Both the position numbers and the translations under genes were made by a program. Under the pieces are notes generated by a model. The model made no database searches. It was not told the DNA's origin and saw nothing but the letters and a program-made list of their open reading frames with translations. A DNA stretch of 64,000 bases, taken from positions 1 to 64,000 of the forward strand of contig NZ_JANHDJ010000002.1 of the NCBI RefSeq assembly GCF_024494645.1. Reading direction: 5' to 3'. Within the stretch, counting starts at the first letter, position 1; every line of letters begins with the position of its first letter. The stretch comes from Halohasta litorea (GTDB lineage Archaea > Halobacteriota > Halobacteria > Halobacteriales > Haloferacaceae). Shown here piece by piece: positions 1 to 64,000 of the stretch.

Positions 1-394
1 CCACGCACGAGCGCAGGTGTTTCTTGCCCTGTGCCTTCGCCTCGTCGTCGCTATCACCAACTACGAACGCGGAGACAATCCAGGAAGTACGATCATCACG
101 GTGTGAGAACTCTTCTATGACACCCTCGAAGAGGTTCTCCATCCCACCGGGTTCGGACGACGTGATGTCGGTTACCAGCGTTCGGAACTCGTCGGCGGTT
201 TCGGTGAGCGTCTCGGGGTCGAACCCCGCGGCGTCGACGACGGTGACGACGTCTTCTGTCACACCGATGGTCGGATCATCGGTTCGCTTCTGCCAGACCG
301 GATCGAACGGATCGGTCGATCCATCAGTGATCGGTTCGTACTCCGCATCGAGCACGGCTGTCTCGACGCGATTACGGTAGTGCTGAACGTCCAT
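1..394 (-). CDS. Hypothetical protein, 3' end cut by window edge
   Basis: Read on the minus strand from an ATG at 394, the frame stays open to base 1, giving at least 131 residues. It starts MDVQHYRNRVETAVLDAEYE and is soluble and acidic. I recognise no family motif. A TATA-like stretch (tatgttatt on the plus strand, 421-429) lies about 27-35 bases before the ATG, which fits a leaderless haloarchaeal transcript and supports this start. The function is unknown. Confidence 0.6.
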   Translation of the reverse strand, partial: MDVQHYRNRVETAVLDAEYEPITDGSTDPFDPVWQKRTDDPTIGVTEDVVTVVDAAGFDPETLTETADEFRTLVTDITSSEPGGMENLFEGVIEEFSHRDDRTSWIVSAFVVGDSDDEAKAQGKKHLRSCV

Positions 395-531
395 GTGCGG
401 AACACAGACGTATAGAGTATATGTTATTCGGTGTCCAGTCGCCGACCTATCAACCAGTTGTCTACCGGAGTCCCCGTCGGATCACTGCGGGCTTCGGATG
501 GATTTAGTGGATGGCGACCGTAACTGGGCGT

Positions 532-1104
532 ATGCCGTACGATCCAGCCACGACCGCGCTCGTCGTCGTCGATATGCAGAACGGCTTCTGTCATCCGGAT
601 GGCTCGCTGTACGCCCCCGGCAGCGAGGACGCGATCGCCCCCGTCGCCGAGTTGGTCGATCGAGCCCACGAGGCCACCGCTCCCGTTATTTATACCCGAG
701 ACGTCCACCCGCCCGATCAGTTCGATGACGTCCACTACTACGACGAGTTCGACCGCTGGGGTGAACACGTCCTGGAGGGCTCGTGGGAGGCCGAGATCGT
801 CGACGAACTTCCGGCCGACGACGCGGACCACGTCGTCGTCAAACACACCTACGACGCCTTTTATCAGACCGAGTTGGAGGGCTGGCTGCGGGCCCACAAC
901 ATCGATACTCTCCTGCTCTGCGGGACGCTGGCCAACGTCTGTGTGTTCCACACCGCAGGCAGCGCGGGGCTCCGGGATTTCAAACCCGTGCTCGTCGAAG
1001 ACGCCCTTGGCTACATTGATGAAGACCACCGTGAGTACGCGGTCGACCACTCGGAGTTCCTCTACGGTGAGGCGACGACCCGCGAGGAGATCGCCTTCGA
1101 CTGA
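532..1104 (+). CDS. Isochorismatase-family cysteine hydrolase (nicotinamidase-like)
   Basis: The protein of 190 residues has the isochorismatase/nicotinamidase layout: an N-terminal VVVDMQNGF strand with the catalytic Asp, a central VVKHTYDAF with the catalytic Lys, and LLLCGTLANVCVFHTA with the nucleophilic Cys. The likely reaction is hydrolysis of an amide such as nicotinamide, but substrates vary widely in this family. The ATG at 532 is preferred to an in-frame ATG at 511 because tttag at 503-507 sits about 27 bases upstream of 532, where a leaderless promoter box is expected. It heads a same-strand run of metabolic genes. Confidence 0.85.
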   Translation: MPYDPATTALVVVDMQNGFCHPDGSLYAPGSEDAIAPVAELVDRAHEATAPVIYTRDVHPPDQFDDVHYYDEFDRWGEHVLEGSWEAEIVDELPADDADHVVVKHTYDAFYQTELEGWLRAHNIDTLLLCGTLANVCVFHTAGSAGLRDFKPVLVEDALGYIDEDHREYAVDHSEFLYGEATTREEIAFD

Positions 1105-1185
1105 TCCGTTCGGCTTGGCTGGCGCGTTACCGATTTTTGAGAAACCGCTGTAGGTGTTTTTTCAGCCGGTTCGTATCGGATACTG

Positions 1186-1659
1186 ATGCGAGAGACGACA
1201 TACAGCAGGCGGGCAGTCGTCGGCACGACGGGTATCGCGGCGGTCACGCTGCTGGCGGGCTGTTCGGGGGGCGGCTCCGGCGACGATCGGACCGCCGATC
1301 GGGAGTACCTCGACGAGGAGCCAGCCTACGACAACTGGTTCGAGGGCGTCGACAACTACAACGGTACCGTCGATTGGACCGGCCAGGAAGCGGTGACCGT
1401 CGAGGTCGGGTACAATCAGTACGAATTCGATCCGACGGCCATCGCTGTCTCGCCGGGGACGACCGTTACCTGGGAGTGGACCGGCATGGGCGGCGGCCAC
1501 GACGTCGTCTCCGAGGGCGAAGCGGGGCTCCTGGAGAGCGATCTCGTCAACAGCGAGGGCCACACCTACAGCCACACCTTCGAGACGTCGGGACTGTACC
1601 GCTACAGATGTACCCCCCATGAATCCCTCGGGATGCGGGGTACCGTATACGTCGAGTAG
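1186..1659 (+). CDS. Halocyanin-like blue copper lipoprotein
   Basis: This 157-residue protein begins with a Tat-type signal (SRRAVVG) that ends in a lipobox, LLAGC, with the lipidated Cys at residue 26. The mature part is a plastocyanin-like fold. Predicted type I copper ligands are His105 (GGGHDVV), Cys142 and His145 (RCTPH) and Met150 (SLGM). Halocyanins are membrane-anchored electron carriers on the outer face of haloarchaeal cells. The single copper domain and length are normal. The redox partners cannot be told from the neighbouring genes. Confidence 0.92.
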   Translation: MRETTYSRRAVVGTTGIAAVTLLAGCSGGGSGDDRTADREYLDEEPAYDNWFEGVDNYNGTVDWTGQEAVTVEVGYNQYEFDPTAIAVSPGTTVTWEWTGMGGGHDVVSEGEAGLLESDLVNSEGHTYSHTFETSGLYRYRCTPHESLGMRGTVYVE

Positions 1660-1746
1660 CCGACACACTGCGACCGCCCGGCCGCAGCCGAGCTACTGGC
1701 TGCTCCGGACCGAACGATTAACGCCGTGCCGCGAGGGCTATCCTGT

Positions 1747-2643
1747 ATGGCTCCCGGCGACCTCACAGCAGTCGATGCCCACCCCGACCTCTACTGCGTC
1801 GACACCGGCATGTACGACGTCGACGGCTACGGCTCGGTCTACATCCTGGATGCCGACCGGCCCGCGCTCGTCGATACCGGCATCGGCACGAACCACGAGT
1901 ACATCATCGACGCGCTCGACGAACTCGGGATCGACGACCTCGCCTCCATAATCCCGACCCACGCCCACCTCGACCACGCGGGGGGAGCGGGCTTTCTCGC
2001 CGAGCAGTATCCCGAGGCCGAGGTCCTCACACACGAGCGAGGAGTCCGGCACCTCGTCGACCCCGAGCGACTGATCGCGGGCACCAAAGCCGCCGTCGGC
2101 GAGATGTGGACATACTACACCGAGCCGAAACCGGTCCCCGAAGACCGGATTCGCGGACTCGCAGACGGCGACCAGATCGACCTCGGTAGCCTTCGCCTAA
2201 CGGCCCACGAGGCTCCCGGCCATGCCCCACACCAGCACGTCTTCGAGACCGACACGGGCGTGGTCTTCACCGCGGACGCCGCAGGACTCTACGTCCCCGG
2301 CCGCGACGAAATCCGGGTTACTTCGCCGCCGCCGCAGTTCGACGTCCATGGGTGTCTCGACGACGTCTCGATGATCCAGGCACTCGATCCCGAGCTACTC
2401 TGTTTCGGTCATTTCGGGCCGCGTGGCTACAACGAGCGACTCCTCGACGGCTACAAGCGAACGCTGGTCGAGTGGGTCGAGGCGGTCCGCCAGCGGCGCG
2501 ACGAACTGGCCGACGACGAGGCTGTCATCCAGCATTTCGCAAACAATACCGAATTCACCGAAATCTGGGGCAACGAGAAAGGCCGCGAGGAGGCAAAACT
2601 CAACGCTCGCGGTGCCCTCGCCTTCCTGGACCGCGAAGACTGA
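1747..2643 (+). CDS. Metallo-beta-lactamase-fold hydrolase
   Basis: The protein has 298 residues and the binuclear metal motif THAHLDHAGG (HxHxDH), with a further metal-ligand region APGHAPHQ and FTADAAG. It resembles single-domain glyoxalase II or lactonase-type proteins, with a helical C-terminal extension. The substrate is unknown. The ATG at 1747 is chosen over one at 1726 because the attaa at 1717-1721 lies about 27 bases upstream of it. It is 36 bases from the acyl-CoA synthetase gene on the same strand. Confidence 0.85.
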   Translation: MAPGDLTAVDAHPDLYCVDTGMYDVDGYGSVYILDADRPALVDTGIGTNHEYIIDALDELGIDDLASIIPTHAHLDHAGGAGFLAEQYPEAEVLTHERGVRHLVDPERLIAGTKAAVGEMWTYYTEPKPVPEDRIRGLADGDQIDLGSLRLTAHEAPGHAPHQHVFETDTGVVFTADAAGLYVPGRDEIRVTSPPPQFDVHGCLDDVSMIQALDPELLCFGHFGPRGYNERLLDGYKRTLVEWVEAVRQRRDELADDEAVIQHFANNTEFTEIWGNEKGREEAKLNARGALAFLDRED

Positions 2644-2679
2644 TCCACATTTTTATACTATCGCCCCGCTCCTGCGAAT

Positions 2680-4674
2680 ATGGACCGCCGAGACGCCGAA
2701 GCAGCGTTCGATCACCCGTCGCTGGGATCGTCGTCGATCCCCGCGTTGTTCGCCGGGACCGCAGCCCGCCACCCCTCGGCGGCCGCCCAATCGTATAAGG
2801 GCGGCATCTATGACCGATCGCTGGTCGAGGCCGACGCGATCCAGGCGGCCCCCGACGGCGAGTACGCCAATCTCTCCTACAGCGACCTCGAAGCGGTCGT
2901 CCAGCGGCTCGCGGCCGGGTTCGGCGACCTCGGCCTCAGGGCCGACGACCGGCTGGCGATCGTCTCTCACACCCGCATGGAGTGGACACAGGTCGATCTC
3001 GCGGCGCTTTCGGCAGGCGGGGTCGTCACCGCGGCCTACCCCTCGGCCAGCGATGACCGGCTCGAATCGCTTCTCACCGATTCGGGACCGACCGGCATCG
3101 TCGTCGAGAACGCGGCGCTCCTCAAGCGCGTGCTCGCAGTTGACCCGGCGGTCGACCCCGCGTTTATCGCCGTTATGGACTCCCTTCCGGACGGCAGCGG
3201 GATGGCCGCGGCGGCCCGCGACCGGGACGATATTTATCCGTTAGGCACCGTTTACCAGCGCGGCGCGGCGGCGTTCGATTCCGACTCCTGGACCGAGTGG
3301 CTCGACGCCCGCCGCCCGGACGATCTCGCTTCCATCATCTACACCTCCGGAACCACCGGCGAGCCGAAGGGGGTCCGGCTCACCCACGACAACTTCTGTG
3401 CCAACGCCGAGGGAATGCTCCGTCGGCTCGGCTCGCGGTCGGATCGCCCCGCCGCAGTCCCGTCGCTCGACCACACCAGCCGACAGCTCTCGGTGCTGCC
3501 GCTGGCCCACGTCTTCGAGCGACTCGTCGGGAGCTATCTCCCGATCGCCGCGGGAGCGACAATCGCCTACGCCGAATCTCCCGAAACGCTGGGCGAGGAC
3601 TTTCGGCTGGTCTCGCCGACCTGCAGCACCGCCGTCCCGCGGCTCTACGAGCGACTCGTCGAGAGCTTCGAGCGAGAGGCGAGCGGCTCGCCCGTTAGCG
3701 AGCGACTATTTAAATGGGCCGTCGACGTAGCCGAGCGGTTTCATCGCGCCGAGTCGCCCGGTCGACGCTTGCGGGTGGCTCACGGCATCGCCGATCGACT
3801 GGTCTACTCGTCGATCAGGTCGGCTCTCGGCGGCGAGATCGAGCTGTTCATCAGCGGCGGCGACAGCCTCTCGGCGGAGCTCTGTGCGACCTTCCACGGG
3901 ATGGGCCTCCCGATTGTCGAGGGGTACGGCCTGACCGAGACCGCACCGGTCGTCAGCGTCAATCCGCCGGAAGACCCCCGCGTGGGGACGATCGGTCCCC
4001 CGCTTTCGAACGTCGAGACCAGATTGGATACGACGGTCGGCCTCGACGACGGCAAACTGCAGTCAGCCGACAGCGCAACCGAACTCGGCGAACTGCTCGT
4101 CCGTGGGCCGAACGTGACCGATGGCTACTGGAACCGTCCGGAGTCAACCGAGGCGGCATTCGTCTCGTCGTCGGGTGATGACGGCGACCGTGAGTGGTTC
4201 CGAACCGGTGACTTGGTCGGGCAGGGCCCCGATGGCTATCTGACGTTCCGCGGTCGGCGCAAGCAACTGCTGGTGCTGTCGACCGGCCACAACGTCGTTC
4301 CCGGTCCCATCGAGGAATCGATCTCCGAGAGTCCGCTCGTCGAGCAGTGTTTGCTCGTCGGCGACGGTCGACCCGCGGTCGGCGCGCTCGTCGTTCCGGA
4401 GTTCGAGGCCGTCCAACAGTGGGCCGACCGTAAGGGCATCGAGCCCCCGAATCAGCGCGATCGACTTGTCGACGACGAGCGTCTCCTGGACCGTATCGCG
4501 GCTGCTGTCGAGCAGGCTACTGAGGGAGTCGAGCCATACGAGCGGATCGAACGGGTCGCTCTCGTCGCGGAGCCGTTTTCGATCGACAACGGACAACTCA
4601 CACCGACACTTAAAAAGAAACGCCGGGCGATCGCCGAACAGTACGCCGATCGGATCGACCAGCTGTACGAATAG
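2680..4674 (+). CDS. AMP-dependent long-chain acyl-CoA synthetase
   Basis: This 664-residue adenylate-forming enzyme activates a carboxylic acid as acyl-AMP and transfers it to CoA. The AMP-binding P-loop (YTSGTTGEPKGVRLTH, about residues 222-237), the GYGLTETAPVVS motif and the RTGDLV hinge motif are present, and a C-terminal lysine-rich end (LKKKRR) closes the small domain. Its length and motifs match the FAA/long-chain subgroup. A TATA-like tttttatacta lies about 27 bases before the ATG. The chain length of the substrate cannot be deduced. Confidence 0.92.
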   Translation: MDRRDAEAAFDHPSLGSSSIPALFAGTAARHPSAAAQSYKGGIYDRSLVEADAIQAAPDGEYANLSYSDLEAVVQRLAAGFGDLGLRADDRLAIVSHTRMEWTQVDLAALSAGGVVTAAYPSASDDRLESLLTDSGPTGIVVENAALLKRVLAVDPAVDPAFIAVMDSLPDGSGMAAAARDRDDIYPLGTVYQRGAAAFDSDSWTEWLDARRPDDLASIIYTSGTTGEPKGVRLTHDNFCANAEGMLRRLGSRSDRPAAVPSLDHTSRQLSVLPLAHVFERLVGSYLPIAAGATIAYAESPETLGEDFRLVSPTCSTAVPRLYERLVESFEREASGSPVSERLFKWAVDVAERFHRAESPGRRLRVAHGIADRLVYSSIRSALGGEIELFISGGDSLSAELCATFHGMGLPIVEGYGLTETAPVVSVNPPEDPRVGTIGPPLSNVETRLDTTVGLDDGKLQSADSATELGELLVRGPNVTDGYWNRPESTEAAFVSSSGDDGDREWFRTGDLVGQGPDGYLTFRGRRKQLLVLSTGHNVVPGPIEESISESPLVEQCLLVGDGRPAVGALVVPEFEAVQQWADRKGIEPPNQRDRLVDDERLLDRIAAAVEQATEGVEPYERIERVALVAEPFSIDNGQLTPTLKKKRRAIAEQYADRIDQLYE

Positions 4675-4711
4675 AGGCAAGCGACTTCAACGCAGCCGAT
4701 GGAGTCCACGT

Positions 4712-5377
4712 ATGACCAGCTACGACCTCTCACATCCGATCGAATCGGAGATGTGCGTCTACCCGGGTACCCCGCCGGTTCGGGTCGAACCAACCGCCAC
4801 CGTCGAAGCCGACGGCTTCCGAACCACGTCGATCGAGCTCGACTCCCACGCCGGGACGCATCTCGACGCCCCGGCTCATATGCTCGCCGACGGGACGACG
4901 GTCGATGAACTGCCGATCGAGACCTTCCGATTTACTGCGCGCCGGGTCGACTGTCGGCCGCTCGATTCACGGGCCGAAATCGGTGTCGAGACGATCACAG
5001 CCCCCCTCGACAGTGACCTCGATGATGCAGTCGACTTACTCGTGATGCAAACGGGGTGGGACGACCACTGGGGGACCGACCGCTACTTCGACCATCCGTA
5101 TCTCACCCGCGAGGCCGCCGACTGGCTCGCCGACCGCGGGCTCCATCTCGGGATTGACGCGCTCAACGTCGACCCGACACCGACCGACAACGCTCTCCCG
5201 GACGAACCGACGGGGTATCCGGTCCACCACGCCCTCTTTCGTAGTGACCGACTACTGGTCGAGAACCTTCGGGGCCTCCACCGATTGCCGCCGCGTTTCG
5301 AGCTTCACGCCTACCCGCTTGCGGTCCGCGGCGGCGATGCCGCACCGGTTCGGGCCGTCGCTGTGGTCGACGCCTGA
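4712..5377 (+). CDS. Cyclase-family (kynurenine formamidase-like) metal hydrolase
   Basis: The protein of 221 residues starts MTSYDLSHPIESEM and carries the signature HAGTHLDAPAH, in which the His and Asp bind the metal. This family includes arylformamidases and polyketide-cyclase-like hydrolases. The frame is open upstream into the acyl-CoA synthetase, but the family's typical N-terminal strand begins at this ATG. No other tryptophan degradation gene is nearby, so the true substrate is open. Confidence 0.85.
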   Translation: MTSYDLSHPIESEMCVYPGTPPVRVEPTATVEADGFRTTSIELDSHAGTHLDAPAHMLADGTTVDELPIETFRFTARRVDCRPLDSRAEIGVETITAPLDSDLDDAVDLLVMQTGWDDHWGTDRYFDHPYLTREAADWLADRGLHLGIDALNVDPTPTDNALPDEPTGYPVHHALFRSDRLLVENLRGLHRLPPRFELHAYPLAVRGGDAAPVRAVAVVDA

Positions 5378-5431
5378 CAAGCAGATGAATGGTACCACAC
5401 AACATATCTTACTGCCCCTCGTCTACGGCCT

Positions 5432-5977
5432 ATGGCTCGCGTTCCGTACGTCGACGAGAGTGCACTGCCGACCGAACACCAGGATCTGCTCGTTTCGGCA
5501 CTCCAGGGGAAAGAACTCAACATCTACCGGGCGATCGGCAACAATCCCGACGCCTTGTACGGGCTCCGGACGTTCCTCGGGGCGCTCTGGCGTGATTCCG
5601 GACTCGATCCCGAACAGCGCGAACTCGTCATTCTGGCAGTTACCTGCGAGATCGATTCGGCCTACGAGTTCCACCAGCACGTCGCCATCGCCCGCGACGT
5701 GGGCGTCTCCGACAGCGACATCCTCGCGCTCGCTGGCGGTGATTTCGACCACTTCGACCGCGGCGACCGGCGGCTCATCGAGTACGCCGTAGCTGTCGTG
5801 CGGGGGACGGTCGATGACGACTACCACGACGCCCTCGCGGCCAGCTACGGCCCCGAGACGATCGTCGGGGTTGCCTCGCTCGCCGGTGGCTATCTCTTGG
5901 TCGGACGGCTGCTCGCGGCCCTCGATGTCGAGACCGAGACGCCGTTCGTCGGCTGGCGGCTCGAAGGTGAGGAGTAG
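5432..5977 (+). CDS. Carboxymuconolactone decarboxylase/AhpD-like protein
   Basis: This 181-residue all-helical protein has the core of the CMD family (RELVILAVTCEIDSAYEFHQH). The pattern differs from the peroxidase AhpD type, because a CxxC pair is absent: there is one Cys and then a Tyr where the second would be, followed by FHQH. It is therefore more likely a decarboxylase or hydrolase-like member than a thiol peroxidase. It is the last gene of the plus-strand run before the nitrate cluster. Confidence 0.8.
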   Translation: MARVPYVDESALPTEHQDLLVSALQGKELNIYRAIGNNPDALYGLRTFLGALWRDSGLDPEQRELVILAVTCEIDSAYEFHQHVAIARDVGVSDSDILALAGGDFDHFDRGDRRLIEYAVAVVRGTVDDDYHDALAASYGPETIVGVASLAGGYLLVGRLLAALDVETETPFVGWRLEGEE

Positions 5978-6016
5978 GAACCGACTACCGGCCGAACGGA
6001 ACTGGTTACTCGCTGA

Positions 6017-6166
6017 CTACCCGCCAGTCTCACGTCCGGCTGGCTGACCCGGAGCAGCGTCGACGCCCCTCTCGGCGTCCGCCGAGCAGTCAGCAGGGTC
6101 GAATAGCTCCGGGGCCACGTCGGCCGACACGTGTTGGCAGTCGGCCGAGGCGATCGAATCAGTCAT
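6017..6166 (-). CDS. Putative 49-residue small protein overlapping nirA stop
   Basis: A minus-strand ORF begins with an ATG at 6166 that overlaps the last bases of the nitrite reductase gene by 8 bases and ends with TAG at 6017-6019. The product starts MTDSIASADCQHVSAD, has two Cys and one His, and is acidic and Pro/Ala/Gly-rich toward the end. The overlap suggests translational coupling to nirA. I do not recognise the family. It could be chance, but its composition is haloarchaeal and the reading frame is otherwise unoccupied. Confidence 0.45.
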   Translation of the reverse strand: MTDSIASADCQHVSADVAPELFDPADCSADAERGVDAAPGQPAGRETGG

Positions 6167-7967
6167 CGGCGTGAGCGATTCCCTGCGTCGACTGCGGCTC
6201 GTCGTCCTCAGCGAAGGGGTACCACGACTGTTTGGCGTCGTGGAGGCATGGGTCCTCGTAGTTGGTCTCCTCGGGCTCGCTGAGTTCGATCAGCATCTCG
6301 TCGCCCGTGGCGTCGACCCACTCGCGGAAGGTCTGGCCCTCGAAGCGATGGGCGGCGAACGCCTGGACGAGGTTTTTGAGCGCGCCGGGGACCTCGTCGG
6401 CGGGCACCCGCTGGCGGATCCAGTTGACGAACGAGGGCTCCTCGCCGATCCCCCCGCCAACGCCGATATCGAGGGCTTCGACCATCTCGCCGTCCTTGCG
6501 GCCGCGCATCCCGATCAGGCCGATATCGGCGGTGTTGGCCTGCCCGCAGTCGGCCGTACAGCCCGAGAAGTGGATCTTGAGTTGGTCGACATCGTCCGGC
6601 AGGTCGACGTTGTCCCGCAGCCAGCGCAGCATCGCAGCCATCCGGGTTTTGGTTTCGGCGAGCGCCAGCGAGCAGAACTCGGTACCGGTACAGGCCATCG
6701 CCCCGCGGACGAAGGGGTTGGGTTCGGGTTTGTGTTTGTGCAGCAGCGGCTTCCGGAGGAGTTCGTCGACCCGGTCGGGATCGACGTCGACGATGATCGG
6801 GTTCTGGCGGCGCGTCAGGCGGATTTCCCCGGAGCCGTACTCCTCGGCGAGGTCGGCGAGTCGGATCACTTCGGGGGCTTCCATCCGGCCGACGGCAACG
6901 TTGATGCCGACGTAGCAGTTGCCGTCTTTCTGCTCGTGGACGCCGAGGTAGTCGAATTTGCCGTCTTCGCTGGAGCGGCCCGCGTTATAGGTGTAGTTCT
7001 CCCGCATATCCTTGCCGCCCGTTTTGAGTTCGAAGTCGACGTACTCCTCCTGGAGCGTCTCACGAATCCAGTCGGTGCCTTTGTCATCGACGAAAAACCG
7101 CGAGCGGTTCTTCGAGCGGACCTCCCGGTTGCCGTGGTCGTGGTAGAGTTCGACGAAGCCGCGGACGACCTCGTAGGCGTTGTCCGGCTCGACGAAGACG
7201 TTGAGCGCGCGGGCGACCCGCGGCTCGTGGCCGCCGAGACCGCCGCCGACCCGGACGTTAAAGCCCAGCACCTCTTCGCCAGCGTCAGACTCCGTCTGAC
7301 TGGCTTCCGAGTCGGACTCGGAAACGTCGATCTCCTTTTTCGCGGGTTCGAGGCCGATGTCGTTGATCGAGTCCTGTGCGCCGCCCTCGGGCGTCCCAGT
7401 GATCGAGATGTTGAACTTCCGGGGCATGTTGCACAAGGCGTTGTCGCCGCGGATCTCCTCCTGGAACCGTTCGAGGATCGGCAGCGTGTCGATGAGCTCG
7501 TCTATGGCCTTCCCCGCGACCGGGCAGCCCGAGATGTTTCGCATCGTGTCGCCACCAGCCGAGCGGGTGGTGACGCCGACCGATTCGAGTTTCTCCCAGA
7601 CCTTCGGGACGTCTTCGAGTTTCACCCAGTGGAGCTGGACCGATTGGCGGGTGGTGAAGTCGATCCAGCCGTTGCCGTACTCTGGGTTGCCGACCGGTCC
7701 CTGGGCGTAGTCGCGGGCGACCTCGCCGATCGCCCGAAGTTGCCCCGGCTCCAGGATGCCGTTACAGTTGGTCAGCCGCATCATGAAGTAGCCCTCCTGG
7801 CCCGAGCGGTGGGCGAACACGCCCCAGAACTTGAACCGCGAGAGCCAGGCGTCCTTCTCGTCGTCGGGGATCGAATCGTACCCCTGCTCGGCGAACTCTA
7901 TGAGTTTCTCGCGTACCTCGTCACCGTACAATCCGTCTTTGTACTCCTCTTTCTTTTTCTGACTCAT
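6159..7967 (-). CDS. nirA: Ferredoxin-dependent assimilatory nitrite reductase
   Basis: The 602-residue protein belongs to the nitrite/sulfite reductase family with siroheme and a [4Fe-4S] cluster. Two ferredoxin-like half domains are followed by the cluster ligands: ACTGTEFC (Cys-x5-Cys) and GCTADCGQ (Cys-x3-Cys). It reduces nitrite to ammonium using ferredoxin. The adjoining nitrate reductase and NarK-type transporter favour nitrite over sulfite. An acidic insert around residues 230-245 (rich in Ser, Asp and Glu) is typical haloarchaeal decoration. Its siroheme cofactor could come from the siroheme genes at 20672-22407. Confidence 0.93.
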   Translation of the reverse strand: MSQKKKEEYKDGLYGDEVREKLIEFAEQGYDSIPDDEKDAWLSRFKFWGVFAHRSGQEGYFMMRLTNCNGILEPGQLRAIGEVARDYAQGPVGNPEYGNGWIDFTTRQSVQLHWVKLEDVPKVWEKLESVGVTTRSAGGDTMRNISGCPVAGKAIDELIDTLPILERFQEEIRGDNALCNMPRKFNISITGTPEGGAQDSINDIGLEPAKKEIDVSESDSEASQTESDAGEEVLGFNVRVGGGLGGHEPRVARALNVFVEPDNAYEVVRGFVELYHDHGNREVRSKNRSRFFVDDKGTDWIRETLQEEYVDFELKTGGKDMRENYTYNAGRSSEDGKFDYLGVHEQKDGNCYVGINVAVGRMEAPEVIRLADLAEEYGSGEIRLTRRQNPIIVDVDPDRVDELLRKPLLHKHKPEPNPFVRGAMACTGTEFCSLALAETKTRMAAMLRWLRDNVDLPDDVDQLKIHFSGCTADCGQANTADIGLIGMRGRKDGEMVEALDIGVGGGIGEEPSFVNWIRQRVPADEVPGALKNLVQAFAAHRFEGQTFREWVDATGDEMLIELSEPEETNYEDPCLHDAKQSWYPFAEDDEPQSTQGIAHADD

Positions 7968-8560
7968 TGGGTGGTATCTCCTATGGAGAACTGCAACTCA
8001 TCTCTACTATCGGTGGTTGAATGGGCAATTGACATGGATATCACTTTGTGTATTAGCATAAAAAGCTGCTCGTTTAACAAATATCGAAATAAGTATCGAA
8101 ACCAAATGAACTCCCAACCGGGGACGAACGGCGGAAATATTACAGCAAATAGAAGCCGAATTTTAATTTCGGCGTAACGAGGTCCTGGAGTGTGACAATT
8201 TTCACCGGCGGCGGGTCGCTGGCGGGTCCAGGAGGTTCCGCATTGGTCTCCTCGCCGTTGATCGTACCACCCAGTTTCTCGCTTTCTCACTTTCGTACTT
8301 GCTCACTCACTCACTCACTTCCATCGCCGCTCCGAACAGGGGATCGACCCAGGTTCCGACGCTCCGATTCCTTTGGGTTGATACTGCCATTCGAACGAAT
8401 TTTTAGATTTTTATACTACGATTCGGTAGTTATATCGGTGTTAGCAAACTGTTTATGAGGCTGCGCTCGGCATACGAGTACAACTACCTGCTGAGATAAT
8501 GTTCACACAACCAACAGACACGGACCGACGAGTCGGCGGCTCGATACCGGTGATCAGTCG
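7968..8560. promoter_or_regulatory. Divergent nirA/nasA control region, about 590 bases
   Basis: This gap is much richer in A and T than the coding DNA. A minus-strand TATA-like box, GCTTTTTATGC at 8056-8066, would start a nirA transcript with a leader of about 65 bases. Just upstream of it the octamer tatcgaaa appears twice (near 8085 and 8095) and may bind an activator. A plus-strand box TTTTTATAC at 8408-8416 would give a nasA leader of about 120 bases. Frames open here lack haloarchaeal composition, apart from the 21-codon ORF listed separately. Confidence 0.55.
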
Positions 8561-8564
8561 ATGA
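8499..8564 (+). CDS. Possible 21-residue leader ORF overlapping nasA start
   Basis: The ORF begins with an ATG at 8499 and its TGA overlaps the nasA ATG as ATGA. The peptide starts MFTQPTDTDRR. It lies inside the presumed leader transcribed from the box at 8408-8416. The overlap geometry is what makes it worth listing; so short a frame can easily arise by chance. Confidence 0.25.
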   Translation: MFTQPTDTDRRVGGSIPVISR

Positions 8565-10660
8565 GCCCGTGGCAACCGACGACCTGTATGCGGTGTGCGG
8601 TCGGCTGCGGCCTTCGCCAGTGCGAGGACACCGAAACCGGTGGGCGTATCGAGGCCCGGGGGAACCCCGCCCATCCGACCAACAGCGGCGCGGACTGCGA
8701 GCGCGGGATTCGAGAGACCGTCAGCCCCGACGGCAGGCGGCTGACCGAACCGCTCGTCCGCCGCGGCGGGGACCTCCAGCCGACCGACTGGGATACCGCA
8801 CTCGGCGTTGTCACCATGCGGTTCATCGAGGCGCTCCGCGAGGAGACCGGCGGTGTCGCAGTGCTCGGCAGCGGCCAACAGACCAACGAGGCCGCCTATG
8901 CGCTGGGGAAGGTCGCCCGGGGCGGCTTCGGGACGCCGTACTACGATGCCAACACGGGGCTCTGTATGGCCTCGGCGGTCACCGCCTACGACCGAGCCTT
9001 CGGCGGTAACGCCCCACCGCCGACCTACGAGGACATCCCCGACGCGGAGACTCACCTCGTCTGGGGAGCCAATCCCGCAACCGCCCACCCCGTCCTCTAC
9101 GATTGGATCGCAGACAGTGCGAGCGGCGACGACAGCCAGCTGCTGGTCGTCGACCCGGTCGCAAGCGAAACCGCACAGGAAGCCGACAGCCACATCCAGC
9201 CCGACCCCGGCACCGATCTGGCGTTCGTCCGGGCGGTGATGGCGCAGGTCGTTACCGCCGGTGATGTCGATACCGACTTCGTCAATGCCCAGACGACTGG
9301 CTTCGAGCCAATGGTCGATTCGCTGCCCGACGTCGAACGGGCCGCCGAGACCGCTGGCGTGTCGGTCCAGGAGATCGAACGGATCGCGACGGCGCTCGCC
9401 GACCCCACGCTAATCTACTGGGGAATGGGTGTCAACCAGAGCGTCCAGGGGACGGCGACTGCCCGCGCGCTGATCGATCTCTGTCTGGCGACCGGCAACA
9501 TGGGGCCGGGCAGCGGTCCCTTTGCGCTCACGGGCCAGGCCAACTCGATGGGCAACCGCGTCTGTTCCGCAAAGGAAACCTGGCCCGGCCACCAACCGTT
9601 CGGGAGTTCCGACGTTCGCAAGGAGGTCGCCTCGACGTGGGGAGTGCCGTTCAGTCGGCTCCCGCGGGACCGCGGGGCGGGCTTCGTCACGATCGTCGAC
9701 CGGATCGCTCGCGGCGACATCGATGCCTGTTGGACGGTCGCCACCAATCCCGCGGCGGGGATGCCGGATGCCAGCCACGTCAAATCCGTCCTGGAAGACG
9801 TATTTTTGGTGGTCCAGGACTCCTTTTACTCGGATACCGTCGCGTGTGCGGATGTGGTGCTTCCGGCCGCGACGTGGGGCGAAACCGAGGGGACCACGAT
9901 GAACATGGAGCGGCGTGTCTCCAGAGTGACCGCAGCCACCGAGCCGCCGGAGGGGGTCCGCCAGGACCTCGACATCATCGCAGCCATCGGGAACCGGATC
10001 GAGCCCGACCTCTTCGGGACGCCGCCGCTCGATCCTGAGTCGGTGTTCGACGAACTCCGATCGCTAACCGCCGACACGACGGCCGATTTCTCGGGCATCT
10101 CCTACGGCCGACTGGCCGACGAGCTGGCGGTTCGCTGGCCCGCCCCCGACGCCGAAAGCGAGGGCGGCTACCAGTACTACGACGACGGCGAGTGGGCCTT
10201 CGACACCGAGTCGGGGCTGGCGGCGTTTTCGGCGGTTTCCCACGGCGGACTGGCCGAGCCGATCGACGACGCCTATCCGCTCACGCTGACCACGGGTCGA
10301 CAGGCCGACATCTACAACACCGGCGTCCGGAGCCAGTCGGCCGACGGCGATGGCCTCCCGACCGCCCGGATGCATTCGGAGACGATCGCCAACCGACTGT
10401 CGGCCTTCGAGCGGGGCCGGACCGTCATCGTCTCACGCCGTGGGGCCGTCATGGCCGCGGTCGAAACCGACGACGGGATTCCACCCGGCCTCATCTGGCT
10501 CCCGATCCACCATCCGGCAGTCAACCAACTCACGCTGCCGACCGTCGACCCCGAGTCCGACGAACCGAATTACAAACAGTGTGCGGTCGACCTCGAAGCA
10601 CCGACCGGAGCCGACCCGCCTGCCGAGCCCGATCCACACGCCGAATCTGTCGGTAGCTAA
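8561..10660 (+). CDS. nasA: Assimilatory nitrate reductase, molybdopterin-binding
   Basis: This 699-residue member of the bis-MGD oxidoreductase family reduces nitrate to nitrite in the cytoplasm. The N-terminal [4Fe-4S] ligands are Cys9, Cys12, Cys16 and Cys46. Molybdopterin-binding segments follow (TGLCMAS, LTGQANSMG, ATNPAAGMPD), and the C-terminal MopB domain includes LTLTTGRQADIYNTG. There is no Tat signal, as expected for the assimilatory enzyme. It is divergent from nirA and on the same strand as the transporter gene downstream. Electrons probably come from ferredoxin, because no flavoprotein subunit is nearby. Confidence 0.92.
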   Translation: MSPWQPTTCMRCAVGCGLRQCEDTETGGRIEARGNPAHPTNSGADCERGIRETVSPDGRRLTEPLVRRGGDLQPTDWDTALGVVTMRFIEALREETGGVAVLGSGQQTNEAAYALGKVARGGFGTPYYDANTGLCMASAVTAYDRAFGGNAPPPTYEDIPDAETHLVWGANPATAHPVLYDWIADSASGDDSQLLVVDPVASETAQEADSHIQPDPGTDLAFVRAVMAQVVTAGDVDTDFVNAQTTGFEPMVDSLPDVERAAETAGVSVQEIERIATALADPTLIYWGMGVNQSVQGTATARALIDLCLATGNMGPGSGPFALTGQANSMGNRVCSAKETWPGHQPFGSSDVRKEVASTWGVPFSRLPRDRGAGFVTIVDRIARGDIDACWTVATNPAAGMPDASHVKSVLEDVFLVVQDSFYSDTVACADVVLPAATWGETEGTTMNMERRVSRVTAATEPPEGVRQDLDIIAAIGNRIEPDLFGTPPLDPESVFDELRSLTADTTADFSGISYGRLADELAVRWPAPDAESEGGYQYYDDGEWAFDTESGLAAFSAVSHGGLAEPIDDAYPLTLTTGRQADIYNTGVRSQSADGDGLPTARMHSETIANRLSAFERGRTVIVSRRGAVMAAVETDDGIPPGLIWLPIHHPAVNQLTLPTVDPESDEPNYKQCAVDLEAPTGADPPAEPDPHAESVGS

Positions 10661-10959
10661 GTACGGTCGGCCGCCGACCCAACAACTGTTTCGGCTGCGC
10701 TAGTGGTTTGGGGCCTGTTTCTGATTGTCAACCGTTCCGTTCCAACCGAGATCGTACCGAAGCACGCGGCTACCAACATCTATAACGAATAATATTCGAT
10801 AAAATCGGCTGTATCAGCCCTCTGCTGTCGAACTTTTCGAGGAGTATTTTGCAGTATTTCATTTCTCACCGCCGCTTGTTGAATTCTATGTCTCCCTCTG
10901 ATCGAAACCACAGATAAGCTCTTACGAAGCCACTATCAACACATATGTCAAGCGTTTAG

Positions 10960-10967
10960 TTTATTAA
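10960..10967 (+). promoter_or_regulatory. TATA-like box of the narK transcript
   Basis: TTTATTAA stands in the AT-rich gap (10661-10990) between nasA and the transporter. Its centre is about 27 bases upstream of a GTG at 10991, the expected spacing for a leaderless start. The same gap holds an inverted repeat cgaat-aat-attcg near 10790. No other gene is visible in these 330 bases. Confidence 0.5.
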
Positions 10968-10990
10968 TCCCTCATATGCATGGTCAATAC

Positions 10991-11134
10991 GTGCTTGAAC
11001 CAATGATACAGACATTATCTGCGCAAACCGTGCAGGAATCACGTACCAATCCGTCCGTCGTGTTGTCGACCTCGAACCGGCCGTCTGAGCAGGCACACCG
11101 GGAAGAGACGGCCCAAGGGAGTGAGCTGGCATGA
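10991..11134 (+). CDS. Putative 47-residue ORF coupled to narK
   Basis: The frame runs from GTG 10991 (alternative ATGs at 10976 and 11003) to a TGA at 11132-11134 that overlaps the transporter ATG as ATGA. The product is hydrophilic, contains MIQTLSAQTVQESRTNPSVV and has no Cys. The TATA-like box at 10960 points to transcription starting at or just before this frame, so the ORF would be the first translated element on the narK mRNA. I know no family for it. Confidence 0.4.
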   Translation: MLEPMIQTLSAQTVQESRTNPSVVLSTSNRPSEQAHREETAQGSELA

Positions 11135-12468
11135 AAGACAAACACAAGACGTTGATCATGGCGACGATCATGTTCAACCTCGGTTTCGTCATCTGGTTTT
11201 CGTTCGCCCCGTTCACGGATGCGATCGCCGAGGAGTTCAGCCTCAGTGTCGCTGATCTCGGTATCGTCGCGAGTACAGCGATCATCGCCGTACCGCTGGG
11301 GCGGATCATCGTCGGACCGTTGACTGACAAAGTCGGTGCCCACGTCACAGGTGCGATCACGATGCTGCTGGTCGGCTCGTTTGCGATCCTCAGTGCGTTC
11401 GCCCAAAGCTATGAGGTGTTTACCGCCTCACGGATCGTCGCCTCGCTGGCGGGGATCACCTTCGTGATCGGCATCCAGCACGTCTCCGAGTGGTTCGAAG
11501 AGGAGGAACTCGGGACTGCAGAGGGGATCTACGCCGGGATCGGCAACGCGGGTGCGGGCCTCGGTGCCTACCTCACCCTGCCTCGGGTGTTCGGTGAGAA
11601 CTACGTCGACCCGATCTTCGGGGCGGGCTTCCTCGCCGTCTCCAGCAACTGGCGGGCGGCGTTCTTCTACACCGGCCTGCTGTCGGTGGTAGTCGGCATC
11701 GCCTACTACCTGTTTACCGAACCCGCCAAGAACAGAGCCAAACGCGAAGCGACACAGGCTGGGGTGAGCTTCGAGCAATGGAAGTTCATCGTCACCCGCT
11801 ACGGGGCGGTCGTCCTGTCTGTGGCCTACATCATGAGCTTCGGCCTCGAGTTAGCGATGAACGGCTGGCTCGGCACCTACTACCGCGAGGCGTTCGGTCA
11901 GGGCGATATCGTGATCGCCGCCACGTTCGCGGCGACGTTCTCGATCGCTGCTGGCCTGTTGCGGCCGATCGGCGGCTACGTGAGCGACGTGGTCCAGCGC
12001 AGAGAGACGAACATCCTGCCGTGGTTCGAAGGCCAGTACCGCAACCAGTGGACGTTCGTCACGCTCGTCTTCATCATGGTGATGATGTTCGCAATGACCG
12101 CCGCTGGACTCTCCGGCAACATCTACATCGCCGTCGTCACCGGCTTCTTTGTCGGGATGTCTTGTGCGTTCGCCGAAGGGGCGATTTTCGCTCAGGTTCC
12201 GGCGATGTTCCCCGACAACTCCGGTACGGTCGCCGGTATCGTCGGTGGGATCGGAACCACCGGCGGCGTCATCTACCCGCTGGCGTTTTCGGCAGCCTTC
12301 CTCCCGAACCTCCATGTCGGCTACGCCATCGTGGCGGTCTCAATGGTTCCGATCATCGCGCTGTCCGCCTGGGTCTTCCAGCCACATATCGCCGAACGCG
12401 CAAACGAGGCTGGCTGGATCGTCTCCGGCAAGCGACCCTCGAAAACAGGGATCACGAGCGACGACTAA
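11131..12468 (+). CDS. narK: MFS nitrate/nitrite transporter, NarK family
   Basis: The protein has 445 residues and about 12 membrane spans. It shows the NarK-type motifs: GRIIVGPLTDKVG in the first cytoplasmic loop and the glycine-rich nitrate signature GNAGAGLGAY; a second one in the C-terminal half reads GGIGTTGGVIYP. It would bring nitrate in, or exchange nitrate and nitrite, for the nitrate and nitrite reductases encoded next to it. Translation is probably coupled to the short ORF upstream through the ATGA overlap. Confidence 0.92.
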   Translation: MKDKHKTLIMATIMFNLGFVIWFSFAPFTDAIAEEFSLSVADLGIVASTAIIAVPLGRIIVGPLTDKVGAHVTGAITMLLVGSFAILSAFAQSYEVFTASRIVASLAGITFVIGIQHVSEWFEEEELGTAEGIYAGIGNAGAGLGAYLTLPRVFGENYVDPIFGAGFLAVSSNWRAAFFYTGLLSVVVGIAYYLFTEPAKNRAKREATQAGVSFEQWKFIVTRYGAVVLSVAYIMSFGLELAMNGWLGTYYREAFGQGDIVIAATFAATFSIAAGLLRPIGGYVSDVVQRRETNILPWFEGQYRNQWTFVTLVFIMVMMFAMTAAGLSGNIYIAVVTGFFVGMSCAFAEGAIFAQVPAMFPDNSGTVAGIVGGIGTTGGVIYPLAFSAAFLPNLHVGYAIVAVSMVPIIALSAWVFQPHIAERANEAGWIVSGKRPSKTGITSDD

Positions 12469-12504
12469 CCGGTGACGGAACCACTGTTTCGACTGCCATG
12501 ATCC

Positions 12505-12612
12505 ATGGAGATCGACTGTCGACGTTGTGGCTCGGACGGAGCTACACACCGACAGCCGACCGCGCCGTTTCGAGCGATTCAAGTAGCTGCTGGTGCTCAT
12601 CTCGGAGTATGA
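12505..12612 (+). CDS. Possible 35-residue CxxC protein overlapping rps8e start
   Basis: An ORF from ATG 12505 ends with a TGA that overlaps the S8e ATG (ATGA). It begins MEIDCRRCGSDGATH, so it has one CxxC-Gly knuckle of the sort seen in haloarchaeal small zinc-finger proteins, though a second knuckle is missing. This may be a leader peptide or chance. No clear promoter box was found for it. Confidence 0.25.
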   Translation: MEIDCRRCGSDGATHRQPTAPFRAIQVAAGAHLGV

Positions 12613-12980
12613 AAGATCAGGGACACTCCACGCGGAAGCGGACCGGCGGTCGGCTCAAGCACTTCAGCAAGAAGAAACGCCACCAGCTGGGCCGTGAGCC
12701 CGCCGAGACGACCGTCGACGAGCCACGACTCCAGTTCATCGACTCCCGTGGCAACGAGGACAAGCTTCGGGCGCTCTCGACCAACGTCGCCCAGCTCTCG
12801 GCGGACGGCGAGACGACCGAAGTCGAAATCGAGGACGTCGTCGAGAACCCCGCGAACGTCAACTACGTCCGCCGAAACATCATCACGAAGGGCGCAGTCA
12901 TCCAGACCAGCGAGGGGAAAGCCCGCGTGACCTCCCGTCCCGGCCAGGTCGGCCAGGTCAACGCCGTCTCGATCGAGTAA
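12609..12980 (+). CDS. rps8e: 30S ribosomal protein S8e
   Basis: The protein of 123 residues starts MKDQGHSTRKRTGGRLK and has the basic N-terminus and the TKGAVIQTSEGKARVTSRPG C-terminal strand of the archaeal S8e family. It binds 16S rRNA in the small subunit. Length is normal. It stands alone between the nitrate transporter and a Nif3-like gene, not in a ribosomal operon. Confidence 0.96.
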   Translation: MKDQGHSTRKRTGGRLKHFSKKKRHQLGREPAETTVDEPRLQFIDSRGNEDKLRALSTNVAQLSADGETTEVEIEDVVENPANVNYVRRNIITKGAVIQTSEGKARVTSRPGQVGQVNAVSIE

Positions 12981-13052
12981 CGCCCCTTTACTTTCGACTC
13001 GTAGCCACACTCAGTTCGTGGCTTACAAGCCGTTTGCCCCGTAGCCTTCGGT

Positions 13053-13817
13053 ATGGAACTCTCGACGTTCACCGCTCGGCTGGACGAAGAACTCGATACC
13101 GACGCCTACAGCGATGTCGACGCCAGTGCCAACGGCCTGCAGGTCGGCCCACCTACTCAGGAGATCGCACACGCCGCCTTCGCGGTCGACGCCGCCGAGG
13201 CAACGATCGAAGCCGCCGCCGAGTCGGATGCTGATGTGCTGGTCACCCACCACGGCCTCTCGTGGGGCGGCATCGAGCGCGTTACCGACCGGCAGTACCG
13301 CCGCATTGCGCCATTGATAACCAACGACATCGCACTCTACGTTTCGCACCTCCCGCTCGATGGCCACCAGCGACTGGGTAACGCCGCCGGAATCGCCGAG
13401 TTGCTGGGTCTCGTCGACACCGCGCCGTTCGGCTCGATGGGACCGGTGACGATCGGCCAGCAGGGGCGGCTGGCTGACCCCCGCACGATCGCCGACATCA
13501 CCACCCAACTCGAAAGCGAGCTGGAAGGCACCGACGCCGTCCAGCTGTTCGAGTTCGGGCCCGACGACGTCGAGACGGTGGCCATCGTCACCGGCAGCGG
13601 ATCGGACTGGCTCGACGAGGCCGTCGCGACCGACGCGGACCTCCTCATCACCGGAGAGGGCAAACAGAAAGTCTACCATCAGGCCCGCGAGGCCGGGCTC
13701 AACGTGATTCTGGCGGGCCACTACGCGACCGAAACGTTCGGCGTGCGGAGCGTGCAGTCGCTGGTCGAGGAGTGGGGACTGTCGACGAGCTACCACGCCC
13801 ATCCGACAGGACTGTAA
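13053..13817 (+). CDS. Nif3-like dinuclear metal centre protein
   Basis: This 254-residue protein belongs to the Nif3/YbgI family. Metal ligands are visible in VTHHGLSWGG (His-His), YVSHLPLDGH and the C-terminal GHYATETFGV. The family is widespread but its biochemical job is unsettled; GTP cyclohydrolase-like and hydrolase functions have been suggested. It is a single gene here, with the phototaxis pair following after about 80 bases. Confidence 0.9.
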   Translation: MELSTFTARLDEELDTDAYSDVDASANGLQVGPPTQEIAHAAFAVDAAEATIEAAAESDADVLVTHHGLSWGGIERVTDRQYRRIAPLITNDIALYVSHLPLDGHQRLGNAAGIAELLGLVDTAPFGSMGPVTIGQQGRLADPRTIADITTQLESELEGTDAVQLFEFGPDDVETVAIVTGSGSDWLDEAVATDADLLITGEGKQKVYHQAREAGLNVILAGHYATETFGVRSVQSLVEEWGLSTSYHAHPTGL

Positions 13818-13898
13818 CCCGACGGGAGACGACTCTCAGTGGTGATAACTGGGGGATGTGGTTTTATCAGTCATGATATCTAACTAGTCGCTATCACT

Positions 13899-15593
13899 AT
13901 GAGTACGGAGCAGTCATCAACCATCATCCGCGGCAGTTACGCGGCAAAGCTGACACTGTCGTTGCTCGGGGTCGCCGGTATCGTCGTCACCGCCGGGCTG
14001 TTCGTGCATATCGAGGCCGTCGGTGCGCTCGGTGCCGAAAGCGCGGCACTCGGATCGAACATTCTCGGGCTCATCCTCCTGACGGTCATCAGTCTCGCAC
14101 TGATCGGCGTCACGATCGGAAGCCAGACGATCATTTCGTTGCGACACCTCGCCGGGAAGGCCGACCGCATGGCCGACGGCGATCTGGACGTCGACCTCGA
14201 AACGAGTCGCCAAGACGAGATCGGCCAGCTCTACCGCTCGTTCGACTCGATGCGTCGCTCGCTGCGCCAGGAGATCGACGCCGCCGAGGAGGCCCAACGA
14301 CAGGCCGAAGAGGCGACGCAGGACGCCCAGGAGGCCCGCGACGAGATGGAGCGCCGGGCATCCCGAATCGAGCGGCAGGCCGAGAGCTACGAACGAACCA
14401 TGCGACAGGTCGCCAACGGCGATCTGACCCAGCGGGTCGATCCTAACGGCGAAAGCGAAGCCATGAATCAGGTCGGCGTCGCGTTCAACGAGATGCTCAA
14501 CGAACTCGAAGGGACCGTCGGCGAGGTCACGACGTTCGCCGATACGGTCGGTGAGGCTGCAACCGGCGTCGACAACCGTGCCGAGGAGCTCCAGCAGACC
14601 AGTGGCAGCGTCTCGGAGGCCGTCGAGGACATTTCCGACGGGGCCCACACCCAGACCGAGAACCTCCGCGAGGTCGCAAACGAGATGGACGGCCTCTCGT
14701 CGGGTGCCGAGGAGGTCGCCGCCACCGTCGAAACGGTCGCCAACACGACCGAGAACGCGACCGAGGCCGGAACCGAGGGCGAGGCCGCCGCCGCCGACGC
14801 GCTCGAACAGATGGCCGCCGTCGAGGAGACGACCGACGAGACGATGGAGGACATCGAGATGCTCGACGAGGAGATGACCGAGATCGGCGAGATCGCCGAC
14901 ATGATCAGCGAGATCGCCGAACAGACCAACCTGCTGGCCCTGAACGCCTCGATCGAGGCCGCCCGCGCGGGCGAGGAGGGTGCAGGCTTCGCGGTCGTCG
15001 CCGAGGAAGTCAAATCGCTGGCCGAGGAGACCAAAGAGGCCGCCAGCGAGATCGACGGGAAGATCCAGAGCGTCCAGGAGAAGACCGGCGATGCGGTCGC
15101 CGGAATGGACGAAACCACGATCCGGATCAGTCAGGGCGTCGAAACCGTCGAGGGCGCGATCGACCAGCTCAACAACGTCATCGAGTACGTCGAGGAGATC
15201 GACAGCAGTATGAGCGAGATCAACCAGACGACCGAAGACCAGGCTCGCGCTGCCGGCGCGGTCGTCGACATGATCGATGAGGTCGCCTCGATCAGCGAAC
15301 AGACGAGCAGTGCGGCCGACAACGTCACCGACACCACCGAACAGCAGCTCGAAAGCCTCCGGACGGTCGAACGCGAGGCCGCCGATCTCGGCGAGCAGGC
15401 CGAGAAGCTCATGGATCTCCTGGATCAGTTCGAGGTCGACACTGCCAACCGTTCGACCCGAGCCGGGAGTTCGACGGTCGGCAACGAGATCACGGTCGAC
15501 AGCTCGACGACCGGGAGTTCGATGGCAGCCACCGACGGCGGGAAGTACACCGACGACGATGACGGTGGTTTCCAGTTCGGTGATGATCGATGA
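13899..15593 (+). CDS. htrII: Sensory rhodopsin II transducer (HtrII-like methyl-accepting protein)
   Basis: This 564-residue transducer has two membrane helices (about residues 18-38 and 52-74) joined by a very short external loop, then a HAMP segment (DRMADGDLDVDLETSRQDEIG), a second HAMP-like part and a long coiled-coil signalling domain with the conserved hairpin tip (IAEQTNLLALNASIEAARAG). The short loop resembles the transducer of Natronomonas pharaonis rather than the large-loop H. salinarum HtrII. The Glu39 and Ser53 positions match contact residues Glu43 and Ser62 of that protein, while Ser65 replaces Asn74. Its stop overlaps the rhodopsin start as ATGA, so the two are made together and relay light signals to CheA. 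Confidence 0.9.
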   Translation: MSTEQSSTIIRGSYAAKLTLSLLGVAGIVVTAGLFVHIEAVGALGAESAALGSNILGLILLTVISLALIGVTIGSQTIISLRHLAGKADRMADGDLDVDLETSRQDEIGQLYRSFDSMRRSLRQEIDAAEEAQRQAEEATQDAQEARDEMERRASRIERQAESYERTMRQVANGDLTQRVDPNGESEAMNQVGVAFNEMLNELEGTVGEVTTFADTVGEAATGVDNRAEELQQTSGSVSEAVEDISDGAHTQTENLREVANEMDGLSSGAEEVAATVETVANTTENATEAGTEGEAAAADALEQMAAVEETTDETMEDIEMLDEEMTEIGEIADMISEIAEQTNLLALNASIEAARAGEEGAGFAVVAEEVKSLAEETKEAASEIDGKIQSVQEKTGDAVAGMDETTIRISQGVETVEGAIDQLNNVIEYVEEIDSSMSEINQTTEDQARAAGAVVDMIDEVASISEQTSSAADNVTDTTEQQLESLRTVEREAADLGEQAEKLMDLLDQFEVDTANRSTRAGSSTVGNEITVDSSTTGSSMAATDGGKYTDDDDGGFQFGDDR

Positions 15594-16324
15594 TACTGAC
15601 GGTCCAACAGTGGGCTGCGGTGGGTGCAGTTGCGCTGGCCGCCGGGACGCTCCCGTCGGTGTACTTCGCGCTCAACGAGCCCGAAAACCGGACCTACTAC
15701 GGAATCCTCGCAGCCATTACGGGGATCGCTGCGACCTCCTACACGCTGACCTCTCTGGGAATCGGGACGATCCCAGTCGACGGGGCAAGTTTCTACGTAC
15801 CACGTTACGTCGACTGGCTGTTGACGACGCCGCTGTTGATCCTTTATATGGCGTTGCTCTGTAAGCCGGGGAAACGGCTCTACGCGATGTTGATCGGCCT
15901 CGACGTCGCGTTGATCCTGCTGGGAACCGCAGCGATCTTCTCCAGCGGCGCGATCTCGTTGGTGCTGTTCGGCGCTGGCTGTGTGGCCTACCTCGCACTC
16001 GCCTATCTGCTCGTGGTCGCGCTCCCCGAGCAGGCGGCCTTCGAGACCGACCGCGTGGCGATGGTGTTTACCAAACTCCGCAACGTGACTGTCGTCCTCT
16101 GGACGATGTACCCCGTCGTCTGGCTGTTGGCACCGGTCGGCTTCGGACTCCTACAGGCCAACACCGAGATGTTGGTGATCGTCTACCTCGACATCATCAC
16201 GAAGGTCGGCTTCGCCGTCTTCGCACTGCTCGGTCGGGATGCCCTCAATCCGCTGCAAAACGAGGCACTGGCGATGGACGCCGGGGGCGAGGAGTCGACT
16301 GCCAACCCGAACCTCGCCGACTAA
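15590..16324 (+). CDS. sopII: Sensory rhodopsin II (phoborhodopsin-like)
   Basis: This 244-residue seven-helix protein binds retinal through Lys205 (LDIITKVGF). Asp75 is the counterion (RYVDWLLTTP). Tyr174 and Thr204, whose hydrogen bond is needed for signalling in NpSRII, are both present at the same numbers, as are Trp171, Tyr199 and Asp201. Differences from NpSRII as I recall it: Tyr86 for Phe, Asp105 for Asn and Gln189 for Thr. The position equivalent to SRI His166 is a Tyr, which argues against SRI. It is coupled to the upstream transducer and should mediate avoidance of blue-green light. Confidence 0.9.
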   Translation: MILTVQQWAAVGAVALAAGTLPSVYFALNEPENRTYYGILAAITGIAATSYTLTSLGIGTIPVDGASFYVPRYVDWLLTTPLLILYMALLCKPGKRLYAMLIGLDVALILLGTAAIFSSGAISLVLFGAGCVAYLALAYLLVVALPEQAAFETDRVAMVFTKLRNVTVVLWTMYPVVWLLAPVGFGLLQANTEMLVIVYLDIITKVGFAVFALLGRDALNPLQNEALAMDAGGEESTANPNLAD

Positions 16325-16353
16325 CCGCAACACGACTGCTCCGTACTCGCTTT

Positions 16354-17031
16354 TCAGCGCGTTTCCGTCCCGCCGTCAGTCGCCACATCCGACAGCAGCG
16401 GCGCGAAGGAGTCGACGCGATAATCACCGAGCACACACCGCCCTCGCCGCTGTGGTCCGTGGCGCTCGACGTGAATCCCGTCGAGGCCAGCGTTCCAAGC
16501 GGCTCCAATATCGCTTTCACCGTCACCCGCTAGCACGCCACGCTGGCCCGCGGTGACGCCCATTTGGCTCATCGCGTGGCTCACGGGCGCGGGATCGGGC
16601 TTCCACCCCAACTCTTCGGTACAGCAAACGACCGTATCGAACCAGTCGCCGATGTCGAGGTGGTCCAATACGGGCTGGGTCAGAAACTCCTGGCAGTGGG
16701 TCACGAGGCCGACCGGGACGTCTTGGCGTTCGATTTCGGCCATGAAGTCGACCGCGTCGGGGTGGAGATAGGTCGACTCCGCCCGGACGACCGGCCGTTC
16801 CTCGTCGTGGAAGATGGGCCAGAACTCCGCGGGGTCGATCCCCCACTGACGGAGTTGGGGGTCACGGGCACCACCCAACCCATGCCAGAGGATTTCGGCT
16901 TCCTGGTCGCTGAACTGGCGGCCGAGTCGATCGCCGACGCGGTCGAACACCTCGCGGGTGTAGGCCCACTCGGTGTCGATCAGCGTCCCGTCGAGATCGA
17001 ACAGCCAGAAATCGTACGCCTCTGTGACCAT
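16354..17031 (-). CDS. HAD-superfamily hydrolase (phosphoglycolate phosphatase-like)
   Basis: The protein of 225 residues has HAD motif I FDLDGTLIDTE near its N-terminus, motif II VGLVTHCQ, the lysine motif GWKPDPAP and motif III LAGDGESDIGAAWNAG. A helical cap lies between motifs I and II. It should remove phosphate from a small metabolite; phosphoglycolate or a sugar phosphate is likely but unproven. It is a single gene, convergent with the rhodopsin gene. Confidence 0.85.
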   Translation of the reverse strand: MVTEAYDFWLFDLDGTLIDTEWAYTREVFDRVGDRLGRQFSDQEAEILWHGLGGARDPQLRQWGIDPAEFWPIFHDEERPVVRAESTYLHPDAVDFMAEIERQDVPVGLVTHCQEFLTQPVLDHLDIGDWFDTVVCCTEELGWKPDPAPVSHAMSQMGVTAGQRGVLAGDGESDIGAAWNAGLDGIHVERHGPQRRGRCVLGDYRVDSFAPLLSDVATDGGTETR

Positions 17032-17100
17032 TGGACAGATAGTTACGTGACCTTGCTATATGTGTGTTACGGTGTAACAATCTGGCCGGTAGCTGAACAG

Positions 17101-17472
17101 TCAGGTGTTTCCGGACCGGACGTGGATCGAACTGCCGAGGTATTTGTGGAGCACCTCATCGACCGAGTCGGCGTTGAACTGTGCGAGATCGGCTGCGATC
17201 TCGCTTTCTAAATCATCGAGATACGACGGGTCGGTTTCGAGTTCGCTGAACGTGACCGAGTCGACCGGCACGCCGAGGTGGTCCTCGGCAACCGACCGAA
17301 AGTGACTCTCGTCGCCGACGTTACCACGCCAGAGGTTCTGCTGGAAGAACAGCCACCCCTCCTCGCCGGGGTCGGCAGCCGGTATCCGGAGGACGGTTTC
17401 GAACTCGTTGGGATCGACCCGAACCGCATCGGGATCAAGCCGGAACCGAACGCAGAACACGTAGGCGGCCAT
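17101..17472 (-). CDS. LWR-salt-like haloarchaeal protein
   Basis: This 123-residue soluble protein starts MAAYVFCVRFRLDPDAVRVD and carries the phrase NLWRGNVGDE, which resembles the haloarchaeal family named for an LWR motif. Its function is not known. It lies 15 bases downstream of the pterin dehydratase gene on the same strand, so the two may be cotranscribed. Confidence 0.65.
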   Translation of the reverse strand: MAAYVFCVRFRLDPDAVRVDPNEFETVLRIPAADPGEEGWLFFQQNLWRGNVGDESHFRSVAEDHLGVPVDSVTFSELETDPSYLDDLESEIAADLAQFNADSVDEVLHKYLGSSIHVRSGNT

Positions 17473-17487
17473 GGATACCCTTCGCTT

Positions 17488-17757
17488 TCAGTACTCGTCG
17501 TCGAACAGCTCGGCGAGTCGGATGTCGTCGTCAGTGATCCCACCGGCTTCGTGGCTTGTCAGCCGTACCTCGACGCTCCGGAAGCCGATGATCAACTCGG
17601 GGTGGTGGAACTCCTCGTCGGCGATTTCGGCGAGATCGCTCGCGAACGAAACACCGTTGAGATAGTCGTCGAACTCGTAGGTGCGGACGATTTCGTCGCC
17701 TTGGCGGTCCCACTCGTCGGGAAGCTGTGTGTCGACCTCGTCGTCAGTAAGGGTCAT
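17488..17757 (-). CDS. Pterin-4a-carbinolamine dehydratase
   Basis: The protein has 89 residues and the family motif in the form ADEEFHHPEL, which supplies the two catalytic His, plus the C-terminal strand RLTSHEAGGITDDD. It dehydrates 4a-hydroxytetrahydrobiopterin or a related pterin, usually to recycle the cofactor of an aromatic amino acid hydroxylase. No hydroxylase is in the window. Length is normal for the family. Confidence 0.88.
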   Translation of the reverse strand: MTLTDDEVDTQLPDEWDRQGDEIVRTYEFDDYLNGVSFASDLAEIADEEFHHPELIIGFRSVEVRLTSHEAGGITDDDIRLAELFDDEY

Positions 17758-18094
17758 ACCGGAGTGTCGACGCCCGGCTCAATAACAGTTACTGGCCATC
17801 GATCGGACCGGCTCTTACGACCCCGTTCGATCGGTGGGTTCTGTGATATAACCCAACACCACACCGCCGACACCGCCGAAAGCAGCATATCAATCGCATC
17901 GACTTTTCAGTCGGTGGACGACCGTTCGGGGACATGGGGTGGATTACCGCAGGTGAGACACCGCTGAGGGACTCCACGTGAAGATCAGTCGACTGATCCG
18001 ACAACTCCGTTTCTGGGTATCGTGACAACCGAACACGAACTGTCCGTTACTCCAGCCGTTTTGCTCTCTCCGGAATGATTTCGAGTCTATTATA

Positions 18095-18113
18095 ATATCA
18101 GTCTACCTGATAT
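18095..18113. promoter_or_regulatory. Operator-like inverted repeat before the 18119 gene
   Basis: ATATCAG and CTGATAT form perfect 7-base arms around tctac, only 5 bases before the ATG at 18119 and embedded in a TA-rich promoter-like stretch. A protein bound here would block initiation. The rest of the 360-base gap (17758-18118) shows no gene. Confidence 0.5.
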
Positions 18114-18118
18114 AATTC

Positions 18119-19288
18119 ATGATTGAGGACTATGATCACCACCTCATACGGACCGCAACCACCTTTGCCGACCGGATAACCGAAAACGGGTTCGAATCAC
18201 TGTGTGAAGCCACGGAGGGTCCGCAATCCCTTTTTGAAGAGTTCTGGTACGACTACAACGCTGACGGCTGGCAAGCGGTAAACAAGGAGGTCGACTGCCT
18301 CGCGTGGGCAATGGGTGTCTGTTACATATACGGGTTCATTGAACACGATCGAGGGAACCTCGCCGAGTCGGAAGCATACTTTTTTGCAAAGGATCTCGCC
18401 ATGTTTGCATATCCGCTTTCGGAGGGCGTCATCACGACCACCGATGTGGTAGATAGCGTGACACAGTATCGGGAACTGCTTGATATCAAGGACTCCTTGG
18501 AGTGGGCGAACCTCTCTGCGGAAGCAAAACGGACCAAAGCCGGTGAGACACGTCTCGACATCGCGGATATGACCGGACACGATATCGAGTTTTATCTCGA
18601 CCTATCCACGAAACAGATCTTCCAAGAACTATCAGACCGAGAAAAACAGGCACTCGGGGTTCGAAACGTCGATTCCCGTGATTTCGAAATTGGACGTGAG
18701 GACTGGGACGATCCGTGGCAACCACTCGCCGAAGACGACGAGGCACACCGCTTGCTCGAACAGAACTCCGCCGAGAGAGCGCGACGGTTGGGACTCTCCG
18801 AAGAGGTCTACTCCGAACGATGGTTTCTCCCGCACAAAGCCGTCGAGTCGTACACTGATGGCTGCTTCGCTGCGAGATACGCCGAGCTAGCCGGGGCGAC
18901 TCTACTGGATCAGTTCGACACCCAAGCACAGGTATTCACACGGGATGCTGGAGCCGAAACCAAGCGAGCGATAGCCGAACGGACGTTGAAAGAAAGCGAC
19001 GGCCTTCGAGGCCCTGGAAACTTGGCACTCTACTATGCATTGCCCGTTGAACTCCACGATACGAAAACCGGAATCGCAACTAGACGAATCCCACACGCCG
19101 TTGCACCCCATCTCAAAGCAACCCAACTGCGCAGAGTCTACGACGAAGGGGTCGACTACAACGATGTTCGTAACTTTGCGCTCTCTTATAATCAAGAAAT
19201 CGATACCTCACTAGACCGTTGGGCGGGATTTCTCAACTGGTGTGATGGACCGGAACCGATCACCCATCTACGCAGTCGAACACACTGA
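18119..19288 (+). CDS. Orphan hypothetical protein, 389 residues
   Basis: The product is soluble and mostly helical by composition, with several Trp/Tyr-rich patches (LFEEFWYDYNADGWQ, ACYIYG-like segments). No signal, membrane span or known motif is seen. Codon use is less GC-biased than in the neighbours, as shown by many third-position A and T, which suggests recent acquisition. It sits alone between the pterin gene and hemA and has its own operator-like repeat. I do not recognise any family. Confidence 0.75.
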   Translation: MIEDYDHHLIRTATTFADRITENGFESLCEATEGPQSLFEEFWYDYNADGWQAVNKEVDCLAWAMGVCYIYGFIEHDRGNLAESEAYFFAKDLAMFAYPLSEGVITTTDVVDSVTQYRELLDIKDSLEWANLSAEAKRTKAGETRLDIADMTGHDIEFYLDLSTKQIFQELSDREKQALGVRNVDSRDFEIGREDWDDPWQPLAEDDEAHRLLEQNSAERARRLGLSEEVYSERWFLPHKAVESYTDGCFAARYAELAGATLLDQFDTQAQVFTRDAGAETKRAIAERTLKESDGLRGPGNLALYYALPVELHDTKTGIATRRIPHAVAPHLKATQLRRVYDEGVDYNDVRNFALSYNQEIDTSLDRWAGFLNWCDGPEPITHLRSRTH

Positions 19289-19295
19289 CGCGGAC

Positions 19296-20675
19296 TTAGT
19301 CGTCGGACAGCTGTTCGAGCACATGGGGCGGGATCTCGTCCGGTGAGACGCCGTCGGGGATCTCCGCTGGCATCTCGGTCGACTCCGCTGCCGACTCCCC
19401 GTCCATCTCGGCATCGTTCGGTGGGAACTCGCCGTCGAACTCGGGATTGAACAGCTGCATCGCCGTCTGGATCGTCGTCCAGTCGTCCTCGGCGGCGGCC
19501 TCCCGCAGGCTCTTGGTTGGGGCTGACAGCAGTTGGCCGACCAGCGAATCCGCTAGCGATTCGATCACCTCACGCTGTTTGTCGGTCAGCTCGCCGTGGG
19601 CGTCGAGCTTGGCGAACGCAGTGCCGACCTCCCGGTTTTTGACGCGCTCGGCGTTCTCGTACATCGTACTGATCGCCTCGTCGGCCCGCTTGCGTTTGAA
19701 CAGCGCCAGCAGGCGGTCGAACTCCTCGTCGATCATTGCCTCGACTTCCGCGGCGGCGGCCTGCCGCTGGCGGTGGGTCGACTCCGTCACCGATTCGAGG
19801 GCGTCGATGTCGAACAGTTCGACCTCGGCGAGTTCCTCGGCGTCGGGATCGATATCCCGCGGTTGGGCGAGATCGATACAGATCGTCTCGCCAGCGTCGG
19901 CGAGCCCCTCCGACTTCAGCACGTACTCGGAGCTCCCGGTCGCAGTAATGACGACTGTCGCGCGCTCGGCGGCCGACGCCGCCGCATCGAGGCCGATCGC
20001 CGACGCCTCGACGTCGACAGTGTCGGCGATGTGGGTGGCGTGGGGGATCGTTCGGTTGGCGACCAGCAGGCGGTCGACGCCCGCCGCATCCAGGGCGTTG
20101 GCCGCCAGCGATCCCATCTCGCCTGCGCCGACGACGAGTGCGGTCGACTCGGCGAGATCGGTCTCCCGGCTGGCGAGTTCGACGGCCGCCGAGCCCAGCG
20201 AGACGACGCCCTCGTTGATCGCGGTCTCGGTGCGTGCCCGTTCGCCGACGTGGATCGCCTTCATGATCGCGTCCTCCAGCAGCGGGCCGATCCCGTCGGC
20301 CGATCGGGAGGCCTCGAAGGCGGTTTTGAGTTGGCCGATGATCTGGTCTTCGCCCAACACCAGCGATTCCAGCCCGGCGGCCACGCGCATGAGGTGCCGC
20401 AGGCTGGCCTCGTGGTTCATGTGGTCGACCGCGCCCTCGCGGACATCGGCCGTGATCTCGGCGACTGCCGCCCGGCCCTGTTCGGCCCGGTCGGTGACGA
20501 CGTAAGCCTCCGAGCGGTTGCAGGTCTGGATGGCGAAAGCCTCCGAGACGCCCGGATTCGTCAGGAGCGTCGAGACGCGGCTGCTTACGTCCTCGCAGCT
20601 CGCGGCTTCGATCTCGTCGACGCTCGCGTTGGCATGCGAGACGCTAACGCCCGTGATGACGCCGGTCCGAATCAT
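19296..20675 (-). CDS. hemA: Glutamyl-tRNA reductase
   Basis: The 459-residue enzyme converts glutamyl-tRNA to glutamate-1-semialdehyde, the first step toward tetrapyrroles. The catalytic Cys lies in AIQTCNRSEAY, the substrate part in VLGEDQIIGQLK, the NADPH fold in VVGAGEMG, and the dimerisation helix near the C-terminus. The last 60 residues are an acidic Pro-rich tail that is probably haloarchaeal decoration. Its start overlaps the stop of the siroheme gene as ATGA, so it is the third gene of a coupled operon. Confidence 0.95.
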   Translation of the reverse strand: MIRTGVITGVSVSHANASVDEIEAASCEDVSSRVSTLLTNPGVSEAFAIQTCNRSEAYVVTDRAEQGRAAVAEITADVREGAVDHMNHEASLRHLMRVAAGLESLVLGEDQIIGQLKTAFEASRSADGIGPLLEDAIMKAIHVGERARTETAINEGVVSLGSAAVELASRETDLAESTALVVGAGEMGSLAANALDAAGVDRLLVANRTIPHATHIADTVDVEASAIGLDAAASAAERATVVITATGSSEYVLKSEGLADAGETICIDLAQPRDIDPDAEELAEVELFDIDALESVTESTHRQRQAAAAEVEAMIDEEFDRLLALFKRKRADEAISTMYENAERVKNREVGTAFAKLDAHGELTDKQREVIESLADSLVGQLLSAPTKSLREAAAEDDWTTIQTAMQLFNPEFDGEFPPNDAEMDGESAAESTEMPAEIPDGVSPDEIPPHVLEQLSDD

Positions 20676-21349
20676 CGGCTTGCCCCCTTGTCGTCGTGTT
20701 CAGCTGCCATTACGCGCTCTGCCTCTTTTTCTGCGTTGGGAGTACCCGTATGTAAAGCCTTCCAAACCGATGACGACCGGACAACCGATCGGACAGCCGC
20801 CCGGCGATCTGCCGCCGAGTAGTCCGACTCCTTGATCTCGCTCCTGAGTTCGCCCGTGAGTTCGGCCATCGCGCCCGCATCCTGGATCTCGGTTTCGATC
20901 TGCTGGCGGAGATACCGCGAGAGTGCGGGGCTCTTGCCGCCGGTCGAGACGGCGACTGACACTGGACCGTCCCGTACCGTCGCCGGAACGACGACGCTAC
21001 CGACATCTCGGCTTCCCGATCGGTCGGTGCGGTTTATAAGGAGCCCACGCTCGTCGGCTGCCTCGCCGACCGCCCTGTTGAGCTCGGTGTGGTCGGTGGC
21101 CGCGACGACCATGGCGGGCTCGAACCGGTCGAGCCACTCGCCGACCGCTTCGGGTTCGGGGGCTGCGCGAATCCGGTCGACAGCCGCCTGTTCGGACTCG
21201 TCGAACTCCTCGAAGCGGTCGTCGAACGTCGGACTGACGACGACCACAGTGGCCTCGCGAGCGAACCGTCGAGCTTTCCGGGCCCCGACGCTGCCGCCGC
21301 CGAAGACGAGCACCGTTTCCTCACTGAAATCGTGGTAAAGCGGTATCAC
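20672..21349 (-). CDS. Precorrin-2 dehydrogenase (siroheme synthase N-terminal type)
   Basis: This 225-residue protein has the NAD-binding VLVFGGGSVGARKARRF start, the ATDHTELNRAV segment and the VSVAVSTGGKSPALSRYLR motif of the Met8/CysG N-terminal family. It oxidises precorrin-2 to sirohydrochlorin and may add iron. The C-terminal methyltransferase of CysG is absent. It overlaps both operon neighbours by ATGA, between ahbAB and hemA. Its product could serve both nitrite reductase siroheme and heme made by the siroheme route. Confidence 0.9.
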   Translation of the reverse strand: MIPLYHDFSEETVLVFGGGSVGARKARRFAREATVVVVSPTFDDRFEEFDESEQAAVDRIRAAPEPEAVGEWLDRFEPAMVVAATDHTELNRAVGEAADERGLLINRTDRSGSRDVGSVVVPATVRDGPVSVAVSTGGKSPALSRYLRQQIETEIQDAGAMAELTGELRSEIKESDYSAADRRAAVRSVVRSSSVWKALHTGTPNAEKEAERVMAAEHDDKGASR

Positions 21350-22407
21350 TCCGTGTTCGCCTCCGCCCGTTCGGCCAGCCGGATGCCCGTTTTTTTGAGG
21401 ATTCGGGTCGAAAACAGCGAGTCCCAGTCGTCGTCGCCCACGTCCCAGAAGTCGTCCATTCGGTCTTTGACCTCCTGGATGCGCTGTTGGCTCTCTTCTT
21501 CTGTCCGACCGTGAGTCATCGCGAAGAAGTTGTAGGGCCAGACGCCCTCGTGGCGCGGTCGCTGGTAGCAGTGGGTGACGAACCCGCGGCTGGCGATTTC
21601 GGGGCCGACCTCGGAGACAATCTCGTCGGGGACGTTCCAGACGGTCATCCCATTCTCTGTGTACCCCAACGCGTAGTGGTTCGGAATAACGCCGACACGC
21701 CGGACTTTCCCCTCCTGATTAAAGCGTTTGATCGTAGCGATCACCCAGTCGACATCGGCATCGAGCGCGTCGGCGACGTCCCGGTAGGGCGTCGCGGTGA
21801 TCGGGAGCCCGCCTTGAATTTCGATGACGAGATCCCGTTCGGCGGGGGTGAGGGTCGTCCGGTCGGTCGGCTCGACGTCCGGGCCGAGAGTCGAGAGGTC
21901 GATGTCGCCCGCCTCGATCGGCCCATCGAGCATGAACTTGGCCTCGACACGGAACTCCTGGAGTTTGGGCAGGTTGTACGTCTCCTGGCCGGTTTCGGCC
22001 TCGATCTCGCCCAAGACCTCTTCGATCCGGTCCTCGTCGGCGACCGAGACGACGAACCACATATTGAGATGTGGGTGTTCCCGCTCGTAGTTGTGGGCAA
22101 CCTCGCGGAAGGCGTTGACCTGCTCGGCGACCTCGTCGAACCGCTCGGGCGGGGCGTGCATGGCGACCAGCGAGGCGTTGCCGCCGATTTCCTGGGCGTT
22201 GACCAGCGCGCCGAAGCGCGTGAGGGTTCCTTCCTCGTCGAGGTGTTGGACGCGCGCGAGCAGTTCGTCGGCCGTCACGTCGACCCCCCGGTCACGGAGT
22301 GCCGCCGCCGCGGGCTCGAACGGACGCTCGACCGTCGGAAATCCGCCCTGAAAGGCGTTGACGATCGCGCGGTCGAGTGCCGACAGCTCCGCATCGACCT
22401 GTTGCAT
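21346..22407 (-). CDS. ahbAB: Siroheme decarboxylase, fused AhbA-AhbB
   Basis: The protein of 353 residues is two AsnC/NirD-like units in tandem: each has a winged-helix start (residues about 8-70 and 190-250) and a RAM-like half. The second unit includes RVGVIPNHYALGY and RHEGVWPYNFFAMTHG. AhbA and AhbB decarboxylate siroheme to didecarboxysiroheme in the archaeal heme route. The ATG at 22407 is preferred over an upstream one because a cttattc box lies about 27 bases before it. It is the first gene of the operon ahbAB-siroheme gene-hemA. Confidence 0.9.
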   Translation of the reverse strand: MQQVDAELSALDRAIVNAFQGGFPTVERPFEPAAAALRDRGVDVTADELLARVQHLDEEGTLTRFGALVNAQEIGGNASLVAMHAPPERFDEVAEQVNAFREVAHNYEREHPHLNMWFVVSVADEDRIEEVLGEIEAETGQETYNLPKLQEFRVEAKFMLDGPIEAGDIDLSTLGPDVEPTDRTTLTPAERDLVIEIQGGLPITATPYRDVADALDADVDWVIATIKRFNQEGKVRRVGVIPNHYALGYTENGMTVWNVPDEIVSEVGPEIASRGFVTHCYQRPRHEGVWPYNFFAMTHGRTEEESQQRIQEVKDRMDDFWDVGDDDWDSLFSTRILKKTGIRLAERAEANTE

Positions 22408-22604
22408 ACCCACACTGGGGGTTGGGGGTGAATAAGCGTCTCGGAGCGACTGTCTCGAAGCACGGCTGCTGCGGGTCAACGGTAGAGATCTGTCACTGTC
22501 GACCGGGTGTAATCCTGCCGGAGATGCGAACGTTTAGGTCCACTGCCCGGTCTCGAAAAAATAGACCGTTGTGGCCGACTGCCGCAACCGAGGAGTATCC
22601 CTCC

Positions 22605-22656
22605 GGGCGATGGGGCTCGCCCGCCCAAACCGCCGACCGGGCTGATGGCTCCTGGC
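22605..22656 (+). promoter_or_regulatory. Fluoride riboswitch (crcB motif) aptamer
   Basis: The stretch reads GGGCGATG at 22605, CGCCCAAAC at 22622-22630 and TGATGGCTCC at 22643-22652, the conserved blocks of the crcB RNA in the right order. P1 can form between GGGCG and CGCCC; GGGGCT (22612-22617) can pair with GGCTCC (22647-22652) as the pseudoknot; GCC/GGC closes the second stem. Compared with the Thermotoga aptamer I recall, there is a 4-base GCCC duplication before AAAC. It ends about 12 bases before the crcB ATG, so control of translation is likely. Confidence 0.85.
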
Positions 22657-22664
22657 TTCCATCC

Positions 22665-23045
22665 ATGACACCCAAACAGCTCCTCTCACAGCTCGAACCG
22701 ATCCTGTTGATCGCCGTCGGCGGCTTCGCCGGGGCCAACCTCCGGCACTTTGTCGACCTCCTCGTTCCCGGCACACTGCCGGGCACGCTCGCAGTGAACG
22801 TCCTCGGCAGTTTTGCCCTCGGCGTGTTGGTCTACGATTCGTTGGGCCAGTCAGCAATCGGCGACAACTCAAGGCTCGTGTTCGGAACGGGATTTCTCTC
22901 CTCGTTTACGACCTACAGTGCGTTCGTCCTGGATGCCGTCCTCACTGAGCCACTGACTGCGCTCGGCTACGTCGGCGTGAGCTACGCTGGTGGCTTCCTC
23001 GCGGTGCTCGCCGGTCGACAGTTCGTCCGCGGAGGTGATCGCTGA
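22665..23045 (+). CDS. crcB: Fluoride channel CrcB/FluC, first subunit
   Basis: This 126-residue, four-helix membrane protein has the family blocks GGFAGANLRHF, GTLAVNVLGSFALG (with the pore Asn) and FLSSFTTYSAFVLD. FluC channels expel fluoride as dual-topology dimers. Here two genes in tandem probably give a heterodimer of oppositely oriented subunits. It lies directly behind the fluoride aptamer and overlaps the second copy by one base (TGATG). Confidence 0.93.
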   Translation: MTPKQLLSQLEPILLIAVGGFAGANLRHFVDLLVPGTLPGTLAVNVLGSFALGVLVYDSLGQSAIGDNSRLVFGTGFLSSFTTYSAFVLDAVLTEPLTALGYVGVSYAGGFLAVLAGRQFVRGGDR

Positions 23046-23410
23046 TGGTCCCTACCGAGCCCGCCTATCTCGTCGGCACTGGCGGGGCGATCGGGGCCGT
23101 CCTCCGGTATCTGATCGCCACGCTCATCGCTCGCTGGGGCGGCCAGAGGCGGTTCCCTCTCTCGACGCTCGTCGTCAACGTCGTCGGGAGCTTCGCCCTC
23201 GGTGTCGTGATATTCGGCGGGTTCGGCGAGACCACGACGCTGTTCGTTGGCGTCGGCATCTGCGGCGCGTTCACGACCTACTCCTCGTTTAGCGTCCAGA
23301 CCGTCCGGCTCTGGGAGGACGGCATGACTGGCTATGCGCTCGCCAACGCCGTCGGAAACCTCGCGCTCAGCGCCGTCGCCGTCGGGGCGGCGTGGCTACT
23401 GGTCGGCTGA
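23045..23410 (+). CDS. crcB: Fluoride channel CrcB/FluC, second subunit
   Basis: The second copy has 121 residues and four helices, with GTGGAIGAVLRY, STLVVNVVGSFALG and GAFTTYSSFSVQTVRL. It differs enough from the first copy to be an old duplication specialised for opposite membrane orientation. Its start overlaps the stop of the first copy, so the riboswitch would control both. Confidence 0.93.
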   Translation: MVPTEPAYLVGTGGAIGAVLRYLIATLIARWGGQRRFPLSTLVVNVVGSFALGVVIFGGFGETTTLFVGVGICGAFTTYSSFSVQTVRLWEDGMTGYALANAVGNLALSAVAVGAAWLLVG

Positions 23411-23417
23411 GGTTCGG

Positions 23418-24149
23418 TTAGGCATCGGTAAATGACACACCACCGAGGTCGACTTCGAGATCGTCGACAAACGCGTTGAACGCCTCGACAAATGGCTCGA
23501 CATCGTCGGCGAGCGCCCGGACATCCGGTGCCGACGGCGGGCTGTACTGGGAGAGCAGATAGACGCCGCCTTCGCCGCCAACCCGAAGATACGAGACCTG
23601 TCCCTCTTCCCATTTGAGTTCCCAGCGCGTGCCGTCGACCGTCGTCGAAAAAGTGCCGTAGTCGGTGCCCTCATAGCGGTAACACTGCTGGGCGATCTCG
23701 GTGGCGACCTCGTGGATCGCCGCGACAATGCGGTCGCGGTCGGCGACGACGGTTTCGGTCGATCGGACGTCGGGGAACGCCGGATCCACGTCGTCGAGGA
23801 CGTCCTCGCGGGTGTCGACGAAGTCGTTGTAGGCTTCGACGAAGGCGTCGTAATCCTGCATGGCATCGCGGAGTGCCTTTGGTTCGGGAGGCTGTTTGGT
23901 CGAGATGACGTAAGTTTCGGCCCCGGATTTGCTCTCGAACAGCAGGAATTCGAGCCGCCCGGCCTCGTATTTGACCGTCCACTCGCCGTGGTCGCCGGTG
24001 AACGACCGGCGGCCGTAGTCGCCGCCCTCCAGGAGCGCGAGTTCCCGGGCGATCTCACCGGCATGGGACCGCACGTCGGCGAGAATCGCCTCCCGCTGGG
24101 CCCGAAGCTCGTCAGTTGATGCCGTCTCTACATCGAGCCCGTCGTCCAT
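23418..24149 (-). CDS. Haloarchaeal protein with two tandem related halves
   Basis: The protein of 243 residues is an internal duplication. The segment from AGEIARELALLEGGDYG through YDAFVEAYNDFVD (about residues 30-113) is echoed by ATEIAQQCYRYEGTDYG through VEPFVEAFNAFVDD (about 148-232). Each half shows a helix, four short strands and a second helix. It is soluble and acidic. No family function is known to me. It converges on the fluoride channel genes. Confidence 0.75.
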   Translation of the reverse strand: MDDGLDVETASTDELRAQREAILADVRSHAGEIARELALLEGGDYGRRSFTGDHGEWTVKYEAGRLEFLLFESKSGAETYVISTKQPPEPKALRDAMQDYDAFVEAYNDFVDTREDVLDDVDPAFPDVRSTETVVADRDRIVAAIHEVATEIAQQCYRYEGTDYGTFSTTVDGTRWELKWEEGQVSYLRVGGEGGVYLLSQYSPPSAPDVRALADDVEPFVEAFNAFVDDLEVDLGGVSFTDA

Positions 24150-24289
24150 TCACTACTGGTAGGCGCGTCAGGATAATAAAGCGTTCACTGTCGGTCGGAG
24201 TAAGAGTAAGACCGAATCCGAACCTCACTCGCGGCAAAGCTGCTCCCTGCTTCGAATTCCTGTGCCGCTGCTGCTCACTTCGTCTGCTC

Positions 24290-24411
24290 ACGGGTGCTCC
24301 GCACCCGTTCGCTTGGTCCGAGAGACTCCGTCCCTCGCTATTCGGAGACAGCGGGCACGATGGGACTCCCGCGAGCGACCGCAGGGAGCGAGTGGGAGTA
24401 AACCGTGCCCG
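24290..24411. repeat. Palindromic repeats, including copies of the tRNA 3' end
   Basis: ACGGGTGC and GCACCCGT form perfect 8-base arms at 24290-24308. From 24352 the sequence cgggcacgatgggactc repeats the tRNA-Arg 3' end at 24433 with one mismatch, and cgtgcccg at 24404-24411 is its inverse, so 24352-24411 can fold into a long hairpin with an inner actccc/gggagt stem. The rest of the gap 24150-24289 shows no gene. Confidence 0.6.
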
Positions 24412-24432
24412 TGAAGGAACGTAGTGACTGAA

Positions 24433-24505
24433 CGGGCACGATGGGATTCGAACCCACGATCGAGCAGTTAGGAACCGCTCGCCTTGTCCACTAGGCCACG
24501 TGCCC
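24433..24505 (-). tRNA. tRNA-Arg (anticodon CCU)
   Basis: On the minus strand the acceptor GGGCACG pairs with CGTGCCC. The D arm is closed by GCC/GGC, the anticodon stem is AGCGG/CTGCT with loop TTCCTAA, so the anticodon is CCT, and the T arm has TTCGAAT. The variable loop has five bases, the discriminator is G, CCA is not encoded and there is no intron. It reads the rare AGG codon. Confidence 0.95.
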
Positions 24506-24560
24506 AAGCGCAGTCGCTACTCCAGACTGAAGAATGAAAAAACGTCCGGCCCGGACGGGC

Positions 24561-24836
24561 TTAGTTGGCTTTCTCGGTTTCCGTCTCGGTCTCGTCGTCC
24601 TCAACAACCGGCTCGGTGTCGGCCGAAGCCGACGGCGTCGATTCGGTATCAGGGTTACTGATATCCTGGAGTTCGTCTTCGATCTCTTCGCGGCCTTTCT
24701 TGAACTCGCCCATCGCCTGGCCCGTCGAGCGGGCGAGCTTCGGGATCTTGTTCGCGCCGAACAAGAGCACTAACACGAGCAGGATGATGAGCATCTCCGG
24801 GCCGACTGGGCCGAACAGCGGAAGCACGTTGACCAT
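24561..24836 (-). CDS. tatA: Sec-independent translocase protein TatA
   Basis: This 91-residue protein has one N-terminal membrane helix (PEMLIILLVLVLLFGANKIP), the FGANKIPKLARSTGQAMGEF hinge and amphipathic helix, and an acidic disordered tail. It forms the pore of the twin-arginine translocase. Tat is the main export route in haloarchaea, used here by the halocyanin and ferritin-like proteins. A TATA-like box lies about 27 bases upstream of the chosen ATG. No tatC is nearby. Confidence 0.92.
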   Translation of the reverse strand: MVNVLPLFGPVGPEMLIILLVLVLLFGANKIPKLARSTGQAMGEFKKGREEIEDELQDISNPDTESTPSASADTEPVVEDDETETETEKAN

Positions 24837-24987
24837 GTCTATCAATCGATAACCCTGTCGCAACTATAGGCTTTTTGCTCACAACCGGGCCGAACCGGCC
24901 TGACGTATCAGCCAACTGGCGCGTGTGCGCGACCGGTCGACAGTAGCACAACGAAACACTGAAACGACACACAGGCAAAGCGAAGGT

Positions 24988-25272
24988 ATGGAACTGCGGG
25001 TTATCGAGAAGACAGAGACGGAACTCCGCATCGAGATCGCCGGCGAGGACCACACCTTTATGAACGTCCTCAAAGGCCAGCTCCTGGAGACCGAGGGCGT
25101 CTCGGCGGCGACCTACGATGTGAACCCCGAGCAGTCGGGTGGACAGACCGATCCCGTGCTCTCGATTACGACCGAGGACGGACTCGATCCCCTGGACGCG
25201 CTGGCGACCGCCGCTGGCTCCGTTCGGGAGGCGACAGACAGCTTCAGCGACGCCTTCGAAGCCGCGGTCTGA
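24988..25272 (+). CDS. rpoL: DNA-directed RNA polymerase subunit L
   Basis: The protein of 94 residues starts [20 protein letters not shown] and has the [23 protein letters not shown] core of the archaeal Rpb11/RpoL family. It dimerises with subunit D in the polymerase assembly platform. Length is typical. Confidence 0.94.
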
Positions 25273-25337
25273 TCGGCGAGGCGAAGTAGCATAGCGTAGT
25301 AAAAAATAAGCGGCCGTCCTTCCGGTTTCGACCGTCT

Positions 25338-25613
25338 TTACCGGCTGTTTTCGAGCGAGACCACGTGTGTCGAGTCGACGGTCAACCAGTGTGTCATCCG
25401 GTCGTGGGGCGACAACTCACTGGGGGAGACCGTATACTCCTCTCGGCCGTCAGCTGTCGTCGTGGTTCGTCCCTCGAAGATGACCTCCGTCGAGAGGTCA
25501 GGGGGGGTTTCACCGATCGACCACAGCAACGGTTCGATGACGGTGCTCTGGAGGGGGTTGTTAGTGGAGGGCACGTCGGAACGATTGGGGCCCCGCATAA
25601 AATCTGTTGCCAT
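25338..25613 (-). CDS. Small haloarchaeal protein of unknown function
   Basis: The product has 91 residues. Its C-terminal part (RMTHWLTVDSTHVVSLENSR) resembles small haloarchaeal proteins of the DUF7511 type, from memory and with low certainty. It is soluble, with no Cys. It lies between rpoL and hisF in a single-gene arrangement. Confidence 0.55.
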   Translation of the reverse strand: MATDFMRGPNRSDVPSTNNPLQSTVIEPLLWSIGETPPDLSTEVIFEGRTTTTADGREEYTVSPSELSPHDRMTHWLTVDSTHVVSLENSR

Positions 25614-25702
25614 TCCGTGGAGACTACTGAGTGACAGGTAGTTACCGTTCGCTTACCACCCGACTGCGGCGCGAGTGATAGTCACCGTCCGGATACCGTC
25701 GA

Positions 25703-26515
25703 TCAGCGCCGAACGGGAATTCCCTGCGACTGGAGGTGTTGTTTGACCTCCTGGATCGAGTACTCGTCGAAGTGGAAGATCGAGGCCGCCAGTCCGGCGT
25801 CGGCTCCGGCCTCGGTGAACACCTCGGCCATGTGATCCGGCGAGCCACAGCCCGAGGAGGCGATCACCGGCGTCGAGACGTTGTCACAGACCGCCTTTGT
25901 CAGCGGAATATCGTAGCCGTCCTTGGTGCCGTCGGTGTCGATAGAGTTGACGAACAGCTCGCCCGCGCCGCGCTCTTCGGCTTCGATCGCCCATGCGACG
26001 ACATCGCGGCCGGTGCCTTCGCGGCCACCCTTGATCGTACACTCGAACCAACATTCCTCGCCGTCGACGGTCGCGTAATACTCGCCCTCGTCGTCGAATC
26101 GGCGGCGGGCGTCGACCGAGATCACGATACACTGGCTGCCGAAGGCTTCGGCGCCCTCGGTGATGAGTTCGGGTCGCTGGAGCGCCGCGGTGTTGATCGA
26201 GACCTTGTCCGCGCCCGCCCGGAGGGTCTCTTTGATATCCTCCTTCGTTCGGATGCCGCCGCCTACTGTCAGTGGAATGAAACACTCGTCGGCGACCTGC
26301 GAGACGGTTTCGAGCATGGTTTCCCGACCCTCGGCGGAGGCGGTGATATCCAGGAAGACGAACTCGTCGGCACCCGCGGCGTTGTAGGCTTTGGCCATCT
26401 CGACGGGGTCGCCGGTGTATTTGAGGTCCTCGAAGTTGACGCCGGTGTAGACGGCGGGGTTGCCCTCGTCGTCGATGTCGACGTCGATACAGGGGATGAT
26501 GCGCTTTGTCAGCAT
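25703..26515 (-). CDS. hisF: Imidazole glycerol phosphate synthase, cyclase subunit HisF
   Basis: This 270-residue half of the HisH-HisF enzyme makes the imidazole ring in histidine synthesis. The TIM-barrel start [14 protein letters not shown] holds the catalytic Asp, with [24 protein letters not shown] and [16 protein letters not shown] as the phosphate-binding loops. It has the usual length. No other his gene lies nearby, as is common in haloarchaea. Confidence 0.96.
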
Positions 26516-26639
26516 TGGATACCGGACGGTAGGCGGGTCGGTGGTTTCATCGTTTCGACCGGCATGAATATTGGGCCACGGGAGGCGGCGGTCGCGCCGA
26601 ACCGCGGGAACTTATCAACCGGCTTCGCCTGCCATCGGT

Positions 26640-27182
26640 ATGGTCGGTTCACTCGTGGCGACGGCGTTTTGGGCGATGTTGCCCGCCTACGTCCCGAACA
26701 ACGCGGCGGTTCTGGCCGGTGGGGGTCGCCCCATCGACGGCGGCCGCACGTGGGATGGACGGCGCGTACTGGGCGACGGGAAAACGTGGCGCGGCACCGC
26801 CGTCGGCACCCTTGTCGGCGTCCTGCTGGCGCTGGGCCTCAACGCGGTTAACGCACCGCTCTCGTCGGCCCTCGGATTCTCGCTGCCGACGTTCCCGCTC
26901 CACGCCGCGGTCGCGCTTGCGTTCGGCGCGATGGTCGGCGATATCGGTGCCTCCTTTATCAAACGCCGGAGCGGCCGCGAGCGCGGCGCTGCCTTTCCTG
27001 GACTGGATCAACTCGATTTCGTCGTCGGCTCGCTCCTCCTCGCGTTTCTCGTCGCGGGCGACTGGTTCCTCTCGACGTTTACGCCCGGCGTTCTCGCCGT
27101 GATCCTCGTTATAACGCCGCTGCTGCACGTCGGCACCAACGTCATCGCGTTCAAAATCGGCGCGAAAGACGAGCCGTGGTAG
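26640..27182 (+). CDS. carS: CDP-archaeol synthase
   Basis: This 180-residue membrane protein of about five helices belongs to the CarS (DUF46) family. Signature parts are [33 protein letters not shown] and [17 protein letters not shown], which match the CDP-alcohol synthase catalytic loops. It transfers CMP from CTP onto digeranylgeranylglyceryl phosphate, the branch point of archaeal polar lipids. It converges with a phosphatidylserine decarboxylase-like gene, which acts later in the same pathway. Confidence 0.94.
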
Positions 27183-27195
27183 TCGGCACCTACTT

Positions 27196-27804
27196 TTAAA
27201 TAGCGTCTTCAACGATCCGCGTTTCGCCAGCCGTGACGGCCTCACCTTTCTCGACCAGCAGATCCTCTCGTGAGTAGGCAGAGGGTAACAGCACATCGAC
27301 CCGGCTGCCGAAGGAGATGTGGCCGATGCGCTGGCCCCGAACCAGTTCGTCGCCCGGTTCGACGTATGGGTGAATCCGGCGGGCGAACCAGCCCGCAATC
27401 TGAATAACGTGGTACTCGCCACAGTCGATGACCACCTGCTCGTTGCGGTCCGAATCCTTCGAGAAGGCGGGTTTGTAGGCTCCAGGACGGTGGTCAACCG
27501 TCTTCACGGTCCCCGCGGTCGGCGCGCGGTTGATGTGGACATCGGTGACGTTCATAAACGTCCCAACCCGGAGCCGGTCGCCCTCTTCGCGGATGACCGA
27601 GATGTGCCCGTCCGCAGGCGCGATAATGCCCGATTCGGGCGGCGTTCGCTCCGGATCACGATGGAACCACAGCGAGCCGACACCGAGTGCCAGCGCGACG
27701 GCTGCGAGCGGCGGGGCGAAGACGGCGGCGGGCAGCGCGAGGGCGAAGTAGGCAATCGCATACCGCCAGCCGCCCGAGGCGACGGCGTAGGGGAGTCCGG
27801 TCAT
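27196..27804 (-). CDS. psd: Archaetidylserine decarboxylase (PSD family)
   Basis: The protein of 202 residues has an N-terminal pair of membrane helices, VHINRAPTAGTV, HVIQIAGWFARRI and the self-cleavage region RIGHISFGSRVDVLLP, where Ser after Gly becomes the pyruvoyl cofactor. It removes CO2 from the serine headgroup to make the ethanolamine lipid. The short form is typical of archaea. It starts 3 bases after rfcC ends, so the two probably share a transcript. Confidence 0.92.
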   Translation of the reverse strand: MTGLPYAVASGGWRYAIAYFALALPAAVFAPPLAAVALALGVGSLWFHRDPERTPPESGIIAPADGHISVIREEGDRLRVGTFMNVTDVHINRAPTAGTVKTVDHRPGAYKPAFSKDSDRNEQVVIDCGEYHVIQIAGWFARRIHPYVEPGDELVRGQRIGHISFGSRVDVLLPSAYSREDLLVEKGEAVTAGETRIVEDAI

Positions 27805-27807
27805 GGA

Positions 27808-28839
27808 TTAGGCCGTCGATCGCAGTTCGGTTCGCCCCTCGGCCCACGCGGCCAGCAGGTGGGTGAGGTGGAGGCGGTCGTCGAGTCCCTCGGTAAGTTC
27901 GAGATCGACCTCGCCCGCCAGTGCATGGAGGCGGGTGATGTCGCTCGTCCCGAACTCCGACCGCGAGCGGGCGACCCGCAGGAGTTCGCCCAGCAGTTCG
28001 TTGCCGTCGTACCCCTCGTCGGCCAGTAGGTCATCGACCGTCTTGCGGGCCGATTTGAGGTCGCCGTCGCGGGCCTCGGTGAGCGCGCTCAATATCTCGT
28101 CGTCGTCACCGATATCGCCCAGCGTTTCGTACGCTGTTTGCATCGTGAGTTCGTCGTTCTGCGTGGCGGTCGTCTGGGCGGTGAGAATCGCCCGCCGGAG
28201 ATTGCCGCCCGCCGCGCTGGCGACGAATTCCAGGCCCGCCTCGTCATGGTCGACGCCTTCGGCCTCACAGATCCCCTCCAGGACGGCGATGGTTTCGTCG
28301 GTCGTGGGCGCCCGCATCGGTACCGGGAAACACCGCGAGTTGATCGGCGCGATGAGTTTGGCGGGCTGCCGGGTCGTGAAGACGAACTGGGTGGTCCGGT
28401 GGTGTTGTTCCATCACCCGACGCAGGGCCTGCTGGAAGTCCTCGCGGATCGCCTCGGCGTTGTCAAGGAGAATGGTTTTGAAGTTCCCCGAGACGGGTGC
28501 GTGGCTCGCCGACTCCTTGAGGACGTGGCTGATCATATCGCGTTTCGACATGCGACTCCGACCCGTGAGGAACCCCTCGAAGCGGGGGTCGTTGCTGATC
28601 TCTTTTTTGGTTCGGTCGAAGAAATCCGCCACGTTGAGTTCGATCAGGTCGGCCTCGGCGTCCTCGTGGACCTCACGGGCCAGTGCCCGTGCGGCGGCGG
28701 TTTTGCCGACGCCCGGCGGGCCCTGAAGGACGAGGTTCATCGGTTCGCCGACGGTCCGATCGAGGCGTTCGACGACCTCCGGCTGGGGGAGCTCCGAGAG
28801 GGCGGGCGCGTAGGTGTCGATCCACAGCGGCGCGTCCAT
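27808..28839 (-). CDS. rfcC: Replication factor C small subunit, RfcC type
   Basis: The clamp loader subunit has 343 residues. It carries Walker A GPPGVGKT, the FFDRTKKEISNDP region, and the SRC motif NSRCFPVPM. Walker B reads LLDNAEAIRED instead of the usual DEA(D/H) pattern, so the catalytic Glu is an Asn. The start at 28839 is chosen because the protein's RFC homology begins there; the frame is open far upstream only through the antisense of an SDR gene. In haloarchaea this is a third RFC subunit. Confidence 0.88.
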   Translation of the reverse strand: MDAPLWIDTYAPALSELPQPEVVERLDRTVGEPMNLVLQGPPGVGKTAAARALAREVHEDAEADLIELNVADFFDRTKKEISNDPRFEGFLTGRSRMSKRDMISHVLKESASHAPVSGNFKTILLDNAEAIREDFQQALRRVMEQHHRTTQFVFTTRQPAKLIAPINSRCFPVPMRAPTTDETIAVLEGICEAEGVDHDEAGLEFVASAAGGNLRRAILTAQTTATQNDELTMQTAYETLGDIGDDDEILSALTEARDGDLKSARKTVDDLLADEGYDGNELLGELLRVARSRSEFGTSDITRLHALAGEVDLELTEGLDDRLHLTHLLAAWAEGRTELRSTA

Positions 28840-28935
28840 TGGCGACCCTATCGACTCCGTGGTGATGAATCGGTCGGTTGCGGTGCTCCGGTCGGCGACA
28901 CCCACGGTTTTGGAGTCGGGCCCCATCGGTCCGAT

Positions 28936-29637
28936 ATGGCACGAACCGCAGTTATTGCCGGTGTCGGTCCAGGACTCGGAGAATCGCTCGCACGCAAATT
29001 CCTCGCGGAGGGCTGTCAGGTCGGCCTTTTCGCCCGGTCGAAGGACTATCTCGACGAGCTCGCCGCCGACCTCGGCGACGACGCTTTGGCCGTCCCGACC
29101 GACATCACCGACCCAGAGGCAGTCGCCGCTGGCTTCGCGGCGGTTCGGGAGGCCTTCGGCCCAGTCGATATCCTCGTCAACCACGCCAGCGGCGGCTCCT
29201 GGAAGGGGATCGAAGAGATCACCCATGAAGAGTTCGAAGACGCCTGGCGCGTGTCGTCGTACGGCGCACTGTGTTGTTCCCAAGAGGCCGTCGACGACAT
29301 GCTCGACGGCGGGGGCGGCACGGTCATTTTCACCGGCGCGACCTCGGCACTGCGTGGCCGTGACGGGGCACTGGGATTCAGCGCGGCAAAATTCAGCAAC
29401 CGCGGGATGGCCGAGTCGATGGCCCGCGAACTCGGTCCAGAGGGTGTCCACGTTGCCCACGTCGTCATCGACGGCCAGATCGCGACACCGAGCGTCGTTG
29501 AGCAGTATCCCGACCGCGACGCCGAGGAGTTCCTGGATCCCGACGCGATCGCCGACTCCTACTGGCAGCTCGTCGAACAGGATCGCTCGGCGTGGTCGCT
29601 CGAAGTCGACGTTCGGCCCCACGTCGAGGAGTTTTAA
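28936..29637 (+). CDS. Short-chain dehydrogenase/reductase-like protein
   Basis: This 233-residue protein has the cofactor motif AGVGPGLGESLARKF, NHASGG in place of NNAG, and GFSAAKFSNRGMAESMARELG. The last has Phe where the catalytic Tyr of YxxxK is expected, as in a known subset of SDRs with FxxAK. It ends HVAHVVIDGQIATPSV. Redox activity is therefore uncertain. It is divergent from rfcC. Confidence 0.85.
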   Translation: MARTAVIAGVGPGLGESLARKFLAEGCQVGLFARSKDYLDELAADLGDDALAVPTDITDPEAVAAGFAAVREAFGPVDILVNHASGGSWKGIEEITHEEFEDAWRVSSYGALCCSQEAVDDMLDGGGGTVIFTGATSALRGRDGALGFSAAKFSNRGMAESMARELGPEGVHVAHVVIDGQIATPSVVEQYPDRDAEEFLDPDAIADSYWQLVEQDRSAWSLEVDVRPHVEEF

Positions 29638-29651
29638 AAATAGGGCGCGGG

Positions 29652-29912
29652 TTAGCTGTAGTGTTCGTCGAGATACGCGACGATATCATCGCTTTCGTAC
29701 ATCGTCACGCCCCGCGCGGAGTCAACGAGATACGGGATCTGATCCGCGCCGCCCGCGGTGAGTTCGTCATGCGTAACGTCGTTGGTCACGTCGCCGCCCA
29801 CGTCGCCGGGCAGCCGGGGGTTGTGGCTGACGTAGGAGACGCCGAGTTCCGAGAGCTTTTCACGGACCTTCGCACAGTGCGGGCAGCCTTCGGACTGGTA
29901 CAGTTCGAGCAT
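29652..29912 (-). CDS. Glutaredoxin-like protein
   Basis: The protein has 86 residues and a thioredoxin fold with the dithiol motif GCPHC near the N-terminus (residues 9-13), the cis-Pro segment QIPYLVD and a C-terminal SDDIVAYLDEHY helix as in GST N-domains. It likely reduces disulfides, with gamma-glutamylcysteine as the usual haloarchaeal thiol. It converges with the SDR gene. Confidence 0.88.
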   Translation of the reverse strand: MLELYQSEGCPHCAKVREKLSELGVSYVSHNPRLPGDVGGDVTNDVTHDELTAGGADQIPYLVDSARGVTMYESDDIVAYLDEHYS

Positions 29913-30094
29913 AACTATCGGCCGCCGGTAGGACTGCCAGCTACAAAACCGTCCCGCTTCTGCAACCGGTCGACCGTCGTGGATTTCCTCGGAATACGCG
30001 ATTTCAACTCGATTTACTGCCGTTCGATCGATCGAGGCCGTGTTCCGCTCGGCTGGCGGATGGTTTATTTTTCAGCACATAGTAGTGTCTGTTG

Positions 30095-30892
30095 ATGGAA
30101 TTACTGGGTAACCTCACCTTCGTCTTCGTTGCCGGGTTCATCACCGCCCTGGCGACCGGGATCGGCGCGTTGCCGTTTTTCTTCTTCGAGACGATCAGCG
30201 ACCGCCGGAACATCCTCCTGTGGGGTCTGGCCTCCGGGATCATGGTTTCGGCGTCGCTGTTCGGGCTCATCGAGGAGGGACTCGCCGAGGGCAGCGGGTG
30301 GGAGATTGCCGTGGGGATGGCCGCGGGCGTGGTGCTTGTTGTCGTCGCCCATGAGATCATCGTCGACGCCGAGATCGACCCCCAGGAGTACGAGGAGGCC
30401 GATTTCAAGAAGCTCGTTCTTATCCTCGGCATCCTGACGGTCCACAGCTTCCCCGAGGGGGTCGCGGTCGGCGTCTCCTTCGCGGATCTCGGGCTGGCGG
30501 GCGGCACGCAGATCCTCGGGGCGACCGTCCCCGTGTTGGCGATCTTCATGACTGTCGCCATCTCGATCCACAACATCCCCGAGGGGACGGCGATCTCGAT
30601 CCCGCTCAAATCGATGGGCGTCGCCAACTGGAAACTGGTCTGGTGGGCCGTCTTTTCGAGTCTTCCCCAGCCGATCGGCGCGGTGCTCGCCTTCGGCTTC
30701 GTCCGGGTCGCCCGGGAGTTCCTCCCCTTTGGCTTCGGCTTTGCGGCCGGGGCGATGATCTATCTGGTCCTCTCGGAGTTCATCCCCGAGGCGCTTGATC
30801 TCGGCGAGAACGTCCCCCGCGGCGGGAAACCCGAACTGGTCGGCGGGATCGCCTTCGGGGTGCTGTTGATGCTACCGCTCCGATACGTCTGA
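30095..30892 (+). CDS. ZIP-family divalent metal transporter
   Basis: This 265-residue protein has about eight membrane helices. The metal-site motifs HSFPEGVAVG and HNIPEGTAIS lie in helices 4 and 5, and EFIPEA near the C-terminus. ZIP proteins import zinc, iron or manganese. The ATG at 30095 follows ggtttattt, a TATA-like box about 27 bases away. The metal cannot be assigned from the sequence. Confidence 0.9.
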   Translation: MELLGNLTFVFVAGFITALATGIGALPFFFFETISDRRNILLWGLASGIMVSASLFGLIEEGLAEGSGWEIAVGMAAGVVLVVVAHEIIVDAEIDPQEYEEADFKKLVLILGILTVHSFPEGVAVGVSFADLGLAGGTQILGATVPVLAIFMTVAISIHNIPEGTAISIPLKSMGVANWKLVWWAVFSSLPQPIGAVLAFGFVRVAREFLPFGFGFAAGAMIYLVLSEFIPEALDLGENVPRGGKPELVGGIAFGVLLMLPLRYV

Positions 30893-30962
30893 GTAGTCGA
30901 CGCCTACGACACCATACGTAGCATCTACTGCGGGAGAGGGGGCTGGTTCGATAGCCGGGTTC

Positions 30963-32048
30963 TTATTCGTCGTCTTCATCTTCCTCATCTGCGTCGTCTT
31001 CGGGCTCCGGCACCTCCTCGTCAGTGTCATCCTCGTCCGTCGACTCGTTGGCCTCGTCGGGTTCCGGCTCCGATTCGGTATCCGGCGGCTGTTCATCACT
31101 GGCGTTTTCGGCGTCTCCGTCAGTCCCGTCCGTTTCGTTTGTCTCGTTGGCACCGTCTCTCTCCGGGTCGTCATCGTCGACGTCGCTCTCGTTCGATTCG
31201 TTGGCATCGCCCGCGTCGTCTTCGTCCGCATCGTCTTCGTCGTCATCCTCGGCAGGCACGGGTTCGCTGTCGGTGACCGGCTCACCGTCGACATCGGTGT
31301 ACGGTTGGTCGTCCTCGTCGGCGTCGAAAGTTTCGTCGTCGTCCGCATCCAGGACCGTGACTGCGGTCAGGGTGGTCTCAACGTCGACCTCGTTGGTGAG
31401 GTCGATCTCGATGTCTTGGTAGCTTCCCCTGTCGAGATACGACGAGACGCCGATGACCGAGCCATCGTCGTCGGTGATGACGACGAAGCCACCCTCAGAG
31501 AGCCGCACCCGGTCGACGACGACCGACTCGTCGTCGGTCTTCTCGGCGTCGAACTCGATCTCGGCGACCGGAATCACCTCAACTACCGCCTGCTCGCCGC
31601 GGTCGGTCGTCAGGTAGCCGTGGATGTAGCTGCCGACGTCGAGGGCTTCGGTGTCGAGCTCGATCGAAACGGTGCGGTCGCTGTCGGCATCGATGGTCAC
31701 CGTCGACCGGTCGACCACGTCGCCGTCGAACCGGAACTCGACCGGCTGGGTCGTCTCGAACTCGTTGGGGTTCGAGACGGTTGCGGTCACCGTCACCGTC
31801 TCGCCGACAGCCACTTCGTCAGGCGCGTCGAGTTCGCTCACGTCGAAGGACTCTCCAGGATCGTCGTCCGGTGGTTCGTCGTCTGACTCGCCGTCGTCGA
31901 CGGTGATCTCGCTGTCGTCTACCTGCAACGGCGCGGACGATACCGAGGCGTCGGCTGTGTCGGCTCCGACCGCAACGCCTGCAGTCCCCAGCGAGAGGAG
32001 TACCACCACTGCGAGAACGGTGAGGCCGACTGATCTGGGTTCATACAT
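30963..32048 (-). CDS. Secreted protein with very acidic C-terminal tail
   Basis: The protein of 361 residues has a Sec signal peptide (residues about 8-29), a CARDB-like adhesion domain (VAVGETVTVTATVSNPNEFE) and a second domain resembling DUF7282 (VVITDDDGSVIGVSSYLDRG). The last 115 residues are almost only Asp, Glu, Asn, Ser and Thr. No C-terminal sorting motif is seen. It is probably an extracellular or surface protein. The start at 32048 places the signal peptide directly at the N-terminus. Confidence 0.8.
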   Translation of the reverse strand: MYEPRSVGLTVLAVVVLLSLGTAGVAVGADTADASVSSAPLQVDDSEITVDDGESDDEPPDDDPGESFDVSELDAPDEVAVGETVTVTATVSNPNEFETTQPVEFRFDGDVVDRSTVTIDADSDRTVSIELDTEALDVGSYIHGYLTTDRGEQAVVEVIPVAEIEFDAEKTDDESVVVDRVRLSEGGFVVITDDDGSVIGVSSYLDRGSYQDIEIDLTNEVDVETTLTAVTVLDADDDETFDADEDDQPYTDVDGEPVTDSEPVPAEDDDEDDADEDDAGDANESNESDVDDDDPERDGANETNETDGTDGDAENASDEQPPDTESEPEPDEANESTDEDDTDEEVPEPEDDADEEDEDDE

Positions 32049-32338
32049 TGGAAATCTCGTGGGCCACCGGCAGTGAGCCTCGTTGCCACACCAGTTCATG
32101 CCACGATGAATAAACCGAGACGACCGTTTCAGTGGGTTGCCACGCTCCCCGAATTCTTGGTGAGCTTACTCTGTGTATCGACCCGCTATCGCTTCCTATG
32201 GATCGGTATCCGTGACAATCGGCCGTCTATCACGCGGTAGCCGGTTGGCACTCGGTTGGGGTTCGACCGCGACAGGAGCCGCCGACGGTCGGCGGGCGTT
32301 CCGAAGGGCGTTTAGTCGCCCGCGGTCGACTCCCCTCC

Positions 32339-33268
32339 ATGTCGTTACGTGTGACCTTTCTCGGCACCAGCGGGGCCGTGCCGACGACCGACCGGGCCCC
32401 CAGTGCGATCTTTATCAACCGCGAGGGCGACGGCCTGCTGTTCGACTGTGGGGAGGGCACACAGCGACAGATGATGCGGTTCGGCACCGGCTTCGATGTG
32501 ACGGCCCTTTTTATTACCCACCTCCACGGCGACCACATTCTCGGGATTCCAGGACTCGTCCAGTCCTGGAGCTTCAACGGCCGGGAAGAGCCACTGACAA
32601 TCTACACCCCGCAGGGGACGGGCCACGACATCGAGACCCTGCTCACCGTCGGCGACTACAGCCCGGCGTTTCCGGTCGAGATCGTCGAGATCAGCGCCGG
32701 TGACGTTGTCCGCGAGACCGACGAGTACGAGGTTCGGGCCTTTCAAACCCACCACCAGACCAACGCGGTCGGCTACGCGCTGGTCGAGGACGACCGGCCC
32801 GGTCGGTTCGACCGTAAAAAGGCCGAAGAGGAACTCGGGATTCCGCCAGGACCCGCGTATGGTCGACTCCACGCCGGAGAGGCAGTCGAACTCGACGACG
32901 GCCGCGTCATCGAGCCCGAGGAAGTCGTCGGCAAGCCACGCCCCGGCCGGAAGGTGGTGTATACGGGCGATACGCGCCCGGTCGACGCCACAGTCGAGAT
33001 CGCCGACGGGGCCGACCTGCTGATCCACGATGCGACCTTCGCGGCCGACAACGACGAGCGAGCCCGAAAGACCGCTCACTCGACCGGCGGCGAAGCTGGT
33101 GAGATCGCCGCCCGAGCGGGAGCCGACCGACTCGCGTTGACACACATTTCTTCGCGGTACGGGGGCGATCCCTCCCCCATCGAGCGGGAAGCCGACGCCG
33201 CCTTCGACGGCGAGGCCTTCATTGCAAGCGACGGCCAGACCGTCGAACTCCCGTACCCCAACGAGTAG
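32339..33268 (+). CDS. rnz: Ribonuclease Z
   Basis: The tRNA 3' endonuclease has 309 residues. It shows LGTSGAVPTTDRAPSA at the N-terminus, the metal motif ITHLHGDHILGIPG, YTGDTRP, DATFAADN and the C-terminal LTHISSRYG. It trims tRNA 3' trailers so that CCA can be added, as needed for the local tRNA-Arg that lacks encoded CCA. A tttag box lies about 27 bases upstream. Confidence 0.95.
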   Translation: MSLRVTFLGTSGAVPTTDRAPSAIFINREGDGLLFDCGEGTQRQMMRFGTGFDVTALFITHLHGDHILGIPGLVQSWSFNGREEPLTIYTPQGTGHDIETLLTVGDYSPAFPVEIVEISAGDVVRETDEYEVRAFQTHHQTNAVGYALVEDDRPGRFDRKKAEEELGIPPGPAYGRLHAGEAVELDDGRVIEPEEVVGKPRPGRKVVYTGDTRPVDATVEIADGADLLIHDATFAADNDERARKTAHSTGGEAGEIAARAGADRLALTHISSRYGGDPSPIEREADAAFDGEAFIASDGQTVELPYPNE

Positions 33269-33362
33269 GCGCGGACTACTTTCCCGTTCCATCGGGACGA
33301 GTATGGAGCACACAATAGGCCTCTTAGCAGCGGTTTTGGGCAGCGGTAGCCACCGACTATAT

Positions 33363-33779
33363 ATGACGGTCGCCCCCGCGGTTCGACTGCTCGTGGTCAC
33401 CGACGACTGCCTGTTCGAGGAGTACACGGCTGCGGCGGTGCGGCGGTCCCCAGCGATGGGCGTGCGGTCGGTGTCGCGGCTCTCGGCGGCCCGCGAGACG
33501 GTCGCCGACGGCGGGGTCGGCTGCGTCGTGCTCGATTGGGAGTTCTCGCCCGCCCGTATCGGGATCTTTCACCGGTCGCTCCGGCGTGAGCGGCCGAGGC
33601 TGCCAGTGATTCTCGCGGCCGGTCGACCGCCGACCGAGCTGTCGGCGGTGGGTTCCTACCACGCGTTCGTCCGCAAAACCGGCCCCGAGATGGGAACGTC
33701 GGTCACGGATGCGGCGCGGGTGCTGACCACCGCCGATGTTGCTGACGACCACGACACAACCCCGGCGACCGTCGAGTAG
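33363..33779 (+). CDS. Stand-alone receiver-like protein
   Basis: This 138-residue protein has a single response-regulator receiver fold: acidic pocket VVTDDC, phosphoacceptor Asp in CVVLDWEFSP and Lys in AFVRKTG. There is no output domain and the C-terminus is disordered. It probably works with a histidine kinase encoded elsewhere. It is followed by the DUF460 gene after 49 bases. Confidence 0.75.
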   Translation: MTVAPAVRLLVVTDDCLFEEYTAAAVRRSPAMGVRSVSRLSAARETVADGGVGCVVLDWEFSPARIGIFHRSLRRERPRLPVILAAGRPPTELSAVGSYHAFVRKTGPEMGTSVTDAARVLTTADVADDHDTTPATVE

Positions 33780-33828
33780 TCGCCGGTCCCGGCGTGGAGT
33801 ATTTACTGCCTGCGGTTCTATCAGGAGT

Positions 33829-35802
33829 GTGACCGTCCGGACGAACGCACTCGACGGGCCGGTGTTCGGCGTCGACATCCAGAGCGGCGACATTCGCGGC
33901 GATGCACCCTCCTATGCGCTCGCTGTGCTCGATGACGGCCAGATCGAGCGGGACGTGGTCTCGTTCCGTAAGCTCTGTCGACTGATCAAATCCGAGGAGC
34001 CGGGGCTGTTGGCGACCGACAACGCCTACGAGCTCGCCGAGGACAAAGACGCCCTCGTTGGCTTCCTGCGACGGCTTCCCTCCGCGACAACGCTCGTGCA
34101 GGTGACCGGCGATGAACGGCCCGAACCGCTCTCGCGGGTCGCCACCCGCCACGGCGTCCCCTACGGCAAGAAACCGATGCAGGAGGCCGAGGCCGCCGCC
34201 CGACTCGCCGCCGCCAACGTCGGCTGTGAGGTCTCGGCGTTTACGAACACCACGACCGTCAAGGTCGCCCGGGGTCGGTCGACCGGCAAGGGTGGCTGGA
34301 GCCAAGATCGGTATACGCGCCGCATCCACGGCAGCGTCAAGCGGATGGCCAAAAAGGTCGAATCCAAGCTCAGCGAGGCGAATCTCGACTTCGAAAAGGA
34401 CGCCACTGAAAAGTACGGCGGCTATTCGAATGCGATCTTTACTGTGGAGGCGACGCCCGACGAACTGCCAGTGTCGACCCACCGTTCCGGCGACACGCGG
34501 ATCGAGATCGAACGCGAACAACGCGACGGGATCAGCTACGAGCCGCTGGTGAAACGCCGGGATCGGGTGATCGTCGGCATCGATCCAGGAACGACCACTG
34601 CAGCGGCGGTCGTCTCGCTCGATGGCCGTGTCCTGGACCGCTTTTCGAGTCGGACGGCAGACACTGCTGCGGTCATCGAGTGGCTCATTGATCGCGGTCG
34701 ACCGCTCATCGTCGCCGCCGACGTGACGCCGATGCCCGAGACGGTCGAAAAGTTCCGGCGGAGCTTCGATGCAACGCGGTGGGTGCCGCCGAGCGATATT
34801 CCGGTCGACGAGAAGGTCCACCGGGCCCGGGACCACGAGTACGAAAACGACCACGAGCGGGACGCGATGGCCGCGGCGCTGTACGCCTACGACGACCACG
34901 AAGACCAGTTCGACCGGATCGCCGAGAAGACTCCCCGGCAGTTCGACCGCGAGGAGGTGATCGCCCACGTCGTCGCTGGCGGCGCGTCGGTCGAGGCCGC
35001 CCTGCGAGAACTGTCGGACGACGAGGAGGCCGACAGCGAGGAGTCGACCCACGAGGTCCGTGAGCTCTCCGAGGAAGAACAGCGGATCAAGCGGTTAGAG
35101 GAGCAAGTAGAGCGGCTCCAGAGCCACACCGACGAGCTGGAGGCGAAACTCGACGAGCGTGACGAAACCATCGAGGAGTACAAACAGGAGCTCTCGGAGG
35201 CCCGCCGCGAGGAGCGCCGGGAGGCACGGGAGCGGCGGGAGATCTCCCAGCGCAACCGCGAGATCAACCGCTTGGAACGGGAGCGCGACGAGGCCGTCGA
35301 GCGGGCCGAGGAACTCGAATCGAAGCTGGATCGACTCAAGGAGCTCTGGAAGCTCGACCACTCGAACGTCGACTGGGCGGGCGACCGGAACCTCGTGTCG
35401 GTGAAGATGGTCGAGCAGTTCACCAACCGCGCCATCGAGGCCGCCGACGAGCAGTTCGGCCTCACGAGCGGCGACATCATCTACTTCCGGGATGCCTCGG
35501 GGGCCGGACGCAGTACGGCCGAAATGCTGGCCGACATCGAACCGCGGGTCGTCCTCCGGGAGGGCGGGCTGTCGGACGTGGCCGACGAGGTGCTTTTTGA
35601 AGCAGGGATTCCGGTCGGCCCTGCGGAGGACGTATCGATCCAGGAGATCGACGAACTCGCGGTGGTCGACGACAGCGAGATCGAGGCCGTGATCGAGGAT
35701 TGGGAACGGCGGGCCGAAGAGCGGGAACGCGAACAGAAAGCGAGCATGGTCGACGAACTGATCAGCGAACACCGCGCCGACACGAAAAGTAGCGGGAGTT
35801 AA
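33829..35802 (+). CDS. DUF460 protein with RNase H-like domain and coiled coil
   Basis: This 657-residue euryarchaeal protein has an N-terminal domain, a YqgF/RuvC-like RNase H fold starting VIVGIDPGTTTAAAVVS (about residues 245-370, with DVTPMPE and HERDAMAAALYAY), a charged coiled coil (about 410-500) and a C-terminal domain. The fold suggests a nuclease or junction-binding role, not demonstrated as far as I know. A GTG at 33829 is chosen because gtatttac lies about 27 bases upstream and homology begins there. Confidence 0.85.
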   Translation: MTVRTNALDGPVFGVDIQSGDIRGDAPSYALAVLDDGQIERDVVSFRKLCRLIKSEEPGLLATDNAYELAEDKDALVGFLRRLPSATTLVQVTGDERPEPLSRVATRHGVPYGKKPMQEAEAAARLAAANVGCEVSAFTNTTTVKVARGRSTGKGGWSQDRYTRRIHGSVKRMAKKVESKLSEANLDFEKDATEKYGGYSNAIFTVEATPDELPVSTHRSGDTRIEIEREQRDGISYEPLVKRRDRVIVGIDPGTTTAAAVVSLDGRVLDRFSSRTADTAAVIEWLIDRGRPLIVAADVTPMPETVEKFRRSFDATRWVPPSDIPVDEKVHRARDHEYENDHERDAMAAALYAYDDHEDQFDRIAEKTPRQFDREEVIAHVVAGGASVEAALRELSDDEEADSEESTHEVRELSEEEQRIKRLEEQVERLQSHTDELEAKLDERDETIEEYKQELSEARREERREARERREISQRNREINRLERERDEAVERAEELESKLDRLKELWKLDHSNVDWAGDRNLVSVKMVEQFTNRAIEAADEQFGLTSGDIIYFRDASGAGRSTAEMLADIEPRVVLREGGLSDVADEVLFEAGIPVGPAEDVSIQEIDELAVVDDSEIEAVIEDWERRAEEREREQKASMVDELISEHRADTKSSGS

Positions 35803-35822
35803 AAAGAAGAGCAGCGTCGAGT

Positions 35823-35844
35823 GCAGGCCATCAGCGAGGCCTGC
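35823..35844 (+). terminator. Hairpin after the DUF460 gene
   Basis: GCAGGCC and GGCCTGC form perfect 7-base arms with an 8-base loop, 20 bases after the DUF460 stop and 41 before the end of the convergent ferritin-like gene. It may end transcripts from either side. There is no T run on the plus strand. Confidence 0.35.
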
Positions 35845-35885
35845 GTGGGGCCACCGCTCGCCGTGCGATCCGGTCCGAGGCCGGC

Positions 35886-36641
35886 TCAGTCGTCGATGAA
35901 CGGCTCGATGAGCTCTTCGACATCGTCCCGGGGGAGCGGGTTGTCGAAGGCGTTGGGGAAGCCGCTGTCACCGCCGAGCACGCGGACGAACGACGCGTGT
36001 CGACCTTCCACACTGTGGATACTGAGTGCGGGCGGAATGAGGTCCGGATCTTCGATCTCCGTGGCGGCCCCGGCGTAGGCCGCGACACCCGTGTCTTCGA
36101 GCAGGGCTGCGGTCTCGATGAACTCTTGGGGGTCTTCGACGGCCTCGCCGAAGTCGAAGTCGGGTTCGTCGACCGGATCCCCACCGAGATCCTCGATGAC
36201 GTCACCGAGAACCTCGGCGTGGATCTCTTCGTGTTCCTGGATGACCTGGATCTCGTCGTACAGGTACTCGAAGGCCATATTTCCGGCTTTCTTCCCGACG
36301 CCCGAGTCGAGGTGGTCGTCGACTTTGTCGACAACGCCCATGTGGAGGATGTCGTCTTTCTCGATGTTGTCGAGAGCCGCCTCGTAGAACCGCGCTTCGA
36401 GGAGTTCGAGCGTGCGGGCGTAGTTCAGGATGTCGACGTCGTCGTCGAACTCGCTGTCGACGGCCTCCGGGGGCTCGTCGTCACCGGTCGGTTCCGGGCC
36501 GCCCCCGGCGAGGGCGGGCATCGTGAACGCGCTGCCGACGCCGACCACGCCGAGCGCGCCAGCAGTGCCACCGAGGAACCGTCGTCGACTGTTCGATACT
36601 GTGCTTCGCTGTCGGCTATCTGTCTTGGAGTCGTCTACCAT
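35886..36641 (-). CDS. Tat-exported ferritin-like protein
   Basis: The protein of 251 residues has a Tat signal (SRRRFLGGTAGALG) and a four-helix ferritin-like domain with iron-ligand patterns LLEARFYEAAL and EHEEIHAEVLGDVI. Exported members of this family are common in haloarchaea; the function is unproven. The ATG at 36641 fits a TATA-like AATAAAC box near 36675-36683. A perfect inverted repeat overlaps the start codon. Confidence 0.82.
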   Translation of the reverse strand: MVDDSKTDSRQRSTVSNSRRRFLGGTAGALGVVGVGSAFTMPALAGGGPEPTGDDEPPEAVDSEFDDDVDILNYARTLELLEARFYEAALDNIEKDDILHMGVVDKVDDHLDSGVGKKAGNMAFEYLYDEIQVIQEHEEIHAEVLGDVIEDLGGDPVDEPDFDFGEAVEDPQEFIETAALLEDTGVAAYAGAATEIEDPDLIPPALSIHSVEGRHASFVRVLGGDSGFPNAFDNPLPRDDVEELIEPFIDD

Positions 36642-36656
36642 CCGGATAGATGGTAG
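36635..36656. promoter_or_regulatory. Inverted repeat over the ferritin-like gene start
   Basis: CTACCATC, cggata, GATGGTAG: 8-base perfect arms with a 6-base spacer covering the start codon and the likely transcription start. It could be an operator or an mRNA 5' hairpin hiding the start. Confidence 0.45.
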
Positions 36657-36807
36657 CAACCCACTGACAGTATTGTTTATTACCCATTTATGGTAGCGTG
36701 ACAGCCGCCTTTTGATCAGATACATACCACTCGGCTCGGGTCCCCGCTCTCGACGGGCGGCGTCGACATTCAGAAGTCATTTTACAGCGCTGACCCGAGA
36801 GACGTGC

Positions 36808-37794
36808 ATGGACGCCTACGAGTTGATCACCCGCAACGCCGATGAGGTGGTCACCGACGACGAGGTTCGCACGCTAGCCAACAGCCCCGAGGGCAAGCGA
36901 GCCTATGTCGGCTACGAACCCTCCGGCGTCCTCCACATCGGTCATATGCTGACGGCCACCAAACTGATCGACCTCCAGGAGGCGGGCTTCGAGGTCACCG
37001 TCCTGCTGGCCGACGTTCACGCCTACCTGAACGACAAGGGCACCTTCGAGGAGATCCGCGAGACTGCCGAGCGGATGCAAGAGCAGTTCATCGCCTACGG
37101 CCTCGACGCCGAGCAAACCGAGTTCGTCCTGGGCTCGGAGTTCCAACTCGACGAGGAGTATACGCTCGATCTCCACGCGGCTGAACTGGAGACGACCCTC
37201 TCGCGGGCCAAGCGGTCGATGGCCGAGATCCAGCGCGGCGACCACGCCAAGGTCTCCCAGATGGTCTACCCCCTGATGCAGGCGCTCGATATCGAGTACC
37301 TGGACGTCGACCTCGCGGTCGGCGGGCTCGACCAGCGGAAGGTCCACATGCTCGCACGGGAGACCCTACCCGAACTCGGCTACGACGTGCGGCCCGCTCT
37401 CCACACGCCGATCATCGCCGACCTCTCTACTGGCGTCGGCAAGATGTCCTCCAGCGACGGGGTGACGATCTCGATGGACGACTCCAGCGAGGAAATCCAG
37501 GAGAAAGTAACCGACGCCTACTGCCCGCCGACGGCCGACCCCGACCCCGACGATGAAGGCAACGAGCGGGAGAACCCCGTCCTCCAGCTGTTCAAATACC
37601 ACGTCTTCCCGCGGGTCGACACCGTGGTCGTCGAACGGCCCGACGAGTACGGCGGCGATCTCGAATACGACAGCTACGAGGCACTGGCGGCCGACATGGA
37701 GTCGGGCGAACTCCACCCGATGGATGCCAAAGGCGCGCTGGCAGCTGAACTCGACGCGCTGATCGCACCGGGCCGACAGCAACTCGACGCGTAG
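36808..37794 (+). CDS. tyrS: Tyrosyl-tRNA synthetase
   Basis: This class I synthetase has 328 residues, with the HIGH-type motif LHIGHM, the KMSKS-type motif KMSSSDG and the tyrosine-binding segment VGGLDQRKVHMLARE. It is the short archaeal form without the bacterial S4 domain. A start at 36808 begins MDAYELITRNADEVV, the usual N-terminus. Confidence 0.95.
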   Translation: MDAYELITRNADEVVTDDEVRTLANSPEGKRAYVGYEPSGVLHIGHMLTATKLIDLQEAGFEVTVLLADVHAYLNDKGTFEEIRETAERMQEQFIAYGLDAEQTEFVLGSEFQLDEEYTLDLHAAELETTLSRAKRSMAEIQRGDHAKVSQMVYPLMQALDIEYLDVDLAVGGLDQRKVHMLARETLPELGYDVRPALHTPIIADLSTGVGKMSSSDGVTISMDDSSEEIQEKVTDAYCPPTADPDPDDEGNERENPVLQLFKYHVFPRVDTVVVERPDEYGGDLEYDSYEALAADMESGELHPMDAKGALAAELDALIAPGRQQLDA

Positions 37795-37898
37795 TGTTGC
37801 GCCCAGCGTAGCAAAACCACAGGTACGTCAACAGACTACTGCAGATGTGCGAGTGCGGAACCCGCGTTTTTACATTGGATGATTTCCAATCGACACCT

Positions 37899-38183
37899 AT
37901 GAGCGAAAACGAGGGGCGACGTGACCTCCGAATGCCAGACGATGACGAGGTCTTCGCCGAAGTAACGAACATGCTCGGGGCGAACCGCGTTACCGTCCGC
38001 TGTGCCGACGGCACCGAGCGCACCGCCCGGATCCCCGGCCGGATGCAGAAACGGATCTGGATCCGCGAGAACGATATCGTCCTCGTCGAGCCGTGGGACT
38101 GGCAAGACGAGAAGGCCGACATCACGTGGCGCTACGAGAACTCCGAGGCCGAACAGCTCCGCGACGAAGGCCATCTGCAGTAG
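37899..38183 (+). CDS. eif1a: Translation initiation factor aIF-1A
   Basis: The protein of 94 residues is an S1/OB-fold: [40 protein letters not shown]. It binds the small ribosomal subunit during initiation. A gtttttaca box lies about 27 bases upstream, and attgga/tccaat arms at 37874-37889 sit in the presumed 5' end. In many haloarchaea it is followed directly by rio1 and a KH gene; here a pilin-like gene lies between. Confidence 0.95.
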
Positions 38184-38362
38184 CCCCGATTCGGCGTTTC
38201 CTCTCGGCCCCATCGACCTCCTTGCTCCGATCTCCCGACAGCGGAGCCAACCATAGCCAACGCCCAACGACGGTATTCGGCAGGTCGTATACGGCAGACG
38301 GTTTTCAAAGAGTAGTTCGTTTACGGTACACTTTTATCAAAGAGTATGTACAATTTGCTGTA

Positions 38363-38464
38363 ATGAATGGCTACTCGGTCCGACGGGGTATTCCCCAACT
38401 GGTCGACCTGAGTAGTTCCGATGGTGGGGACGTCGGGAGGGCCGTTTGGAATGGGTACACGTAG
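38363..38464 (+). CDS. Possible 33-residue leader ORF before pilin gene
   Basis: The ATG at 38363 is about 27 bases after a clear box (cttttatc, 38331-38338), the best leaderless start in this gap. The ORF starts MNGYSVRRGIPQLVDL and ends inside the pilin-like gene, which starts at 38451 in another frame. It may be a leader, or the true start of transcription only. The rest of the gap 38184-38330 shows nothing. Confidence 0.3.
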   Translation: MNGYSVRRGIPQLVDLSSSDGGDVGRAVWNGYT

Positions 38465-40979
38465 CCAGTCCGATGTGATCGGCGTCGTGTTGTTGACGGT
38501 GATCGTCTCGCTGACGGTGACCGCCACGGGGGCTGTCACGCTGACCGAGTGGCAGAACGACCTTGGGGGCGACCCGGTAACGGATATCGAAAGCGAGCTC
38601 GCTGTCGACCGCGTGGAGCTCGAACATTTCGGAGGTGACGAGCTGAACGCCTCCGAGACGGTCGTGTTGTTGGACGGCAAGCGGACGATTCCTCTGGAGG
38701 AGTTCGACGGCGTCGGCGACCAGTTCGTCGGGGGAATGCAGATCTCGAACGACGAATTCGAGCCGTTGGCCGGAGACGTTTCGCTGCGAGTCGTCCACGA
38801 GCCGTCACAGTCAGTCGTCCACAGCGAGACGTTCGGTCTAGAGTTCCTCCTCCTGGTCGAGGGCGAAACCGGCCCCGTGTTCATGTATGAGGAGCCATCG
38901 ATCAACTACACGCTTTCGGACGATGCCGAGCTGACGGGTTCGGATGCGACGGTTATCGATCTCGACGAGGACGACTCGACGATCACCGGCACACGGACCG
39001 GTGAGACGACGCTGACCGCCGACGACGGCGAGGAGACACAGACGATCGACCTCTCGGTAATCGAACCCGATGAGCTGGGCGTCACCACTGTCGAGACGAA
39101 CGCACTCGGAAGCGATCGGATCGAACTTACGAGCGAGCTCACCGAACTCGGGGCCCTCGACGAGACGGAGCTATTCATCCGCTACCGACAGCAACGGCCA
39201 GTCGAGTTCAACGGCAAGCCCGACGACAACGGCGACGAAGTGATCGCCCACGGCGAATTCACCGAGGACGAAGACCCTGACGGCTACACCCATGACGGCC
39301 GCTGGGTCCACGACAATACGCGACTGCTTCCAGGAACTAACCGGACCTACGAATATTATGCGGAGAGCCAGGTCTCCGAAATCGTCGCAACGCTTCGATC
39401 GGAGCCGGAAACCGAGGAGACGTTCGAATCCGAGGAGTTCGCTATCGAGGGGATCGGTGACTTCGATTTTATCCGTGATGACAACAACGTCCCGGTCGGC
39501 GAGCCGTTCGAGATCACGGTCGAATACACCGACGACAGCGAGGAAGTCCGGGTCTACGTCGAGGGTCAACACGAATGGACGTGGGACAACACCAACAACA
39601 TCGGCGACTACGACGAGCTGTACTTCTCGACTCGGGAGGGTGGCAACACGCTACGGCTCGTCTCGTCGCCGACGATCGGCTCGGAACGGACCGAATTCGT
39701 CGATACGACCGACTCGGCGACGAGCTTCACCGGTTCCGTCTCAGGGCTGCAGCCGGACACGGCTTACTTCGTCGAAGCCTATGCCGAACGGGAAATCAAC
39801 GGCCAGACGATCAATACGACCGGTGAGACCGTCGCGATCCAAACCGAGAAACTGGTCGAGACACGCGAGCCGACGGCGGTCGGAGCCGAGAGCGTCCGAT
39901 TCGAAGGCGAGCTCCTGGAGAGCTTGGGTGAGACGGATCTCTCGTTCGTCGTCGAAACGCCCGACGGAACCGAGGTCGCCAACACCACGGCCGCGACCGG
40001 CCTCGACAGCTCACGGACGTTCAGCACGACCGTCCACGGGCTGGAACCCAACAGCAGCTACGTCTACTACGCCCGTGCCGTCGAGTCGGGTGGTGCCGCA
40101 CCGAAGATTACTGGCACGGGCCAGGAAGTCCCATTCACGACTGACGAACCGGTGATCGTGACCCTCGATCGGCGTGCGACCGGGCCGAACAGTATCGAAG
40201 TCGACGGGGAGTTGACGAACATCGCCGAGTTGGATGAAATGGATCTTTCCGTCCGCTACCGCACCCAACGGTCAGTCGGGTTCACGAGCGACCCAGAGGA
40301 AGACGAACTGATCGGCGCGGGTGGGTTCCAGACCGATCCGGCTGGATATGCCCACGACACGTGGGTCCACGACAACACGCCGCTGTACCCCGGAACGAAC
40401 CGGACCTACGAGTACCTCGCCGGATCGGACACTGCCGTAATCGTTGGAGCACTCCGGGACGAACCGACCGACGATACCTCGGACTCGAATGCGATCGACG
40501 AGATCGGTGACTGGGACGACTTCATCCAGGATTCCGACAAGATTCCGCGAGGCGAGCCGTTCGAGATCACGGTCGAGTACACCGACGACGGTGAGGAAGT
40601 CCGGGTCTACGTCGCCGGAGAACTCAACCAGACGTGGGATTCCAGTGAGAATATCGGCGACTACGACGAGCTGTACTTTACCACCGGCGACAGCGGTGAG
40701 CCGCCCGAGGGTCTGCGAGTGGTCTCGGCACCGACGTTCAGTGAGCCCCAGTTCGAGTTCGCCGAAACCACGACCACAGCACCGACCCCGTTTACTGCCG
40801 AAATATCGGGCCTGGAGGCGGGGACTGTCTACGCCGTCGAAGCTACGCCGAGCGGACGGTCAACAACCAAACGATCACTGCGACCGGCGAGACGCTGGCT
40901 GTCGATACAGCGGAGTGACAGCTCTGGCGGGTGTGACCGACGAGACTTTTCCCGCTTCACGGCATACAGTCACCAATGA
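38451..40979 (+). CDS. Large pilin-like surface protein, frameshifted near the end
   Basis: The N-terminus MGTRSQSDVIGVVLLTVIV is a haloarchaeal type IV pilin signal with prepilin peptidase site and hydrophobic helix. The exterior has two related modules (about residues 205-450 and 575-800), each with WVHDNT, PGTNRTYEY, GEPFEITVEYTDD, EEVRVYV and NIGDYDELYF, and fibronectin-like segments. As read it has 842 residues, but after VYAVEA (40843/40844) the second module leaves its frame. Adding one base restores YAERTVNNQTITATGETLAV and a stop at 40916-40918. The final 45 residues as read are thus probably not native. The cause may be a mutation or a sequencing error. Confidence 0.75.
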   Translation: MGTRSQSDVIGVVLLTVIVSLTVTATGAVTLTEWQNDLGGDPVTDIESELAVDRVELEHFGGDELNASETVVLLDGKRTIPLEEFDGVGDQFVGGMQISNDEFEPLAGDVSLRVVHEPSQSVVHSETFGLEFLLLVEGETGPVFMYEEPSINYTLSDDAELTGSDATVIDLDEDDSTITGTRTGETTLTADDGEETQTIDLSVIEPDELGVTTVETNALGSDRIELTSELTELGALDETELFIRYRQQRPVEFNGKPDDNGDEVIAHGEFTEDEDPDGYTHDGRWVHDNTRLLPGTNRTYEYYAESQVSEIVATLRSEPETEETFESEEFAIEGIGDFDFIRDDNNVPVGEPFEITVEYTDDSEEVRVYVEGQHEWTWDNTNNIGDYDELYFSTREGGNTLRLVSSPTIGSERTEFVDTTDSATSFTGSVSGLQPDTAYFVEAYAEREINGQTINTTGETVAIQTEKLVETREPTAVGAESVRFEGELLESLGETDLSFVVETPDGTEVANTTAATGLDSSRTFSTTVHGLEPNSSYVYYARAVESGGAAPKITGTGQEVPFTTDEPVIVTLDRRATGPNSIEVDGELTNIAELDEMDLSVRYRTQRSVGFTSDPEEDELIGAGGFQTDPAGYAHDTWVHDNTPLYPGTNRTYEYLAGSDTAVIVGALRDEPTDDTSDSNAIDEIGDWDDFIQDSDKIPRGEPFEITVEYTDDGEEVRVYVAGELNQTWDSSENIGDYDELYFTTGDSGEPPEGLRVVSAPTFSEPQFEFAETTTTAPTPFTAEISGLEAGTVYAVEATPSGRSTTKRSLRPARRWLSIQRSDSSGGCDRRDFSRFTAYSHQ

Positions 40980-41839
40980 CCGACGAGTTCGGCCTGGTCG
41001 ACACCGACGTATCAGCCCCACCCGGCGACGAGTGGGAGCAGATCGACGTCAGCGACACCGAGGCAGACCGCATTGCTCGCCGCCGGGACCGGGAGTTCGA
41101 GGAGTTCCGCAAGCGAATCAAAGACGCCGACCAGTTCAAGGTCGAACAGTCGGTCTTCGACGATGCGACGTTCGGAGCCCTCTATAAACTCGTCGGCGAC
41201 GGCTACATCGAGGCCTTCGGCGGGCCGATCTCGACCGGCAAGGAGGCCAACGTCTACGAAGCCCTCGGCGGCGAGGGCGAGGAGGTCGCGGTCAAAGTCT
41301 ACCGGATCAACGCCTCCGCCTTTAAACAGATGCGGGACTATCTGGAGGGCGACCCCCGCTTCGAGGGGATCAGCAACGACAAGGGCCAGGTCGTCCTCGC
41401 GTGGGTGCGCAAGGAGTACGCCAACCTCGAACGCGCCCAGCGGGCCGGGGTTCGGGTCCCGAACCCGATCGCTGTCGAGCGCAACGTACTCGTGATGGAA
41501 CTCGTGGGGCTCGTCGAGGATCGAGCCCGCCGACTCGCCGAAGTCGAGGTCGAAAACCCACAGACGGCCTACGAGGTCGTCCGGGAGTATATGCGCCGCC
41601 TCTACAGCGCGGGGCTGGTCCACGGCGACCTCTCGGAGTACAACATGATCATCCACGACGGCGAACTCGTCATCATCGATCTCGGTCAAGCCGTGACGGT
41701 CCACCACCCGAACTCGGATGATTTCCTTGACCGGGACTGCGAGAACGTGGCCTCGTTTTTCCGTCGACAGGGCCTTGCGGTCACCGACGACGAACTCTAC
41801 GAGTTCGTAACCGATGTCGAGGCCGATCCGAGTCGGTGA
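40976..41839 (+). CDS. rio1: Serine/threonine protein kinase Rio1
   Basis: This 287-residue atypical kinase has the RIO P-loop STGKEANVYEA, the Lys in EEVAVKVYRI, the catalytic LVHGDLSEYNMI and the metal-binding VIIDLGQAV. It acts in late maturation of the small ribosomal subunit. It belongs to the conserved archaeal cluster with eif1a (upstream) and the KH protein (downstream). Confidence 0.95.
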   Translation: MTDEFGLVDTDVSAPPGDEWEQIDVSDTEADRIARRRDREFEEFRKRIKDADQFKVEQSVFDDATFGALYKLVGDGYIEAFGGPISTGKEANVYEALGGEGEEVAVKVYRINASAFKQMRDYLEGDPRFEGISNDKGQVVLAWVRKEYANLERAQRAGVRVPNPIAVERNVLVMELVGLVEDRARRLAEVEVENPQTAYEVVREYMRRLYSAGLVHGDLSEYNMIIHDGELVIIDLGQAVTVHHPNSDDFLDRDCENVASFFRRQGLAVTDDELYEFVTDVEADPSR

Positions 41840-41902
41840 GCCTTCGGCGGACGACCGGGCCGACAGGAACACTCTTAAACGGATACGCCGGGTAGCGGTG
41901 GT

Positions 41903-42436
41903 ATGCAACACGTAAAGGTTCCACAGGACCGGATCGGGGTCCTGATCGGCGAGGGTGGCGAGACGATGCGGGCGATCGAGTCCCGCTCGGAGGTGCGGCT
42001 CGACATCGACTCCGAATCCGGCTCGGTCGCCATCGAGTCGGTCGGCGATCCGGTCACCGCGCTCGTGGCACCTGACATCGTCCGGGCGATCGGTCGCGGC
42101 TTTAAGCCTGATGCCGCACTGTCGCTTCTGGACGACGAGATGCGGATGTTCGATCTGATCGACATCAGCGACAAGACCCGCAACGACAACGACCTCCGAC
42201 GGCAGAAAGGCCGACTCATCGGGGAGAACGGCCGGACCCGCGAGTTGATGGAGGAACTCTCCGGCGCGGATGTCGTTATTTACGGGTCGACGATCGGGAT
42301 GATCGGCGATCCCGAAGAGGTCGAGGCCGTCCGCCGGGCGACCGGGATGATCCTGGATGGCGCGCCACACGGCGCGGTCTACTCGTATCTCGAACGGAAA
42401 CACCGCGAGCTGACGGGCGGTCCGGATCTGGCCTGA
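41903..42436 (+). CDS. KH-domain rRNA-processing protein (Pno1/Dim2-like)
   Basis: The protein of 177 residues has two KH-like domains: VPQDRIGVLIGEGGETMRAI near the start and KGRLIGENGRTRELMEEL later. It is the archaeal counterpart of Pno1/Dim2, which places the 3' end of small subunit rRNA and works with Rio1. It follows rio1 after 63 bases. Confidence 0.92.
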   Translation: MQHVKVPQDRIGVLIGEGGETMRAIESRSEVRLDIDSESGSVAIESVGDPVTALVAPDIVRAIGRGFKPDAALSLLDDEMRMFDLIDISDKTRNDNDLRRQKGRLIGENGRTRELMEELSGADVVIYGSTIGMIGDPEEVEAVRRATGMILDGAPHGAVYSYLERKHRELTGGPDLA

Positions 42437-42601
42437 CAGCACCGGTGCCGGTTTTTCTCGGTGAGTAGTTGTCCGCCACAGTAGTACAGGCTCGACCCAC
42501 AGTTGGTACTCACCTGTGGGTTCACGGTCGCAGTCTCGAAGGAGTGTGGCGGGTCGAGACGTCGGAGTGTGGTGTGAGCCGGTATCCTGCAGCTCGGTCG
42601 C

Positions 42602-43390
42602 CTACTGACCGAGCGCCGCTTCGGCCGACTGCTCCTCGAAGACGACTTTTTCGAGGGCATCCAGGAGGGACATGGGATCGTCGTGCTGCCAGACGTTGCG
42701 GCCGACCGCCAGCCCGCTGGCCCCGGCGTCGATGGCGGTTTCGACCATCGAGAGGAAGGTCAGGTCGTCGCTTTTCGAGCCGCCGCTGAGCAGGACGTTA
42801 CAGTTGCCGGATGCGTCGACCGCGTGGGCCATCGCCTCGCCGCTGCGGGGGTATTTGACCTTCACGAAGTCAGCGCCGAGTTCGAGGCCGATCCGGGTCG
42901 CATACGCGATGGTGTCGGGGTGCCGGTGTTCCTTGATCGGCTGGCCGCGGGGGTAGGACCACATCGCCACCGGGAGGTCCCGGTCCTCGGCGGCCTCCTG
43001 GACCTTATAAAAGTCCTCGAACATCTCGTGTTCGGTGTTCGTGCCGGGGTAGACGGTGTAGCCGATGGCGTCGGCCCCCAGCTCGGCGGCGTGTTCGACC
43101 GACCACGTCTGCGGTGAAAACGGCTCGCCGGAGCGGAGGCTGCTTGAGCCGTTGCATTTGGCCAGGAGGTTTACCGAATCCTCGTAGGAGGGGTAGTACT
43201 GTTTTGCCAGGCCCTTCTGGACGGCAAAGGCGGTGACCGCATCGTGGGTCGCCATCTCGAAGACCGTCTCGGGGTCGAGTCGGTCGGGAACCGCCGAAAA
43301 CGCCGTCGGGCCGTGTTCGAGCCCGTGGTCGTGTGCCAGAACGATCGATTTTCCGTCTCGCGTCAGTGGAGAGTGGGTCAGGTCGGTCAT
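42602..43390 (-). CDS. fba: Class I fructose-bisphosphate aldolase (archaeal DhnA type)
   Basis: This 262-residue TIM-barrel enzyme cleaves fructose-1,6-bisphosphate. LAHDHGLEHGP is the family start, ADFVKVKYPRSGE carries the Schiff-base Lys, and NVLLSGGSKSDD and GLAVGRNVWQ are phosphate-binding loops. It belongs to the fructose module here. A TTATTTAG box lies upstream, and beyond that an element shared with the FBPase gene. Confidence 0.93.
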   Translation of the reverse strand: MTDLTHSPLTRDGKSIVLAHDHGLEHGPTAFSAVPDRLDPETVFEMATHDAVTAFAVQKGLAKQYYPSYEDSVNLLAKCNGSSSLRSGEPFSPQTWSVEHAAELGADAIGYTVYPGTNTEHEMFEDFYKVQEAAEDRDLPVAMWSYPRGQPIKEHRHPDTIAYATRIGLELGADFVKVKYPRSGEAMAHAVDASGNCNVLLSGGSKSDDLTFLSMVETAIDAGASGLAVGRNVWQHDDPMSLLDALEKVVFEEQSAEAALGQ

Positions 43391-43429
43391 CGCTAGCTGA
43401 AACAAGCATAGACACTCACTAAATAATAC

Positions 43430-43461
43430 TGAATAGAATTGTTTTTGTTTGTTTTTGCTGG
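43430..43461. promoter_or_regulatory. fba upstream element shared with fbp
   Basis: On the plus strand tgaatagaattgtttttg continues to ttgctgg at 43461. Almost the same string stands before the FBPase gene at 50810-50842, and aacaagcat is found at 43401 and 50801. Here the element lies about 40-70 bases upstream of the ATG, beyond the TATA-like box, as an activator site would. Confidence 0.6.
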
Positions 43462-43601
43462 TAAAATATATCTACTGAACAATCGGGATCGTCTAATCGC
43501 TGTACTGCGGGCTGGTGGGAGACCGTACGCGGTACTACTCCTGCTCGGCGAGGCAACCCACAAACAGCGCCTGTCGCAGATTCAAAACCGCCCGTCTCCG
43601 A

Positions 43602-44096
43602 TCAGGAAAACAGTCGCTTGAGCCGGGCGATAACGCCGCCGGAGTCGGCCGATTCGGATTCGGTCGGCTCCGTCTCGGCCGGTGGCGTCGACTCGGTTGC
43701 TGGCTCGTCGGTCATCGCCGAATCGTCCGTGTCGGAACCGACCGTTTCGCTGTCTGCGGTGGCCGTCTCGGCGTCCTCGGCGGCTGTCTCACCGCCAGCG
43801 CGCTCGATGGCCTCGTCGATGAGGCCGTCAGCGTCGTTGACACCGTCTTTGACGCTCGCCTTGACGACGACGTGGTCGCCGAAGCGATCCTGCTGGACCG
43901 AAGTGTCGGCGGCGATGATCACCGCGTCGGCTGCCGCGAGGGTGTCATCCGGGATTTCGTTTTCCGTCCCCATCGCACCCTGGACTTCGACGTGGATCTC
44001 GTGGCCGCGTTCCTCGGCGGTCGTCTGGATGTTTTCGGCTGCCATCTGGCTGTGTGCGATCCCGGTCGGACAGGCGGTGATAGCGACGAGTTTCAT
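43602..44096 (-). CDS. ptfB: Fructose PTS component EIIB
   Basis: The EIIB domain (about residues 1-100) has the phosphorylated Cys9 in ITACPTGIAHSQMAAE. It receives phosphate from EIIA and gives it to fructose bound by EIIC. The remainder is a 50-residue acidic Glu/Thr/Ser-rich linker ending in a short amphipathic tail, VIARLKRLFS. The full length is 164 residues, longer than a bare EIIB. It is the last gene of ptfC-ptfA-ptsH-ptsI-ptfB and overlaps ptsI by ATGA. Confidence 0.92.
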   Translation of the reverse strand: MKLVAITACPTGIAHSQMAAENIQTTAEERGHEIHVEVQGAMGTENEIPDDTLAAADAVIIAADTSVQQDRFGDHVVVKASVKDGVNDADGLIDEAIERAGGETAAEDAETATADSETVGSDTDDSAMTDEPATESTPPAETEPTESESADSGGVIARLKRLFS

Positions 44097-45793
44097 TGGT
44101 TCACCGTTTTGGTAACCATTGATTTAGTGTTTTTTGTGAGCGCACGGTCACGACGGTCGACAGCCTCCGAGCGATCGATTTCAGTAATGTTCGCTTTGAC
44201 TGCCGGAACGGTGACTGCACTCATACTCAGTTCGTCGAGTCCGAGCCCGACGAGCAGTTCCGTGAGGTCGGGATCGCCAGCCATCTCGCCGCACATCCCG
44301 ATCCAGGAGTCGTTCGCATGGGCGGCCTCGACCGCCCGGTCGATCGCCCGCAGTACTGCGGGCTGCTGTGGGTCGTGGAGCTCCGCGACGGCCTCGTTTT
44401 CCCGGTCGGCGGCCATCACGTACTGGGCGAGATCGTTCGTCCCGATCGAGAGGAAGTCGACCCGCTCGGCGAACTCCGGGGCCATGAGGACCGCTGCGGG
44501 CGTCTCGATCATCACGCCGAGTTCCGGCTGGGCGTAGTCGATCCCCTCATCGTCGAGGTCGCTCGCGACGCGGTCGACCGCGTCGAGGGCCGCAGTGAGT
44601 TCCTCGATGGTCGAGACAAGCGGGAACATCACCGACAGCGTGCCTTTGCCCGCGGCGGCCGCCCGCAGGAGGGCCCGAAGCTGGCTCTCGAAGAGGTCGC
44701 TGTCCGCGTCGAGCGAGCGCCGAATCCCGCGGTTCCCCAGGAAGGGGTTTTCCTCCTCGGGGAGGTCGAGATATGGAATCGGTTTGTCGCCGCCGATATC
44801 GAGGGTACGGACGACGACCCGCCCCTCGGGAAACGCGTCGAGCGCCTCGACGTAGCTCTCGAACTGTTCGTCCTCGCTCGGCGGGCTCTCGCGATCCAAA
44901 AACAGGAACTCGGTCCGGAAGAGGCCGATACCGTCGGCTCCCTGGTCGACCGCGCCGTCGAGTTCGGCGGCCGTGCCGATGTTGGCCGCCACTTCGATCT
45001 CGGTTCCGTCTCTGGTTTCGACGCGGTTCTCCCGGACCGTCACGTCGCGTCCGGCGGTGACCTGCTCGCGGACCGCGGCGTCGGGATTGGCGACGACGAC
45101 CTCCCGCTCGGCGTCGATGGCAACTTTGGTCGCCTCGCGGATCTCCGCGAGTTCCTCGCCAGCGCCGACGACCGCCGGAATGCCGAGCGACCGGGCGAAA
45201 ATCGAGACGTGTGAGGTCCGCCCGCCGGTCATCGTTACAAAACCGGCGATCGTGTCGGGATCGAGCTGGGCCGTGTCGCTCGGGGTGAGTCGCTCGGCGA
45301 AGAGGACAGTCCCTTCCGGGAGATCGGTGAGGTCGGTTCGCTCGCCGCCCGAGAGCAGCCGGAGCAGTCGGTCCCGGATGTCTCTGAGGTCGTCGGCGCG
45401 TTCGGCCATCATGCCCTCCATGCCTTCGAACTGCTCGATGGCGCCGCCGAACGCCTTGTCGACGGCCTCCTCGGCGGCCGCGCCGTCGGCGATTGCGGCC
45501 TCGATTGGGTCGGTGAGCTGTGGGTCGTCGAGGAACTGGAGGTGGGCATCGAAGACCGCGGCCTCCTCGCTGCCGACGCGCTCCCGTGTCTGCTCGCGTT
45601 CGGTTTCGAGCTCCTCGCGGGCGGCTTCTTGGGCGTCGTCAAACCGCTGTCTTTCGGTTTCGGGGTCAGCGGCCGATACCTCCCCGGGGTCCGGTCGCTC
45701 GCCGGAGCGATACCAGCGGGCGGTGCCGAGTCCCGACAGCGGCGTCGCGCTGATACCGGAGATGGTGCGGGTCTTGTGTGGGTTGTCGAGCAT
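44093..45793 (-). CDS. ptsI: PTS enzyme I
   Basis: The phosphoenolpyruvate-protein phosphotransferase has 566 residues. It shows the active His in GGRTSHVSIFARS, the PEP-binding FRTEFLFLDRE, the metal segment MIETPAAVLMAPEFA and the C-terminal GMCGEMAGDP. It starts the phosphate relay to HPr. It overlaps its neighbours on both sides, so translation is coupled. Confidence 0.95.
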   Translation of the reverse strand: MLDNPHKTRTISGISATPLSGLGTARWYRSGERPDPGEVSAADPETERQRFDDAQEAAREELETEREQTRERVGSEEAAVFDAHLQFLDDPQLTDPIEAAIADGAAAEEAVDKAFGGAIEQFEGMEGMMAERADDLRDIRDRLLRLLSGGERTDLTDLPEGTVLFAERLTPSDTAQLDPDTIAGFVTMTGGRTSHVSIFARSLGIPAVVGAGEELAEIREATKVAIDAEREVVVANPDAAVREQVTAGRDVTVRENRVETRDGTEIEVAANIGTAAELDGAVDQGADGIGLFRTEFLFLDRESPPSEDEQFESYVEALDAFPEGRVVVRTLDIGGDKPIPYLDLPEEENPFLGNRGIRRSLDADSDLFESQLRALLRAAAAGKGTLSVMFPLVSTIEELTAALDAVDRVASDLDDEGIDYAQPELGVMIETPAAVLMAPEFAERVDFLSIGTNDLAQYVMAADRENEAVAELHDPQQPAVLRAIDRAVEAAHANDSWIGMCGEMAGDPDLTELLVGLGLDELSMSAVTVPAVKANITEIDRSEAVDRRDRALTKNTKSMVTKTVNQ

Positions 45794-46056
45794 TATGATT
45801 CGGGGGTGGTCAGGATCGTTTCGAGTTCGTCGAGGGCTGCCTGTTCGTCTTCGCCGTCGGCAGTCAGGTCGACCGCGTCGCCGGAGCCGACGCCCAAACT
45901 GGTGACCGCGAGCATGCTCGATGCGTCGACGCTCTCGCCGCCAGCAGGGCCGACGGTGACCCGACTCTCGTACTCGCTGGCGGCTTCGACGACCTGCGAG
46001 GCGGGCCGGGCGTGCAGGCCGTCCTCGGGGACGACCGTCACGGTGCGTTCGATCAT
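45793..46056 (-). CDS. ptsH: PTS phosphocarrier protein HPr
   Basis: This 87-residue carrier has the active His in DGLHARPAS and the Ser-containing helix SSMLAVTSLGVG. It shuttles phosphate from enzyme I to EIIA. No HPr kinase is in the window, so the Ser may not be regulatory. The start overlaps the ptfA stop by ATGA. Confidence 0.95.
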   Translation of the reverse strand: MIERTVTVVPEDGLHARPASQVVEAASEYESRVTVGPAGGESVDASSMLAVTSLGVGSGDAVDLTADGEDEQAALDELETILTTPES

Positions 46057-46514
46057 TCGACGGCCTCCAGGACGATCGACTCGACGCGGCCGGGCGAATC
46101 GGCCTCCAACAGCGCGGTTCGCGTCTCCTCGTGCATCAGCGACCGCGACAGCGAGCTGAGCATCTGGAGGTGCTCGTCGCCGCCTTGGGCGGGGACCAAC
46201 AGCAGAAACAGCAGCCGGACGGGCTCGTCGTCCATCGAATCGAAGTCGATCCCGTCGGGCGCTCGCATAAAGGCGATCGTCGGCGAGACGACGGCCTCGC
46301 TTTTGGCGTGGGGGATGCCGATTCCCATGCCGACGCCGGTGGTGGCCTCCGCCTCGCGGGCCCGCAGGTCCGCCAGTGCCTGCTCGCGGTCGTCGACGCG
46401 ACCGGCCTCGACGGCGAGGTCCAGGAGCGATTCGATGGCTTCGGGTTTGGTTTCGGGTTCGTTCGTCAGGTCGATCAGGTCGGGTATCAGCGGTTGGTGA
46501 GTTGCGTCTGTCAT
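46053..46514 (-). CDS. ptfA: Fructose PTS component EIIA
   Basis: The protein of 153 residues is of the fructose/mannitol EIIA type, with the active His in GIGIPHAKSEAV and the LLVPAQGGDEHLQMLSSLSR region. It takes phosphate from HPr. It is 58 bases downstream of ptfC, the largest gap within the operon. Confidence 0.94.
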   Translation of the reverse strand: MTDATHQPLIPDLIDLTNEPETKPEAIESLLDLAVEAGRVDDREQALADLRAREAEATTGVGMGIGIPHAKSEAVVSPTIAFMRAPDGIDFDSMDDEPVRLLFLLLVPAQGGDEHLQMLSSLSRSLMHEETRTALLEADSPGRVESIVLEAVE

Positions 46515-46572
46515 TGTATGAGTGGTCTTCGAAAGGGAGTGTGGTGAGTCGAACGGATGCGTCTCGACCGGC

Positions 46573-47700
46573 TTAGGCGGTCGACCCCGTTGTTGTCGTC
46601 GATTCGGTCTCTTCGGTGTGGTCGGATTTCAGCAGCGTGACCATCACCGCAGTCACGGCCGCGCCGAGGGCGATACAGGCCAGGAAGCCGAGGATGCTGC
46701 TCGAAAGGATGATCACCCAGACGCCGCCGTGAGGGGCGGGCATCGTGACGCCGAGGCCCATCGCGGCGGCTCCGGCGGTCGCACTGCCGACGACGATGCT
46801 CGGAATGACGCGCAATGGGTCGGCGGCGGCGAAGGGGATCGCTCCCTCAGTGATGAAGGAGAATCCCATCGGGACGGCGGCGACGGCGCTTTCGCGCATC
46901 TCTTCGGGGTACTTCTGTGGAGCGATGAAGTACGACAGTGCCAGTCCGAGCGGCGGTGTCATCCCGGCGATCATTACGGCGGCCATCGGTCCGTAGATCC
47001 CGTCAGCAACGAGCACCGTGCCGAACACGTAGGCGACCTTGTTGACCGGGCCACCCATGTCGACGGCCATCATTCCACCGAGGATCAATCCGAGGAGCAC
47101 GGCGTTCGCGCCGCGCATTCCTTCGAGCGTCGACGTCAGGAAGGCGTCGACGAGGGCGATCGGCACCCCGAGGACGAAGATGACCACCGGCGCGAGCAGC
47201 GCGGTCGTCAACACCGGGATGACGAGGATCGGCATCATCGGTTTGATCACCGACGGCACGTTCCAGCCTTTCATCCAGCGGGCGACGTACCCCGCGAGAA
47301 GCCCGGCGACGATCGCACCGAGGAAGCCAGCGACCGCACCATCTGCGGCAATACCGACTGCTGCGCCGGCTGCGTCGATGATTCCGGGCTGTTGGATCGC
47401 ATACGCGAGGATGAACCCCGGTGCGAGACCGGGTTTATCCGCGATCGCGTAGGCGATATATCCGCCCAAAACCGGAATCATGATCGTTAGCCCGAGGTTA
47501 CCGATTTGGGCGAAGTACCAGCCGAGGGTCCCCGTTTGATCGAATACTTCTTGGGTGTCTCCGATCATGAACCCCAGCGCGAGGAAGATCCCGCCGATCG
47601 TCACGAACGGAATCATGTACGAGACCCCAGTCATGAGGTCTTCTTTCACCGATGTGAGGTGTGTCTGTAACCGTCCTTCCGTTTGGTCTTTAGTTACCAT
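46573..47700 (-). CDS. ptfC: Fructose PTS permease EIIC
   Basis: This 375-residue membrane protein has about nine or ten spans. Family parts include GVSYMIPFVTIGGIFLALGF, GGPVNKVAYVFG, and the substrate-related FITEGAIPFAAADP. It moves fructose across the membrane as the phosphate is added. It is the first gene of the PTS operon, divergent from glpR across a 365-base AT-rich gap. Confidence 0.94.
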   Translation of the reverse strand: MVTKDQTEGRLQTHLTSVKEDLMTGVSYMIPFVTIGGIFLALGFMIGDTQEVFDQTGTLGWYFAQIGNLGLTIMIPVLGGYIAYAIADKPGLAPGFILAYAIQQPGIIDAAGAAVGIAADGAVAGFLGAIVAGLLAGYVARWMKGWNVPSVIKPMMPILVIPVLTTALLAPVVIFVLGVPIALVDAFLTSTLEGMRGANAVLLGLILGGMMAVDMGGPVNKVAYVFGTVLVADGIYGPMAAVMIAGMTPPLGLALSYFIAPQKYPEEMRESAVAAVPMGFSFITEGAIPFAAADPLRVIPSIVVGSATAGAAAMGLGVTMPAPHGGVWVIILSSSILGFLACIALGAAVTAVMVTLLKSDHTEETESTTTTGSTA

Positions 47701-48065
47701 CGTCTGTCCTCTACTATCATGAGTATATGGAAAAGTATCTTCGAATTTGATTATTTCTGAGTTTAAATCAAAAATTCAAATATAATTAGATACTATACAA
47801 ATAATCTGGCACAATTAATATATTTTATCATTAGGGATTCGCCGGAGGAATCGGTCTCTCAGTCGACTGAGACAGTTCTTCGCGCAGTTCCATCACGCCA
47901 ACGGAAGGTATACTCCGAACAGACGACTCTCTCTCGGTGTCGAATGCCTGTTTGTCTGCGTACTTGGGCGTTTTAGCGGTTTAATTTATATTTCAATCAT
48001 AATCGCGCGATATTTTTCAATACAACTATGGTGGCACCACCGAAACAAGAGACAACTCACAGACA
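47701..48065. promoter_or_regulatory. ptfC-glpR divergent control region
   Basis: This gap is very AT-rich and holds no gene. GAATTTGATT (47743-47752) and AATCAAAAATTC (47766-47777) form an imperfect inverted repeat near the ptfC promoter. TTTAATTTATATTT (47979-47993) is a likely box for glpR, followed by the perfect 10-base palindrome ATCGCGCGAT at 48002-48011. These are candidate sites for GlpR or another sugar regulator. Confidence 0.5.
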
Positions 48066-48833
48066 ATGTTACCAGAAGCCCGGCAGCGGGAGATCGTCGA
48101 ACACGTCACCGAGAAGGGTGGCTGTTCGGTCGATGAGCTCGCGGCGTTGATGGAGTGTTCGAAGGCGACGATCCGGCGGGATCTCAACACGCTCGCCGAG
48201 AAACAGCTGATCGAACGCTCTCACGGCGGTGCCGTGCCCGCGACGTCGGTCGGCCAAGAGCAGAACTACCGCCAGCGGGAGGTCCAGAACCTCGAAGCCA
48301 AGATGGCAATCGCCGAGCGCTCACTCGAAGAGGTCCACGACAATCAGGTCGTCTGTTTCGATGCGGGCTCGACGACGATGCAGATCGCTAAGGGTCTGTC
48401 GGCCAACGGGAGCCTCATGGCGGTGACGAACTCGCCGCTGCAGGCGATGGAGCTCGACGATACCGGGGTGGAGGTCAAACTCACCGGCGGCTCCCTGCGG
48501 AGCCCGACCTACTCGCTTGTCGGACCGAGCGCCGAGCGGTTCATGGAGCGGATGACGTTCGATCTGCTGTTTTTGGGGACGAACGCGATCCACCCGACCG
48601 AGGGATTGATGACACCCAACGAGGCCGAAGCCAATATCAAATCGCTCATGATCGAGAAATCGAACCGTGTCGTCCTCGTCAGTGACCACTCGAAGTTCAA
48701 CGAACAGAGCTTCATCAGCTTCGCCGATTTCAGCGAGATCGACCTGCTGATCACCGACGGCGAACTCCCGTCGGAGCTCCAGGACACCTTCGAGAGCACC
48801 AACGTTGAGGTCGCCTCGGTGAGCGCCGAATGA
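48066..48833 (+). CDS. glpR: DeoR-family sugar regulator GlpR
   Basis: The repressor has 255 residues: an N-terminal winged helix (GGCSVDELAALMECSKATIRRD) and a sugar-phosphate-sensing domain (CFDAGSTTMQIAKGL, VLVSDHSKF). In haloarchaea GlpR controls fructose and glycerol genes and is cotranscribed with pfkB, as here (ATGA overlap). It probably binds its own promoter. Confidence 0.93.
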   Translation: MLPEARQREIVEHVTEKGGCSVDELAALMECSKATIRRDLNTLAEKQLIERSHGGAVPATSVGQEQNYRQREVQNLEAKMAIAERSLEEVHDNQVVCFDAGSTTMQIAKGLSANGSLMAVTNSPLQAMELDDTGVEVKLTGGSLRSPTYSLVGPSAERFMERMTFDLLFLGTNAIHPTEGLMTPNEAEANIKSLMIEKSNRVVLVSDHSKFNEQSFISFADFSEIDLLITDGELPSELQDTFESTNVEVASVSAE

Positions 48834-49756
48834 TCGTCACCGTCACACTCAATCCGGCGGTCGACCACACGATTCAGGTCGATGCGATGCCGGAGCCTGA
48901 GACGGTCGCCCGCACCGACACCGCACAGTTCGACGCCGGTGGCAAGGGGATCAACGTCGCCCAGTACCTCGTCGGACTGGGTGCCGAGACCGTCGCCACG
49001 GGGCTCCTTGGCGATTTCTTGGGCGACTACATCCGCCGGGAGCTCGACGCCGACGGGATCGACGCCGACTTCGTCGAAATAGCAGGCCAAACCCGGCTTA
49101 ACACGACGATCCTGGATTCGGAGGCGGAGTACAAAATCAATCACAACGGTCCCACCGTCGAGGGGGCGGCTGTCGACGACGTGATCGAGGTCATTCGAGC
49201 CCACGAGCCCTCGATGGTGCTGGTCGGCGGGAGTCTGCCGCCGGGACTCGACTACCGCGCGATCGACCGGATCGCCGAGGCAGGCTCCTGGAAAACGAGC
49301 GTCGATGTCGGCGGCGAGATCCTCGCCCAACTCGACGCGGAGTACGCCCTTTGCAAGCCGAACCGCGTCGAACTGGCGGCCGCGACCGGCGCGAGCGTCG
49401 ACTCCCTGGAAGACTGTATCGCGGCCGCCGACCAGCTCCGAGCGGGCGGCTTCGAGCGCGTTGTGACTTCCCTCGGTAGCGATGGCGCGCTCGTCGTCGG
49501 GGCCGACGACTGCCTCCATGCGGCCGCACTCGACGTCGATGTCGCCGACACCGTCGGGGCGGGCGATGCGATGCTGTCGGGGTTCCTGCTCGAACTCTCG
49601 CGTGGCAACGACGCCCGTGCGGGCCTCCGCCGTGGGATCGCCGTCGCTGCTCGAATCGTGGGTGTGCCGGGAACACGAATGCCCCCGTTCGACGATCTCG
49701 ACGACGCTGTCGGGCAGGTCGAGATCACCGAGCATTCGGTCCCGTCGAGCGAGTAA
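48830..49756 (+). CDS. pfkB: 1-phosphofructokinase (PfkB family)
   Basis: This 308-residue kinase starts MIVTVTLNPAVDHTIQVD, has GGKGINVAQYLVGLG for substrate binding, and DTVGAGDAMLSGFL with the catalytic Asp. It turns fructose-1-phosphate from the PTS into fructose-1,6-bisphosphate. It is coupled to glpR. Confidence 0.93.
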   Translation: MIVTVTLNPAVDHTIQVDAMPEPETVARTDTAQFDAGGKGINVAQYLVGLGAETVATGLLGDFLGDYIRRELDADGIDADFVEIAGQTRLNTTILDSEAEYKINHNGPTVEGAAVDDVIEVIRAHEPSMVLVGGSLPPGLDYRAIDRIAEAGSWKTSVDVGGEILAQLDAEYALCKPNRVELAAATGASVDSLEDCIAAADQLRAGGFERVVTSLGSDGALVVGADDCLHAAALDVDVADTVGAGDAMLSGFLLELSRGNDARAGLRRGIAVAARIVGVPGTRMPPFDDLDDAVGQVEITEHSVPSSE

Positions 49757-49889
49757 CGGCGACTCCGGGCGGCTGTTGCCGCTCTTATTTATAACTGAAT
49801 CACCATCGATAGTGGGACCAGTGACTACTGATCGGCTTATAAATGATGGAGGGTCGAACGGTGGAGGGGCGAACGTCGCGGGAACTGCG

Positions 49890-50774
49890 TTAGGCTTCGA
49901 TGTCGGAGTCGAGTCGCGTTTCGAGTTCGTCGATGAGCGACTGGGTCCCGAAGAAGGTGGGAATCCGCTGGTGGAGCCCCTCGGGTTCGACATCCAGGAT
50001 CGGCTGGCTGCCGGTCGAGGCCGCACCGCCTGCACACTCGAGGGCGTAGGCAACCGGGTTCGACTCGTAGAGGAGCCGGAGCACGCCGTCGGGTTTGGTC
50101 GACCGTTCGGGGTAGCCGACGAGGCCACCGAATGCGAGCAGCAGCCAGACGTCGGCGATCATCGCCCCGGTGTACCGATGGGCGTACTGCTGACCCAACG
50201 TCTCCTCGTAGGATCGCAGGGCTGGTGTCCACTCGGTTGGCTGGCCCGAAAAGCTCCAGATGCCGCCCGATTCGGGGAGCCGAACCGCTCGTGAGCCGAC
50301 GATGGCACCGTCCTGGATGGTGTACTCGATGAGTTCGTCATCGGCGGCGACCCCCAGCGTCGGGACCGGGCCGAGCACCAGACAGAGACTGGCGACCAGC
50401 TCACGACCACGCGCCGGGAGTTCGGCGTCGTACACGCCGATGATGGTGCCGACGGTCGTGTTCGTCTTGATGTTCGACGAGCCGTCGAGCGGGTCAGTTG
50501 CGACCGACAGCCCCGAACCGAGGTCGGTGATTCCCTCGCGTTCTTCGCTGACGTACTGTCCGATCCCATCGAGCGAGTTCACGCAGTCGAAAACGATCTC
50601 GTCGATCTGCTCGTCGGCAACCCGTTGGGTATCCCCGCTCGGATTTACTTTACCGCTGGCTCCGCGCTCGGCGGCGAGTACTGACTTGATCTCCGGAATC
50701 GATTCGATCAGCGCCTCGATGAGGCCGGTGACTTCGGGTCTCGTGTCTTGTCTGTGGTCAGTGGGCGGGCCCAT
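49890..50774 (-). CDS. fbp: Class I fructose-1,6-bisphosphatase
   Basis: The enzyme has 294 residues and the metal and substrate motif DPLDGSSNIKTNTTVGTI, with GAMIADVWLLLAFGG and GLHQRIPTFFG near the C-terminus. It drives gluconeogenesis by removing the 1-phosphate. It converges with pfkB and closes the fructose region. Its upstream element matches that of aldolase, which suggests a common regulator. Confidence 0.93.
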   Translation of the reverse strand: MGPPTDHRQDTRPEVTGLIEALIESIPEIKSVLAAERGASGKVNPSGDTQRVADEQIDEIVFDCVNSLDGIGQYVSEEREGITDLGSGLSVATDPLDGSSNIKTNTTVGTIIGVYDAELPARGRELVASLCLVLGPVPTLGVAADDELIEYTIQDGAIVGSRAVRLPESGGIWSFSGQPTEWTPALRSYEETLGQQYAHRYTGAMIADVWLLLAFGGLVGYPERSTKPDGVLRLLYESNPVAYALECAGGAASTGSQPILDVEPEGLHQRIPTFFGTQSLIDELETRLDSDIEA

Positions 50775-50809
50775 ACGGTAGTCGTCGTTCAGCAGTTACA
50801 AACAAGCAT

Positions 50810-50842
50810 TGAATAGGATTGTTTTTGATTGGTTTTGCCTGG
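50810..50842. promoter_or_regulatory. fbp upstream element shared with fba
   Basis: tgaataggattgtttttg continues to ttgcctgg at 50842, close to the string at 43430-43461. It lies about 36-68 bases upstream of the FBPase ATG. The rest of the gap to 50974 shows nothing else. Confidence 0.6.
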
Positions 50843-50974
50843 GAATAGGAATGGCACGCAGGTGGATCGGCTGTAGAACGCGGCTTGCAGCCCCGCTGAG
50901 TGGTACCGCGACCGGGAAAACGAATTCGACTGTCGCTCCGAGCAGTAGTCGACTCGTCGGTTCCCGAGAGCCGA

Positions 50975-51616
50975 TCACTGACTCTCCTGTTGGCCTGCTG
51001 CCAGCCGTTCGGTGACGGATTCGGCGACACCCAGCAGATGGGCCTGGCCGAAGGTTGCGACGACGATCGCCCCGAGGGTGTTGAACATCATATCCCGAAC
51101 CGTGTCGTCGAGGCCGTGTTGGGCCAGCGGCATCGAGATCCCGGTCGTGTCGGCGACGATATCGAGGCCGAACTCGAAGAGCTCCCAGATCACCCCGAAG
51201 GACATGACTACGAGCAGGATGAAGACGAAGGCGAACTCCTTGGGGATGTGGATCTCGTCGCTGTGGAGGTCGACCGCCCGCGCGAAGGTGTATCCGATGG
51301 CGGCGATGAGCGACGCGGACATGGCGTGGGTGAGGTGGTCCCACCAGCCGATCTGTCCGTACAGTGCGGCCGATCCCATCGTGTGCAGGGAGACTGCGAG
51401 CGTAATCCAGAGCCCCAACCACGGATCGAGCGGGAAGTCGTATTTCCGTTCCATCACTGCCGGGACGAACGTGATGAGCAGACCCATACTCCCGTTGGTG
51501 ATCGCCTTCGGCGCGCCAAAGGCGACCCCGTAGGCGACGATCCCGACCAGCACCAACTGCATCCCGCGGGTGAGTCGGCGTTGGGTCCGAACCGAGGGCC
51601 GCGGCAGTAGCCTCAT
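50975..51616 (-). CDS. Polytopic membrane protein, DUF2238/YjdF-like
   Basis: The protein of 213 residues has about six membrane helices and the motifs WWDHLTHAMSA and FGVIWELFEFGLD, which recall the YjdF family. A second possible start is Met19. Function is unknown. It overlaps the upstream membrane protein gene by ATGA, so the two are one unit. Confidence 0.72.
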   Translation of the reverse strand: MRLLPRPSVRTQRRLTRGMQLVLVGIVAYGVAFGAPKAITNGSMGLLITFVPAVMERKYDFPLDPWLGLWITLAVSLHTMGSAALYGQIGWWDHLTHAMSASLIAAIGYTFARAVDLHSDEIHIPKEFAFVFILLVVMSFGVIWELFEFGLDIVADTTGISMPLAQHGLDDTVRDMMFNTLGAIVVATFGQAHLLGVAESVTERLAAGQQESQ

Positions 51617-52263
51617 CGTCGCACCACCGCCCCGAGCCGCCGCCGGAGCTGTCGGCCACGGCCCCTGAAGTAGGCGTCGAACAGCACGCCAGCGGCGAGT
51701 CCAGCCAGCGTTACCCAGATGAACTCGCCCATCAGCGCGGCGTTGGCAGCGTCCTGTGTCATCCCCGGCTCACGCAGGAACTGGGTGCCGAACTGCTGGT
51801 CGAGGTTCCACCTGACGACCGACCACGCTGCCACCGACGCCAGCGTCGTCAGCACGACCAACAGTACCGCAAACCAGTGGGTGAGCCGGATAGAGGTGAA
51901 CATATGCAGCTCGACGGTCACGATGAGTGCAAGCCCAGCCACGGAGAGATAGTAGCCGAACGTCCCGAGTTCGCCGCCGAACAGCGCCCGGACCCAGATC
52001 GGCAACAGCGCCACCGAGAGCAGCTCCCACGGCAGCATCATCCGCCACTCGCGGTAGGCCATCGGCGGAATCAGCACGATCGCGGCGGTGAGTGTGGTAA
52101 ACAAGATCCAAAGCCGGTCTACGTCCAGGACGCTCTCGACGACGACCAACCCGAGCATCCCCACCAACAGCCACGCAACAACGGCGTTCATCCGGCCGCT
52201 TTTAAATAGCCGCGCGAGGACATCGGGCGGCACTGAGCTGTGGTCGCCGTCTGCTGATTGCAT
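51613..52263 (-). CDS. Polytopic membrane protein of unknown function
   Basis: This 216-residue protein has about six membrane helices and no recognised catalytic motif. ELHMFTSIRLTHWFAVLLVV recalls the same general family as its downstream partner, so the two may be relatives. It is first in the pair and coupled by ATGA. Confidence 0.7.
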   Translation of the reverse strand: MQSADGDHSSVPPDVLARLFKSGRMNAVVAWLLVGMLGLVVVESVLDVDRLWILFTTLTAAIVLIPPMAYREWRMMLPWELLSVALLPIWVRALFGGELGTFGYYLSVAGLALIVTVELHMFTSIRLTHWFAVLLVVLTTLASVAAWSVVRWNLDQQFGTQFLREPGMTQDAANAALMGEFIWVTLAGLAAGVLFDAYFRGRGRQLRRRLGAVVRR

Positions 52264-52344
52264 GGACGAATGTTATCACTGTTCCTGATAAGTCTTGTAG
52301 CCCGAATCGGTTCGGTCGACTGTCAGCTCTGTTGGGACGACGCC

Positions 52345-52947
52345 TCAGTTCCGGTAGCGATCGGGAACGTACTCCGAGAGTGCTTCCGGGACGAGCCCGA
52401 AGACGATCGGCGCGATAGCCGCCAGCCGTCGGCGGAGCCCGACGTAGACGCCGCCGACCAGGAGTGCAAGGCCGACGACGAGTCGAAACGGGGCCTCCAG
52501 GACGACCAACAACGGGATCGCAACCGTCGATAGCAACAGCAGGTCCCGCGGCGAGCCGTCGTACGGAATCCAGCGTTTGGGTCGCCGCCACTCCCCGCGG
52601 ACGTGGTCGTAGACCGCCCGCTCGGAGCCACCCTCCCACGGCCGGAGCTCCAGACCGCCGCCAAAGCGGTCCATCTGGCAGTGGGCCGCCGCGCCGACCA
52701 GGAAAAAGAGACTGGCGACGACCGCGGGCTGTGGGACCAGCGCGGCCACGACTGCTGTGGGGAGGACCGCCACCAGGTAGCCGGTCGGGAAGTGGAGCGT
52801 CTTTCGGTGCCCCGAGTAGAGATCCAGATCGGGGACGATCCCGCCGAGGAGACCGCCAGCCAGCGCCGCCGGGGCGAGTTCGGGCGCGAGGACGACCAGC
52901 GGGGCCGCCAGCGCCAGCCCGATCACCGCGTGTGTGGGTAACATCAT
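52345..52947 (-). CDS. Membrane-bound metal-dependent hydrolase (YdjM/DUF457-like)
   Basis: The protein has 200 residues, several membrane helices and the family pattern LPTHAVIGLALAAP, GGIVPDLDLYSGHRKTLHFP with Asp and His as putative metal ligands, and HCQMDRFGGGLELRPW. Members are predicted hydrolases without a firm substrate. An adjacent Met could also serve as the start. Confidence 0.8.
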   Translation of the reverse strand: MMLPTHAVIGLALAAPLVVLAPELAPAALAGGLLGGIVPDLDLYSGHRKTLHFPTGYLVAVLPTAVVAALVPQPAVVASLFFLVGAAAHCQMDRFGGGLELRPWEGGSERAVYDHVRGEWRRPKRWIPYDGSPRDLLLLSTVAIPLLVVLEAPFRLVVGLALLVGGVYVGLRRRLAAIAPIVFGLVPEALSEYVPDRYRN

Positions 52948-53141
52948 GATTCGACGACCTCTCTATCAGCAAGAGACTCTCACCTGTTATGAGTACGTCG
53001 TCTGCGTTCGGTCCGGGCTGTGTCACGACAGCCGACTGCGTCCTATCACCGTCTGCTACTATATAAAGCACGACATTGACACGCATTCACACAGTCGAAT
53101 CCGTCCGACGGGGGCCGGATCGATCGGCTGCATGCAAAAGA

Positions 53142-53150
53142 CTTATATAG
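53142..53150 (+). promoter_or_regulatory. Thermosome gene promoter box
   Basis: CTTATATAG is centred 30 bases before the ATG at 53176, so the mRNA should start 2-4 bases before it. A GAGGTGAT that looks like a ribosome site (53167-53174) would then be mostly upstream of the transcript. A second box, CTATATAAAG near 53060, is further away. No gene is seen in the gap 52948-53175. Confidence 0.6.
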
Positions 53151-53175
53151 AATCACAAACAATCACGAGGTGATT

Positions 53176-54864
53176 ATGTCTCAGCGACAGCGCATGGGTA
53201 ACCAGCCGATGATCGTACTTTCCGAGGACAGCCAGCGGACCTCCGGAAAGGATGCACAATCGATGAATATCACGGCAGGCAAGGCCGTCGCCGAGTCCGT
53301 ACGGACCACACTCGGTCCGAAGGGGATGGACAAGATGCTCGTCGACAGCGGTGGGTCGGTCGTCGTCACCAACGACGGCGTCACCATCCTCAAGGAGATG
53401 GACATCGACCACCCCGCCGCGAATATGATCGTCGAGGTCTCCGAGACCCAGGAGACCGAGGTCGGCGACGGCACCACCTCCGCCGTCGTCGTCGCCGGTG
53501 AACTCCTCGATCAGGCCGAGGAGCTCATCGATCAGGATATCCACGCCACGACGGTCGCCCAAGGCTATCGTCAGGCCGCCGAGAAAGCCAAAGAGATCCT
53601 CGAAGGCGAGGCCATCGACGTCTCCGCGGACGATCGCGAGACCCTCATCCAGATCGCCGAGACCGCGATGACCGGCAAAGGCGCCGAGGGCTCGAAAGAC
53701 CTGCTGGCCGAACTCGTCGTTGACGCCGTCCTCGCGGTCCAGGACGACGACGGCATCGACCTCGACAACGTCTCAGTCGAGAAGGTCGTCGGCGGCTCGA
53801 TCGACCAGTCCGAGCTCGTCGAGGGCGTCATCGTCGGCAAGGAGCGCGTCGACGAGAACATGCCCTACATGGCCGAGGACGCCAACATCGCCGTCTTCGA
53901 TGGGGCTTTCGAGATCGCCGAGACCGAGATCGACGCCGAGGTCAACGTCACTGACCCATCGCAGCTCCAGGAGTTCATCGACGAGGAGGAAAAACAGCTC
54001 AAAGAGCTCGTCGACAAACTCGTCGCAGCCGACGTGGATGTCGTCTTCGTCGGCGAAGGCATCGACGACATGGCCAAACACTACCTCGCCGAGGAGGGCA
54101 TCATCGCCGCCCGGCGCGTCAAAAGCTCCGAGCTGACGGCGGTTGCCCGCGCGACCGGCGCTCGCGTCGTCTCGAACCTCGATGACCTCTCCAGTGAGGA
54201 CCTCGGACACGCTGGCAGCGTCGCACAGAAGGACATCGGTGGCGACCAGCGCCTCTTTGTCGAGGACGTCGAAGACGCCAAAAGCGTCAGCCTGATCGTC
54301 CGCGGCGGCACCGAGCACGTCGTCGACGAGATCGAGCGCGCTCTCGAAGACTCCCTTGGCGTCACCCGATCGACGCTGCTCGAAGGGCAGGTCCTGCCCG
54401 GCGGCGGCGCACCCGAGACCGAACTCGCACTCCAGCTGCGCGACTTCGCCGACTCCGTCGGGGGCCGCGAGCAGCTGGCAGTCGAAGCCTTCGCTGAGGC
54501 ACTCGAAGTCATCCCGCGCACGCTGGCCGAGAACGCGGGTCTCGACACTATCGATTCCCTCGTCGAACTCCGTTCGCAGCACGATAGCGGCGAGTTCGGC
54601 GCCGGTCTCGACGCCTACACCGGCGACGTGATCGACATGGAGGCCGAGGGTGTCGTCGAACCGCTGCAGGTCAAGACCCAAGCGATCGAGTCGGCCACCG
54701 AGGCCGCGGTCATGATCCTCCGGATCGACGACGTAATCGCCGCTGGCGATCTGGCAGGCGGCCAGGTCGGCGACGACGATGACGACGGCGACATGCCTGC
54801 CGGCGGAATGGGCGGCGGCATGGGCGGAATGGGCGGCATGGGTGGCATGGGCGGCGCAATGTAA
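53176..54864 (+). CDS. Thermosome subunit (group II chaperonin)
   Basis: This 562-residue subunit has [12 protein letters not shown] and [11 protein letters not shown] in the ATP pocket, [32 protein letters not shown] and the flexible GGM-rich tail. It forms double rings that fold proteins. A T run at 54971-54977 may end the transcript. Haloarchaea usually have two or three such genes; which paralogue this is cannot be told. Confidence 0.96.
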
Positions 54865-54970
54865 GCTCGGCCACAGACCACTTACATCCCCATCGACCCA
54901 CTGCTGACCGACGCCTGCATCGCTGTCGACCATCGACCGACGCCCCTTCACGCGCCGGATCGATCTCCCG

Positions 54971-54977
54971 TTTTTTT
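54971..54977 (+). terminator. T-run terminator after thermosome gene
   Basis: Seven T in a row on the plus strand, about 107 bases after the thermosome stop, follow a GC-rich stretch. Archaeal polymerases stop at such runs. The gap 54865-55067 holds no gene. Confidence 0.4.
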
Positions 54978-55067
54978 GAGTACCCAATGACAGAGTGGCC
55001 AGTCGCTGGCTTGCCGCTGGTAACCAGAGATTAGAGGCCGTCGGCCGTCGTTCTACTACGATTTATC

Positions 55068-56078
55068 ATGAATGACATGACGACTCACCGATCGGTTGGC
55101 CGCCAGCAGCATCACCGCGAGCGATCGGCGGCCGTCTCGCTGGGGTCGCTGCCCACGACACTCACCACCGACTACTGGGTCGTAGACGAGACGGGGCGGC
55201 TCGCCGATCCGAGCCGAGTGGCCGACCTGCCCGGTGCCGCTGGGACCGACTCGCCGCACAGCCTCGCGGTCGAGACCTCACCCTGTGAGAGCTGTGCCGA
55301 ACTCCACCGGAGCCTCACTGATCGGCTTCGGTCGACCGTCACCGCCGCCCACGACCGGGGCTGTCGGCTGCTCGCACTCGGAATCCGGCCAGATCTGCTG
55401 GCCGACGACTCTCCGTTCCCGGGGGGACAGCCGCCGCCATCGGCCACCGCCGGGACGCGGGTCGCCTTCGAACCCGAGGCGGCCGCCGCGGCCGACTGCT
55501 ACAACACGCTGTTGGCGCTCGATCCCGCCTTCACCTGTGTGAATACGACCACCCGCGCTGACGGTGACCAGCGGTACGCCTGTGGGCGGCCGTCGCTGTC
55601 CTACGGTGGGCCCCCTGGTCGGTATCGCACCACAGGAGATCACGACGCCCCAGCGGGAGCGACGACCGACCGACAGCCGGTCGCGTGGCTCGACGGCGGC
55701 TCGCGGATCGAGTGGCGATCGCTGGATGCGACGACGCCGACACTGCTGGTCGACCTGATCGCCGACGTGACGACGATCCTCCAGGAGGCCGCAATACGAC
55801 GGCTCAGTATCGAGTCGTTCGGCAACGGGTTCGACGCCGACCGGGTGGTGTTGCCCACCCCGGAGTGGCGAGCGATTTATACCAGCGAAGCGATCCAGCG
55901 GGGGCTGTCATCCGTCCTTCTCCGGGCGTATCTCGAACGGTTCGGTATCGAGACGGGCTGGTATCGGGCGGCCTCGCCGTCGGCCGTCGGCGGCGTGTCG
56001 TCGAGCGAGCTCCCGGGGCTCTGTCGGCGGCGGGCGAGCGATCTCGAAGCCGATCTCGGCGTGTCACCGCTCGGCTAA
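55068..56078 (+). CDS. Degenerate GCS2-like (glutamate-cysteine ligase family) protein
   Basis: The 336 residues follow the order of haloarchaeal GshA/YbdK-type ligases: YWVVDETGRLADP, a helix ending RLLALGIRP, ATAGTRVAFEPEAAAA, GSRIEWRSLD and PEWRAIYTSEAIQRG. Catalytic groups are lost: TTDYW stands where GVEEE is expected and TRVAF where HVHVG is. It is probably not an active ligase. The comparison is from memory of the family and not from an alignment. It converges with halorhodopsin. Confidence 0.6.
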   Translation: MNDMTTHRSVGRQQHHRERSAAVSLGSLPTTLTTDYWVVDETGRLADPSRVADLPGAAGTDSPHSLAVETSPCESCAELHRSLTDRLRSTVTAAHDRGCRLLALGIRPDLLADDSPFPGGQPPPSATAGTRVAFEPEAAAAADCYNTLLALDPAFTCVNTTTRADGDQRYACGRPSLSYGGPPGRYRTTGDHDAPAGATTDRQPVAWLDGGSRIEWRSLDATTPTLLVDLIADVTTILQEAAIRRLSIESFGNGFDADRVVLPTPEWRAIYTSEAIQRGLSSVLLRAYLERFGIETGWYRAASPSAVGGVSSSELPGLCRRRASDLEADLGVSPLG

Positions 56079-56090
56079 CTCGGTGCTCGC

Positions 56091-56927
56091 CTAGTCGTCG
56101 ACGGCGGCCGCCGAGCCGGTTCGGCTGGTCGTGAGGTCGCCGATCGTCCCCTCGTGGGCGGCGACCCACCGCAGCAGGAGGAACGCGAAGACGTACTTCG
56201 CGCCGATATCAAGCAAGCTGTAGCCCCACGATGTGGTCGCCACATCGATGACGGCGAACCCCTCGGCCCCCAGCGCCCAGAAGATCGGGTAGCCGAACCA
56301 CAACACCACGGTCAGGGTTTTGAGCGTGCCGAAGATCTCGGTCGTTCCCGCCCGGTCGGCGTCCTCTGGCCACTCCACCAGCAGGACGTAGAGGACGACC
56401 ACGAAGAAGGCACAGCTCACCAGATACCAGACCCACCGCAGGCCGTAGGAGGAGGTCGTCAGTGCGGCCGCGAGCCCCGTGATGCACATCCCGATGTCCA
56501 TCACGATCACCGTGAACAGTTTGGTGAGGTTCGATCCCGCGAGCAACCCCAGCGCCAAGAGGATCATCGGCGTCGACAGCGCCCAGGTGAGATACCGTCC
56601 CCACATCGTCAGGACGGCCTCGCCCGCGAGGGCGTGACCCGACGGCATCTCCAGGAAGGAGATCGTCAGCCCCGAGGCCAATCCGAGATAGCTCGACAGC
56701 GACACCAGCGGTACCATCAGCGTCGAGACGAAAATCAGCTGTGAGCGCGGGTCCTCGATGTCGCGTCCCAAATAGACGAACAGCAGGATCGCTCCCCCTG
56801 CGAGCGCGATGTTAGCCCAAAACGAGAGGTTCAACAGCAGGTTCTCCTGGACGCGCTGATAGATCTCCGGCTGGGTGAGATCGACCGTCTGTGCGATCGT
56901 CAGCAGTTCGGCCGTGGGTGCTCTCAT
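56091..56927 (-). CDS. hop: Halorhodopsin, light-driven chloride pump
   Basis: This 278-residue retinal protein has Thr114 in RYLTWALSTPMILL at the site of the bacteriorhodopsin counterion, with Ser118 four residues on, the halorhodopsin signature for chloride binding. The helix D-E region and SLLDIGAKYVFAFLL with the retinal Lys also match. The start at 56927 has a box (CTTTAG on the minus strand) about 27 bases away, and a palindrome like the bop upstream site at 56971. Confidence 0.95.
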   Translation of the reverse strand: MRAPTAELLTIAQTVDLTQPEIYQRVQENLLLNLSFWANIALAGGAILLFVYLGRDIEDPRSQLIFVSTLMVPLVSLSSYLGLASGLTISFLEMPSGHALAGEAVLTMWGRYLTWALSTPMILLALGLLAGSNLTKLFTVIVMDIGMCITGLAAALTTSSYGLRWVWYLVSCAFFVVVLYVLLVEWPEDADRAGTTEIFGTLKTLTVVLWFGYPIFWALGAEGFAVIDVATTSWGYSLLDIGAKYVFAFLLLRWVAAHEGTIGDLTTSRTGSAAAVDD

Positions 56928-56970
56928 GGTCCGACCGGAGAGTCGGCGGTCGCCCCCTAAAGGGCACACC

Positions 56971-56982
56971 CTGACTAGTCAG
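56971..56982. promoter_or_regulatory. bop-UAS-like palindrome between hop and bat-like gene
   Basis: CTGACTAGTCAG is a perfect palindrome, preceded by ACC and followed by ATCC, close to the ACC-actagt-GG upstream site of H. salinarum bop as I recall it. It is 44-55 bases before the hop ATG, a similar spacing to bop. A Bat-type protein is the likely binder. Confidence 0.6.
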
Positions 56983-57077
56983 ATCCGGGCCGGAAACGCC
57001 CGCTTACCGGTTTACTATATTATATATACTTTCATTTGGCGGAAATATTTAACGGAGTCGCGTACCAATCAGTCGCT

Positions 57078-59090
57078 ATGCCAGCCCCCCGCGTTCTCCT
57101 GGTCCACGCCTCCGATGGGCGCGAGCGGCTGCGAGCCGCCTTCGAGGCGGCGGGCTGTCGAGTCCAGTCCGCCGAGACGGCCTCGAAGGCCGTCGCGATG
57201 CTGTCGGCCGAGCCCTATGACTGTCTGGTCAGCGAGTTTGAGCTGCCGGGCGACGACGGGCTCACACTCCGGTCGGCCGTCCGGCAGCTGGAGCCCGAGC
57301 TCCCGTTCGTCCTGTTCACTGATAGCGAGACCGTCGACGGCTCGGTTGCCGCCGACTCCCCCCGTGACAGCTACGTGCGGAAGAACGGCAGGGGGTCGGT
57401 CGACCGGCTCGTCGCCGAGGTGACGACGATGGGAGCCGACGCCGAACCGACCGACACCGAATCAACCGACACCGAACCGACCGCGAAACGGGACGTCTCG
57501 GCGGCCGAACCCACGACCGAAGAGCTCGCCAGAGTGGTCGAGGCGGCCCCGATCGGCATCAGCCTCAGCGATCCCTCGCTGGCCGACTATCCGCTCGTCT
57601 ACGTCAACGAGGCGTGGGAGGCGCTGACCGGCTACGAGGCCGACGAACTGCTCGGTCGGAACCCCCGGCTGTTGCAGGGACCGGACACCGACCCCGACAC
57701 GGTCGACCGGCTTGCGGCGGCAATCGAAGCGGAAGAACCGGTGAGCGTCGAGATCCGCAACTACCGCCGGGACGGCACGCCGTTCTGGAACGAGCTCACT
57801 GTCGCACCGATCCACGACGACGGCGAGCTCGTCGGCTACGTCGGCTTCCAGATCGACGTGACCGACCGCCACGAAGCCGAGACCCTTGCGGCCGAGCGGG
57901 CCGAAACCCTCGCCGACGAACGCCGCACGCTCCGGCGCGTCCTCGACCGCGTCGATGGGCTGCTGCGTGCGGTCTCCGGCGTGCTCGTCGAGTCGACCGA
58001 CCGCGAGGAGATCGAACGCCGGGTCCCCACGACGATCGCCGAGGAGACCGGGTATGCGGCCGCGTGGATCGGCACCGTCACCGCCGACGACAGCGAGTTC
58101 GACGTCTCAGCCAGCAGCGGGCTCCAGGACGTCCCCGCCGAGCCGACACCGATCGCGGCGCTGCCCGCGGCGGTCGGCGCAGCCGTCGAGGCCGACGATT
58201 GCCAGCGCTGCTCGGCTACCGACGGCGAGGGTGGTGTCCTCGATCCGGCGACCGTCGGCACGCGGCGGCTGCTGGTCGTCCCGCTGTGTTACGGCCAGCG
58301 TCGCTACGGGCTGCTCGGGGTGTACGGCAGCGACGAGACCGCCCTCGATTCGCGGGAACAGGAAGTCTTCGGCGCGCTCGGCGGGATGATCGCCAACGGC
58401 CTCCACGCCGTCGAGACGACCCGGCTGCTGACGACCGACCACGTCACCGAACTCCGGATCGAACTCCGCGACGCGTCGTTTCGGCTCTCACGGCTCGCCG
58501 CGGCGGTCGGAGGTCCGGTCGAACGCAGCGGGACGACCAGAACCGCCGACGGCGACTGTGTGCTGTATCTGACGACCGAGGTCGCGGCCGACGCCGAGGC
58601 GGTCGAGTCGCTCCCCTTTGTCGAGACTGCACGCGTCGTGTCGACGACCGACTCGACGCGGACGCTGTCGGTGCGGCTCTCGACGGTGCCGCCCGACGAC
58701 CGGCTCGCGGCGTTCGGCGCGGTCGTCACCGAAACGACCGCCACGGCCGAGGGGGCAACGCTGACGGTCGAACTCCCGCCCCACCAGGACGTCCGGGCGC
58801 TCCTGGAGACCCTCCGGTCGGCCTACGATAGCGTCGACCTTCGCGCGCGGACGCTCCAGGAGCGACGGACCCACCCTCACGACGAGTTCACCGCCACGGT
58901 CGAAGACCGACTCACCGACCGCCAGCAGGCCGCTATCGAGGCCGCCCACCGCAACGGCTACTTCGAGTTCCCCCGCGCGGTCGACGGGAGGGAGATCGCC
59001 GCCAGCATGGATATCACACGCCAGACGTTCCACCAACACCTCCGGGCGGCCGAAGGCAAACTCGTCGCGGCCTACGTCGAGGCCCGCTGA
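57078..59090 (+). CDS. Bat-like regulator (receiver-PAS-GAF-HTH_10)
   Basis: The protein of 670 residues has a receiver-like domain (1-115), a PAS domain (about 150-265) close to the LOV type, a coiled linker, a GAF domain (about 290-430), a bacterio-opsin-activator domain and a C-terminal HTH_10 (LTDRQQAAIEAAHRNGYFEF). The receiver has Glu53 in place of the phosphoacceptor Asp, and the PAS has GRNPRLLQG where LOV domains have GRNCRFLQG. A tatttaa box fits the start at 57078. It is divergent from hop and is its likely activator. Confidence 0.85.
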   Translation: MPAPRVLLVHASDGRERLRAAFEAAGCRVQSAETASKAVAMLSAEPYDCLVSEFELPGDDGLTLRSAVRQLEPELPFVLFTDSETVDGSVAADSPRDSYVRKNGRGSVDRLVAEVTTMGADAEPTDTESTDTEPTAKRDVSAAEPTTEELARVVEAAPIGISLSDPSLADYPLVYVNEAWEALTGYEADELLGRNPRLLQGPDTDPDTVDRLAAAIEAEEPVSVEIRNYRRDGTPFWNELTVAPIHDDGELVGYVGFQIDVTDRHEAETLAAERAETLADERRTLRRVLDRVDGLLRAVSGVLVESTDREEIERRVPTTIAEETGYAAAWIGTVTADDSEFDVSASSGLQDVPAEPTPIAALPAAVGAAVEADDCQRCSATDGEGGVLDPATVGTRRLLVVPLCYGQRRYGLLGVYGSDETALDSREQEVFGALGGMIANGLHAVETTRLLTTDHVTELRIELRDASFRLSRLAAAVGGPVERSGTTRTADGDCVLYLTTEVAADAEAVESLPFVETARVVSTTDSTRTLSVRLSTVPPDDRLAAFGAVVTETTATAEGATLTVELPPHQDVRALLETLRSAYDSVDLRARTLQERRTHPHDEFTATVEDRLTDRQQAAIEAAHRNGYFEFPRAVDGREIAASMDITRQTFHQHLRAAEGKLVAAYVEAR

Positions 59091-59137
59091 GTTCGGTATC
59101 CTCGACCCCACGGGCTTTTTTGATCGCATCTCGTAGG

Positions 59138-59617
59138 ATGCCTGTGGCACCGCGTTCGGCAGCCGACACCGAGGACGTCCAGATCCGTCGAGCGACGCGG
59201 GCGGATCTGCTGGCGATCTCGCGGCTCGAAAAGCGGGTCTTCGACCAGCCGTGGACCTACTCGGCCTTCGAGGGGTTCGTCGGCGAGCCAGCATTTCTCC
59301 TCGCCGAACGCGACGACGAGCTACTGGGCTACGTCGTCGCCGACTGGATGCCGAACGCTGGCGGCGGGCTCGGTCATATCAAGGATCTGGCGGTCGCCCC
59401 CGAGGCCCGACGCAACGGGCTGGGGCGGCTACTGTTGCGCCACGCCGTCTCCCGACTCATCGTCGAGGGGGTCGCCAGCATCAAACTCGAAGTGCGGGCG
59501 TCGAACACGGCGGCCAAGCGACTTTACACCGACGAGGGCTTCGAGACGGTTCGGCGAATCCCCCGCTACTACAGCGACGGTGAGACCGCCCTCGTGTTGG
59601 TGTCCGTCCGCGAGTAG
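59138..59617 (+). CDS. rimI: Ribosomal-protein-alanine N-acetyltransferase (RimI-like)
   Basis: This 159-residue GNAT enzyme has IKDLAVAPEARRNGLGRLLL for acetyl-CoA binding and LEVRASNTAAKRLYTDEGFE, YYSDGETALVLV as in RimI. It acetylates protein N-termini. The start at 59138 follows a short T-rich box. Confidence 0.9.
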   Translation: MPVAPRSAADTEDVQIRRATRADLLAISRLEKRVFDQPWTYSAFEGFVGEPAFLLAERDDELLGYVVADWMPNAGGGLGHIKDLAVAPEARRNGLGRLLLRHAVSRLIVEGVASIKLEVRASNTAAKRLYTDEGFETVRRIPRYYSDGETALVLVSVRE

Positions 59618-59666
59618 TCACTCCGGACCACCGCCGTTTTACTCGTCGAACGCCTACCCGAGGCCA

Positions 59667-60122
59667 ATGGGCTATCTCTGTCCGGTCTGTGAGGAGCCGT
59701 TTGCCGACGAGGGGCAGTGTGCCAACCATCTCGCAGTGACGGCGATCCTCCACGGCGGCCCCCACGAGACGTGGCTCACCGAGGCAGTCGCGGATCGCGA
59801 GGCGGTCGACGACACCGCTGACTGGGAGTCGGTACCGCGCGAGGAGCTGGCGACGATCGTCGCTGACCGCGCCGCAGAGACGACCGACCACGATCATCCT
59901 GGAGACCACACTCATCCGATCGGCGACGGCCAGCCGGTCGACGGTGAGCAGCCAGCCACCGGCGGCCACCAGGCGGCCACGGGGGGACAGCCAGCGATCA
60001 CCGAAATGGATGCCGAGACCGCACAGTTGGACGCTGAGGCCCGATCGATTCTCAGCGAAGCCCGTGAGCTGACCCGGAAGATGCAGGATCGCGGTCCCGG
60101 CGACGAAGGAAAAGAATCCTAA
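59667..60122 (+). CDS. DUF5810-like zinc-finger protein
   Basis: The protein has 151 residues and starts MGYLCPVCEEPFADEGQCAN HLAVTA, with CxxC and Cys-His ligands for one zinc. The middle is a Gly/His-rich low-complexity part and the end a helix. It matches the haloarchaeal DUF5810 family as I recall it; the DUF5809 gene beside it supports this. Function is unknown. Confidence 0.75.
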   Translation: MGYLCPVCEEPFADEGQCANHLAVTAILHGGPHETWLTEAVADREAVDDTADWESVPREELATIVADRAAETTDHDHPGDHTHPIGDGQPVDGEQPATGGHQAATGGQPAITEMDAETAQLDAEARSILSEARELTRKMQDRGPGDEGKES

Positions 60123-60145
60123 CCCGGCGGCGTCGTGTCGACGCT

Positions 60146-60559
60146 ATGGACACCGAGGGCGTCTACGAACCCGAATCGGTCGAAGCCGCACGCGAAGCCT
60201 ACGAAACCGCCGGATCGGCCGCACAGATCGTCGTCAAAGAGGCCACCAAGGCGATGGCCTTCGATAACGCGGGGTACGACGAGCGCGTCACCAGCGATGT
60301 GATCGAAACCGCCCGGGACGCGCTGTTCGCCTCCCTTTTAAAAGTCTATCACGGCTCCCGCGGGGAGTTCGAAGAATGGTGTGAAGAAAGGCAGTACAGC
60401 GTCGACCTCGCGGGTAGCGACGACGTCGAATCAGTCGTCTGGCATCCGGTCGCCGTCGACGAGACGGTCGTCGCCGCCAGCTACCAGGCCGAACCCGACG
60501 CGGCTGCCGCGACGGTCCGCCGCCGGGCGTTCGGCCGACACTACCGCGAGAAGTTCTGA
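60146..60559 (+). CDS. DUF5809-like protein
   Basis: This 137-residue soluble protein starts MDTEGVYEPESVEAAREAYE and ends RRRAFGRHYREKF. It matches the haloarchaeal DUF5809 family that is found next to DUF5810 genes. It lies 23 bases after that gene, so they are likely cotranscribed. Function is unknown. Confidence 0.75.
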   Translation: MDTEGVYEPESVEAAREAYETAGSAAQIVVKEATKAMAFDNAGYDERVTSDVIETARDALFASLLKVYHGSRGEFEEWCEERQYSVDLAGSDDVESVVWHPVAVDETVVAASYQAEPDAAAATVRRRAFGRHYREKF

Positions 60560-60580
60560 ACGGCGGCTTTTATACTGGTG

Positions 60581-60808
60581 CTACGGTTCGTGAAACCGTT
60601 TGCCGAGGGTTTCGGATTCGATATCCCAGCCACCCTTGGGTTCGTCGGCCTTCGGCTTGTAGTACCGCGTCGACGCCATGCCGTCAGGGGCGGCGTCGCT
60701 CATATACGCGAGTTCGGTGATCTCGATCCACTCGTCGCCGTCCGCGGGTTCCTCGTCGGTGATTTCGGTGAGCTGCCCATCGTCGGCTGTCTGAATCCAT
60801 CGCGCCAT
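60581..60808 (-). CDS. Small haloarchaeal protein, 75 residues
   Basis: It starts MARWIQTADDGQLTEITDEE and ends with KGGWDIESETLGKRFHEP. The ATG at 60808 has an acttatca box on the opposite strand about 27 bases upstream. It is acidic and soluble. No known family. Confidence 0.65.
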   Translation of the reverse strand: MARWIQTADDGQLTEITDEEPADGDEWIEITELAYMSDAAPDGMASTRYYKPKADEPKGGWDIESETLGKRFHEP

Positions 60809-60908
60809 CTCGTTCCCACTGTCGTCTGGCTGACTTATCAGTGAACCGCGGTCGTGTGTGCCAGCTACCCAGTCGATCGGTGTCGACGCGCTGGGTCGGG
60901 GGTGGCTG

Positions 60909-63593
60909 CTACTGTCTCCGGCCAACGAGCAGTGTCAGCCCGATCAGGGTGACAACGGCGATTGTGAGCCCGAACCCAGGCGTCTCGTCGTCGACGGTAT
61001 TGGTGCCCGTCGGTTCGGAATCGGTGTCAGCCAGGTCGGTTTCGTTGCCGGGTTCGACCGGTTGCTGAGTCGGGGCAGGCTCCTCGATCTCGACGACCGC
61101 GAACACCGAAAACGAGTCGGTGTGGGCTTCGAGCGTGACTTCTCGGTCAGCGACCGCTTCGACCGTCGTCGGGAGCCGTTCCACCCCATCGTCGGTTTCG
61201 TGGACGATGACCGCGTTGGCGGGCGTGGTTAACTCGTCTCTGGGGACCCGCATCGTCACTGTCGCCGCCGTGTCGATCGGCTGTTCGGCCCCGCTCCGCG
61301 ACGATACCGATATCTCAGCGACCGACACGACTGATACAGACGTGGCCGCTCCTGGAGTCACCAGCTCGGAACTCACCGCGTCGCTGTCGCCCCTATTGCT
61401 GTTGTTGCCCTCGATACCGCCAGCGTCGGTCGGGGGGTCAGTTCGACCGATGTCGTTGCGGGTCTCTCTCGGGTCCTTGGCAACCCTGTCGCCGATCGCT
61501 CGCCTGACCGATTCCGGAACCCCGGTGTACTCGGTGAGTTCGAGGGTTCCGCTGATCTCCGTGTTCTCGAACGTAACTTGTCTGATAGTGTCGACCACGC
61601 CAGCGGTCTCGACGGTGAGGCCGTTGGTATCGTTGCCGTCGCTGTCTTCGATCGTTACCTCGGCTTCTTTGCTGGGATCAATCCTCGACAGTTGTGCGGC
61701 GATCGCCTCCGTTTCGGGCTCTTCGCCCCCTGTCGACCCCACGACTGTTCGCCCCGTCGACGGCTCGGGAACGAGCCTGTAGCCGACTGTCTGGGAACTG
61801 TTGGCCCGACCGACCGCGTCGGTCACGGTGGCGAACACCGTGTAGCCGCCGGTCCCGCTGATGGCGGCACTATCGTAGCGCCACGACTCCGAACTGGTGT
61901 TGAAGCTCCCATCGTCGGCGGTCGCCGAAACGGTCGACTCGTTTGGGTGCCACACCGAGCCGTCCCAGTAGTCGCCGTCGCTGTCCCGTCGGATCGTCAG
62001 GGTCACCGATCCGAGTTCGACGTCATCGCTGGCCGTTCCCGTGATGGTCCCCTGTGACTCGACGGCGCTCCCGTTGGCCGGGTCGGTGATCGACACCGAT
62101 GGGGAGTCCGTATCGATCGTGTAGCCGATCGGGTCGGCCTCCGCCGTGTTGTTCGCGCTGTCGGTCGCCGTGGCGGTTACGGTGTAGCTGTCGCCGCCGG
62201 TCATTCCGGCGACGATGCGGTTCCACGCCTCCGAGTCGGTGTCGAAGGCACCGTCGTCAGCCGCCGCCGGGACAGTGGTCTCGCTGTCGACCCACCCCGA
62301 GCCGTTCCAGTAGTCGCCGTCGCTGTCCCGCCGGATCGTCAGGTTCACTGCACGAACCGCGGCGTTGTCGGTGACGGTACCGTTGATAACCGCCTGTGGG
62401 CGAACGACCGCTCCGTCGACTGGGTCGGTAATCGAGACGGTTGGATCGATCGTATCGAACAGATAGCTGTCGTTCAGCCCGCTGCCGTCGCCGGTGGTGC
62501 CGCCGTTGTTCCCGGCGGCGTCGACGGCATCGGTGACGACAGCCTCGTAGGTTCCCCCGCCGTCGTTGTAGGCCCCTGTCGCCGCCAGCGAGTAGGTACC
62601 GTCCTGTTCAGTGAACGCCGACTCGTCGAACGTGTAGATGCTGTCGGTGGTCGGCCCGTCGACGGTCACCGTGAGAGTGGCGAGCGTCTCGTCGGCGTCG
62701 AACGATATGTCGAGAGTACCCGAGCCGTCGTTGGCCAGCGTGACGTTACTGACTGTCGGCGCGACGCCGTCCATCCCGGTGGCGGTGCCCGACCCCAACG
62801 AGAGCGTGTTGCCCGCCATGTCGCTGATGCCGTCGGACTGCAGACTCACCTCGACCGTTTCGGCGTCGACCGGACCGGTAAGGTTGATTCGGGCTGTCCC
62901 GCTGGCGTCGCCGTCGCTGATCGAACTCGTGTCGACGCCGCTGATCGTCCCCGCACTCAGGTCGAAATCGCTCGCCTCGATGGTCGCCGGATCGATGCCG
63001 CTGCCGCCATCCGACACCGCGACGTCGATGGTCGTGTCGTTGACGCGTGAGACGCCGTCGAGTGTGGGTGCGGTGGTGTCGACGAACTCGTAGCTGACAG
63101 AGCCGGTCGTCGAACCCTGACTGAGGCTGTACTGCAGTCCCGCCTGCTCGCCTGAGACAGTGCTCGTGTTGTGTGTCAATGTAATCGTAAGCGTTGGCGT
63201 GTACGGGTCCCCGCTGGCTACCCCTTCATAAAACCGGATGTCGACTTCGGCAGCACTGTCGATGTTGTCTCCAGCATAATAGACATTGTATCCTCCGTCA
63301 CCACTAATCGACACGTTCTCATTGCTGATACTGAGATTACTGCCTGCAGTGGTAGCAGTTGACACGTCGAGAATCAGCTGTTCATTAGAGTCCTCGTCCA
63401 AGACCCTCAACTCATACCTGAGTTCCTGTGTCACGGTGTCCTGACCGATTTCTACCGTTTCAGCGGACTCGCCGGTGATGTTTTCGACGGTCGCTCCTGC
63501 GGTCCCGGTAAAAGTGGCGACTCCAGCGACCGTCGACAGCGAGAGAGCAACAAGGAGCGCGGCCGCCCGAACCCGTATCGCTCCGTTATTCAT
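60909..63593 (-). CDS. Large surface protein with PGF-CTERM anchor
   Basis: The 894-residue protein has a signal peptide (about 1-34), a series of Ig-like domains, two near-copies of a module containing LTIRRDSDGDYW (about residues 385-590), a PGF-CTERM-like domain end (TPGFGLTIAVVTLIGLTLL and a final GRRQ). Such proteins are processed by archaeosortase A and lipid-anchored. The part near residues 650-830 resembles secreted haloarchaeal proteins with SVSVVSVAEISV strands. It is likely an adhesin or S-layer-associated protein. Confidence 0.85.
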   Translation of the reverse strand: MNNGAIRVRAAALLVALSLSTVAGVATFTGTAGATVENITGESAETVEIGQDTVTQELRYELRVLDEDSNEQLILDVSTATTAGSNLSISNENVSISGDGGYNVYYAGDNIDSAAEVDIRFYEGVASGDPYTPTLTITLTHNTSTVSGEQAGLQYSLSQGSTTGSVSYEFVDTTAPTLDGVSRVNDTTIDVAVSDGGSGIDPATIEASDFDLSAGTISGVDTSSISDGDASGTARINLTGPVDAETVEVSLQSDGISDMAGNTLSLGSGTATGMDGVAPTVSNVTLANDGSGTLDISFDADETLATLTVTVDGPTTDSIYTFDESAFTEQDGTYSLAATGAYNDGGGTYEAVVTDAVDAAGNNGGTTGDGSGLNDSYLFDTIDPTVSITDPVDGAVVRPQAVINGTVTDNAAVRAVNLTIRRDSDGDYWNGSGWVDSETTVPAAADDGAFDTDSEAWNRIVAGMTGGDSYTVTATATDSANNTAEADPIGYTIDTDSPSVSITDPANGSAVESQGTITGTASDDVELGSVTLTIRRDSDGDYWDGSVWHPNESTVSATADDGSFNTSSESWRYDSAAISGTGGYTVFATVTDAVGRANSSQTVGYRLVPEPSTGRTVVGSTGGEEPETEAIAAQLSRIDPSKEAEVTIEDSDGNDTNGLTVETAGVVDTIRQVTFENTEISGTLELTEYTGVPESVRRAIGDRVAKDPRETRNDIGRTDPPTDAGGIEGNNSNRGDSDAVSSELVTPGAATSVSVVSVAEISVSSRSGAEQPIDTAATVTMRVPRDELTTPANAVIVHETDDGVERLPTTVEAVADREVTLEAHTDSFSVFAVVEIEEPAPTQQPVEPGNETDLADTDSEPTGTNTVDDETPGFGLTIAVVTLIGLTLLVGRRQ

Positions 63594-63659
63594 CCGTCAT
63601 GCTCACACTCCGAACCGCCTTCTCGAAATCCACCTAATCAACTACTTTGGTTCCCGGAA

Positions 63660-63679
63660 TTCCCACTCCGCAGTGGGAA
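63660..63679. promoter_or_regulatory. Inverted repeat upstream of surface protein gene
   Basis: TTCCCACT, ccgc, AGTGGGAA: perfect 8-base arms, 67-86 bases before the ATG at 63593. It lies in the 324-base gap (63594-63917), otherwise an AT-rich part near 63700-63760 and the eif2g leader; no gene is seen there. Confidence 0.45.
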
Positions 63680-63917
63680 GTGTATTGCGGCAAACTGGTA
63701 TGTGTACCTAAATAAAAATTAATGATTTAAAACAATGTCGGAATGGGTATTTAATTGACTCGTTCCGACCGGTCCGCCTCGGTCGACAACCACGGAGAAA
63801 GGGAACTCGACGCTGCCGTCACCGCGACCACGTCACGGTGTGACGAGACGCCGGGAGAACAGCAACTTTATCAGGCGTTCGGGGCGAATTTTCCACAAGA
63901 TTACTCCTAGGAGGTCA

Positions 63918-64000
63918 ATGGTGACACAAGAGACAACACAACCGGAGGTGAACATCGGACTCGTCGGCCACGTCGATCACGGCAAGACGACGCTGGTCCA
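63918..64000 (+). CDS. eif2g: Translation initiation factor aIF-2 gamma, 5' end
   Basis: The 27 residues available include [16 protein letters not shown], the G1 motif of the aIF2-gamma GTPase, after a short [11 protein letters not shown] start. A GGAGGT lies 9 bases before the ATG and may serve as a ribosome site. The gene runs out of the window. Confidence 0.9.

Follow-up and report, generated by a model that had tools for sequence, protein, structure and literature searches.

A fluoride riboswitch aptamer before a crcB gene pair in Halohasta litorea and a likely start-masking hairpin in its haloarchaeal relatives

Two consecutive genes for fluoride channel subunits in Halohasta litorea are preceded by a short stretch that had been read, from its letters, as a fluoride riboswitch of the crcB type with a four-base duplication that would offer a switch between two registers of helix P1. 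The locus raises the question of whether this aptamer is genuine, whether the duplication has any part in switching, and by what means fluoride would act on the two genes. We address it in a stretch of 64,000 nucleotides (the window; positions 1 to 64,000 of contig NZ_JANHDJ010000002.1, forward strand) and in related haloarchaeal genomes.

A search with the Rfam covariance model RF01734 (Fluoride), the check that had been proposed with the original prediction, returned a match to the full model (positions 1-64) with a score of 42.3 bits, where the gathering score of 34 bits was used as the curated cut-off; the lack of a covariance-model hit, named beforehand as a result that would count against the prediction, thus did not occur. 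The E-value of this match is 2.2e-9 for the 6 kb searched and 2.3e-8 for the whole window. Nowhere else in the 3.8 Mb genome is the cut-off exceeded, the second-best score being 15.9 bits. The blocks GGGCGATG (from 22605), CGCCCAAAC and TGATGGCTCC (22643-22652) are present where they had been predicted, and all three elements thought able to pair do so in the window: P1 and P2 pair in the RF01734 alignment, and in the pseudoknot six pairs are possible, two of them G-U (Table 1). Between the end of the pseudoknot and the ATG lie 12 nt, in agreement with the predicted distance of about 12 bases. Both of the following open reading frames, correctly predicted as fluoride channel genes, encode CrcB, and the start of the second gene overlaps the stop of the first. 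The gene upstream of the riboswitch, which carries siroheme-decarboxylase-like domains, is divergent, so that the riboswitch lies in a true intergenic region.

Table 1. Positions in the window of the fluoride aptamer, its parts, the proposed hairpin and the downstream genes
Feature	Position	Strand	Basis or remark
Fluoride riboswitch aptamer	22597-22661	+	Extent of the RF01734 match
P1 5' strand, GGGCG	22605-22609	+	RF01734 alignment; relatives
Pseudoknot 5' strand, GGGGCU, inside the 8-nt P1 loop	22612-22617	+	Pairs in 64/64 relatives
P1 3' strand, CGCCC	22618-22622	+	RF01734 alignment; P1 pairs kept in relatives
9-nt linker, CGCCCAAAC	22622-22630	+	The predicted duplicated GCCC falls within it
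P2 5' strand, GCC	22632-22634	+	RF01734 alignment
P2 3' strand, GGC	22640-22642	+	RF01734 alignment
Proposed fluoride-free hairpin, 5' arm, GAUGG	22644-22648	+	Suggested chiefly by the relatives; weak in the window by itself
Pseudoknot 3' strand, GGCUCC	22647-22652	+	Pairs in 64/64 relatives
Proposed fluoride-free hairpin, 3' arm, CCAUC	22659-22663	+	Separated from the start codon by one base
First crcB gene, 126-aa fluoride channel subunit	22665-23045	+	PF02537, E 8.8e-21
Second crcB gene, 121-aa fluoride channel subunit	23045-23410	+	PF02537, E 2.1e-23

Matches to the Fluoride model were found in 66 of 391 Halobacteria genomes, in each of the four genomes that represent the genus of the window and in 17 of the 170 genomes of its family. 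From these haloarchaea, 68 aptamers were parsed, of which 64 had a start codon that could be used; one family supplies about half of these 64, and counts over them do not represent independent events. All six pseudoknot pairs are standard at every position in 64 of 64 relatives, with pair 3 occurring as A-U, G-C, C-G or G-U and pair 5 as U-A or C-G, and changes on both sides are seen at two of the six positions. The P1 pairs are kept in 62-64 of the 64 relatives. This combination of pseudoknot covariation and P1 conservation lends strong support to the aptamer. Judged by its sequence and by those of its relatives, the stretch is a genuine fluoride riboswitch aptamer and an ordinary member of a known family, as had been called, and we infer fluoride binding and the direction of control from that family.

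Some of the relatives have features of their own. Two loci (L038 in genome G296 and L039 in G358) carry two tandem fluoride aptamers about 415 nt apart, the first preceding a small membrane-protein-like open reading frame (~70-85 aa, MGQQDT...) and the second the CrcB pair; the small protein is possibly a further fluoride-regulated gene product. A fluoride-like aptamer with an altered pseudoknot loop (AAAUC) is present at locus L020 (G201), where no CrcB-like frame was found among the downstream open reading frames of at least 50 aa, and this is perhaps a decaying aptamer copy. At locus L053 (G019), CGACG replaces the conserved UGAUG and the score, 29.5 bits, is under the Rfam cut-off; the start-masking stem described below is nonetheless kept there through changes in both arms.

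The second part of the original prediction was that GCCC is duplicated after P1, such that either of two CGCCC copies could close the helix and the exchange of registers would be the switch. The corresponding letters, CGCCCGCCC, are indeed present in the window, as well as at three other loci (L033, L036 and L040), and in a simple energy count the second register is weaker than the first by only 1.2 kcal/mol (-8.9 versus -10.1 kcal/mol). However, the four extra bases amount to the normal haloarchaeal linker length. Counted from the CGCC of P1 to the CGCC of P2, with its first C also closing P1, the linker is 9 nt long in 62 of the 68 haloarchaeal aptamers; its sequence varies, the usual forms being CGACCCAAC and TGACCCAAC. 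Among 11 loci from searches of the genus and the family, the linker is 9 nt long in nine and 10 nt in two, one of the 9-nt loci and both 10-nt loci repeating loci already counted. The comparison behind the prediction was with the Thermotoga aptamer, than which the window is four bases longer at this place, and the apparent insertion results from the use of that sequence as the reference.

Within the genus, the linker reads CGACCAAAC in the sister species (L034), CGACCCAAC in L031 and TGATCCAAC in L198. The window's version differs from that of the sister species by one A to C change, and this single change in a linker of normal length explains the GCCC copy. The second copy is absent in the three other members of the genus. 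Over the haloarchaeal linkers of this length, a second CGCC occurs in 3 of 62, compared to 2.9 expected from the column frequencies (9 observed versus 7.8 expected with U allowed), so that nothing suggests that it has been selected. Moreover, closure of P1 in the second register would yield a 12-nt loop and disturb the pseudoknot, whereas the loop is 8 nt long in 68 of 68 aptamers. Together, these observations render a two-register P1 switch highly improbable. The notion that a long linker is unique to haloarchaea was likewise rejected: among the matches listed, chance matches included, the linker of bacterial aptamers is mostly 5-6 nt but also 7-11 nt long, and at two Thermococcus loci (L116 and L137) it spans 16-17 nt, compared to 9 nt in the window. 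The Thermococcus linker contains GGCUUCGAGCC, which is able to form a small extra hairpin.

Upstream of P1, an AT-rich peak is found at a distance of about 30-38 nt across the haloarchaeal group, which is consistent with a TATA box that would start the transcript a few bases before P1; given such a start and the short spacer, the leader would comprise little more than the aptamer. In the window, a clear BRE/TATA box was not found at the expected place, and the nearest AT-rich block, TCGAAAAAATAG, lies about 50 nt before P1. An AGGAG block at about 22591-22595 was considered as a conserved competitor for the pseudoknot strand and was discarded, as inspection by eye revealed no such block in the other members of the genus.

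How, then, could the aptamer act on the crcB genes? The locus is probably a fluoride riboswitch that forms part of the 5' leader of an operon of two crcB genes, and an ON switch that acts on translation. In the proposed mechanism, P1, P2 and the pseudoknot would be locked by fluoride together with Mg2+, the bases ahead of the AUG would stay free and the fluoride channel would be made. When fluoride is absent, the 3' portion of the aptamer (GGCUGAUGGCUCC) would be released and pair with the bases just before the start codon, in the window as GAUGG with CCAUC, hiding the start. Because the same strand serves P2, the ligand site and the pseudoknot, this hairpin and the bound aptamer would exclude each other.

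The same aptamer might instead control premature transcription termination. Many bacterial crcB RNAs overlap terminators (PMC2864571), and several loci among the matches listed show terminator-like stems followed by T runs. Unlike many of the bacterial RNAs, however, the window shows no terminator, and no T-run is visible in its spacer. The distance from the pseudoknot to the start is short and rather constant over the 64 haloarchaeal loci (mostly 11-20 nt), which leaves little room for a terminator, and the hairpins found in haloarchaea end at the AUG rather than ahead of a T-run. Termination is an improbable mode of control here.

Evidence for the hiding of the start comes mainly from the haloarchaeal loci taken together. 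The bases before the AUG are often complementary to the strand with which the aptamer itself forms P2 and the pseudoknot, GGCUGAYG, the pairing being, for example, GGCUGACGG-N7-UCGUCAGCC-AUG in locus L055 and GGCUGAUG/CAUCAGCC-AUG in L009. The motif CAGCC precedes the AUG in 31 of 64 loci and in 0 of 99 other gene starts, the latter drawn from the window and the relatives' loci with an approximate choice of start. When the hairpin formed by the 3' strand of the aptamer and the spacer was compared with shuffled spacers, p<0.05 was obtained in 48% of the 64 loci (mean z -2.0), and with other gene starts as spacers in 22 of 63. A stem score of at least 12 was reached by 61% of the loci, compared to 9% of shuffled spacers and 16% of other gene starts, and anchored pairing was found in 76% in the proposed register versus 9-52% in shifted registers. 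Furthermore, the two arms change in pairs, both within one genus (GAUGAC/GUCAUC in L025 and L026 versus GACGAC/GUCGUC in L053) and between families (GGCUGAUG/CAUCAGCC in L009 versus GGCUGACG/CGUCAGCC in L055). With the aptamer forced, the 8 bases ahead of the AUG were predicted to be more open, the mean rising from 0.43 to 0.62, with an increase in 47 of 64 loci, in a folding program that does not model the molar salt of the haloarchaeal cytoplasm. In some relatives (L014, L017 and L029), the hairpin is not clear. In view of these comparisons, haloarchaea likely use the short hairpin as the expression platform of an ON switch at the level of translation.

In the window itself, the proposed hairpin consists of 5 bp, and its 5' arm overlaps the conserved UGAUG and the pseudoknot strand. 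The p value of its stem score is 0.07 in the comparison with shuffles and 0.11 in that with other gene starts, the fold energy gives p = 0.30 against shuffled spacers, and the predicted openness of the start rises slightly, from 0.73 to 0.78, with the aptamer locked. The hairpin is not significant in the window alone and, along with the loci in which it is not clear, this speaks for a reading in which the aptamer controls translation here through no dedicated hairpin, its proximity to the start altering ribosome access and the GAUGG/CCAUC match being accidental. We consider this rather unlikely given the strong enrichment of the hairpin over the haloarchaeal group and its occurrence within the genus, where L031 keeps the identical GAUGG/CCAUC and L034 has GGCUG/CAGCC. 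The haloarchaeal relatives thus suggest a start-masking hairpin in the window's species too. For the broader proposal, that the fluoride riboswitches of haloarchaea constitute a distinct group and have a natural platform that needs no Shine-Dalgarno sequence, in which GGCUGAYG would pair with CRUCAGCC-AUG until the ligand uncovers the start and of which the window's species would have a reduced and shifted form (GAUGG/CCAUC), we see even chances.

The platform is the more interesting part of this system than the aptamer. It would supply salt-loving archaea that are genetically tractable with a natural switch induced by fluoride, and offer a clean test of how structure in the start region controls translation where no Shine-Dalgarno sequence is involved. 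Riboswitches that act by masking the start are known; a hairpin that does so without a Shine-Dalgarno sequence may not have been described so far, and in the literature searched no text joined 'fluoride riboswitch' and 'haloarchaea'. The kind of aptamer and its context are known; the locus is of mild importance because only one natural archaeal riboswitch has been reported as experimentally tested (PMC8241225) and because roughly one in six of the haloarchaeal genomes sampled carries this aptamer with a simple, likely start-masking hairpin.

With respect to known systems, the first report of the crcB RNA family described it as widespread among bacteria and archaea (PMC2864571). The window aptamer resembles the RF01734 crcB motif in P1, P2, the pseudoknot and the conserved GGCGAUGG, AACCGCC, GGCUGAUG and CUCCU, as well as in its location before crcB genes. 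It departs from the Rfam consensus in the linker after P1, which is 3 nt longer, as in nearly all haloarchaeal members. According to PMC8241225, which cites Speed et al. 2018, no natural archaeal riboswitch has been determined by experiment other than the fluoride riboswitch of Thermococcus kodakarensis; like the window's, the latter is a fluoride aptamer of an archaeon that lies ahead of a start codon, and it is presumed to be translational. The Thermococcus loci L116 and L137 have a GGAGG, Shine-Dalgarno-like stretch after the aptamer. In the 12-nt spacer of the window, no Shine-Dalgarno-like site is visible and the paired bases adjoin the AUG. A parallel in a haloarchaeon to the switch proposed here is the theophylline riboswitch E, which works in Haloferax volcanii, its start region being hidden without the ligand and opened with it (PMC8241225). 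As would be the case in the window, the start codon region is masked until the ligand binds; unlike the window's riboswitch, riboswitch E is synthetic, responds to another ligand and also hides a Shine-Dalgarno sequence.
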